Shown: in pieces, positions 1 to 37,213 of the stretch
Position numbering within the stretch: position 1 is the first letter of the stretch
Layout of the letters: each line of letters opens with the position of its first letter
NCBI GenBank assembly: GCA_003141715.1
Contig: PLNF01000052.1
Location: 981-38,193, forward strand
Length of the DNA stretch: 37,213 nt
From: Bacteroidales bacterium
GTDB lineage: Bacteria; Bacteroidota; Bacteroidia; Bacteroidales; VadinHA17
Reading direction: 5' to 3'
Program-made: the position numbers and the translations under genes
The notes under the pieces: generated by a model
What the model was told of the DNA's origin: nothing
The model's input: the letters and a program-made list of their open reading frames with translations, nothing else
Database searches by the model: none

Positions 1-176
1 TTATTATCATATTGTGCCGGCCGATAAAGAGCATAACTCTGTCCAATCGCATCACGGCATTGGACTGTATCAGTAACCTGATCTCTGGCAGATACCTGAG
101 AGAACAGGAATGATTGAGACGTGAAAGCCTGGAGGAAGAAGAACAGGCTGAATATCTTTTTAAAGATGGTTCCCAT
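1..176 (-). CDS. N-terminal part of exported alpha/beta-hydrolase-like protein (cut by window edge)
   Basis: The minus strand reads an ATG at 174-176 followed by an open frame of 58 codons that runs off the left edge. The protein starts MGTIFKKIFSLFFFLQAFTS, a Sec signal peptide with a positive n-region and a Phe/Leu-rich core, followed near residues 48-58 by SYALYRPAQYD. A Y-x-L-Y-x-P-x-x-Y-D string just after the signal peptide is common at the first strand of secreted esterase, PHB-depolymerase-like and dienelactone-hydrolase-like alpha/beta hydrolases. Seen: signal peptide, open frame, this string. Inferred: the hydrolase family; the catalytic part lies outside the window. The gene is separated by 82 bases from the next minus-strand gene. 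Confidence 0.55.
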   Translation of the reverse strand, partial: MGTIFKKIFSLFFFLQAFTSQSFLFSQVSARDQVTDTVQCRDAIGQSYALYRPAQYDN

Positions 177-258
177 TTTTTTGATTTGTTCTGACTTGTG
201 TTTTCATATGATCCTATCATTTCAATGTATCATGGATGTGAAATTATCACCAGTATAA

Positions 259-1014
259 TCAAAAGACAATTTTTACTTCAATGCCTCCTGGAGCAACACT
301 TACAAACCAGCTTAAATCGGATTTCAGTGAAATCTGGTTATCTCCTGATTTAAATCTTTGGCAATAATTTTGATAATCCTTCATGGCTCTTGTCGGTTGA
401 GTCCAGATTTGGGCCTCGGTTATAACACTATTAAGTGCAAAATTTTCCACACCTGCCCATACATTTCTCCTGAATCCAAGCCAGGTAATAAGACCACTGG
501 TTAAGTTTACAGCACCAGAAATTGCATGAACCTGCCAAGATCTTCCAGTTTTTTCTCTGAGAGCACTTGCATTTAATAATTTTTCAGCATTGTAGAGTTT
601 TTGTAGTCGTGCCTCATGAGTATCTTCAGGAATTTGAGTGAGCTGATCAGGTGCGTAACCTGGTACCATAGGACTGAGTAACTGCCCGGCAGCTCCCAGC
701 AAAGTAGTTGCAGCGCCAAGAGCCATATCCTGCCTTGTTCCCTTATCATTACTCGATAAAAAGATGGCTCCCTGTCCAAAAGTCGCTGCACTGTATCCGG
801 CCAGCCAACCGTACCACCAGCGGTTAGCATTTGGTTTACCCTGATCCAATATATTCTGAATATATTTAATACGCTCATTGATCAAAGAATCTGGAATCTC
901 ATCCTGAGCAAAAAGGATAACCGACTGGGAAACAAACATGGAGATTAAAAGTATTACCTTGAAATTTGATTTATTATCTAAAAGTTCCTTAATACTTTGC
1001 TTCTTGAATTTCAT
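259..1014 (-). CDS. Exported hypothetical protein, function unknown
   Basis: About 251 residues from the ATG at 1012-1014. I chose this start over the one 57 bases upstream because it gives a compact signal peptide (basic n-region, then VILLISMFVSQSVILFAQ, with likely cleavage after FAQ). The mature part has a Trp-rich stretch (NRWWYGWLAGYSAATFGQG), Gly/Ala-rich hydrophobic segments around residues 100-120 and 165-180, and a beta-rich C-terminus ending in Phe, which suits association with the outer membrane. I recognise no named domain. It lies 11 bases downstream of a decayed small membrane-protein ORF on the same strand and may once have been co-transcribed with it. Confidence 0.6.
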   Translation of the reverse strand: MKFKKQSIKELLDNKSNFKVILLISMFVSQSVILFAQDEIPDSLINERIKYIQNILDQGKPNANRWWYGWLAGYSAATFGQGAIFLSSNDKGTRQDMALGAATTLLGAAGQLLSPMVPGYAPDQLTQIPEDTHEARLQKLYNAEKLLNASALREKTGRSWQVHAISGAVNLTSGLITWLGFRRNVWAGVENFALNSVITEAQIWTQPTRAMKDYQNYCQRFKSGDNQISLKSDLSWFVSVAPGGIEVKIVF

Positions 1015-1025
1015 AATGTGAAATT

Positions 1026-1332
1026 TTAGTTTAATACAATTGCTTTTAAAAATCCTAGTACGCCTTTCCAAAAGCCAGTGGCATAGGAAATAAAATAAAT
1101 TGCTGCTCCAATAAAACCTAAGCCATAAACTGCACCTGCAGGGGCGCTTTTGTGAATTTCTTGTTTTATGATTTTTTCTCCTTTATTATTGATTGTTTTT
1201 AAAGTGATAATTTCTAGTTAATTTGCGTTAATATTATGTTCCTTAAGACCTTCTCTTACAAAATCTTCAGGAATACTTATTGTTTTTGAGATTTCTCCAA
1301 TCGCCAACCGGTTAATTGTCAGAAAAAGTCGG
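1026..1332 (-). pseudogene. Decayed small membrane-protein gene(s), no usable start and an in-frame stop
   Basis: Reading the minus strand from about 1332 down gives an open stretch without ATG that includes LAIGEISKTISIPEDFVREG and ends at a TAA at 1218-1220. The same frame then continues for 63 codons to a TAA at 1026-1028, encoding IHKSAPAGAVYGLGFIGAAI, then YFISYATGFWKGVLGFLKAI and VLN. The second part resembles a small Bacteroidota membrane protein family in which one or two helices continue past the KAIV position; here it stops at once. Seen: coding-like composition, an internal stop, no ATG. Inferred: a degraded gene. A non-ATG start (ATT at 1209-1211) is possible but unlikely. Confidence 0.4.
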
Positions 1333-1467
1333 ATAAAAGTAAAGTATTAAATTAAGAGATGCCGTTTCATTTTTTACTTACAAGTTATATATATTTTCCA
1401 TTCTATGAAACTGGTATTTTTAGCTTTCATATATTTACAGTACAAAAAAACGAGAAGGAGATTCTTT

Positions 1468-1812
1468 ATGATAGTAAAAAATCTTTCTTTCGGATCCATT
1501 ACCATTGATGGGAGAACTTACATAAAAGATGTGATTATAGATAACGGTTCGATTAATATAAGGAAAAAAACAGAGTCGAAAAAATACAGAGAAATGTTCG
1601 GGCATACACCACTGTCACAGGACGAGAATATCCCATGGAATTGTAAGCATTTAATTGTTGGTACTGGCCATAGTTCAAGCCTCCCGGTGATGGATGAAGT
1701 ATATAAAATCGCGGTTCGCAAAAGTGTGGAACTGTCAATCATGAGTACTCCGGAAGCGATAAAACATATCAATGATCCCCATACCAACCTTATTCTTCAC
1801 TTAACCTGTTGA
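1468..1812 (+). CDS. Mth938-like domain protein
   Basis: 115 residues. The start is ATG 1468-1470, preceded by AAGGAG at 1455-1460, rather than the upstream ATG at 1405, whose extra 21 residues do not fit the family. The sequence follows the Mth938/NDUFAF3-like fold (formerly DUF498/DUF598): SFGSITIDGRTYIKDVII at the N-terminus, a LIVGTGHSS turn in the middle, an STPEAIKHIND segment and the typical HLTC C-terminus. Members are small cytoplasmic proteins; the mitochondrial homologue helps complex I assembly, and the bacterial role is not established. The stop region (LTC-stop and about 20 bases beyond) is partly duplicated at 4734-4768. A small conserved gene follows 25 bases later. Confidence 0.8.
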   Translation: MIVKNLSFGSITIDGRTYIKDVIIDNGSINIRKKTESKKYREMFGHTPLSQDENIPWNCKHLIVGTGHSSSLPVMDEVYKIAVRKSVELSIMSTPEAIKHINDPHTNLILHLTC

Positions 1813-1837
1813 AAGCGGGCATTCAATTGCAAAAACT

Positions 1838-2083
1838 GTGGTGATAGAACTAATTCCGATAAAGGTAGAATGCTACTCTGGTTATAAAGCAGATGAATAT
1901 CCAAAATGCTTTTACTGGAACAATAATAGATTTGAAATAAAACAAATAATAGACCGTTGGTACCAGGGGGACAGTAATCCTAAATGGCCAGTTTCAAATT
2001 ATTATAAAGTCGATACAACTGGTGGGAAGCAATACATCATTAGACATGATCTTGAAAGTGATAATTGGCATTTGTGCCAGTAA
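1838..2083 (+). CDS. Small conserved protein (DUF6504-like)
   Basis: 81 residues with a GTG start; a second in-frame GTG directly follows at 1841 and could equally be used. The pattern IKVECYSGYKADEYPKCFYW, then EIKQIIDRWYQGD and YIIRHDLESDNWHL matches a widespread small soluble protein (beta strands around a D-R-W-Y-x-G core) that other genomes place near translation or DNA-repair genes. No catalytic residues can be assigned. It sits 25 bases after the Mth938-like gene and is probably co-transcribed with it. The family name is from memory and uncertain; that it is a real gene is well supported by the conserved-looking sequence. Confidence 0.6.
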   Translation: MVIELIPIKVECYSGYKADEYPKCFYWNNNRFEIKQIIDRWYQGDSNPKWPVSNYYKVDTTGGKQYIIRHDLESDNWHLCQ

Positions 2084-2206
2084 AACCCTGGTTCAATTTA
2101 TAATTAACTATATACTTTAAATAAAAGTTTATTTCTCACTGGCGCCACAATCCGAAAGCGTAAATCATGAAGACTCAACCCTATGCAGGATTTAGTATTC
2201 ATGATG

Positions 2207-2680
2207 TTAACGGAATTGGTGGCGGATTTTGCAGTATCCTAAAAATAAATCAATTACAGCGTTATTGTCTTGACATTTATCAGCACTTAAAGCAAAATCC
2301 AACAACTCTTTCTCAATTTGCTGGCACCATTCATCAAACAATCCTCTTAATTCAGGCGTTGCAAATTTTGCACTATTGGCCGTTTCTTTCATTCCGCTCA
2401 TCATTTCACAGCACACATCCCATGGCATTTTACCGGTTTCATTATTTTTTTCAGAGCTATCCGCTTTTTTACCCATCATCATCGACATCATACCTATCAT
2501 TGGATTATTTCCCATCATTTTGCCCATCATACCAGCCATCATATCTTTCTTTTCAGTATCAGACATAGTTGAAAAGAATTTCTCCATCACGGTTTCCATC
2601 ATCTGTTTTTTTTCTTCAGATGTCATGTTCTTAAATTGATTTTCCATCATTTCGTTAATGAATTTTTCTTTGATTGTCAT
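2207..2680 (-). CDS. Methionine-rich cytoplasmic protein, partner of an ArsR regulator
   Basis: 157 residues without a signal peptide. Residues 1-70 contain 20 methionines, with runs such as MMAGMMGKMMGNNPMIGMM and SMMMGKK, set in an amphipathic helical N-terminus (FINEMMENQFKNMTSEEKKQ). Residues 86-125 form a second conserved-looking block (PWDVCCEMMSGMKETANSA, then FATPELRGLFDEWCQQIEKE) with an adjacent Cys pair at 90-91. The gene starts 12 bases after the stop of the ArsR gene, so the two form an operon. Clustered Met plus Cys next to an ArsR-type repressor suggests a soft-metal (copper or silver) binding or buffering role, but that is inference. An overlapping plus-strand reading of the same DNA is a shadow caused by the ATG/CAT-rich composition. 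Confidence 0.75.
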   Translation of the reverse strand: MTIKEKFINEMMENQFKNMTSEEKKQMMETVMEKFFSTMSDTEKKDMMAGMMGKMMGNNPMIGMMSMMMGKKADSSEKNNETGKMPWDVCCEMMSGMKETANSAKFATPELRGLFDEWCQQIEKELLDFALSADKCQDNNAVIDLFLGYCKIRHQFR

Positions 2681-2692
2681 TGCCTGGTCCTC

Positions 2693-3040
2693 CTATGTTT
2701 TATTATTGTAATTACTACTTATCCAACCAGAACAGAATTTGGATCTGGTTTTGTCTTTTATATCGGAGTTCTTAAAAAGTTCTGAAAAAAGATTAATTGC
2801 ATCAAGGATTTTCTTGTCTTTTATATAGTAAAATATGAATGGGCCTTTTCTTCTGGTCTCAAGAATTCCATTCTCTTTTAAAACTCTTAGATGATGTGAT
2901 ACAAGCGGTTGTGACAGTTTTGTCGTTTTTATAATTTCTCCGACCGACCTTTCCTTTTCACAGATGAATCTTATTATTCCTAACCGGTTATAGTCAGCCA
3001 ATGTTTGAAAAACCAGCTGAAGTTTCTTCAGATCATCCAT
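2693..3040 (-). CDS. ArsR-family winged-helix transcriptional regulator
   Basis: About 115 residues from ATG 3038-3040 (MDDLKKLQLVFQTLADYNRL); an alternative ATG lies 12 bases upstream. The winged helix is clear: SVGEIIKTTKLSQPLVSHHL is the helix-turn-helix and ILETRRKGPFIFYYIKD the wing. The family represses its own operon and releases DNA when metal or another ligand binds. The classic ELCVCDL metal site is not present; the corresponding helix reads FICEKERSVGEI with a single Cys, and there is one Cys near the C-terminus (SKFCSGW). It could be a different metal site or a non-metal member. It is followed by the Met-rich gene and preceded by a 7-bp inverted repeat that suits autoregulation. 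Confidence 0.85.
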   Translation of the reverse strand: MDDLKKLQLVFQTLADYNRLGIIRFICEKERSVGEIIKTTKLSQPLVSHHLRVLKENGILETRRKGPFIFYYIKDKKILDAINLFSELFKNSDIKDKTRSKFCSGWISSNYNNKT

Positions 3041-3054
3041 ATAAAAAAGCATTT

Positions 3055-3074
3055 ATATAAACGTATATTTATAT
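3055..3074 (-). promoter_or_regulatory. Candidate ArsR operator
   Basis: Perfect inverted repeat ATATAAA-cgtata-TTTATAT, 15 bases upstream of the chosen ArsR start codon. ArsR-family repressors usually bind AT-rich interrupted palindromes of this size that overlap the promoter of their own operon. The repeat is seen; its function is inferred, and AT-rich palindromes also occur by chance in such DNA. Confidence 0.45.
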
Positions 3075-3166
3075 GATATTTTTATAATATCAAAATATTT
3101 TTAACGGCTGCGAAAAACAATCTTTTATTTTTTTAGCATAACTTTATCAAAAATTATGCATAAATC

Positions 3167-4672
3167 ATGTACAGGTTAGTTTTTATTACCATAACAATGC
3201 TTATCACAATGAAAGCTTTTTCCCAGACCAAGTCTGCAGACAGGGAACCCTATGCAGCAGGGAATTTCTATTCGTCTGATAAAGAGACACTTACTAAAGA
3301 TCTTTCACAGCTGTTTTCTTCCTGTGTAAAAACAACAGAGAATTGGAAAGTAAGAGCAATAATAAGCCCGCATGCCGGATATGTATTTTCCGGAAGGATT
3401 GCTGCCTCAGCATTTTCGTGCATCCCGAAGAATGCTATTTATAAAAATATTTTCATAATCGGGTCAAGTCATATTATGGCATTCGACGGAGCTTCAGTTT
3501 ATCACACAGGAGATTATGTCACACCGTTAGGCAAGCTGATAGTGAACAAGGAAATCGCTGAAAAGCTAAGAAAGAATTCAATTTTCATATTTCCGGAGAC
3601 TGCACATATTCGGGAACACAGTCTGGAAAATCAAATGCCGTTTCTCCAGTACTATTTTCCAAATCCTCCACAAATTGTTCCTATAATTATCGCCACAGAC
3701 AATTTAAGGACAATAAAAGCTATAGCTGAAGCATTGAGACCATGGTTTACCGATGATAATTTATTTGTTATCAGTAGCGATTTTTCACATTATCCTCAGT
3801 ACAAAGATGCCCAGGAAGTTGATAAAAGCACTGCTGATGCAATAATTTCGGGTGACAGTGAAACTTTTTTGAAGACCCTTCAGAGGAATGCTGAAAAGTC
3901 AATCCCTAATTTAGCGACCAGCATGTGCGGTTGGACATCAGGTTTGACTTTACTGTATCTTGTCAATAAAGATCCAAAGCTGGAATTCAAAAAGATAAGC
4001 TACTGCAATTCAGGCGATTCTCCTTCCGGGAATAAAAATCAGGTAGTCGGCTATAATGCTATTGCCCTTATTGAGAAGGATCCGAAAAACACCAGTGAGC
4101 AAGGTATGGCTTCTGAAGTGTCATTTACAAAAGAAGAGATTAATCAGCTCTTCTCGATAGCCAGGAACAGCATTCACAAGATGCTCTATGAAAACAAAAG
4201 GCTGACTGTTGATCCCTCAACTATCTCACCGAATCTTAAGAAAAACATGGGTGCTTTTGTTACCCTGAATATCGACGGCAATTTGCGTGGATGCATAGGC
4301 CGGTTTACTTCGACTGACCCACTTTATGAAGTTGTGAACCAAATGGCTATAGCATCAGCATTTGAGGACACACGTTTTACTCCACTCTCAAAAGAAGAAT
4401 TCAATAAGATCAAAATAGAAATTTCGGTTCTGGGACCATTGAAAAAGATCAATAACATTTCCGAAATTGTTCTGGGCAAACATGGTATATATATAAAGAA
4501 AGATTTCAGATCAGGCACAATGCTGCCACAGGTTGCTACAGGAAATCACTGGACTCTCGAGCAATTTCTGGGTTATACTTCACGCGACAAAGCCGGTCTG
4601 GGGTGGGATGGATGGAAAAATGCTGACATTTACATCTATGAGGCAGTGGTGCTTGAAGAAAACAAAAAATAA
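3167..4672 (+). CDS. Exported Memo-AMMECR1 fusion (AmmeMemoRadiSam system proteins B and A)
   Basis: 501 residues. Residues 1-20 are a Sec signal peptide (MYRLVFITITMLITMKAFSQ). Residues 27-303 form a Memo domain (REPYAAGNFY start, SPHAGYVFSG with His69, GSSH with His102, SSDFSHYP, and TSMCGW with Cys254), keeping the His/His/Cys pattern of the family's metal or active site. Residues 320-497 form an AMMECR1 domain (MGAFVTLNIDGNLRGCIGRF, then FEDTRFTPLS and TLEQFLGY). Memo and AMMECR1 occur together with a radical-SAM protein across bacteria and archaea in a system whose chemistry is not established. The radical-SAM partner is not in this window. The signal peptide puts both domains in the periplasm, while radical-SAM enzymes are cytoplasmic. 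Confidence 0.9.
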   Translation: MYRLVFITITMLITMKAFSQTKSADREPYAAGNFYSSDKETLTKDLSQLFSSCVKTTENWKVRAIISPHAGYVFSGRIAASAFSCIPKNAIYKNIFIIGSSHIMAFDGASVYHTGDYVTPLGKLIVNKEIAEKLRKNSIFIFPETAHIREHSLENQMPFLQYYFPNPPQIVPIIIATDNLRTIKAIAEALRPWFTDDNLFVISSDFSHYPQYKDAQEVDKSTADAIISGDSETFLKTLQRNAEKSIPNLATSMCGWTSGLTLLYLVNKDPKLEFKKISYCNSGDSPSGNKNQVVGYNAIALIEKDPKNTSEQGMASEVSFTKEEINQLFSIARNSIHKMLYENKRLTVDPSTISPNLKKNMGAFVTLNIDGNLRGCIGRFTSTDPLYEVVNQMAIASAFEDTRFTPLSKEEFNKIKIEISVLGPLKKINNISEIVLGKHGIYIKKDFRSGTMLPQVATGNHWTLEQFLGYTSRDKAGLGWDGWKNADIYIYEAVVLEENKK

Positions 4673-4772
4673 TTATGTGCCATGTCATCATTACCGGTAT
4701 TGTCGCCACAATTTTATAGCTCATAAGTTACCTTTAACCTGTTGAAGGCGGTTATTTAAATGCAGAATAGAT

Positions 4773-5528
4773 ATGAGCCTTGCATATTTCAGATTTTATG
4801 AGGAATTGAATGATTTTCTGCCTTCGGAGAAGAGAAAAAAGCTTTTTTCATATACATTTAACGGCAATCCTTCGGTTAAAGATGCTATCGAGGCAATGGG
4901 GGTACCGCATGTTGAAGTTGACCTGATCCTCGTGAATAGCCTGTCAGTAGATTTTTCTTATAAACTTAAGAATGCAGATTCCGTATCCGTTTATCCTGTT
5001 TTTGAAAGCTTTGACATCGCTTCTGTCACACATTTAAGGGAAAAACCTTTGCGGGATTTGAAGTTTGTCGCTGATGTTCATCTTGGAAAACTCACCAAAT
5101 ACCTGCGATTATGTGGCTTTGATACGTATTACCGTACAGACTTTAGTGATCAGGAAATCATAAATCTTGCAATATCAGATAAAAGAATTATCCTGACGAG
5201 GGACATAGGATTGCTTAAGAATAAAAAAGTAACCCTTGGTTACTGGATAAGATCGGTACACCCTTATGAGCAATTAAAGGATTTACTCCTCCGTTTTGAT
5301 TTAAAGAACCGGATCACTCTTTTTACACGTTGTATGGAGTGCAATGGACTGCTAAAGGATGTTACAAAAAAGGAAATTCTGAACCGTTTATTACCTAAAA
5401 CCCGGCAATATTATCGGAAATTTAAAAAGTGTAATGACTGTAACCGTATTTACTGGAACGGCTCGCATTACCAGAGTATGAAAAGACATATTAAAATATT
5501 GATACTAAAAACCCATACAATTTCGTAG
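4773..5528 (+). CDS. Mut7-C RNase domain protein with N-terminal ubiquitin-like domain
   Basis: 251 residues. Residues 1-80 look like the Mut7-C-associated ubiquitin/ThiS-like fold (FRFYEELNDFL start, VEVDLILVNSLSVDFSYKL, VSVYPVFESF). Residues 95-235 are the Mut7-C domain: KFVADVHLGKLTKYLRLCGF with Asp101, then IILTRDIGLL with Asp144 supplying PIN-like acidic residues, and a zinc ribbon C187-x2-C190 and C220-x2-C223. Mut7-C proteins are predicted RNases of the PIN fold, probably cytoplasmic; the bacterial substrate is unknown. It begins 100 bases after the Memo fusion and may be in the same transcript. The last residues after the zinc ribbon are variable, so the exact end is not diagnostic. 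Confidence 0.85.
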   Translation: MSLAYFRFYEELNDFLPSEKRKKLFSYTFNGNPSVKDAIEAMGVPHVEVDLILVNSLSVDFSYKLKNADSVSVYPVFESFDIASVTHLREKPLRDLKFVADVHLGKLTKYLRLCGFDTYYRTDFSDQEIINLAISDKRIILTRDIGLLKNKKVTLGYWIRSVHPYEQLKDLLLRFDLKNRITLFTRCMECNGLLKDVTKKEILNRLLPKTRQYYRKFKKCNDCNRIYWNGSHYQSMKRHIKILILKTHTIS

Positions 5529-5562
5529 ATAGACTGGGTTATATACGATCATCGCATATCGT

Positions 5563-5588
5563 GCAAGATCAAAGATCTGCGGGGTTTT
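5563..5588 (+). repeat. Copy 1 of a 26-base hairpin repeat (terminator-like)
   Basis: Consists of gcaagatcaa, two variable bases and atctgcggggtttt; 24 of 26 bases match 7175-7200. Internal pairing is GATC-aaa-GATC plus flanking GCA/TGC, followed by GGGGTTTT. It lies between the plus-strand Mut7-C gene and the minus-strand small exported gene, so it may end the Mut7-C transcript. Confidence 0.5.
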
Positions 5589-5645
5589 GAATTTCAGAGG
5601 ATGATTGGATTGTTTACATCCTTCAAAAAGGAAACAATTATCCGT

Positions 5646-5921
5646 CTATTTTTTCTTGTTGTTATCTACTTTGGCACGATAATTCAAAGCGAGCTTTAAT
5701 GATAAAACAGCCTTTTTTGAGTCAGCAATAGCCTGTGTTTTATATCCTCCGAAATCATCGGGCGCTTTCTCCAAATAATCTATGGCACTTTCAAGCTCTT
5801 TAATAGCGTTTTCAATTCTTGGGTGCTTAGCTGCTTCAGTATGCCTGTTCTGTTGTACAAAAACAAATGCTGTAGTGCTTAGAAATACAACTGCTGACAA
5901 AATGATTACAAGCTTTTTCAT
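5646..5921 (-). CDS. Small exported helical protein, unknown function
   Basis: 91 residues with a clear signal peptide (MKKLVIILSAVVFLSTTAFV, likely cleaved in the following FVQQ region) and a mature part of about 65 residues that is two amphipathic helices: HPRIENAIKELESAIDYLEK, a short APDDFGGYK linker, and IADSKKAVLSLKLALNYRA. The pattern HPRI-x-A-I-x-x-L-E-x-A-I-x-Y-L-x-x-A-P-x-D-F-G-G is one I have seen in small periplasmic proteins of several phyla, but no function is known to me. The last residues are Lys-rich. It is monocistronic and convergent with the Mut7-C gene. Confidence 0.75.
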   Translation of the reverse strand: MKKLVIILSAVVFLSTTAFVFVQQNRHTEAAKHPRIENAIKELESAIDYLEKAPDDFGGYKTQAIADSKKAVLSLKLALNYRAKVDNNKKK

Positions 5922-6089
5922 GGGTTTTCTTTTTAATTAAACTTATTGGTTTTTATTTAGTTTACAAAATAATAAAAAGCACTTCTTCAAAACAAAACCT
6001 TAAACCATAAATATATTCAATTGTTATCAAATTTATATATTTTGTTTTTATTAGATTTTAAATCGTAATGTCTTTAAATTTGTTCCTTA

Positions 6090-6097
6090 TATTTTTG
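6090..6097 (+). promoter_or_regulatory. Candidate -7 box for the O-methyltransferase gene
   Basis: TATTTTTG matches the Bacteroidota TAnnTTTG -7 consensus, 25 bases before the start codon. No convincing TTG -33 element lies 19 bases upstream, so this rests on one box in AT-rich DNA. Confidence 0.35.
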
Positions 6098-6122
6098 AAG
6101 TAAACGGTTAAATTTTTATATT

Positions 6123-7100
6123 ATGAATCCAAATGCAATTAGAGAATTTGCTGCTTCTTTTCAAAAAAGCAGAATATTATTAAGCGGTTTTGAGCTTGAT
6201 ATATTTACAAATGTTGATGAATCTGGTACAACAAACAATCAAATTGCAAACAAATTGCATTTAGATGAACATGCTTGCGAACGTCTGCTGAATGCTTTGG
6301 TATCTTTAGGCTTTCTTACAAAGCAAAACCATTTGTTCTTTAATACCGCAGAAAGTTTTACTTTTCTATCTAAAAAGAGTTCAAATTATTTGGGAGGTTT
6401 GATGCATTCAAACCATCTCTGGAATACATGGAGCAACCTTACTCAGGTTGTAAAAACCGGTAATTCGGCTAATCCTTCAGAAATTAATGAAAGAGGAGAA
6501 GAATGGCTTTTCGCTTTTATAAATGCAATGCACGACAGAGCAAAAAAACAGGCTCCGGAACAGTTAGCAAATATTGATTTGTCTGGAATAAAATTTACTT
6601 TAGATATTGGTGGCGGTTCTGGTGCATATTCTATGGAATTTGTTTCTAAAAAACCTGAAATTGAAGCAACTGTTTTTGATTTGCCTAATGTTATACCTAT
6701 AACAAAAAAAATTATTGAAAAAGAAGGTTTCTCAGATAAAATAAGGACCCATACAGGCGATTACACAACAGATGATTTACCAAAAGGATTCGATCTGGTA
6801 TTTTTGTCAGCCATTATTCACAGTAATTCATTAGAGATAAATCAGGATTTAATAAAAAAATGTTTTAACTCTTTAAATAAAAATGGCAAAATTGTAATTC
6901 AGGATTGGATAATGAACAATGACAGAACACAACCAACATCCGGAGCTATTTTTGCAATAAATATGCTCGTAGGAACTGAAGCCGGAGATTGCTTTACAGA
7001 GCAGGAAGTTACAGAAATGTTAAATGTCTCAGGATTTAAAAACATTTCAAGAATAGAATTTGAAACAGGTTTAAGTCAAATGATTGCTCAAAAGATTTAA
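6123..7100 (+). CDS. SAM-dependent O-methyltransferase (Methyltransf_2 / hydroxyindole-type)
   Basis: 325 residues. Residues 10-85 form the N-terminal winged-helix dimerisation domain (ILLSGFELDIFTNVDESGTT, NQIANKLHLDEHACERLLNA). Residues 150-325 are a Rossmann methyltransferase with SAM motif TLDIGGGSGAYS at 159-170 and a following acidic VFDLPNV that would bind the ribose. Similar enzymes methylate small phenolic, polyketide or isoprenoid hydroxyls; the substrate here cannot be told. The post-motif region VFLSAIIHSNS carries the His position often used as base in this family. The gene stands alone, is more AT-rich than the genes at 12-36 kb, and ends in a strong hairpin terminator, so it may have been acquired separately. 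Confidence 0.8.
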   Translation: MNPNAIREFAASFQKSRILLSGFELDIFTNVDESGTTNNQIANKLHLDEHACERLLNALVSLGFLTKQNHLFFNTAESFTFLSKKSSNYLGGLMHSNHLWNTWSNLTQVVKTGNSANPSEINERGEEWLFAFINAMHDRAKKQAPEQLANIDLSGIKFTLDIGGGSGAYSMEFVSKKPEIEATVFDLPNVIPITKKIIEKEGFSDKIRTHTGDYTTDDLPKGFDLVFLSAIIHSNSLEINQDLIKKCFNSLNKNGKIVIQDWIMNNDRTQPTSGAIFAINMLVGTEAGDCFTEQEVTEMLNVSGFKNISRIEFETGLSQMIAQKI

Positions 7101-7167
7101 ACTCAACTTTATAATAATTAATCCATTATTTAACAGAAAATCTGGTGGCTCCACTGACTTAAAACGT

Positions 7168-7200
7168 AAACCCAGCAAGATCAAGCATCTGCGGGGTTTT
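7168..7200 (+). terminator. Rho-independent terminator, also copy 2 of a 26-base repeat
   Basis: AAACCC at 7168-7173 pairs with GGGTTT at 7194-7199. Inside, GCA/TGC and GAT/ATC pair around the loop CAAGC with one bulged A, and the element ends in TTTT. It lies 68 bases after the O-methyltransferase stop. The 7175-7200 part repeats 5563-5588 with two mismatches. Confidence 0.65.
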
Positions 7201-7332
7201 AATTCAACCGAATTATTTGGAAGTGAACAATATATTAAGTTATTGGTCTTAATAATATATATTTGCAATTCCTATATAAACATTATTGCTTTTTAAGAAA
7301 AGACACAGTGAGGCAACAGAACGAACAATTTG

Positions 7333-7647
7333 ATGAGTAGAAAATTAAAAAATATTACCTCTTTACTATTATTGCTGGTTTTTCTTTTGCCTTCAATAGT
7401 CAAACTGGGACATCACCACGAACACTTTGTATATAAAGCAAAAAATGAGAAAAATCCCCAGGTTTTATATGGGGAATGTGGTATATGCAATTTTGAATTC
7501 TTTGTTTTTTTGTCCGACATTGGGAATATTGATTTCCAAGATGAAAAACCTTTGGCTAATTACTGCAATAATTACTATTGCTTATATTATTCTAATCTCT
7601 CTCAATTTTCATATTTATTGCGTGCACCACCTTGTTTACAAATTTGA
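7333..7647 (+). CDS. Small His/Cys-containing exported protein at the head of a metal-uptake cluster
   Basis: 104 residues from the ATG at 7333-7335 (the TTG just before it is not needed). Residues 1-25 are a strongly hydrophobic signal or anchor (ITSLLLLLVFLLPSIVKL), followed by HHHEH and then two Cys in GECGICNFEF, a plausible soft or transition-metal site. The C-terminus ends LLRAPP-x-x-x-I. Small proteins with this outline (Leu-rich leader, HHHEH, CxxC, terminal LRAPP) are common in Bacteroidota next to metal transporters, and are sometimes loosely compared to DUF2946. Here it sits 166 bases before an outer-membrane barrel gene and a metal ABC system. A role in periplasmic metal handling is inference. 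Confidence 0.65.
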   Translation: MSRKLKNITSLLLLLVFLLPSIVKLGHHHEHFVYKAKNEKNPQVLYGECGICNFEFFVFLSDIGNIDFQDEKPLANYCNNYYCLYYSNLSQFSYLLRAPPCLQI

Positions 7648-7685
7648 ATTATACATCCTTTAAGGTGTTTTTTTGAAAATTTGTT

Positions 7686-7766
7686 AACATATAAAATGTT
7701 TCTATTACTTCCTTCCAAGGTGCATACTATGGAGTATTTTATGTGAAACATTTTTCATTAAAAATG
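7686..7766 (+). promoter_or_regulatory. Inverted repeats ahead of the outer-membrane protein gene
   Basis: Two inverted repeats lie in the gap: AACAT-ataaa-ATGTT at 7686-7700 and CATTTTT-catt-AAAAATG at 7749-7766. Either could be a regulator site (for example a metal-responsive repressor) or an RNA hairpin in the leader. The repeats are seen; no known consensus was matched. Confidence 0.3.
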
Positions 7767-7813
7767 CTTCCTTATGTTTCTCAATTTATTATTAAAATCT
7801 AAAAAACCAGGTA

Positions 7814-8959
7814 ATGTATTATTTTATACAGGCAGCCTTTATAACTGTATTCTTTTCATCAATTCCGGCAAATCTATTCTCTCAAATTGATAGCATTGCT
7901 AAACCCGATTCCGTTTTATTAAAACAGATTGAACAACAAATAAAAAGTTCGGAACCACCTCTTCCTCCTGCACAAGTGAGAACAGCTCCTTCCACACTCC
8001 CCGATATCAGTGTGATTGGCGACTTTCAGGCTTCATACAAAAATAATGTTAAAAGAAATTTTAATGCCGGAATCAATGAAGCGGAGCTTTCTCTTCAATC
8101 AGTTGTGGATCCTTATGCCCGAGCCGATTTCTTTTTTACTGTAGGGAAAGACCCCGCGACAGGCAAGTTTAGTGAAGATCTGGAGGAAGGGTATCTTACT
8201 ACACTTTCTTTACCCGCACATTTGCAATTAAAAGTAGGGAAGTTTAAAAGCGCAATGGGAAGGATTAACCCTGTGCATTCACATGCTTTGCCATTTATAA
8301 GCTTGCCAAACGCCTATGAAAATTATTTTGGTGAAGGAATAAATGATGAAGGAATTTCTTTAAGCTGGCTGGTTCCAAATTCACTTTTTTATCAGGAACT
8401 GGTTGTACAACTTACCGATGGGCCAATTGATAATCCGAGTTTTTCGAGAAGTGTGGGAAACACTTATCTTGAACTGGCACATTTAAAAAACTTTTTCGAC
8501 CTGTCATCGAATGCTACCCTTGAGTTAGGCTTCTCAGGCATTACAGGCGCCAACTTTTTTGATTTAAGGACTAACATTGCTGCCATGGATATTACTTATA
8601 AATGGAAACCGGTACAGTTCAATACCTACCAATCCTTTACCTGGCAGTCGGAAGCCTATTTCAGCAATGCAAACATTTCAAAAGATAAAGTTGTTAATTC
8701 TTTTGGCATGTATTCATTTATTAATTTTCAATTTTCAAAACGCTTATTTTTTACAGGAATGTATAGTTATTCAAACAAACCATATTCAGCGAGTACAGTA
8801 GAGAACTCTTATTCGACAACCATTGGATGGTATGCCACCGAATTTCAGAAATTGGAAATTGAAGGAAAAACAACCTCAAGCAATGTTGAAAAAGAACAGA
8901 ACCAGATATTGCTTCGCTGGATTTTTGTTATTGGAACACATGGAGCGCATCAATATTAA
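7814..8959 (+). CDS. Outer-membrane beta-barrel protein linked to metal uptake
   Basis: 381 residues. The N-terminus is a signal peptide (FIQAAFITVFFSSIPANLFS) followed by a Pro-rich periplasmic linker (SSEPPLPPAQVRT). From residue 65 on, alternating strands suit a porin-like barrel (DISVIGDFQASYKNN, LQLKVGKFKSAMGRINPVHS, LELGFSGITGANFFDLR, FFTGMYSYSNKPYS), ending in the aromatic-rich IGTHGAHQY. Its outline is that of the barrel proteins (phosphate-selective-porin-like fold) found beside zinc ABC systems in Bacteroidota, with His in HSHALPF and GTHGAHQY. It starts the cluster with the binding protein 18 bases downstream. Specificity for zinc is inferred from the neighbours only. Confidence 0.75.
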   Translation: MYYFIQAAFITVFFSSIPANLFSQIDSIAKPDSVLLKQIEQQIKSSEPPLPPAQVRTAPSTLPDISVIGDFQASYKNNVKRNFNAGINEAELSLQSVVDPYARADFFFTVGKDPATGKFSEDLEEGYLTTLSLPAHLQLKVGKFKSAMGRINPVHSHALPFISLPNAYENYFGEGINDEGISLSWLVPNSLFYQELVVQLTDGPIDNPSFSRSVGNTYLELAHLKNFFDLSSNATLELGFSGITGANFFDLRTNIAAMDITYKWKPVQFNTYQSFTWQSEAYFSNANISKDKVVNSFGMYSFINFQFSKRLFFTGMYSYSNKPYSASTVENSYSTTIGWYATEFQKLEIEGKTTSSNVEKEQNQILLRWIFVIGTHGAHQY

Positions 8960-8977
8960 TTATTAAATATATAAAAA

Positions 8978-9880
8978 ATGAAATTAAAAATTGTATTCAT
9001 CCTTTTAGCGTGTATCGGAACTTCTGCTGTTAATGCAACAAAAATAAATGTGGTTACCACAACCGCTGATTTAAAGAGTATTACTGAATTAATTGGCAGT
9101 GATAAAGTAGATGTTTCTTCAATTGCCACAGGTTATCAGAACCCGCATTTTGTTGATCCCAAGCCAAGCTATATTATCAAACTTTCAAGAGCGGATATGT
9201 TTGTTACTGTCGGATTAGATTTGGAGACGGGCTGGTCGCCACAACTCCTTTCAAGTTCACGCAATCCGAAAATTCAAAAGGGAAGTAATGGTTATGTGGA
9301 TACCTCTGTTGGTGTTACCTTGTTGCAAGTACCTTCAAGCATAAATCGTGGCGAAGGCGATATTCACATCTATGGGAATCCTCACTATTGGTTAGATCCG
9401 GTTAACGGGAAACAAATTGCAAAAAATATCTGTGATGGGCTTGAAAAAATTTCTCCTGAAAATAAAGCTTTTTTTGAAGCGAATCTTAAAGCCTTTAATA
9501 CTAAAATTGACTTAAAGTTGAAAGAATGGACTATAAAAATGTCTCCATATAAAGGAGTAAAAATTATAGCTTATCACAACGAATGGTGTTATTTTGAACA
9601 ACGATTCGGAATAATAATTGTTGATTTTATGGAACCCAAACCAGGCATTCCTCCGACTCCGTCACAACTTGTAAAAATTATTTCTGAAGTAAAAAGCAAT
9701 GCTATTAAAGTAATTATTTCATCGCCCTATTTTACAACATCTTCGTCGGATGTGGTTTCAAAACAGACCGGTGCTAAAACCATAATACTTGGCACCTCTG
9801 TTGGAGCATTCGACAGTATAAAAGATTATTTTGATTTATTTGATTACAATATTGATAAGTTAATTCAGGGATTGAATTAA
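8978..9880 (+). CDS. Periplasmic zinc/manganese-binding protein of an ABC importer (ZnuA/TroA family)
   Basis: 300 residues with signal peptide MKLKIVFILLACIGTSAVNA. Cluster A-1 metal-binding protein pattern: KINVVTTTADLKSITELIG, NPHFVDPKPS with His57, GNPHYWLDP with His136 and YHNEW with His200 are the three expected His ligands. The fourth, acidic ligand is not obvious to me. There is no His-rich loop of the kind typical of high-affinity ZnuA, and GEGDIHIYGNPH is a short version. It captures a divalent metal in the periplasm and hands it to the permease encoded 91 bases downstream. No lipobox is visible, so it is probably soluble. Confidence 0.85.
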   Translation: MKLKIVFILLACIGTSAVNATKINVVTTTADLKSITELIGSDKVDVSSIATGYQNPHFVDPKPSYIIKLSRADMFVTVGLDLETGWSPQLLSSSRNPKIQKGSNGYVDTSVGVTLLQVPSSINRGEGDIHIYGNPHYWLDPVNGKQIAKNICDGLEKISPENKAFFEANLKAFNTKIDLKLKEWTIKMSPYKGVKIIAYHNEWCYFEQRFGIIIVDFMEPKPGIPPTPSQLVKIISEVKSNAIKVIISSPYFTTSSSDVVSKQTGAKTIILGTSVGAFDSIKDYFDLFDYNIDKLIQGLN

Positions 9881-9971
9881 TAATTTATTTAAATAATCGC
9901 TTTGTCTTTCAGGTCTGATTTTTCAGAGCGCCTTTTAATGAATTTTTACTAATAACAAAAAACAGAAAAGT

Positions 9972-10808
9972 ATGTTTGAAATGTTCCGTTTGAATTTTAT
10001 GGTGCAGGCATTCATAATCTCATTAATAACAGGTTTGTTTTTGTCCTACCTTGGCGTACATGTAGTAGGCAGGGGAATCGTTTTTGTTGATCTGGCACTT
10101 GGTCAGATTTCATCGTTTGGTGGTGCGTTCGCGGCTTTTATAGGCTATGGTTTAACAACTATTCCATTGGTGTTTACGCTCCTTGGAGCATTATTAATTT
10201 CGATGATTGATATCCGGGATAAGCGATTAAAACTGGAAGCTGTAATTGGAATAATATATGCTTTTGCCTCAGCAGCCACAGTTATGCTTATTTCAAAGAC
10301 ACCTCATGGTGATTCTGATATTCAGGAAGTATTGTTCGGAGATATACTTTCTGTAAATACGCAGGAACTTACCATCACATGTATAGTATTTGCCGGGTTG
10401 ATTCTTCTGCATGTACTCTTTCAGAAAAAGTTTTTTGAACTTACCGAAAGTTACGAAATTGGTAAAATTGAAAAGAAAGGTTTCAATATCTGGAATTTTT
10501 TGTTTTATATTTCTATCGGTTTATCCATTGTTTTTGCCGTAAAGATCAGCGGTGTAATTCCTGTTTTTTCCTATTTGATTATTCCGTCTGTTTGCGCCAT
10601 AATGCTTGCACGTTCAAATAAGGCAGTTGTCATTATTGCAATATTTGTGAGCTTTTCAGGAAGTTTTATCGGTTTAAATGTTTCTTTTCATTTTGACTTT
10701 CCTGCCGGATCATCAATTGTAGCAGTATTGGGAACTATTTTTATTTTGGTCTCAATGGTCCCGTTAACGAAATATTTTTTCTTTAAAAAAGATAAATCCA
10801 CTTCTTGA
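9972..10808 (+). CDS. Metal ABC transporter permease (ZnuB/TroC, ABC-3 family)
   Basis: 278 residues with about eight hydrophobic segments. Typical ABC-3 features are the N-terminal LNFMVQAFIISLITGLFLSY, then LGVHVVGRGIVFVDLALGQI (the usual G-x-x-x-V-x-R-x-x-x-F family block), the central ISKTPHGDSDIQEVLFGDIL loop, and ISGVIPVFSYLIIPSVCAIM in the second half. It would form the inner-membrane channel for the metal delivered by the upstream binding protein. The ATPase normally encoded next to such a permease is absent from this window: the 91-base gap upstream is too short and the downstream region is non-coding or decayed. Confidence 0.85.
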   Translation: MFEMFRLNFMVQAFIISLITGLFLSYLGVHVVGRGIVFVDLALGQISSFGGAFAAFIGYGLTTIPLVFTLLGALLISMIDIRDKRLKLEAVIGIIYAFASAATVMLISKTPHGDSDIQEVLFGDILSVNTQELTITCIVFAGLILLHVLFQKKFFELTESYEIGKIEKKGFNIWNFLFYISIGLSIVFAVKISGVIPVFSYLIIPSVCAIMLARSNKAVVIIAIFVSFSGSFIGLNVSFHFDFPAGSSIVAVLGTIFILVSMVPLTKYFFFKKDKSTS

Positions 10809-10849
10809 TTTGGATTTCCGATATGTATGTGTTAGTTTGTGTATCTTTA

Positions 10850-10965
10850 CTTATAACAATAATTTCGGAAGAGATTCCGGCAAAGGATCACAGCTGCCCC
10901 GGCGCTCGTACCGGCTATTACAGAATTGCAATTACGACAATTGTAAGGATAGATACTTTCTTCAT
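10850..10965 (-). pseudogene. Possible remnant of a small exported protein gene (frameshifted)
   Basis: On the minus strand ATG 10963-10965 opens MKKVSILTIVVIAIL, a signal-peptide-like start, and stops at 10918-10920. A shifted frame continues at once with IAGTSAGAAVILCRNLFRNY and stops near 10850. Together they read like a short exported protein interrupted by a one-base frameshift. No homologue is recognised. A plus-strand open frame of 63 codons over the same bases has no coding-like character. Apart from this I see nothing in 10809-11088. Confidence 0.25.
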
Positions 10966-11088
10966 AAAGGATTTATTTAAGGGGTATAAGTTTTGAATTA
11001 AGCGTTTATTTCTCTTCTAAAAGTTTTTTTATACTTTTATAAATCTTTCTTTATTATTGCAGTTTTAAAACTTATCAGGAAGAATAAT

Positions 11089-11976
11089 ATGAAAGTTTCC
11101 GGCTTTACTTTTATCCGCAATGCCACTAAATTTGATTATCCTGTGGTTGAGGCAATTAAATCAATATTGCCCATTTGTGATGACTTTGTTGTGGCCGTAG
11201 GCAATTCAGATGATAATACACTTGATCTCATTCAAAGCATTGAAAAACAAAAAATCAGGATACTTGAGACTATATGGGATGATTCGCAGGAAATGAAAAA
11301 AGGAGGGAAAGTTTTTGCCTCGGAAACTGACAAAGCATTCCAGGCGATTCCGATGGACTCCGATTGGGCTTTCTACATTCAGGGAGATGAAGTTATACAT
11401 GAAAAATATCTTGGAAATATTTATTCCTCAATGGAAAGTTGGAAAGATGATAAAATGGTAGATGGTTTGCTATTCAATTACCTGCACTTTTATGGTTCTT
11501 ATGATTATATTGGCCTATCGCCTAAATGGTATGGCCATGAGATAAGGGTAATCAAAAATAATAAAGCAATCTACTCTTTCAGAGATGCCCAGGGTTTCAG
11601 AAAAAGCAAAAACGAAAAACTAAATGTTAAACCTGTCGATGCGTACCTTTATCATTATGGCTGGGTAAAAGAACCTGAAACAATGATGAAAAAGGCAATT
11701 AATGCAAATTCCTTTTACCAGGAGAAAAACTACTTAATACAAGTGAAATCCAAAGACTCAAACGGCAGAAAAGAATTTGACTACTCTTCGATAGATTCCT
11801 TAAGCTTATTTACCGGAACACATCCGAAAGTAATGGAAGAGCGTATCCAACGTAAAAACTGGAGCTTCGAACATGATATTTCTTTCAACAGGTTATCATT
11901 AAGATACAGGGGTAAGATCTTTATAAAAAAATATCTCGGTATCAATACTTACTATAAAAACTATCGGCTTATCTGA
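11089..11976 (+). CDS. Family-2-like glycosyltransferase
   Basis: 295 residues, no signal peptide. It starts with VSGFTFIRNATKFDYPVVEA, the first beta strand and the N of a GT-A fold as in GT2 enzymes (K/S-G-x-T-x-I-x-N pattern), continues with ICDDFVVAVGNSDDNT, and has DWAFYIQGDEVIHEK, where GDE takes the place of the usual DxD metal-binding motif. The later conserved block is PKWYGHEIRVIKN. It probably transfers a sugar to a cell-surface glycan or lipid in the cytoplasm, with donor and acceptor unknown. It is a single gene, tail to tail (16-base overlap) with the YhhN pseudogene. The downstream part (LSLFTGTHPKVMEERI) is seen in stand-alone members. Confidence 0.75.
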   Translation: MKVSGFTFIRNATKFDYPVVEAIKSILPICDDFVVAVGNSDDNTLDLIQSIEKQKIRILETIWDDSQEMKKGGKVFASETDKAFQAIPMDSDWAFYIQGDEVIHEKYLGNIYSSMESWKDDKMVDGLLFNYLHFYGSYDYIGLSPKWYGHEIRVIKNNKAIYSFRDAQGFRKSKNEKLNVKPVDAYLYHYGWVKEPETMMKKAINANSFYQEKNYLIQVKSKDSNGRKEFDYSSIDSLSLFTGTHPKVMEERIQRKNWSFEHDISFNRLSLRYRGKIFIKKYLGINTYYKNYRLI

Positions 11977-12409
11977 TCAGGTTTATTGCTGCTGAATTGA
12001 TAAATATATCCTGCAACTATCAGGTATTGTGCAACAATATAAGTTGACATAATCACGATTCCTGATGATTCAAATTGATGGCTGAATTTATTGATAGCTA
12101 TCACAGAGTCGGAGATGACAAACAATATGGCCCCTGCAAGAACCAGGTAGTAGCTGTCCTTTTTTACTTCCCGTTATTTTTTGAGAACTCAAGTACCACA
12201 TCTCCGGCCCAGGAGAAGAAGAGTCCTGCAAACATGAAACTGTGTAACAGGTATTTGAGAGGATTTAAATTTTTCAAAAATAAAATCATAAGCACCGGCA
12301 TGATAAGTGCTTTGACAATAAACCCCGGGTAGAATGACGATTGATTCAGAAGGATTATGCAAATAATTCCAATGAAAAAATAGATTATGGTTATTACTGA
12401 GTTTTTCAT
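11961..12409 (-). pseudogene. YhhN-family (lysoplasmalogenase-like) membrane protein gene with internal deletion and frameshift
   Basis: From ATG 12407-12409 the minus strand encodes 81 residues (IIYFFIGIICIILLNQSSFY, LIMPVLMILFLKNLNPLKY, FSWAGDVVLEFSKNNG) and stops at 12164. The adjacent frame continues directly with KKDSYYLVLAGAILFVISDS and VIAINKFSHQFESSGIVIMS to a TAG at 11961-11963. GD-x-x-L-x-F and G-A-x-L-F-x-I-S-D-S-x-I-A are the two conserved signatures of YhhN proteins, which have about eight helices and some 210-230 residues. Here the two parts sum to about 146 residues, so a middle portion of 70-80 residues is missing at the frameshift. This explains a gap otherwise empty of genes. 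Confidence 0.7.
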
Positions 12410-12663
12410 AGTATGTGAGTAAGTCTGATGGCCATAATTATATGAATTTTAATTTTGCATCAAGCCTTAAATTTATTAAATAATTGAAACACTGCAAAAT
12501 GGATAAATCGTATTTGTGATTCAATAAAGAAATACAGTTAGTAAAAGAAATTTAAAGTGCAGAGCACCGCGATATTATTCCTGAATAAGTTCTCTTTTGA
12601 CAGTTTCTTAGTATATTTCCAGTTGCAAAATGAAACTTAAATGCCAATCTAAACTATGATAAA

Positions 12664-14139
12664 ATGAAGAAATATGCTTTATTCTCAGCAAGTCTCTTAC
12701 TCCTTCTTTCCTGCAGCCAACACAATCAAATGGCAAATACAGAATCACCCCTTGTAGAAAAATTCAGTGTCGAAGGGAAGAAGGTAATCGTCTATACAAC
12801 AGCTGATAGTACCAACTATAGACTGACAGTTACAGATACCCTTAAGTTTAAAGAACTTATTCAGCCAGTTGAGACCCAGATTTGCGTATTTACTAATCCT
12901 GATAAAACATTTCAGACATTCCTGGGAATAGGTGGGGCATTGACCGATGCCTCTGCTGAAACCTTCTCAAAAATGCCGGAAGAAAAGCAGATGGAGTTGT
13001 TGCAGGCATACTTTGATACTAAAAAAGGAATAGGTTATACACTGGCCAGGACCAGCATCAACAGCTGCGATTTTTCCAGTGGAAGCTATACCTACGTCAC
13101 TGATGGTGATAAGGAACTTAAGTCTTTCAAAATTGACCACGATCTGCAATTCCGGATTCCGTTCATTAAAAAAGCAATCGCTGCAGCCGGCGGCAAACTG
13201 ACATTGTTTGTCAGCCCCTGGAGTCCTCCGGCGTATATGAAGGACAACAATGATATGCAGCATGGAGGCAAATTAAAACCTGAGTATTACCAGACCTGGG
13301 CTGACTATTATGCGAAGTTTATAAAAGCATATGAAAAAGCCGGAATACCTGTATGGGGCATGACAATTCAGAATGAACCAATGGCAACCCAAAAGTGGGA
13401 ATCCTGCATATATACTGCAGATGATGAGCGTGATTTTCTCAAAAATTATCTCGGTCCGACAATTCAGAAAGCTGGTTTGGGAGATAAGAAAATAATTGTA
13501 TGGGATCATAACCGTGACCTGATGGTCCAGCGGGCTGATGTCATTTTCAGCGATCCGGAAGCTTCAAAATATGCCTGGGGAATGGGATTTCATTGGTACG
13601 AAGGTTTGAGCGGAGGAGATAAAATGTTTGATAATGTCAGACTTGTTCATGAGGCCTATCCCGATAAGAACCTGATGTTTACAGAAGGGTGTCCTGACCG
13701 TTTTAATGCAGGTATGTATAATAACTGGGGACTCGGGGAAGCTTATGGCCGCTCCATGATAAATGATTTCAATAACGGAACAGTAGGCTGGACCGATTGG
13801 AACATTTTACTGGATGAGACCGGAGGACCTAACCATGTTCAGAATTTTTGTTTTGCCCCGGTACATGGGAACACGAAAACAGGACAACTGATTTATACAA
13901 ATTCATATTATTATATTGGTCATTTCTCAAAATTTGTTCGTCCGGGTGCAAAACGGATAATAAGTGCTGCAAGCCGCAGCCAGTTGCTGACGACGGCATT
14001 TATTAATGAGAATGGCAAAGTAGCAGTAATTGTTATGAATCAGAGCAATCTGAAAATTACTTATAATCTGTGTATTGGTCATAATGCAGCCGAAGTAAAA
14101 ATACTGCCTCATTCAATCCAGACTCTGGTTTTATTTTAA
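12664..14139 (+). CDS. GH30 family glycoside hydrolase, lipoprotein
   Basis: 491 residues. The N-terminus is a lipoprotein signal (LLLLLSC, lipid Cys17). GH30 catalytic barrel: FLGIGGALTDASAET at 87-100, the SPWSPPAYMKDN loop at 184-195, acid/base Glu238 in WGMTIQNEPM, nucleophile Glu341 in LMFTEGCPD, and a C-terminal beta domain from about 400 (IISAASRSQLLTTAF, VAVIVMNQSN). GH30 enzymes hydrolyse beta-glucosyl linkages (glucosylceramidase, beta-1,6-glucanase) or, in other subfamilies, beta-xylan. This layout resembles the glucosylceramidase/beta-1,6-glucanase side, but the substrate is not determined. It is monocistronic; its stop overlaps that of the convergent prolyl oligopeptidase gene by 9 bases. 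Confidence 0.9.
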   Translation: MKKYALFSASLLLLLSCSQHNQMANTESPLVEKFSVEGKKVIVYTTADSTNYRLTVTDTLKFKELIQPVETQICVFTNPDKTFQTFLGIGGALTDASAETFSKMPEEKQMELLQAYFDTKKGIGYTLARTSINSCDFSSGSYTYVTDGDKELKSFKIDHDLQFRIPFIKKAIAAAGGKLTLFVSPWSPPAYMKDNNDMQHGGKLKPEYYQTWADYYAKFIKAYEKAGIPVWGMTIQNEPMATQKWESCIYTADDERDFLKNYLGPTIQKAGLGDKKIIVWDHNRDLMVQRADVIFSDPEASKYAWGMGFHWYEGLSGGDKMFDNVRLVHEAYPDKNLMFTEGCPDRFNAGMYNNWGLGEAYGRSMINDFNNGTVGWTDWNILLDETGGPNHVQNFCFAPVHGNTKTGQLIYTNSYYYIGHFSKFVRPGAKRIISAASRSQLLTTAFINENGKVAVIVMNQSNLKITYNLCIGHNAAEVKILPHSIQTLVLF

Positions 14140-16242
14140 TTGTTTTATCCCCATATTGTAAAGTGTAAAGCTGAAGATATCAGCATACTGTTCAATAGAC
14201 TTGCTGACAGGAGTTCCTGCTCCATGTCCGGCATTTGTCTCAATCCTTATAAGAATGGGATTATTTCCTGCCTGTTTAGTCTGTAATTGTGCAGCGAATT
14301 TGAATGAATGGGCAGGAACAACTCTGTCGTCATGGTCACCCGTAGTGATAAGCGTGGCAGGATATTTAATACCCTCTTTTACATTCTGAACGGGCGAGTA
14401 TTTAAAAATGTATTCAAACATCTCCTTGCTATCCTCAGAAGTGCCAAAGTCATACGCCCATCCTGCCCCCGCTGTAAAAGTATGATAACGAAGCATATCC
14501 ATTACACCGACGGCCGGAAGAGCTACTTTCATAAGGTCAGGTCGCTGAGTCATTACAGCGCCAACAAGGAGGCCGCCGTTTGATCCACCTCTGATCGCAA
14601 GAAAATCTGAAGAAGTATACTTCTTTTCGATGAGATATTCACCGGCAGCAATGAAATCATCAAATACATTCTGTTTACGCATCTTTGTACCAGCAAGGTG
14701 CCATTTTTCACCATATTCACCGCCCCCTCTTATATTGGCGACAGCGTAAATGCCTCCCGTTTCAAGCCATAAGGCAACAGGTATACTGAAACCGGGTGTT
14801 TCGCTTATATTGAAGCCACCATACCCATAAAGAATAGTCGGGTTTTTACTATTGAGCGGAGTTCCTTTCCTGCGGGTAATTATCATAGGTATTCGTGTTC
14901 CATCTTTAGAATTAAAGAAGATCTGCACTGATTCAAAATCGTCCCCGTTAAATGATACAACAGGTTTTTTATATACTTCAGAATTCCCGGTTTTGGGATC
15001 AAGCTTATAGATAGTTGTCGGTGTTATATAGTTTGTAAACGAAAAATATACTTCCTTGTCAAGCCTTTTGGCTCCAAAACCCGATGCAGTTCCGATTCCG
15101 GGTAAAGTAATTTCACGGACGAAAACACCATTTCTGTCGTATTGCTTTACTTTTGATATAGCATCAATCATGTAATGTGCAAAGAAGTATCCTGAGCCAG
15201 CAGCAGGTTCAAGAACGTATTCTGTTTCAGGTATCAGGTCAACCCAGTTTTCAACTCCCGGGTTTTCTGCATCAACAGTTACAACTCTTTTATTAGGTGC
15301 ATTAAGGTTGGTTACAATGAAAAGCTTCGACCCATCATTATCAAGTACTGAATGATCATTATCGAAATTGCCAACAACAATTGTGAACTTATTCCCTGGT
15401 TTTTTCAGATCCTTGATATATAGTTCATTACCTGTTGTAGATACTGATGCAGTCACTACAAGATACCTTCCGTCTTCAGTCACAGTTCCGATGACATATC
15501 TTCTTATAATATCAGATCCAAATACAACTTTATCTTCTGTTTGTTTTGTACTAATTTTATGAAAATAAAGTTTATGGTGATCAGTCTTTGCCGAAAGCTC
15601 GCTACCTTTTGGTTTGTCATAACTTGAATAATAGAATCCTTCATTGGCCTGCCATGAGAGACCGCTGAACTTTATATCTTTTAAGGTATCGCCAATGATC
15701 TCTTTTGTCTCAGCATCCAGTACGATTACCTTTCGCCAGTCGGAACCACCTTCAGAAATAGAATATGCAACCTTACTGCCATCTTTTGTAAATTCCATTT
15801 CACCCAGAGATGTTGTTCCGTCAGCTGAAAACTTATTCGGATCAAGAAATACTTCCGGATCGCCATTGTTTTTCTGACGATAAATGACAAACTGGTTCTG
15901 TAACCCGTTATTCCTGAAAAAGTAAGTATAAGCGCCTTCTTTTTGCGGAGCAGAGAATTTTTCGTAATTCCACATTTTCTCAAGTCGCGATTTTATTTCC
16001 TCCCTGTATGGAATCGCTTCAAGATAGCCAAATGTGACTTTATTCTGCTCTTTTACCCAGGCGGCTGTCTCCATAGATTTGTCATCTTCAAGCCAACGGT
16101 ATGGATCAGGAACCTTAGTCCCAAAATAGGAATCAATAACATCACCCTTTTTTGTCAGAGGGTATTCAATTTTCTTATTCACCGGACTGTTACATGAGAT
16201 CAGAATTGCCATAACAGTAATTGCCAGGATTTGGTTTTTCAT
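14131..16242 (-). CDS. Prolyl oligopeptidase (S9A), lipoprotein
   Basis: 703 residues. The start shows a lipoprotein signal (ILAITVMAILISC, Cys17). The family hallmarks follow in order: VPDPYRWLEDDKSMETAAWV near the N-terminus, a seven-bladed propeller across roughly 75-420, and the alpha/beta-hydrolase domain with GYGGFN, ANIRGGGEYGEKWH, Ser554 in RGGSNGG, Asp639 in DHDDRVVPAHS and His673 in NAGHGAG. Members cut short peptides after proline; with this leader it acts in the periplasm or at the outer membrane. Full length and all catalytic residues are present. The gene is monocistronic and converges on the GH30 gene. A TAnnTTTG-type -7 box lies about 57 bases upstream of the start. Confidence 0.95.
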   Translation of the reverse strand: MKNQILAITVMAILISCNSPVNKKIEYPLTKKGDVIDSYFGTKVPDPYRWLEDDKSMETAAWVKEQNKVTFGYLEAIPYREEIKSRLEKMWNYEKFSAPQKEGAYTYFFRNNGLQNQFVIYRQKNNGDPEVFLDPNKFSADGTTSLGEMEFTKDGSKVAYSISEGGSDWRKVIVLDAETKEIIGDTLKDIKFSGLSWQANEGFYYSSYDKPKGSELSAKTDHHKLYFHKISTKQTEDKVVFGSDIIRRYVIGTVTEDGRYLVVTASVSTTGNELYIKDLKKPGNKFTIVVGNFDNDHSVLDNDGSKLFIVTNLNAPNKRVVTVDAENPGVENWVDLIPETEYVLEPAAGSGYFFAHYMIDAISKVKQYDRNGVFVREITLPGIGTASGFGAKRLDKEVYFSFTNYITPTTIYKLDPKTGNSEVYKKPVVSFNGDDFESVQIFFNSKDGTRIPMIITRRKGTPLNSKNPTILYGYGGFNISETPGFSIPVALWLETGGIYAVANIRGGGEYGEKWHLAGTKMRKQNVFDDFIAAGEYLIEKKYTSSDFLAIRGGSNGGLLVGAVMTQRPDLMKVALPAVGVMDMLRYHTFTAGAGWAYDFGTSEDSKEMFEYIFKYSPVQNVKEGIKYPATLITTGDHDDRVVPAHSFKFAAQLQTKQAGNNPILIRIETNAGHGAGTPVSKSIEQYADIFSFTLYNMGIKQLK

Positions 16243-16298
16243 GATAATTTATTTTAAAATTCATTTACAGCGATTGGCTATCCATCAGACTTAATATT

Positions 16299-16306
16299 CA
16301 AAAGTA
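16299..16306 (-). promoter_or_regulatory. Candidate -7 box for the prolyl oligopeptidase gene
   Basis: On the minus strand the bases read TACTTTTG, a match to TAnnTTTG. A TTG at the -33 position is not evident. Confidence 0.35.
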
Positions 16307-16349
16307 ATTAATTGTTTAAATTAGCAGCACAGATTTTAAAACTATTATT

Positions 16350-16529
16350 ATGAGAAAAGGAATTATAATTTTTATAATGGTCATGAGTGTTGTGGATCTG
16401 GCAAGTGCTCAGGAATAGGATATACAGGCTTATGGTCAGAAGGCGGCATTTCAGTCAGGTATGTTTTCTAGAAAATCATTTAGTTTACCCCAAAACATAT
16501 TCGTCAAATCAGGGTTCAATATTCCTTGA
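16350..16529 (+). pseudogene. Signal peptide ORF followed by an in-frame stop (probable pseudogene)
   Basis: ATG 16350-16352 encodes MRKGIIIFIMVMSVVDLASA-QE and then TAG at 16416-16418. The same frame stays open for 36 further codons (DIQAYGQKAAFQSGMFSRKS, FSLPQNIFVKSGFNIP) to TGA 16527-16529. A perfect leader ending in an A-x-A-Q cleavage site directly before a stop suggests a gene for an exported protein that lost its body. It occupies the gap between the prolyl oligopeptidase and GH172 genes, in which I see no other gene. Confidence 0.4.
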
Positions 16530-16580
16530 TAATTTATAATTTTAGATTTAATTGATAAATAGGATTTAAAATTATATAAG

Positions 16581-17768
16581 ATGAAAAGATTATCGGCATC
16601 AGTTTTAATTATCTTCTTTCTTCCATTCATTATTACAGCCCAGAATAAATTTAACGGGCTTGATATGAACCTTGGAAATCTTTACAGGTTATCCGATGCA
16701 AAAACCCGTTCAATAAGTCCCGAAAACATTTCAGGAGAAAAAGGGAAAGGAGGAATGGCAGATCCTGCCGACAGAGACAAATATAACATTGCCAATGCAT
16801 CAAGTGCTGCACGGGATCTTGGTCAGGGATGGAAAGTAAATCCCTTTGTCAGAATTAAGCCGGGAGAAACTTTCAAAATGGCAGAGATTGAAGGCCCTGG
16901 TGCCATACAGCACATCTGGATGACTCCGACCGGAAACTGGCGATTCTCAATTCTTCGAATCTATTGGGATGATGAAACTGAACCATCAGTTGAATGCCCT
17001 GTTGGCGATTTTTTTGGGATGGGGTGGAATAAATATTCTCCGCTCGTCTCATCAGCTATCTGTGTAAACCCGGGAAGTGCTTTTAATTCATATTGGGTGA
17101 TGCCGTTCCGAAAAAAGTGCAGGATAACAATGGAAAACATTGACGATGCCGATGCAATGACATTGTTTTACCAGATCGATTATACATTGACCGAAGTGCC
17201 CTCCGATGCGGGGTATTTTCATGCACAGTTCCACAGGGCAAATCCTGATGAAACATCGGTACATACGATTATTGACGGAATAAAAGGGAAAGGTCAATAT
17301 GTTGGAGTTTACCTTGCCCTGGGAGTCAATAATAACGGCTGGTGGGGTGAAGGTGAAATTAAATTTTATATTGACGGAGACACCAAATTTCCAACCATCT
17401 GTGGTACTGGTACAGAAGATTATTTCTGTGGTTCCTATGACTTTGATACCAATAAGAAGAATAATGCCGGGATGGAGGAATCTGTCTATACTGAATTTTG
17501 TACTCCCTATTCAGGGTTGCACCAGGTTATCAGGGGCGATGGGCACTACAATGTAATGCAACGCTTTGGCCTTTACAGATGGCACATTATGGACCCTATC
17601 CGTTTTGAATCTGATCTTAAAATCACAATTCAGGATCTCGGTTGGCACCTTGGTGGAAGGTACCTGAAACAACAATCAGATATTGCCTCAACCTGTTTCT
17701 GGTATCAGACTGAACCGCATGCTAAGTTTCCAAAGCTACCTGATTGGCAGAAACTTGAGGTGAATTAA
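16581..17768 (+). CDS. GH172 (DUF2961) family glycoside hydrolase, exported
   Basis: 395 residues with signal peptide LSASVLIIFFLPFIITAQ. DUF2961/GH172 features: NPFVRIKPGETFKMAEIEGP, GAIQHIWMTPTGNWRFSILR, IYWDDETEPSVECPVGDFFG, and the two Glu-bearing motifs WWGEGEIKFYIDGD and GTGTEDYFCGSYDF, where the family's catalytic carboxylates lie. Characterised GH172 enzymes act on fructofuranosides (difructose anhydride I synthase/hydrolase) and on D-arabinofuranosides. The substrate here is open; the nearby GH127 gene (a family of arabinofuranosidases) makes a furanoside likely. The length matches single-domain members. Its stop overlaps that of the convergent HAD gene by 4 bases. Confidence 0.9.
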   Translation: MKRLSASVLIIFFLPFIITAQNKFNGLDMNLGNLYRLSDAKTRSISPENISGEKGKGGMADPADRDKYNIANASSAARDLGQGWKVNPFVRIKPGETFKMAEIEGPGAIQHIWMTPTGNWRFSILRIYWDDETEPSVECPVGDFFGMGWNKYSPLVSSAICVNPGSAFNSYWVMPFRKKCRITMENIDDADAMTLFYQIDYTLTEVPSDAGYFHAQFHRANPDETSVHTIIDGIKGKGQYVGVYLALGVNNNGWWGEGEIKFYIDGDTKFPTICGTGTEDYFCGSYDFDTNKKNNAGMEESVYTEFCTPYSGLHQVIRGDGHYNVMQRFGLYRWHIMDPIRFESDLKITIQDLGWHLGGRYLKQQSDIASTCFWYQTEPHAKFPKLPDWQKLEVN

Positions 17769-18457
17769 GTTTTCCAGTTTAGAACTTTCCAGCCTCTTTT
17801 TATTGCTGCTTTTTTAAGCTTTTTATCCGGATTGACACAAACAGGGTTTCCTACTGCATTGAGAGCAGGGAGGTCTGAAATTGAATCGCTATAATACCAG
17901 GCATCTGATGGTAAATTGTTATTTTTTTCACAATACGCCAGTAACCTGATAGCTTTTTCTTCGCCATAGCAAAGATGACCAAGCGGGAGCCCGGTCATGT
18001 ATCCGTTCATAACTTCAAGTTCGGAACAGATGACATCATCAATATTAAGATTTTTAGCCATTTCCTGGCATATAATTGTCAAGGCTGAAGAGAGAATCAC
18101 AACTTTGGCATCTTTCGCCTTATGGAATTCTATTTCAGATATCGCTTCTTTATAAACTGATGGGAGAAGTACTTCATAGAATACTTCGGAACACAGATCA
18201 ACTATCGATTTTTCGGGAATGCCCTTAATCCAGCTAACCATCTGGTTTGTCATTTTCAGCGGATCTTTAAGTTTAAGCCTGAATTCAAGAGAAAGAAAAA
18301 TGGCATTTACAAGATTCCAATGGGTCAAAAGGCCTTTCCTATAAGCTCCTCCGGCTAAAGCTCTCCCACTTATTGATCTGGTTATTGTCTGGTCAAGGTC
18401 AAAGAATGCAATATATCTTTTGGTGGTAATTCTATCTTTTGAAAAAATGGTTTCCAT
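17765..18457 (-). CDS. HAD-IB family phosphatase
   Basis: 230 residues, no signal peptide. HAD motif I is FFDLDQTIT (Asp20, Asp22, Thr24), motif II is the Ser-Ser in VVILSSALT, and motif IV is WYYSDSISDLPAL followed by PVCVNPDKKLKKAA, all as in the phosphoserine-phosphatase-like HAD-IB group. The helical cap (WNLVNAIFLSLEFRLKLKD) is typical of members linked to acyltransferases. It overlaps the upstream lipid-kinase gene by 26 bases and is third after plsC and that kinase, so the likely substrate is a phosphorylated lipid or head-group intermediate rather than phosphoserine; this is inference. HAD-IB domains fused to PlsC-type acyltransferases are known in other bacteria, which supports the link. 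Confidence 0.85.
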   Translation of the reverse strand: METIFSKDRITTKRYIAFFDLDQTITRSISGRALAGGAYRKGLLTHWNLVNAIFLSLEFRLKLKDPLKMTNQMVSWIKGIPEKSIVDLCSEVFYEVLLPSVYKEAISEIEFHKAKDAKVVILSSALTIICQEMAKNLNIDDVICSELEVMNGYMTGLPLGHLCYGEEKAIRLLAYCEKNNNLPSDAWYYSDSISDLPALNAVGNPVCVNPDKKLKKAAIKRGWKVLNWKT

Positions 18458-19358
18458 CAGGATTATATATTATTTTTAATGCCCCGGGCAAAAGTGTCAC
18501 GTCAAATCTGCTGGAAAAGTACAATTCTCCGTCCAAATGAAAAGGGACCACTTCCGGAAATTCCAGATTAATTTCTTTTGTTTGATAATAACTTACTCTT
18601 TTGTCAACAATATGTTTTCCTTCAGGCACTTTAAGAAGGATAGAAAATCTCTCAGGAAGAGAAAGCTTTTTTATCATGCAAACATCTAATAATCCGTCAT
18701 TTGCAATAGCCTTTGGGGTCAGGTAGAATCCACCAGCAAACCTCCTGCCAATTGCAATAGTGTTAATAAAACAATCTGTTTCATGTCTGCCCGTCCCGGT
18801 GATAACAGTCATTCTTTTTTCCCTGAAGAACAGGAGAGTCTTAACAATATGCCATATATATTTATATTTACTTCCTCTTTTCACTTTCCCGGGTTCTGTA
18901 TAATTCTCAGCTGCCACCTGTGCATCAAATCCCAACCCCATACCATTAAGAAAGATCATTCCATTACACGACCCGGCGTCCATCGCAATCACGTTTTTGT
19001 CAAAAAAGATATCCCAATCCCTGTCTCCAAAACGGTTGGGGAATCCCAATATCTGAATGAAGTCATTTCCTGTACCGGCAGAAATTATCCCGGTTGTAAC
19101 ATCTTTTTTATCAATCAGTGGTCGGCACATTTCATTAAAAGTTCCGTCACCACCGACTGCAATTATATACCTGAATCCTCTTTTGGCATACTGCTCTGAC
19201 AATTCGGTTGCATGACCGCTTCTTTCCGTGAAAACAATTTCTGCGTCAACATTATGTTTTTGAATCATTTCCTCGAGTTTGGGGACAATTGATTTTGCAA
19301 AACCGTTCCCGGCTATCGGGTTAACAATAAAAACCCATTCCCTTTTTACGTTATCCAT
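18432..19358 (-). CDS. Diacylglycerol/sphingosine-kinase family lipid kinase
   Basis: About 308 residues from ATG 19356-19358 (MDNVKREWVFIVNPIAGNGF). The preceding 17 residues of the longer frame do not fit the family and overlap the upstream intergenic space. DAGK catalytic domain: VNPIAGNG, the IIAVGGDGTFNEM nucleotide loop, then ISAGTGNDFIQIL, AMDAGSCNG, GLGFDAQVA, the GGFYLTPKAIANDGLLDVC lobe, and a C-terminal FHLDGE block. Members phosphorylate diacylglycerol, sphingosine, ceramide or related lipids with ATP on the inner membrane face. It lies 59 bases after plsC and overlaps the HAD gene, so these three form an operon. The window also carries a serine-palmitoyltransferase-like gene, so a long-chain-base substrate is possible. 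Confidence 0.85.
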   Translation of the reverse strand: MDNVKREWVFIVNPIAGNGFAKSIVPKLEEMIQKHNVDAEIVFTERSGHATELSEQYAKRGFRYIIAVGGDGTFNEMCRPLIDKKDVTTGIISAGTGNDFIQILGFPNRFGDRDWDIFFDKNVIAMDAGSCNGMIFLNGMGLGFDAQVAAENYTEPGKVKRGSKYKYIWHIVKTLLFFREKRMTVITGTGRHETDCFINTIAIGRRFAGGFYLTPKAIANDGLLDVCMIKKLSLPERFSILLKVPEGKHIVDKRVSYYQTKEINLEFPEVVPFHLDGELYFSSRFDVTLLPGALKIIYNPDGNHFFKR

Positions 19359-19417
19359 GTCAGAACTTTTCAATATCTTGGGAATATTAATTACAATAAT
19401 GCATTTCAACTTTCATA

Positions 19418-20128
19418 TTAATGATAAGCCGATTCAATAACAGTTTTAACTGTTTCTATTATTTCACAGTCATTCTTTCCTATTAATTCTTCTCTTTTAA
19501 TGGGTTTATGGATGACTACATCAAGTTTAGAATCGAAGTTAATATAAAACCTGTTTTTTGGTTTTAAATTATAGAACCCGTTCAGTGTAACAGGTAATAT
19601 TTCAATATCTCTGGTCCTGAAGAGGTAAATGAATCCTCTATAGAATTGGTTGATTTTCCCGTTAAGTGTTCTAGTTCCTTCCGGAAAGATTGCAACTGAT
19701 TGATATTTAGATTTATGAATAAGCTGATCAATCATCTGTTTTGTATTTCTATAGGTTGGTTCTTTAAAGGGTACATAGTCCATTATTTTCAATAAGTTGC
19801 TAAAAAGAGGAACTTTAAGAAGCCGTTCATGTCCAAACCACGATATTCCAGGGTAAAATGATGTTATTGCGACAATATCAAAAAGGCTGGCATGGTTAGC
19901 TACCAGAATATACCTTTCTCCTTTTTTAATGTTTTCTTTTCCAAAAACCTGGAATTTTTTTCCCATAATCAAGAAAACTGATTTTGCCCACATCTGAAAG
20001 AGAAAACGGATAGGTTTTTTCAAATGTAATAAGGTGAGAATTAAAACAATAAATACTCCGACAGCAGTATAGCAATAAAGTATGCCAAATAATAGAACTG
20101 AAAGTACTGCGTAAAGTCGTGAACGCAT
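19418..20128 (-). CDS. plsC: 1-acyl-sn-glycerol-3-phosphate acyltransferase
   Basis: 236 residues. The N-terminal hydrophobic segments (residues 8-36, VLLFGILYCYTAVGVFIVLI) anchor the protein in the membrane. Acyltransferase motif I is NHASLFD (His79 and Asp84 of HX4D), and motif III is FPEGTR at 149-153 followed by GKINQFYRG. It transfers an acyl chain to lysophosphatidate to give phosphatidate. It is first in the operon with the lipid kinase and the HAD phosphatase. Related acyltransferases can use other acceptors, such as ornithine or glycine lipids in Bacteroidota, so the acceptor is less certain than the chemistry. Confidence 0.85.
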   Translation of the reverse strand: MRSRLYAVLSVLLFGILYCYTAVGVFIVLILTLLHLKKPIRFLFQMWAKSVFLIMGKKFQVFGKENIKKGERYILVANHASLFDIVAITSFYPGISWFGHERLLKVPLFSNLLKIMDYVPFKEPTYRNTKQMIDQLIHKSKYQSVAIFPEGTRTLNGKINQFYRGFIYLFRTRDIEILPVTLNGFYNLKPKNRFYINFDSKLDVVIHKPIKREELIGKNDCEIIETVKTVIESAYH

Positions 20129-20272
20129 TGTAAATGAATAAATCTTCCCGGCTGAAAAATAGTAATTTTTTTTATTTAAAAGTAATCTGTTCTGATATTA
20201 ACTCTTTTTCATAATTTTATAAGGTACCAGCTTCGTCTTTAAATTTCTCAATCTTGTTTAATATTTTCGGGG

Positions 20273-22846
20273 ATGAAAAACAAAAAAGGACTTACACGTC
20301 GCAGGTTTATCACCAATACCGCACTGGCCGGTATCGGGACAATCGGCTCTGCAAATCTTTTAACTTCCTGTACAGGGAAAAGTATCGAAACTGCCAATAA
20401 AATGAAAACTGACAGCCATGAATATAACGGGCATTATTCAGGGAAAAATCTTGATCGTATTGCATTTCCTGTTGGAGGAATCGGAGCAGGTATGTTCTGT
20501 CTGGAAGGTACAGGAGGTATATCGCATATGTCTATACATAACCGCCCTGAAGTTTTTAATGAGCCATGCATGTTTGCAGCAATATCGGTGAAAGGGTTGA
20601 AAAACGGTACAAAAGTTCTGGAAGGTCAGGTTCCGGACTGGAAGAAATTCGGACAGCCCGATTCGGCAAACGGATCAGGGGGGACAAGTTATGGTTTTCC
20701 ACGTTTTCAGAACACGAGATTTACCGCCAGGTTTCCGTTTGCTGTTATAGAAATGCAGGATAACGATATCCCGCTTGATGTACAATTAACAGGATGGAGT
20801 CCTTTCATCCCAACCGATGCTGACAACTCAAGTCTGCCCGTCGGAGCTTTTGAATATTCGTTCAGAAATAACGGCGCCTCTAAGATTGAAGCTCTCTTTT
20901 CATATAATTCAAGAAATTTTATGAACCAGATAAATGGTGTCAATAAAATAAGAGCTGCTTCAAATGGATTTATCCTTTCCGAAGAGGGTGTAAAGAATAA
21001 GCCTGAAACCAAAGGGGATTTTGCAATTTTCACAAATGAACCCGGTACAATCGTTGATCATTGCTGGTTCAGAGGCGGCTGGTGGGATCCTCTAACAATT
21101 ACCTGGGGAACAATCATGAAAGGAGAAACACGGCAGAAAGATCCTGTTGAAAAAGGAGCTCCCGGCGCATCATTATTCATTCCTTTAACACTGAATCCGG
21201 GTGAAACAAAGGTTATAAAACTAATGATGGCGTGGTATGTTCCGGATACGGATCTTAATTATGGGAAGGATCCGGAAGAAAAAGTTAAAGAGAAGTGCAG
21301 TGAGAAGAATTGTTCCTGTAAAGATCCGTTTTATAAACCCTGGTATTCAGAAAAATTTAAAGGGATAGATGAAGTTGTAAACTACTGGAAAACAAACTAT
21401 AATGATCTTCGCAATAAATCCGGATTATTTAAAGACTCTTTCTATAACACCACACTTCCCGGTGAAGTTATTGAGGCAATAGCTGCCAATTTGGCTATAC
21501 TTAAATCTCCGACTGTGTTAAGACAACCTGACGGGAAGTTATGGAGTTGGGAAGGATGTGGCGATAATTCCGGTTGCTGTGCCGGTTCCTGTACCCACGT
21601 CTGGAACTATGCCCAGGCAATTCCACACCTCTTTCCAAAACTTGAACGGACACTACGTGAGACTGAGTTCTTCCCGAGTCAGGACAAGGAGGGTCATCAG
21701 ACATTCAGGTCGGCATTGCCAATACGACCTGTTGCAACTACTTTTTATGCAGCGTCTGACGGGCAGCTGGGAGGGATAATGAAAATGTACCGCGACTGGA
21801 GAATAAGCGGAGATGGTCAGTGGATGAAGAAAATGTACCCAAAGGTAGCGGAAAGTATGGATTATTGTATCCGTACCTGGGACCCAAGATCAACAGGGAC
21901 ACTTGAGGAGCCTCATCATAATACGTATGATATAGAATTCTGGGGCCCTGACGGTATGTGTACAGGTTTTTATCTGGGGGCATTAAAGGCCATATCTGAA
22001 ATGGGGAAATTTCTCGGCGAAGACGTTCAAAAGTATCAATCACTGTATGAAAAGGGCAGAAAAGCACTTGAGACAGAACTGTATGATGGTGAGTATTTTA
22101 TACAGAAAATTCAATGGAAGGGTTTAAATGCATCTGATCTTGTTGCAGCATCCAAAGGTGTCTGGAACTCTGACTATTCAGAAGAAGCAAAGGAATTATT
22201 ACAGAAAGAGGGACCGAAATATCAGTACGGAAAAGGATGCCTATCTGACGGGGTCCTTGGAGTATGGATAGCAGAGGTTTGTGGTTTAAAAAATATTGTT
22301 GATCCTGTAAAAGTTGCCAGCCATCTTAAATCTGTTTATAAATACAATTTCAGACCGGATCTGTCTGACCACTCAAATCCACAGCGCCCTTCCTATGCGC
22401 TCGGAAGGGAAGGCGGACTTCTTTTATGTACCTGGCCTAAAGGGGAGATGCTTTCCCTGCCTTTCGTTTACAGTAATGAAGTCTGGACCGGCATAGAATA
22501 CCAGGTAGCCTCTCACCTGCTGATGATTGGTGAAACAGCAAAAGCGCTTGATATAGTTCGTGCCTGTCGAAGCAGATATGATGGCAGAATCAGAAATCCA
22601 TTTGATGAATATGAATGTGGACACTGGTATGCCAGGGCTATGTCGAGTTATGGTATGCTGCAGGGGTTGACTGGTGTAAGATATGATGCTGTTACACAGG
22701 AGATGTTCATAAATTCAAGGATAGGTGACTTTACAAGTTTTATTTCAACAGAAACCGGCTTTGGAAATGTAGGGTTGAAAAATAGCAAACCATTCCTCGA
22801 AACAGTTTATGGAGAAATACTTGTAAAAAATTATGTTATAAATTAA
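20273..22846 (+). CDS. GH116 family glycoside hydrolase (GBA2-like), Tat-type lipoprotein
   Basis: 857 residues. The leader combines a twin-arginine-like LTRRRFITN with a lipobox NLLTSC (Cys33), so it is probably exported folded and lipid-anchored. Residues 50-340 are the GBA2_N domain (LDRIAFPVGGIGAGMFCLEG, ISHMSIHNRPE), and 395-850 the DUF608 catalytic domain (LWSWEGCGDNSGCCAGSCTH, VWNYAQAIPHLFPKLERTLR, TYDIEFWGPDGMCTGFYLGA, ALGREGGLLLCTWPKG). GH116 enzymes are retaining beta-glucosidases, beta-xylosidases and glucosylceramidases; the substrate is not determined. The Cys-rich stretch 424-446 with five Cys is notable for an exported protein. The gene stands alone, convergent with the TolB-like gene across a hairpin. 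Confidence 0.92.
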   Translation: MKNKKGLTRRRFITNTALAGIGTIGSANLLTSCTGKSIETANKMKTDSHEYNGHYSGKNLDRIAFPVGGIGAGMFCLEGTGGISHMSIHNRPEVFNEPCMFAAISVKGLKNGTKVLEGQVPDWKKFGQPDSANGSGGTSYGFPRFQNTRFTARFPFAVIEMQDNDIPLDVQLTGWSPFIPTDADNSSLPVGAFEYSFRNNGASKIEALFSYNSRNFMNQINGVNKIRAASNGFILSEEGVKNKPETKGDFAIFTNEPGTIVDHCWFRGGWWDPLTITWGTIMKGETRQKDPVEKGAPGASLFIPLTLNPGETKVIKLMMAWYVPDTDLNYGKDPEEKVKEKCSEKNCSCKDPFYKPWYSEKFKGIDEVVNYWKTNYNDLRNKSGLFKDSFYNTTLPGEVIEAIAANLAILKSPTVLRQPDGKLWSWEGCGDNSGCCAGSCTHVWNYAQAIPHLFPKLERTLRETEFFPSQDKEGHQTFRSALPIRPVATTFYAASDGQLGGIMKMYRDWRISGDGQWMKKMYPKVAESMDYCIRTWDPRSTGTLEEPHHNTYDIEFWGPDGMCTGFYLGALKAISEMGKFLGEDVQKYQSLYEKGRKALETELYDGEYFIQKIQWKGLNASDLVAASKGVWNSDYSEEAKELLQKEGPKYQYGKGCLSDGVLGVWIAEVCGLKNIVDPVKVASHLKSVYKYNFRPDLSDHSNPQRPSYALGREGGLLLCTWPKGEMLSLPFVYSNEVWTGIEYQVASHLLMIGETAKALDIVRACRSRYDGRIRNPFDEYECGHWYARAMSSYGMLQGLTGVRYDAVTQEMFINSRIGDFTSFISTETGFGNVGLKNSKPFLETVYGEILVKNYVIN

Positions 22847-22866
22847 GGTCATCCCATGGCATGACC
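22847..22866. terminator. Hairpin between convergent stop codons
   Basis: GGTCAT-cccatggc-ATGACC, a 6-bp perfect stem that fills the 26-base gap between the GH116 and TolB-like stop codons. On the minus strand it is followed by TTAATTT. It probably ends transcription from one or both sides. Confidence 0.5.
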
Positions 22867-22872
22867 CTACGC

Positions 22873-24396
22873 TTATTTCCCTGAATTACTGACAAATGCA
22901 ATCTGTTTACTGTCGGGTGACCAGGAAGGAACATTAATAGTTCCCTGTCCGCCGTACAGGTATGCCAATACCCGTGGTTCTCCGCCAGCAACCGGCAAAA
23001 TTCTTAACATACAACGTTTATATGACGGGTGGCTGTTCGGGTCGATATCAGGAGGGAAAGAAATGATTACCATCCATTTTCCATCAGGGGAGATATGTGG
23101 GAACCAGTTATTATAATTGTCAAATGTTAATTGTTCCCTGCCTGTTCCATCAGGTTTTATGCGCCATATTTGCATTGTACCTGAATAATGTCCATTATAA
23201 TAGATGTAATTTCCGTCAGGTGAATATTCGCAGCCGTCAACATGTTCGCCGGCTTTAATGTCAGTTAATGCGACCTCTTTTCCTCCCTCTATTGAATTCC
23301 TGTAGATATTATAAACAGTCTTGCCGTTACGAATCGCAACATACACTACTTCTTTGTTATTGGGTGACCATCCGTGCCAGTATGAAGGAGTATTCTCAGT
23401 AATCAATTTAGGAACACCGCCTTCAAGAGGGAGAACATAAACAGTTGAGCCTCCACCTGGTAACCCCTGGCGTGAATTACTTATAGCAAGCAGCTTACCA
23501 TTAAATGAGATACCATGGTCATTATTGATATTATTGGCAAAATCAGTATTAAGTTTTTCAAGCTCACCGCCATCGACAGGAATTTTAAACAACGAACCGT
23601 CCATATTGAAAAGAAGTTTTTTGCCGTCAGGCATCCAGTTTGGCGCTTCAAACCTGCCGGGTTTTTCGAAAATAACTTTTCTTTTTCCATCCGATATATT
23701 CATGGTCTCCATCCTGCAACCTAAATATCCGGATTTTCCGGGATCATAGTTTTCAGCAACAGGCTGGTCAATCCTGACATTCCATACTTTTACCGCTTCC
23801 ACTATATCGGAATCGTGTGAACAGATGAACGGTCCCACCAGAACTTCATCCGGCATATTTTCCATTACATGAGAGCCTATTGTCTCAAGCGGTTTGCCGT
23901 TGTGTGCAGCCCTCATTATTATATTCTTTCCGGCTCTTTCAATCTGGATAACATTAAAAGATGAATCCTTTGCAAATATCTCATCCTGAGGATCCCTCAT
24001 TGCAGCTCCTGCTGATACTCTCCATTGAAGAACAGTTAATCCGCTGCCATGAAGTGTTGCAGAAATATGAGATGCTTTTTCATCTGTTGTTTCCCGCACC
24101 ATCCATCCTGATTTCCTATGCGGGTTAGTACCTTTTCCCAAAAATTCGAAATTTGCAGTCAGGATAAAATCACCTTTTATTTTATTGAATAAATAGTGGA
24201 ATTCATCTCTCTCAAACCAGATGTTATACCCGCCTCCCTTCAAAGTGTAGCTCTGATCAGCCTGATTATTTATTGCTGAACCGGCTTTTTTAGGATTTCC
24301 AATATCGGAATTTGCCTGGAATATTCCTACCGGAGTGTTCTGTGCTGAAACGATATTTAATAAACTACTTAGCATAAGGATAATTAAGGATTTCAT
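22873..24396 (-). CDS. Exported TolB-like beta-propeller protein with N-terminal DUF1349-like domain
   Basis: 507 residues with signal peptide MKSLIILMLSSLLNIVSAQ. Residues 35-210 resemble the concanavalin-like DUF1349 domain (FHYLFNKIKGDFILTANFEF, HRKSGWMVRETTDEKASHIS, GLTVLQWRVSAGAAMRD). Residues 230-505 carry PD40/WD40-like propeller repeats, each with a W-x-P-D-G-K-x-L or S-P-D-G-x-x-I core: APNWMPDGKKLLFNM, HGWSPNNKEVVYVA, CEYSPDGNYIYYNG, FPHISPDGKWMVII, PSWSPDSKQIAFVS. Such periplasmic proteins are common in Bacteroidota carbohydrate regions, where a binding role is assumed. No catalytic residues are apparent. Monocistronic. Confidence 0.8.
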   Translation of the reverse strand: MKSLIILMLSSLLNIVSAQNTPVGIFQANSDIGNPKKAGSAINNQADQSYTLKGGGYNIWFERDEFHYLFNKIKGDFILTANFEFLGKGTNPHRKSGWMVRETTDEKASHISATLHGSGLTVLQWRVSAGAAMRDPQDEIFAKDSSFNVIQIERAGKNIIMRAAHNGKPLETIGSHVMENMPDEVLVGPFICSHDSDIVEAVKVWNVRIDQPVAENYDPGKSGYLGCRMETMNISDGKRKVIFEKPGRFEAPNWMPDGKKLLFNMDGSLFKIPVDGGELEKLNTDFANNINNDHGISFNGKLLAISNSRQGLPGGGSTVYVLPLEGGVPKLITENTPSYWHGWSPNNKEVVYVAIRNGKTVYNIYRNSIEGGKEVALTDIKAGEHVDGCEYSPDGNYIYYNGHYSGTMQIWRIKPDGTGREQLTFDNYNNWFPHISPDGKWMVIISFPPDIDPNSHPSYKRCMLRILPVAGGEPRVLAYLYGGQGTINVPSWSPDSKQIAFVSNSGK

Positions 24397-24531
24397 AGTT
24401 ATAGATCAATTTAAAAGTTATAATATTTTATTTCTGGTTACTGATTCCTGGTTCAAGGGCTCCGCCTTATAAATGATAGATTTAAAGATAATGATATTTT
24501 AGATAACATAGTAGCAGTGTATTGATTAAAA

Positions 24532-24579
24532 TAATGGTAGTTATCAATTCTGTTTCATTTAATACTCATTTTACCATTA
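24532..24579. repeat. 8-bp inverted repeat upstream of the corrinoid operon promoter
   Basis: TAATGGTA at 24532-24539 and TACCATTA at 24572-24579 are perfect inverted copies separated by 32 bases. They lie about 25-75 bases upstream of the -33 element and could be an activator or looping site; function not known. Otherwise 24397-24590 holds no gene that I can see. Confidence 0.35.
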
Positions 24580-24595
24580 GCGACTAAAAAAATCC

Positions 24596-24607
24596 GCAAT
24601 CGGTTGC
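24596..24607. promoter_or_regulatory. LacI-like operator overlapping the -33 element
   Basis: GCAATCGGTTGC is an imperfect palindrome (GCAA/TTGC arms, TCGG centre) of the size and type bound by LacI-family repressors. It overlaps the TTG of the candidate -33 element at 24604-24606. The operon it precedes ends in xylulokinase and xylose isomerase genes, which suits sugar control. No LacI-family gene is in the window. Confidence 0.4.
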
Positions 24608-24633
24608 AGGGCATAATTTATTATTTAATTTTG
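24604..24633 (+). promoter_or_regulatory. Promoter of the corrinoid/xylose operon
   Basis: TTG at 24604-24606, a 19-base spacer, and TAATTTTG at 24626-24633 match the Bacteroidota -33 (TTG) and -7 (TAnnTTTG) elements in sequence and spacing. The start codon is about 100 bases downstream. I saw no cobalamin riboswitch in the leader. Confidence 0.6.
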
Positions 24634-24736
24634 GCTGCAAACATAAAATATTGAATTATTTTGGTGCTAAATTAGAAAGGTATTACCATATCCATTATCA
24701 TAAAAAATAAGATGCCAAAATATATAAAGCAATATT

Positions 24737-25405
24737 ATGAATGAAATACTTAATAGAATAGCACAATGTGTTGAATTTGGCAAGATTAATAAAACATCTC
24801 CATACCCTCCAAATATGAAAGATCAGGATGGTGCTGATGAACTTGCAAAGAGAGCCCTGGAAGAGGGAGTAAAACCCGATGAAATCCTTGAAAATGCTCT
24901 CATCCCTGCTATGGCTAACGTTGGTAATAAGTTCAGCAAAAAAGAGATTTATGTTCCGCAGATGTTAATGTCAGCCAAAGCAATGAACAGCGCCATGGCG
25001 CATCTTAAACCATTTTTCCAGTCGGGTGAAACGAAAAGGAAAGGGAAGTTTATTATAGGGACAGTATCAGGTGACCTGCATGACATTGGAAAAAACCTTG
25101 TTGCCATGATGATCGAAGGAGGCGGATGGGAAGTGATCGACCTTGGAGTAGATGTTGGAGCAGAAAAATTCCTGAAAGCCTTGGATGAACATCCCGATGC
25201 AATTGTTGGTTTATCAGCGTTACTTACCACCACAATGGAAAATATGAAAAAAATTGTGATGGCTGTAAAGGAAAAGTTTTCCGCATCGAAAATTCTTATC
25301 GGCGGTGCTCCTGTAACCAGGGAATATTGCGATAAAATCGGTGCAGATTTTTATTCTCCCGATCCTCAGGGAGCAGTCAATTATCTGAAGCAACTTGCTT
25401 CTTAG
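24737..25405 (+). CDS. Corrinoid (B12-binding) methyl-carrier protein
   Basis: 222 residues, cytoplasmic. Residues 1-95 are the helical B12-binding-2 cap (ALEEGVKPDEILENALIPAM, FSKKEIYVPQMLMSAKAMNS). Residues 102-220 are the Rossmann B12-binding domain with the DxHxxG motif in SGDLHDIGKN (Asp113, His115 as cobalt ligand, Gly118), then LGVDVGAEKF and VGLSALLTTTMENM. This is the MtaC/MtbC/MetH-type shuttle that carries a methyl group on cobalt between two methyltransferases. It heads an operon with a methyl-THF methyltransferase 18 bases downstream. The partner that loads or unloads the other side (a substrate or homocysteine methyltransferase) is not in the window. Confidence 0.92.
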   Translation: MNEILNRIAQCVEFGKINKTSPYPPNMKDQDGADELAKRALEEGVKPDEILENALIPAMANVGNKFSKKEIYVPQMLMSAKAMNSAMAHLKPFFQSGETKRKGKFIIGTVSGDLHDIGKNLVAMMIEGGGWEVIDLGVDVGAEKFLKALDEHPDAIVGLSALLTTTMENMKKIVMAVKEKFSASKILIGGAPVTREYCDKIGADFYSPDPQGAVNYLKQLAS

Positions 25406-25423
25406 CTGAAGAACAATTTTATT

Positions 25424-26263
25424 ATGAAGACAATACTCCGGGGAAAAACCAATGACGTAATTATTGATACTAACGGTCCTGTTATTATCATAGGAGAGTG
25501 TATAAATCCCACAAGGAGAAAAAAACTTATATCCACTTTGCAGGAAGGGAACTTTGATTATGTACTTGAACTTGCTGAAAGTCAAATCAAGGCCGGAGCA
25601 GATGTTCTTGATGTAAACATAGGTTTCCCCGGAGTTGATGATGTTAAGCTTCTGCCCGAGACAGTTCTGGCGATCATAGGAAGTTTTGATATTCCGCTTT
25701 GTCTGGATTCTCCAAATCCCAAAGCAATTGAAGCAGCATTAAAAGTAGCAGGTGGTAAATGCCTTATCAATTCCGTCAATGGTGAAGAGAAATCATTGAA
25801 AGTTCTCCTCTCTATTGCAAAAGAATATGAAGCTGCAATAATAGGGTTGACCATGGATGACGACGGTATAACTCATGATCCTGAAAAAAGATTGGCTATA
25901 GCTGAAAAGATTCTTGAAAGGGCTGTTAAAGCCGGAATTAAAGAGGAGGATGTGATAATTGATCCTCTGGCAATGGCAGTCAGCGCTGACTCAAAAGCCT
26001 GTGTTGTAACTCTTGAAACTATCAGGCTTATTCATCAGAAACTTGGACTCAACATAACCATGGGCGCAAGCAATATCTCTTTCGGCTTGCCAGGAAGGGA
26101 TGATCTTAACTCGGTATTTATGTCTTTGGCGATTCTTAATGGCCTGACATGTCCGATAGCTAATCCGGAAAAAATAACTGCCGCAGTAAGGGCTTCTGAC
26201 CTGGTTTTAGGAAAAGACGATTTTGCTGTCAGGTTTGTAGAGTATTTTCAAAACCGCAAGTAA
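25424..26263 (+). CDS. Methyltetrahydrofolate:corrinoid-protein methyltransferase (pterin-binding domain)
   Basis: 279 residues forming a single pterin-binding TIM barrel, like AcsE, MtgA or the folate module of MetH. Motifs: IIIGECINPTRRKK at the first strand, SQIKAGADVLDVNIGFPGVD with the conserved DVN, PLCLDSPNPKAIEAAL, INSVNGE, DPLAMAVS and MGASNISFGLPGRDDLN (the N-I-S-F-G-L-P block). It moves a methyl group between N5-methyl-THF and the cobalt of the corrinoid protein, in either direction. The upstream corrinoid gene and downstream MTHFR gene fit this exactly. No homocysteine-binding zinc domain is attached, unlike MetH. Confidence 0.9.
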   Translation: MKTILRGKTNDVIIDTNGPVIIIGECINPTRRKKLISTLQEGNFDYVLELAESQIKAGADVLDVNIGFPGVDDVKLLPETVLAIIGSFDIPLCLDSPNPKAIEAALKVAGGKCLINSVNGEEKSLKVLLSIAKEYEAAIIGLTMDDDGITHDPEKRLAIAEKILERAVKAGIKEEDVIIDPLAMAVSADSKACVVTLETIRLIHQKLGLNITMGASNISFGLPGRDDLNSVFMSLAILNGLTCPIANPEKITAAVRASDLVLGKDDFAVRFVEYFQNRK

Positions 26264-26301
26264 CTCATTGATAATTTTTAGCTTTAGTTCAAAATCAAAA
26301 T

Positions 26302-27750
26302 ATGTCAGGTATTAAACCTGCCCGCAGATGGCAGCCAGCTTTTTTCCCGTTTAAAAAAGAATCTTTTGGCAAACGACTTCTTGCAAAGGTTGAGATTTGC
26401 GTAAAGGGACCTCTGTTTGGGTGCCGTATGTGTGGTAATTGTCTTCTCCAGGAAACAGCATTGATTTGCCCGATGGAATGTCCTAAAGGAATGAGAAATG
26501 GCCCTTGTGGAGGAATAACCCCTGAAAGAAATTGTTATGTCGACGAAACACGCAGGTGTATCTGGTACACTATTTATAAAAGAGCATTAAAGACCGGACG
26601 TGAGGAGACACTTCTCGAGGTACTGCCACCCCTCGATTGGAATAAAGTTGGAACTGAGACGTGGGGTGATGTAATCCGTCAGATCAGAAAGGTCGGTACA
26701 GGAAAGTTCATTGGAGGAATTGTATCAAGGAACGGAGAAAAAACATCTGAGATATGGGATAGTGTTTTCAAAACTATCCGGCAGCCCGAATGGTGGCACG
26801 GTGATTCTGAATATCATGCAGCGCCTCCCGGAGAACCTGTCTCTGACCTTGAAAGACGATTTCGTGAAGGTGAATTTGTTGTAGCTACCGAAGTGACACC
26901 GCCCCTTGGTGCAGGAACAAATAAACTTATCAGAGACATCGTGTCAGTGAAGCCTTATGTAACAGCAATCAATTTTACAGATTCCTCTTCTGCACGACCT
27001 AAAATGTCAAGCATTGCATGTTGTAAGGTAGCTATCGATCAGGAATCCGAACCTGTATTTCAGATTGCTGCCCGCGACACAACAAGGACCGGTCTGCAAT
27101 CGACTATTATCGGAGCAAATGCCATAGGAATTAAAAATATTCTTTGTATAACGGGAGATAATTCGGTGATAGGCCCATCTCCTACAAGTAACCTGAATAT
27201 ACTTGACATTGATTCTGTACAAATGCTTTGGATACTCCGGAAAATGAGAGATGATGGAGTCTATCTGGACGGGAGAACTTTCAAGAATCCTCCTGAATTG
27301 TTTCTGGGGGCTGCAACTTCTCCTTTTGCATCAGATCCTGTGTTACAGGCAATTAAGGATCACAAAAAGGTCAATGCGGGAGCCCAGTTTTTCCAGACTA
27401 ACCTTGTTTTTGAGCCGGAAAGGCTTGACTTGTGGCTTGAACAACTTGACAAAAGAAATATTCTGAATAAGGTATTTATCCTGATAGGTGTTGCACCACT
27501 TAAAAGCTTAAAAATTGCACAGTATCTTCATGCGAATGTCCCGGGTGTCACTATGCCTGAAAAAATCATGAATAGAATGGAAAAAGCTGGAGAATCTGCT
27601 TCCGAAGAAGGAGTTCAGATAGCACTTGAGGTGATTGACTCTGTAAAGCGGAAACAGGGGATAAATGGCATACATATTATGACATTAAGCTGGGAATCAA
27701 TAGTTCAGAGAATTGTAACGGAATCGGGCCTTGGAAAAAAGAAACAATAA
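26302..27750 (+). CDS. MetV-MetF-type methylenetetrahydrofolate reductase fusion
   Basis: 482 residues in two parts. Residues 15-150 are the Cys-rich MTHFR_C (MetV) domain: GPLFGCRMCGNCLLQETALI, then CPMECPKGMRNGPCGG, and CYVDETRRCIWY, which bind metal or an Fe-S centre. Residues 175-475 are the MetF barrel: VVATEVTPPLGAGTNKLIRD, INFTDSSSARPKMSS, then FQIAARDTTRTGLQS, NILCITGD and GAQFFQTNLVF. In the classical acetogen layout MetV and MetF are separate; here MetV is N-terminal in one chain. It interconverts methylene-THF and methyl-THF. Beside a corrinoid methyltransferase it can either supply or oxidise methyl groups. The electron carrier is not shown by the sequence. Confidence 0.9.
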   Translation: MSGIKPARRWQPAFFPFKKESFGKRLLAKVEICVKGPLFGCRMCGNCLLQETALICPMECPKGMRNGPCGGITPERNCYVDETRRCIWYTIYKRALKTGREETLLEVLPPLDWNKVGTETWGDVIRQIRKVGTGKFIGGIVSRNGEKTSEIWDSVFKTIRQPEWWHGDSEYHAAPPGEPVSDLERRFREGEFVVATEVTPPLGAGTNKLIRDIVSVKPYVTAINFTDSSSARPKMSSIACCKVAIDQESEPVFQIAARDTTRTGLQSTIIGANAIGIKNILCITGDNSVIGPSPTSNLNILDIDSVQMLWILRKMRDDGVYLDGRTFKNPPELFLGAATSPFASDPVLQAIKDHKKVNAGAQFFQTNLVFEPERLDLWLEQLDKRNILNKVFILIGVAPLKSLKIAQYLHANVPGVTMPEKIMNRMEKAGESASEEGVQIALEVIDSVKRKQGINGIHIMTLSWESIVQRIVTESGLGKKKQ

Positions 27751-27765
27751 GGTGACTGAAAAAGT

Positions 27766-28467
27766 ATGATAACCAAGACATTAAATATTGAATTTAAGGA
27801 TTTGAAACTAAGCTCTTCCGGGATTGAGACTGTATTAGGGTATAAAGAGGGAGATGACCGCAATCTTGTCACAAGTCTGATCGAAGAAACACTGGCAGAA
27901 TTTAAGGAGATTAGCAATATAAAAGCTCAATTCACAGTTTTTAATGATGTTCAGTTTGATGATGATACAAAATCGGTTGAGATTAATAAAATCAAATTCC
28001 AGATAAAAAAAATTGTTTTTGGTCAGGTAAAAAAATCAGATTCTCTCGCAATTTTTCTTTGTACTGCCGGAGAGGAGATTGGAATCCGCAGCAGGAAAGC
28101 AATGGAAGAAAGAGATTTTTTAAAAGGTTATGTTTATGATGTTGTTGGCAGCGAGATAGTTGAGGCAGCGGCAGATCTTATGCAGGCAGACCTTGAAAAA
28201 TCAATGCTTGATTCAGGAAAAAAAATTACTAACCGGTACAGCCCAGGATATTGTGGCTGGGATGTAGCAGAGCAGCATAAATTATTTCAGCTTATTCCTG
28301 ATAATTATTGTAATATTCATCTGACTCACTCCGCGCTTATGGATCCTGTGAAATCGGTTAGTGGTATTATAGGTATCGGGAAGAATGTCAGATATAATCC
28401 CTACACCTGCGGATTGTGCGATATGAAAGAATGTAACTTTAGAAAAGTACGGATAAGAACAACATAA
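27766..28467 (+). CDS. Stand-alone methionine-synthase-activation-like domain (corrinoid reactivation)
   Basis: 233 residues similar to the C-terminal activation domain of MetH, without the rest of that enzyme. The key block is NRYSPGYCGWDVAEQHKLFQ at about 162-181, followed by LIPDNYCNIHLTHSALMDPV and KSVSGIIGIGKNV, where MetH has R-x-S-x-G-Y and the P-x-x-S-x-S-G stretch that binds SAM. Four Cys near the C-terminus (YTCGLCDMKECNF) are extra to MetH and could bind metal. In MetH this domain uses SAM and an electron to rescue inactive Co(II). Here it probably repairs the corrinoid protein of the same operon. It begins 15 bases after the MTHFR gene. Confidence 0.85.
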   Translation: MITKTLNIEFKDLKLSSSGIETVLGYKEGDDRNLVTSLIEETLAEFKEISNIKAQFTVFNDVQFDDDTKSVEINKIKFQIKKIVFGQVKKSDSLAIFLCTAGEEIGIRSRKAMEERDFLKGYVYDVVGSEIVEAAADLMQADLEKSMLDSGKKITNRYSPGYCGWDVAEQHKLFQLIPDNYCNIHLTHSALMDPVKSVSGIIGIGKNVRYNPYTCGLCDMKECNFRKVRIRTT

Positions 28468-28482
28468 AATAAATCTTAAAAT

Positions 28483-29961
28483 ATGTTATTACTGGGAATA
28501 GATTTAGGGAGCTCTTCAGTTAAGGCTTCGGTTATTGATGGTGAGTCGGGAAAATGCCTAGCAACAGCTTTTTCCCCTTCTGATGAAATGAAAATAATTG
28601 CACTGAAACCCGGATGGGCTGAGCAGGATACTGAGATCTGGTGGTCAAACCTGAAGGCAGCAATCAATGAATGCACTCATAAGCTTGGCCAAAAAAAAGA
28701 CAAAATTGGTGCTATTGGTATTTCTTATCAGATGCACGGACTTGTCGCCGTTGATAAAAACAATAAAGTACTTCGTCACTCCATCATATGGTGCGACAGC
28801 AGGGCAGTCGGATATGGTGAAAAAGCGTTGAACTCGTTAGGTAAGGATTACTGCCTTTCTCATCTTCTTAATTCTCCGGGGAATTTTACTGCTTCAAAAC
28901 TTGCCTGGGTCAAGGAGCATGAGCCGGAACTGTTTTCCAGGATACACAAAGTAATGTTGCCGGGTGATTACATTGCATTAAGACTAACCGGAGAAATAAG
29001 TACCTCATTTACCGGACTTTCAGAAGGTATTTTCTGGGATTTTTCCCTGAACAAAGTATCGAAAGAATTAATGAGATTTTATGGTTTCAGTTCCGGTCTT
29101 TTACCCGAAGCTGCCCCGTCATTCTCAATAAGCGGACTGCTTCTGAAATCTTCAGCGAAGGAATTGGGATTACCGGAAGGAATCCCTGTTTCATACAGGG
29201 CAGGTGACCAGCCAAACAATGCCCTTTCACTGAATGTTCTCAACCCGGGTGAAGTTGCTGCAACAGCAGGTACATCAGGTGTAATTTATGGTGTCACTGA
29301 TAAGAAGAAATATGATGATCTTTCAAGGGTAAATACATTTTTACACGTAAATCACAATCATTCACAAACCAGGCTGGGTGTGCTTTTGTGCATTAACGGA
29401 ACAGGGATACTCAATTCGTGGCTGAGGCGGAATAGTAGCAGTAACCTGTCTTATAATGATATGAACAATATGGCTGCAAAAGTTGCTCCCGGATCGGATG
29501 GATTATGTATACTGCCCTTTGGCAACGGGGCTGAAAGAATGCTTGGCAATAAAGATACAGGGGCTAGGATTACAGGATTAAACTTTAATATTCACACCAA
29601 TGCCAATATGTTCAGAGCAGCACAGGAGGGAATTGCATTTTCATTCAGGTATGGTCTGGATATTATGAAGGAAGTCGGAATTGATCCCCTGGTGGTAAGA
29701 GCCGGGGAAGCCAATATGTTCCTTAGCAAGGTTTTCCGGGAGGTCTTATCATGCGTAACCGGAACTGTAATACATCTTTATAATACTGATGGATCAATAG
29801 GCTCTGCAAGAGGCGCCGGTATTGGTTGCGGTTATTACAAATCTGAAAAGGAGGCATTTAAAGGACTTACAGCTGTTGGTGTTACAGAACCTGATAAGTT
29901 AAGATCAGGTGACTATGAAAAGGCATATTTAAAGTGGAAGGAATTGCTCTCCGGACTTTAA
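28483..29961 (+). CDS. xylB: Xylulokinase
   Basis: 492 residues, FGGY kinase. Motifs: the N-terminal GIDLGSSSVKASVID phosphate loop, GISYQMHGLVAVD, HSIIWCDSRA, catalytic Asp242 in YRAGDQPNNALSLNVL, then AATAGTSGVIYGV. The QMHG and AGDQ-x-x-A forms are those of xylulokinases. It phosphorylates D-xylulose at O5 to feed the pentose phosphate pathway. It starts 15 bases after the B12 reactivation gene, so it is in the same transcript as the methyl-transfer genes, and is followed after 91 bases (with a repeat element) by xylose isomerase. The ATG-adjacent Leu-rich start (MLLLGIDLG) supports this start codon. Confidence 0.93.
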   Translation: MLLLGIDLGSSSVKASVIDGESGKCLATAFSPSDEMKIIALKPGWAEQDTEIWWSNLKAAINECTHKLGQKKDKIGAIGISYQMHGLVAVDKNNKVLRHSIIWCDSRAVGYGEKALNSLGKDYCLSHLLNSPGNFTASKLAWVKEHEPELFSRIHKVMLPGDYIALRLTGEISTSFTGLSEGIFWDFSLNKVSKELMRFYGFSSGLLPEAAPSFSISGLLLKSSAKELGLPEGIPVSYRAGDQPNNALSLNVLNPGEVAATAGTSGVIYGVTDKKKYDDLSRVNTFLHVNHNHSQTRLGVLLCINGTGILNSWLRRNSSSNLSYNDMNNMAAKVAPGSDGLCILPFGNGAERMLGNKDTGARITGLNFNIHTNANMFRAAQEGIAFSFRYGLDIMKEVGIDPLVVRAGEANMFLSKVFREVLSCVTGTVIHLYNTDGSIGSARGAGIGCGYYKSEKEAFKGLTAVGVTEPDKLRSGDYEKAYLKWKELLSGL

Positions 29962-29974
29962 ATATTTAATTTTT

Positions 29975-30015
29975 CTTTACGTGCTTTGCACAAACTTTGC
30001 GACCTTTGCGGTTAA
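29975..30015 (+). repeat. Short tandem CTTTGCG-type element between xylB and xylA
   Basis: Four copies of a 7-base unit, CTTTACG, CTTTGCA, CTTTGCG and CTTTGCG, at 9, 11 and 9 base spacing, ending in gttaa. A related element with CTCCGTG units lies at 33881-33910. Similar tracts are dispersed between genes in Bacteroidota genomes; role unknown. Confidence 0.55.
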
Positions 30016-30052
30016 CGGTTTTTTTAAATAATTTTACATAAACATATTTATT

Positions 30053-31378
30053 ATGATTTACAAAGCAAAAAAAGAGGCATATCCCGGAGTAGGGAAGATT
30101 GAATACGAGGGTAAAAAATCGAAAAATCCTCTGGCATTCAGATGGTATAATCCTGAAGAGGAAGTGGGTGGCAAACAGATGAAAGACCATCTTCGTTTTG
30201 CGATTGCTTATTGGCACTCCTTCTGTGGTGATGGTTCAGATCCGTTTGGGAAAGCCACGAGGATTTATCCATGGGATGATGTGACAAATATTGATAGTAA
30301 GAACAAGCAACGGCTCGACGCTGCATTTGAGTTTTTCACCAAAATTGGTGCCGGTTATTATTGTTTTCACGATACTGATATTGTCGGAGATGGAACAGTC
30401 TTCGAAATCGAAAAACGACTCGAAAAGATTGTCCCGGTTATGAAAAAGATGCAGGAACAGACCGGAGTCAGACTGCTTTGGGGAACCGCAAATCTCTTTT
30501 CGAACCCGAGGTATATGAATGGGGCTGCCACAAATCCTGATTTTACCGTTGTGGCAAATGCAGCTGTGCAGCTGAAGAATGCGATTGCTGCAACTGTTGC
30601 CTTAGGTGGAGAAAACTATGTATTCTGGGGCGGAAGGGAAGGTTATATGAGCCTTCACAACACGAATATGAAAAGAGAGCTGGAACATATGGGAATGATG
30701 CTCTCCATGGCACGTGATTATGGCAGAAAAATAGGTTTCAAAGGGACATTCCTTGTAGAACCAAAACCGATGGAACCCACAAAACATCAATACGATTTTG
30801 ATGTAGCTACAATAATCGGTTTCCTGCGTCAGCATGGCCTGGATAAAGATTTCAAACTTAATATTGAGGTCAACCATGCCACTCTTGCGGGCCATACTTT
30901 CCATCATGAGCTTCAAGTTGCAGCAGATGCAGGACTTCTAGGAAGCATTGATGCCAATAAAGGTGATTACCAGAACGGCTGGGATACCGATGAATTCCCA
31001 ACAAATATTTATGAGATAACTGAAGCCATGATGGTTATATTACAATCTGGCGGATTTTCAACGGGAGGCATCAATTTCGATGCTAAAGTAAGGCGTAATT
31101 CGACAGATATTGAAGATCTTTTCATCGCACACGTAAGCGGTATGGATACATTTGCAAGGGCTCTCGTCATTGCTGATAAAATCCTGAAAAACAGTGACTA
31201 CCTTAAGATGAGAAAGAAAAGATATGAATCGTTTGATAAGGGAGCCGGGAAAGATTTTGAAAAAGGCAAACTCACCCTTGCTAAGTTGAGAGATATTGCA
31301 TCTGAGCTTGGAGAACCTGAAACAAGAAGCGGTAAACAGGAGCTTTATGAACAGATGATCAATATATATCTAGCGTAA
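30053..31378 (+). CDS. xylA: Xylose isomerase
   Basis: 441 residues, the class II length. Motifs: residues 30-60 [20 protein letters not shown], then AYWHSF with the WH pair, [20 protein letters not shown], the [16 protein letters not shown] metal-binding strand, [18 protein letters not shown], and [18 protein letters not shown], which provide the two-metal site. It interconverts D-xylose and D-xylulose in the cytoplasm and works directly with the upstream xylulokinase. No xylose transporter is in the window. The start at ATG 30053 gives [20 protein letters not shown], as in relatives. Confidence 0.95.
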
Positions 31379-31392
31379 TGATAATATAGACG

Positions 31393-31412
31393 CCAACTGG
31401 CATCCGGGTTGG
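31393..31412 (+). terminator. Weak hairpin after xylA
   Basis: CCAAC-tggcatccgg-GTTGG, 15 bases after the xylA stop and between convergent genes. There is no T-tract, so termination is only suggested. Confidence 0.3.
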
Positions 31413-31420
31413 GGGGCAAA

Positions 31421-31810
31421 TTATAAAGCAGAGGTAATAACTTCAAAGACAGGCGGAGAAGCCATAGTCTTTTTAACCTTACATAATTCTGCTACCGAGA
31501 TTACTGCTTCTTTATATTTTTCCGGAAAGTCCGAAGGCAGTTTAATATCTAGCTTTATATTGACTGGCAATCCCGATTCTTCATCGAATTCAGCAGTCTG
31601 AATTATTTTAATGTTATCAGTCGGGATATGTCGATTTTCACAAAATGATTTTACGTAGATTCCGGCGCAGGTTCCAATCGAAGCCAGGAATAGTTCATAA
31701 GGCGAAGGGTCTGAGTCTTGACCACCGCTATGTACAGGTTGATCGGTTTTTATTATATGTCCGTGAGAATGAGCAGTTACAACTTTGCCTTCGCCGAATG
31801 TAATTTCCAT
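31421..31810 (-). CDS. OsmC-family peroxide-reducing protein
   Basis: 129 residues, cytoplasmic. OsmC/Ohr fold: SPYELFLASIGTCAGIYVKS with Cys48 as the peroxidatic Cys in a G-T-C-A pattern, and Cys110 (AELCKVKKTMASPPVFEV) as the resolving Cys. The family reduces organic or hydrogen peroxides with thiol electrons; some members are redox-sulfur relays. This short form lacks the extended N-terminus of classical OsmC and looks like the OsmC-like/YhfA type. It is convergent with xylA; the divergent gene upstream is GH127, 111 bases away. The C-terminal S-P-P-V-F-x-V match is typical. Confidence 0.85.
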   Translation of the reverse strand: MEITFGEGKVVTAHSHGHIIKTDQPVHSGGQDSDPSPYELFLASIGTCAGIYVKSFCENRHIPTDNIKIIQTAEFDEESGLPVNIKLDIKLPSDFPEKYKEAVISVAELCKVKKTMASPPVFEVITSAL

Positions 31811-31882
31811 GATATTAAATTTGTCAGATTATATAATTCATAACTTTAACAAATGATTTAAGGAATTGTTTTCCAACGGAAT

Positions 31883-31890
31883 TAACTTTG
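31883..31890 (+). promoter_or_regulatory. Candidate -7 box for the GH127 gene
   Basis: TAACTTTG matches TAnnTTTG, 31 bases before the GH127 start codon. A TTG 19 bases upstream is not present, so confidence is moderate. Confidence 0.4.
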
Positions 31891-31921
31891 AGCATCAAAT
31901 TATTAGATATAACAAAACAAC

Positions 31922-33826
31922 ATGAAAAAATTATTTATTACATATTTATTTTTATATACAACTTCATTTCTTCCAGGACAGAGACCTGAAACAAAACCAG
32001 AGATTGTAAATACTGTTTCGGATAAGATCTTCTCTTACTCTCCCAATTCAATTAAAATTGAAGGCTACCTTGGGGAAAAATTAAATCTGGTTATAAAGAA
32101 ACGGATTAAAAGCCAGGATGTTGATCAGTTGGTTGAACCATTCCGGCACAAGAATGAAACCCATTTATGGCAAAGCGAATTCTGGGGGAAATGGATCCAA
32201 TCTGCAATAGCTTCTTATGATTATAACCGAGATCCTGAAATGCTTACGATCATACAAAAAGCAGTAAATCAATTACTTGCTACACAGATGCCATCAGGTT
32301 ACATAGGTAATTACACCGATAGTGCACAGCTTCAGCAATGGGATATCTGGGGCAGAAAATATACCTTGCTTGGGTTGCTTGCATACTATGACCTGACAGG
32401 TGACAAAGCTGCACTAAATGGTTCTTGCAAGTTGGCCGACAATCTGCTCAGCCAGGTCGGACCTGGGAAAGTGAATATTGTAAAAACAGGCAATTATCGC
32501 GGAATGCCTAGCTGCTCTATTCTTGAACCAATGGTATATCTCTATAGAAGGACAGGGGATAAGAGGTATCTCGATTTTGCAAAATATATAGTTGAACAAT
32601 GGGAAACGCAAGATGGTCCAAAGCTCATCAGCAGTGCACTGGCAGGCACACCGGTTTCAGAAAGATTTCCGCACCCGTCAATATGGTGGTCGTACGAAAA
32701 CGGGCAAAAAGCTTATGAGATGATGTCATGCTATGAGGGACTTCTTGAATTATACCGCATAACCGGGGAGCCAACATACCTGAAAGCTGTGGAGATGGCT
32801 GTTAAGAATATTATTGGGAGTGAGATAAATATTGCAGGTTCAGGAACAGCTTTTGAATGTTTTTATCAAGGTGCCAGGTATCAGACGGAACCTACATATC
32901 ATACTATGGAGACCTGTGTAACCATGACCTGGATGAAACTGTGTTTTAATCTTTTAAGGTTAACTGAAAACCCGATGTATGCTGATCAGATTGAAAAATC
33001 GACTTATAATGCTCTTATGGCTTCCATGAAGGGTGACGGGTCACAGATTGCCAAGTATAGCCCGTTAGGCGGGATAAGACATGCTGGTGAAGAGCAATGC
33101 GGTATGCACATCAATTGCTGTAATGCCAACGGTCCAAGGGCGTTCATGATGCTGCCACGCTTTGCAGAGATGGGGGCGCAGAATGAGATTTTTATTAATA
33201 TGTATGGACAAAATGAATCAGTTATCCCGATTAACCAAAATAATACGGTTAACATTAATCAGAAATCAGATTATCCTGTCTCTGACAAAGTTGAGATAAA
33301 CATCAATCCTGAAATACCCGAGAGTTTTACGATTGCTTTTCGTATCCCGTCATGGAGTGAAAATACAGTAATTAGTGTCAACGGGATTGAAATATCCGGA
33401 ATAACTGCAGGAACATATAAGAAAATAAAACGTATCTGGTATAAGGCTGATAAGGTAGTTTTGAAGTTGGATCTTACTGGGAGGTTAGTAACTCTAAATG
33501 GTTATCAGGCAATTGTAAGGGGTCCTGTTGTTTTAGCCCGCGATATCCGGTTTGGCGACGGGTTTATTTGCGAATCAGCGGTTGTAATAGCTAAAAACGG
33601 GAAAGTTAACCTGATCCCGTCCATAAAAAAATCTGCCAGTATGTGGATGTCATTTACGGCTCCGTTGGTTCTTGGTACCGACCTCGAAGGTGAATTCCGT
33701 AATCCTTTACAGATTAATTTTTGTGACTTTGCATCAGCCGGCAATACATGGGGTGAAGATTCACGCTACACAGTGTGGATACCACAGACACTTAATGTGA
33801 TGGAGACGGATTATAAATCGTACTAA
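31922..33826 (+). CDS. GH127-type (DUF1680) glycoside hydrolase, exported
   Basis: 634 residues with signal peptide MKKLFITYLFLYTTSFLPGQ. The alpha/alpha barrel has LWQSEFWGKWIQSAIASYDY, QMPSGYIGNY, WDIWGRKYTLLGLLAYYDLT, and the zinc/cysteine site: Glu330 and Cys332 in TMETCVTMTW, Cys399 and Cys400 in HINCCNANGPR. The E-x-C and CC spacing matches the characterised beta-L-arabinofuranosidase of the family, where the second Cys is the nucleophile. A C-terminal beta domain follows (FTIAFRIPSWSEN, GRLVTLNGYQAIVRGPVVLA). It likely releases L-arabinofuranose or a related furanose in the periplasm; GH146 and other DUF1680 members share the fold. Monocistronic. Confidence 0.88.
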   Translation: MKKLFITYLFLYTTSFLPGQRPETKPEIVNTVSDKIFSYSPNSIKIEGYLGEKLNLVIKKRIKSQDVDQLVEPFRHKNETHLWQSEFWGKWIQSAIASYDYNRDPEMLTIIQKAVNQLLATQMPSGYIGNYTDSAQLQQWDIWGRKYTLLGLLAYYDLTGDKAALNGSCKLADNLLSQVGPGKVNIVKTGNYRGMPSCSILEPMVYLYRRTGDKRYLDFAKYIVEQWETQDGPKLISSALAGTPVSERFPHPSIWWSYENGQKAYEMMSCYEGLLELYRITGEPTYLKAVEMAVKNIIGSEINIAGSGTAFECFYQGARYQTEPTYHTMETCVTMTWMKLCFNLLRLTENPMYADQIEKSTYNALMASMKGDGSQIAKYSPLGGIRHAGEEQCGMHINCCNANGPRAFMMLPRFAEMGAQNEIFINMYGQNESVIPINQNNTVNINQKSDYPVSDKVEININPEIPESFTIAFRIPSWSENTVISVNGIEISGITAGTYKKIKRIWYKADKVVLKLDLTGRLVTLNGYQAIVRGPVVLARDIRFGDGFICESAVVIAKNGKVNLIPSIKKSASMWMSFTAPLVLGTDLEGEFRNPLQINFCDFASAGNTWGEDSRYTVWIPQTLNVMETDYKSY

Positions 33827-33880
33827 AGGCACAATTGTGTAATGGAAGAATGGAAAAATGGGAGATAGGGAGCATCTGAC

Positions 33881-33910
33881 TACGTGCAACTCCGTGACCT
33901 CCGTGGTTAA
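33881..33910 (+). repeat. Tandem CTCCGTG element between convergent genes
   Basis: Three units, CTACGTG (starting at 33880), CTCCGTG and CTCCGTG, at 10-base spacing, followed by gttaaaaaaa. It has the same design and gttaa end as 29975-30015. It fills the gap between GH127 and the SDR gene. Confidence 0.5.
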
Positions 33911-33932
33911 AAAAAATAAGTATTCAAATATG

Positions 33933-34742
33933 TTATTTGATTTTATAGTGATCTTCCAGGATCATTCTGAATAGTTTCCCAGGCAAAATGTATTTAAGAG
34001 CCACTGCCAACTTTTGCTCGAATGAGGCAATAATATATCTCTGACGCGGATTTTTGCACTCAACAATCCTGACAAGCTTCCTGGCTAGAACTATCGGTTC
34101 CCATCCGTTGCCTTCATCTTTTTCAATTATAGCCATGGTTTTTAAATATTGTTCATGATAAGGATCATTGGTATCAGTCGGTGCCAGGAAATTCCTCCGG
34201 TTGGCAGAGTTATTAGTATGAAAATCACCCGGGTTAATAAGTACAATTTTTATATTAAAGTGTCTGACTTCCATTCTGAGCGCCTCACTGAAACCCTCAA
34301 TGGCAAATTTACCCGCAGAGTAGAATGCCTGGAAGGGCAAACCCATTAATCCGCCTATTGAACTGAAATTAATAATTGTGCCACCACCCTGTTTCCTCAT
34401 TACAGGCAATACTTCTCTTGTAAGATTTACCATCCCGAGGAAATTAGTATCCATCTGGAGTTTTATGTTTTCCATCGGTGAAGTTTCTATTGGTCCTCCC
34501 GTATGCATGCCGGCATTATTTATCAGGACATCAATTCTTCCCTCTTTTTGCAGGATTGTTTGCACAGCCTGCCGGATAGAATCACTATTTGTGAGGTCGA
34601 GTTTTAATCCGGTTATCGCAGAGCTGATTTCTACATCTCTTCTGACCGTCCCATAAACAGTGTGTTCTTCTGCTGCCAGAAGTTCTGCTGTTTGCTTACC
34701 AAAACCTGATGAGATTCCCGTTATAAGAATGACTTTTTTCAT
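33933..34742 (-). CDS. Short-chain dehydrogenase/reductase, possible 3-ketosphinganine reductase
   Basis: 269 residues, classical SDR: cofactor loop TGISSGFG at 8-15, NNAG at 75-78, and catalytic Ser128, Tyr141 and Lys145 in YSAGK. The Arg34-Arg35 after the second strand (GTVRRD) favours NADPH. The C-terminal part (ALKYILPGKLFRMILEDHYK) is hydrophobic and basic, as in SDRs that act on lipid substrates. It lies 91 bases downstream of a serine-palmitoyltransferase-like gene on the same strand, so reduction of 3-ketosphinganine is a reasonable guess, but sequence alone does not separate this from other SDR substrates. A GC-rich hairpin lies 12 bases before its start codon. Confidence 0.8.
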   Translation of the reverse strand: MKKVILITGISSGFGKQTAELLAAEEHTVYGTVRRDVEISSAITGLKLDLTNSDSIRQAVQTILQKEGRIDVLINNAGMHTGGPIETSPMENIKLQMDTNFLGMVNLTREVLPVMRKQGGGTIINFSSIGGLMGLPFQAFYSAGKFAIEGFSEALRMEVRHFNIKIVLINPGDFHTNNSANRRNFLAPTDTNDPYHEQYLKTMAIIEKDEGNGWEPIVLARKLVRIVECKNPRQRYIIASFEQKLAVALKYILPGKLFRMILEDHYKIK

Positions 34743-34753
34743 ATGTGTTTTTT

Positions 34754-34787
34754 GCCACCCAACCCCCCTGAAGGGGGGCAGGGTGGC
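34754..34787. repeat. Strong GC-rich hairpin between SPT-like and SDR genes
   Basis: GCCACCC-aa-CCCCCC-tgaa-GGGGGG-ca-GGGTGGC: 13 base pairs with one 2x2 internal loop. It is intercistronic on the minus strand. No T-tract follows on that strand (it is AAAAAA), so it is not a simple terminator. It may stabilise or attenuate the mRNA, or be a dispersed repeat of the CCCC-x-GGGG kind seen in Bacteroidota. Confidence 0.6.
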
Positions 34788-34833
34788 ATTTATAAATGTG
34801 TAACAAAAAAAATACCTTAAAGAATATGGTTTA

Positions 34834-36036
<1,203 letters not shown>

Positions 36037-36049
36037 TTATAATCGAGTC

Positions 36050-36057
36050 CAAATTTA
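36050..36057 (-). promoter_or_regulatory. Candidate -7 box for the SPT-like gene
   Basis: TAAATTTG on the minus strand fits TAnnTTTG and is 32 bases before the start codon. The -33 element is unclear. Confidence 0.4.
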
Positions 36058-36152
36058 ACAAAAAAAGAATAAAACAGAAGAAATACTGTTCTTTTAGGTT
36101 AATATAAAAATAAATTAAGCACATATACATACTATAATTTAAAAGAAAAATT

Positions 36153-36160
36153 TACTTTTG
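36153..36160 (+). promoter_or_regulatory. Candidate -7 box for the mgtE leader transcript
   Basis: TACTTTTG matches TAnnTTTG. Transcription would start near 36166-36168, giving about 20 bases before the leader ORF at 36187. No clear -33 TTG is seen. Confidence 0.45.
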
Positions 36161-36186
36161 TTCGCGAAATCAATTTTAAGAATTTA

Positions 36187-36231
36187 ATGGACGACGACCC
36201 GGCGAATATATTAATCTTAACCCTGATCTAG
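36187..36231 (+). CDS. Leader peptide of the mgtE gene (MDDDPANILILTLI)
   Basis: ATG 36187-36189, 14 codons, TAG 36229-36231. The peptide has three Asp and a Pro directly after Met, then a hydrophobic tail. In enterobacteria the mgtA leader MgtL also starts with alternating acidic and Pro residues (MEPDP), and such nascent chains are known to destabilise the ribosome at low magnesium. The ORF lies in the 5' leader of a magnesium transporter, and its stop overlaps an AGGAGG that forms one arm of a hairpin. No Shine-Dalgarno precedes it, as is usual in Bacteroidota. Seen: the ORF and its position. Inferred: that it is translated and regulatory. Confidence 0.55.
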   Translation: MDDDPANILILTLI

Positions 36232-36285
36232 GAGGCTAACCGGTACTTTAGGTAACTTCCTTCTTTATCAGTAAAAGCAAGGAGG
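36230..36285 (+). promoter_or_regulatory. Alternative RNA hairpins controlling the mgtE start
   Basis: Hairpin A: AGGAGG (36230-36235) with CTTCCT (36256-36261), extended inward by TA/TA and CC/GG around a 9-base loop. Hairpin B: CTTCCTT (36256-36262) with AAGGAGG (36279-36285, the mgtE Shine-Dalgarno), extended by CTTT/AAAG (36263-36266 and 36274-36277) with one bulged C. A and B share CTTCCTT and cannot coexist. B hides the ribosome site and A frees it. A ribosome on the leader stop codon would block A. The pairings are seen; the switch is inferred. Confidence 0.55.
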
Positions 36286-36290
36286 TGACT

Positions 36291-37213
36291 ATGACATCAC
36301 TCACAACGTTTTATTTAAGCGGAATAATCGGTAAAGAAGCATTTGGCGCCGATGGTGACGCAATTGGAATAATTAAGGATTTACTTGTTAACACAATGCC
36401 TTCGGGAAACAGTGACCCGAACCAGCAACTCGTAACCGGCATCAGGCTCAGGATAAAAAAGGAAATCAGGGTTTATTCCTTTAAAAGTTTTATTGTTACG
36501 AAAGCAAGAGAAGTTCTTAATGTGACCTGTACCGAACTGATTGAGCTTGGCACGGAGGAGGTTAATAATGGACTTTTGCTCGTTGAAACTATTCTCGACA
36601 AGCAAATAGTGGATATGAATGGTCGCAAGCTTGTAAGGGTTAATGATGTGAGGCTTGCTACTCTGCCTGCAGGAACATTCGCCATTGCTGTTGATATCGG
36701 GATTGAAGGACTCTTGCGCAGAATTGGAATAGCATCACCGATAAAGAGATTACTCTCCATTTTCAAAATAAATATACCTGCGAAATTCATCCTTTGGGAT
36801 GATGTTCAGGCTATCGACCATTCAAATCTTAATATAAGACTTTCAAAGAGTTATGCAAAACTTCATACTCTTCACCCATCGGATATAGCTGATATTCTTG
36901 AAGAGTTGGGTAAAAAATCGAGTATGTCAGTATTTGCATCCCTCGATGAAGAAAAAGCTGCAGATGTTCTTGAGGAACTTGAACCAAATGCGCAAATACA
37001 TATTCTTGAAAACCTTCCTGTAAACAAGGCCGCCGATGTACTTGAAAAGATGCCCGCCGATGAGGTCGCTGACATACTCGATGAACTCGAAGATGATAAG
37101 GCTGAGATGTTATTAAAGGAGATGGATAAAGAATCTTCACAGGAGGTAAGGGACCTGCTGGAATATGACGATGACCGTGTAGGAAGCATTATGACTACTG
37201 ATTTTCTTTCTTT
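36291..37213 (+). CDS. mgtE: MgtE-family magnesium transporter, N-terminal part (cut by window edge)
   Basis: 307 codons to the right edge; the gene continues beyond it. Start ATG 36291, five bases after the perfect Shine-Dalgarno AAGGAGGTGA truncated to its AAGGAGG core. Residues 1-165 contain two PRC-barrel-like blocks (FYLSGIIGKEAFGADGDAIG, then LLVETILDKQIVDMNGRKLV). Residues 185-290 are the MgtE N superhelical domain with repeated LHPSDIADILEELG, DEEKAADVLEEL, PVNKAADVLEKMPADEVADI and LDELEDDKAEMLL units, which in MgtE sense cytoplasmic magnesium. The first CBS domain begins at DDDRVGSIMTTDF. The membrane channel lies outside the window. PRC-barrel plus MgtE is a known Bacteroidota form. 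Manganese or other divalent ions are possible but less likely. Confidence 0.9.
   Translation, partial: MTSLTTFYLSGIIGKEAFGADGDAIGIIKDLLVNTMPSGNSDPNQQLVTGIRLRIKKEIRVYSFKSFIVTKAREVLNVTCTELIELGTEEVNNGLLLVETILDKQIVDMNGRKLVRVNDVRLATLPAGTFAIAVDIGIEGLLRRIGIASPIKRLLSIFKINIPAKFILWDDVQAIDHSNLNIRLSKSYAKLHTLHPSDIADILEELGKKSSMSVFASLDEEKAADVLEELEPNAQIHILENLPVNKAADVLEKMPADEVADILDELEDDKAEMLLKEMDKESSQEVRDLLEYDDDRVGSIMTTDFLS

Follow-up and report, generated by a model that had tools for sequence, protein, structure and literature searches.

The locus considered here raises the question of whether a very short open reading frame (ORF) with an acidic start, located in front of a magnesium-related gene of a Bacteroidales bacterium, controls Mg2+ uptake through its own translation. 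The window, that is, the whole stretch of DNA analyzed, comprises 37,213 nucleotides of contig PLNF01000052.1. According to the original prediction, a 14-codon leader ORF starting with M-D-D-D-P precedes mgtE in this window and may represent an MgtL-like magnesium sensor.

Leader ORF and its genomic context

The predicted ORF is present on the forward strand at 36187..36231, with an ATG at 36187 and a TAG stop codon ending at 36231, and its 14 codons translate as MDDDPANILILTLI. The comparison of leaders and the counts of changes by codon position define a conserved peptide core, MD[DE]xPA, that covers codons 1-6 (36187..36204, forward strand). The candidate -7 box placed before the ORF was likewise found: the window sequence, like most of its relatives, has a Bacteroidota promoter box of the TAnnTTTG (-7) type, TACTTTTG (36153..36160, forward strand), that ends 26 nt upstream of the ATG. 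The distance of 59 bases to the downstream start is also correct, with positions 36232-36290 lying between the leader stop codon and the gene ATG at 36291, and the window sequence contains a Shine-Dalgarno (SD) sequence of this gene, AAGGAGGTGA, at 36279..36288 (forward strand). Two more segments on the same strand were assigned by comparative analysis. The 5' arm, or anti-anti-SD, CTGATCTAGGAGG (36223..36235) overlaps the end of the leader ORF and its stop codon and was located by a swap test and by a helix of 37-49 with 76-89 in an alignment of 28 relatives. The anti-SD segment AGGTAACTTCCTTCTTTATCAG (36250..36271), whose partner is either the 5' arm or the SD, was located by folding, alignment, and swap tests.

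Upstream, the leader is flanked by an aminotransferase gene encoded on the opposite strand, and it is not situated between mgtC and mgtB. Rfam searches of the window identified nothing at the gathering threshold and two chance-like miRNA matches below it; neither the M-box riboswitch nor any other Rfam covariance model reached its gathering score in the window, and nine further loci had no Rfam match. The minimum free energy fold of the window leader was not stronger than those of shuffled sequences (z 0.59), and single-sequence folding was uninformative.

Downstream gene and operon

The assignment of the downstream gene as mgtE did not hold. The gene (36291..37213, forward strand) is cut by the contig end, and domain searches and comparison with relatives identify its product as a PRC-barrel/MgtE_N(/CBS) protein: the part within the window has Pfam matches to PRC and MgtE_N and a weak overlap with FliG_M. 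The full-length protein in relatives has 424-429 amino acids. The L016 copy, the only full-length relative scanned as a whole, contains PRC, MgtE_N, and CBS domains, and the MgtE channel domain PF01769 was not found in it. In the window's own genome, which is 94% complete and in which the downstream gene is cut, searches for CorA and for the MgtE channel domain gave no match.

The second gene in the inspected relatives encodes an Nramp-family transporter, as identified by Pfam and by a PDB search with the L016 copy. The best solved relative of this copy is EleNRMT (7qia, E 6e-104), the second best is an MntH (E 4e-21), and the NDAGG and TTIAPWM stretches are common to the L016 protein and EleNRMT. 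The NRMT signature is given as DxxG-TxxA/T in the part of PMC8806188 that describes it; the L016 copy has both this signature, with residue placement read from the alignment, and homology to EleNRMT. This assignment was made on relatives, represented by the L016 copy; the window contig ends inside the first gene, and its own copy of the second gene was not found. Based on the domain content, the EleNRMT match, and the NRMT signature, we concluded that the predicted operon in relatives is composed of a PRC-MgtE_N-CBS sensor-domain protein gene and an NRMT-type Mg2+ transporter gene, rather than mgtE. The controlled gene is not a P-type ATPase gene of the mgtA type; a PRC-MgtE_N-CBS gene, followed in relatives by an Nramp gene, takes its place.

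Conservation of the leader ORF

The PRC-MgtE_N gene or a related one was found in 43 of 60 relatives, and 282 of 395 genomes in a phylum sample gave some match, mostly weak. A scan of named genomes yielded 79 loci, mostly from metagenome-assembled genomes, under the labels Bacteroidales, Bacteroidetes/Bacteroidota, Bacteroidia, Paludibacter, Prolixibacteraceae, Mariniphaga, and Lentimicrobiaceae. The 122 collected loci were reduced to 100 non-redundant leaders by removal of 16 identical leaders, three loci without a gene start, two N-masked loci, and one with 16 nt of upstream sequence (22 in total). Loci L031-L059 are outside this count of 100; four of them reappear as L064-L067, and the other 25 belong to distant homologues.

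A short acidic ORF starting with ATG and having Pro at position 5 occurs in 89 of the 100 non-redundant leaders, 93-126 nt (median 104) before the gene. The strict form M[DE][DE]xP was present in 82 of the 100 leaders versus none of 5000 dinucleotide shuffles. The ORF filter required Pro5 and an acidic residue at position 2 or 3, so that Pro5 is found in all 89 leaders by definition of the set. Position 2 is Asp in 88 of 89 and is never Glu, position 3 is acidic in 83 of 89 (57 Asp and 26 Glu), position 4 is Gly in 51, Asp in 27, and Tyr in 7 of the 89, and position 6 is Ala in 71. The surrounding signals are retained as well. Of the 89 relatives, 70 have the TAnnTTTG box no more than 70 nt from the leader ORF (median distance to the ATG, 26 nt), as compared with 107 of 1780 mononucleotide shuffles, the variant TAnTTTTA replaces it in 17 of the remaining 19, and GGAGG is found within 20 nt of the gene start in 89 of 100 homologues. 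Similarity elsewhere in the leaders is low: 55 of the 89 can be picked that share less than 35% of their 6-mers.

No ORF satisfying the rule was detected in 11 of the 100 leaders (L024, L066, L067, L090, L102, L111, L115, L138, L140, L155, and L157), and the acidic leader is absent from the 25 more distant homologues (L035-L059). The original prediction had named loss of the ORF or breakage of its frame in relatives as evidence to the contrary; this was not the case in the 89 leaders and does apply to the other 11 and to the 25 distant homologues. Several of these cases deserve a separate description. One leader, L024/L158, retains the conserved stretch at ~104 nt from the gene but reads ATA where the others have ATG; either ATA serves as a rare start codon or the copy has decayed. 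L138, L140, and L157 (two Ignavibacteria-type records and one labeled Bacteroidetes) share an alternative conserved leader, GATTACGCTGT...ACAGCGTA...GAATGGTGATGAATATC, located within ~200 nt upstream of the gene, with no acidic ORF; L138 and L157 had no Rfam match. The Paludibacter-labeled L111 and L155 have another leader, mutually alike, with no acidic MxxxP ORF and no Rfam match.

Selection on the leader peptide

Nucleotide changes were counted as Fitch steps on the tree of the downstream protein for 86 of the 89 leaders. Codons 2, 3, and 5 together had 2, 5, and 40 changes at first, second, and third positions, respectively. The Pro5 codon changed 14 times, with no amino acid change, and 18 sites upstream of the ATG had 14-36 changes each on the same tree. 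The predominance of third-position changes in codons 2, 3, and 5 points to selection on the peptide, and we conclude from these sequence comparisons that the leader peptide is under coding selection. The check attached to the original prediction, namely that relatives keep an acidic/Pro ORF with changes concentrated at third codon positions, thus came out in its favor. Acidic and Pro residues at codons 2-5 are maintained by selection, as expected of an MgtL-type leader. A separate observation concerns codon 6 (36202-36204 in the window), where Ala is encoded by GCG in 69 of 71 leaders; this unexplained bias suggests an extra constraint at this place.

Alternative pairing of the anti-SD segment

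The pairing of leader segments was assessed by a swap test, in which own partner segments were compared with those of other leaders among the 55 mutually dissimilar leaders, with the 5' window set to nucleotides 31-62 from the ATG. The 5' arm paired with its own anti-SD segment at -16.8 kcal/mol versus -11.6 kcal/mol with swapped segments (n=55, permutation P 5e-5), whereas own and swapped pairs were indistinguishable in the control pairing of the 5' arm with the SD (P 0.54, 55 leaders). The anti-SD segment, picked by its 5' partner only, which removed an earlier selection bias, paired with its own SD at -16.2 versus -11.9 for swapped segments (P 5e-5), and the own partner was better in 53 of 55 leaders. 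In an earlier test with shuffled segments, the corresponding values were -16.7 versus -11.0 for the anti-SD and SD and -13.3 versus -12.2, a slight difference only, for the 5' arm and anti-SD.

The distance from the ATG to the beginning of the 5' arm is 36-47 nt in 54 of the 55 leaders and 33 nt in the remaining one. In 42 of these leaders, the arm and the leader stop codon overlap; in 11, the stop codon ends 2-5 nt short of the arm, and in two (L110 and L143) it is located behind the arm. These figures replace a count of 72 overlaps in 89 leaders from the shuffled-segment test, which was rejected as biased because the stop codon determined where the 5' window of that test ended.

The alignment of the 28 relatives showed changes on both sides in 9 of the 17 pairs of the 5' arm hairpins as compared with 4.9 +/- 1.4 after shuffling, and 5 of 500 shuffles were equally high. 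The helix between the anti-SD and the SD was 92% paired within the genus and gave no covariation signal there (105 of 500 shuffles as high), which is explained by its near invariance at this level. Taken together, the comparisons support two mutually exclusive, coevolving partners of the predicted anti-SD segment, the 5' arm or the SD. An anti-RBS segment with two alternative partners, one of them at the ORF, is the layout of mgtQ, and mutually exclusive RNA structures, established here by comparison only, are a feature of MgtL-type leaders.

Leaders before CorA and other genes

The distribution of the leader beyond the PRC-MgtE_N gene was analyzed with the gene-blind pattern TTTG-N(18-46)-ATGGAYGANGRYCCNGM in 395 phylum, 295 order, and 345 class genomes, in samples that overlap and are not additive, and with a scan for the MDDYH form in 91 order genomes. 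The resulting 29 distinct sites, with the duplicates L182 and L233 excluded, were classified post hoc. A TAnnTTTG box is present at 14 of them, and 13 of these 14 precede Mg2+-transport genes: five are located before the PRC-MgtE_N gene (the window's own site, and others recognized by eye), six before CorA genes (by Pfam; L228 and L230 by homology), one before a CNNM gene (L231, a 41-codon ORF ending at the gene start), and one before an MgtE-type gene (L183, a 469-aa frame with MgtE_N and CBS in its first 330 aa). The leader ORF of L183 overlaps the start of its gene, and L183 and L231 do not have the anti-SD layout because their ORFs overlap or end at the gene start. At the last boxed site (L173, in G492), the gene lying 107 nt from the start of MDEGPATRLLTVSMER encodes an OprB-family outer-membrane porin; G492 carries a further leader, L181, in front of its PRC-MgtE_N gene. 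Among the 15 unboxed sites, 14 lie within coding frames and were taken as chance, and the remaining one, L180, is the leader of a PRC-MgtE_N gene and has an imperfect version of the box. A version of the pattern with the SD downstream matched 14 of 295 order genomes; two matches were the known leader (the window's own genome and G023), and the rest, going by the matched sequence only, were considered chance-like.

With one of the CorA hits as query, a homology search identified CorA in 11 of 60 genomes, and its leaders coincide with the gene-blind sites in four genomes. By a looser rule, 9 of the 11 CorA leaders contain an acidic ORF starting with MD[DE]GP, MDEVP, MDGVP, MDDYP, or MDDYH, the last in four of the nine. 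Acidity and Pro are insufficient as a description of the motif, given Gly4 in 51 of the 89 leaders and MDDYH in four of nine CorA ORFs. In eight CorA leaders with short spacing, the 5' arm paired with its own anti-SD at -13.7 versus -7.8 for swapped segments (P 0.0002), and the own partner was better in seven of eight; the pairing of the 5' arm was weak in L191 and L232 (-6.5 and -2.3). L169/L188, L172/L186, and L174, which have an intervening second small ORF, were left out of this test. L169, L172, and L174 are ~250-265 nt long and, by eye, have an apparent second ORF of ~30 codons between the MD[DE]GP ORF and corA, possibly encoding a small membrane protein.

For MgtE, relatives of the G836 protein matched in 40 of 60 genomes, and 30 loci were fetched. 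An MD[DE]xP ORF was present in one of the 30, G836 itself (MDEGP), and the link of MgtE to acidic leaders is therefore weak. Six other MgtE loci have looser acid/Pro frames (MDIP, MDVP, or MEPP) that overlap the gene start; the MDIP/MDVP frames of L201-L205, ~20 nt before mgtE, may be due to chance or may constitute a further variant. Overall, the leaders agree with MgtL-type systems in that a Mg2+-transport gene is preceded by a short ORF within its 5' leader. The idea of an acidic MgtL-like leader for Mg2+ transport holds for the peptide, which is conserved and coding-selected, and does not hold for the gene, which is not mgtE, nor is the element confined to one gene.

Proposed mechanism and alternatives

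With good confidence, we propose from these comparisons that the leader acts as a translational attenuator for Mg2+ uptake that is run by the acidic leader peptide. The ORF and the RNA switch are conserved before Mg2+-transport genes in many Bacteroidota, and the leader is therefore probably a Mg2+-sensing control element similar to the enterobacterial ones. The regulation seems to act on translation, by means of an anti-SD switch like that of Salmonella mgtQ. The leader anatomy is well supported; from there, we infer the translation of the leader, the direction of the switch, Mg2+ as the signal, and ribosome destabilization (IRD) as the sensor step.

Under this mechanism, transcription would start just behind the TAnnTTTG box, and a ribosome would initiate on MDDDPA.... 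At sufficient Mg2+, it would complete the ORF and cover the 5' arm while terminating, the anti-SD would then pair with the SD, and the PRC-MgtE_N-CBS/NRMT operon would remain untranslated. At low Mg2+, the ribosome would stall or drop off at the acidic, Pro-containing start (codons 2-6), leaving the 5' arm, ~36 nt or more behind the ATG, free to capture the anti-SD, so that the SD would be exposed and the Mg2+-uptake operon made. The proposed direction follows from ribosome footprint size, by which the ribosome is placed relative to the 5' arm: at codons 4-6 it would stop short of the arm and at the stop codon it would cover most of it, so that completion would favor silence and early abortion an open SD. 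Likewise, the position of the stop codon at the 5' arm suggests that the structures are set by leader translation. Since the genes import or handle Mg2+, Mg2+-controlled derepression of the operon appears to be the simplest reading. Acidic/Pro starts are described as the cause of inefficient mgtL leader translation at low Mg2+ in the relevant parts of PMC11282234 and PMC11552253, and Asp2/Glu5 are said to act likewise in Salmonella mgtQ in those of PMC8092293.

The sensor step could instead be a sequence-specific ribosome arrest at MD[DE]xP or MDDYH rather than charge-driven destabilization, with a stall at codons 4-6 freeing the 5' arm and turning the gene on in response to Mg2+, EF-P/ABC-F activity, or charged tRNA. 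We regard this as the best-placed alternative and still as unlikely. Asp2 is nearly invariant (88 of 89) while position 3 accepts either acidic residue, position 4 is usually Gly, Asp, or Tyr, and a CorA variant has His5, all of which would fit an arrest sequence; known arrest peptides, however, usually need a longer chain in the tunnel, and the motif matches the acidic/Pro logic of mgtL and mgtQ. Acidic early codons can also pause ribosomes without drop-off, and EttA relieves such pausing, according to the part of PMC11282234 on this factor.

Ordinary amino acid attenuation, in which scarcity of charged tRNA for Pro or Asp would stall the ribosome and open the transporter gene, is improbable. 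It would account for the conserved Pro5 and has a parallel in the Salmonella mgtP leader ORF, which responds to charged tRNA-Pro as far as PMC8092293 covers it, but the leader has a single conserved Pro codon and no run of one residue beyond Asp2-Asp/Glu3(-Asp4), and the controlled genes are Mg2+ transporters. Equally poorly placed, or nearly so, is a leader that acts only by translational coupling or reinitiation, with ribosomes on the ORF required for gene expression; the ORF is close to the gene, but the latter has its own strong SD 59 nt from the leader stop codon in the window, and the two pairings coevolve as exclusive alternatives. Least credible is a conserved RNA element (a Mg2+-binding fold or a protein site) with an incidental reading frame, for which the near-constant GCG codon of Ala6 and the L024 stretch with ATA for ATG would speak, but against which stand the third-position bias in codons 2, 3, and 5 (40 of 47 changes), 14 changes of the Pro5 codon with the residue never altered, and the lack of an Rfam family at gathering score.

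Wider reading

Returning to the attenuator with an acidic leader peptide, we put forward a broader reading tentatively, with somewhat less than even confidence: Bacteroidota may have their own family of Mg2+-sensing nascent peptides, independent in origin from mgtL, corL, and mgtQ, that governs a phylum-specific regulon via anti-SD switches. The family consensus would be MD[DE]xP(A/D/E) before NRMT operons and MD[DE]GP or MDDYH before corA, with one example each ahead of CNNM, MgtE, and OprB porin genes. The near invariance of Asp2 and the Gly or Tyr at position 4 suggest a specific nascent-chain sensor, not negative charge only. A literature search, with subscription journals mostly outside its coverage, found no acidic leader ORF for Bacteroidota Mg2+ transporters.

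If this is true, the leader would be a second instance of Mg2+ sensing by a hard-to-translate acidic N-terminus, found in a distant phylum and with other transporter families. A large natural sequence set would then define what such a peptide must contain, and whether the sensor is charge or a specific peptide becomes a directly testable question. The leaders also delineate a candidate Mg2+ regulon of Bacteroidota with no Rfam match and no report found in the literature search. Bacteroidota are said to use SD sequences little, and the leader offers a clear SD/anti-SD switch in this phylum.

Comparison with known systems

The closest parallel in mode of control is mgtQ, located in the mgtC-mgtB intergenic region of Salmonella. 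As described in the sections of PMC8092293 devoted to it, mgtQ is also a very short ORF, with Asp2/Glu5, and also acts on translation, through alternative stem-loops by which the RBS of a Mg2+-transporter gene is either exposed or sequestered; it differs in having 8 codons, in lying between operon genes, and in serving a P-type ATPase in enterobacteria. The Bacteroidota leader, in contrast, is a 5' leader behind a promoter box, serves the NRMT operon and other Mg2+-transport genes, and has its own consensus.

The leader mgtL of mgtA in E. coli and Salmonella, reportedly the subject of a study by Chadani in 2017, resembles the Bacteroidota leader in peptide sequence, a likeness seen only in the N-terminal start. 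In the portions of PMC11282234 and PMC11552253 that treat it, mgtL has an acidic/Pro start (EPDP), precedes a Mg2+-uptake gene, and forms exclusive RNA structures governed by leader translation; it works via Rho-dependent termination, whereas the visible device here is SD sequestration. Similarly, corL of Salmonella and E. coli precedes corA as a leader ORF and represses it when translated, and it also differs by Rho termination, according to the part of PMC11552253 on corL. Most of the Bacteroidota corA leaders found here have MD[DE]GP or MDDY[HP] and an anti-SD hairpin instead.

The M-box (ykoK) Mg2+ riboswitch is a 5' leader element for Mg2+ transporters that senses directly by RNA and has no ORF. 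Control of Mg2+ transporters from the 5' leader is common to both, but the Bacteroidota leader has an ORF and no Rfam family at gathering score. By gene, position, or phylum, the Bacteroidota leader is not a member of mgtQ or mgtL; rather, it appears to combine mgtQ-like control of translation with an mgtL-like acidic/Pro start.
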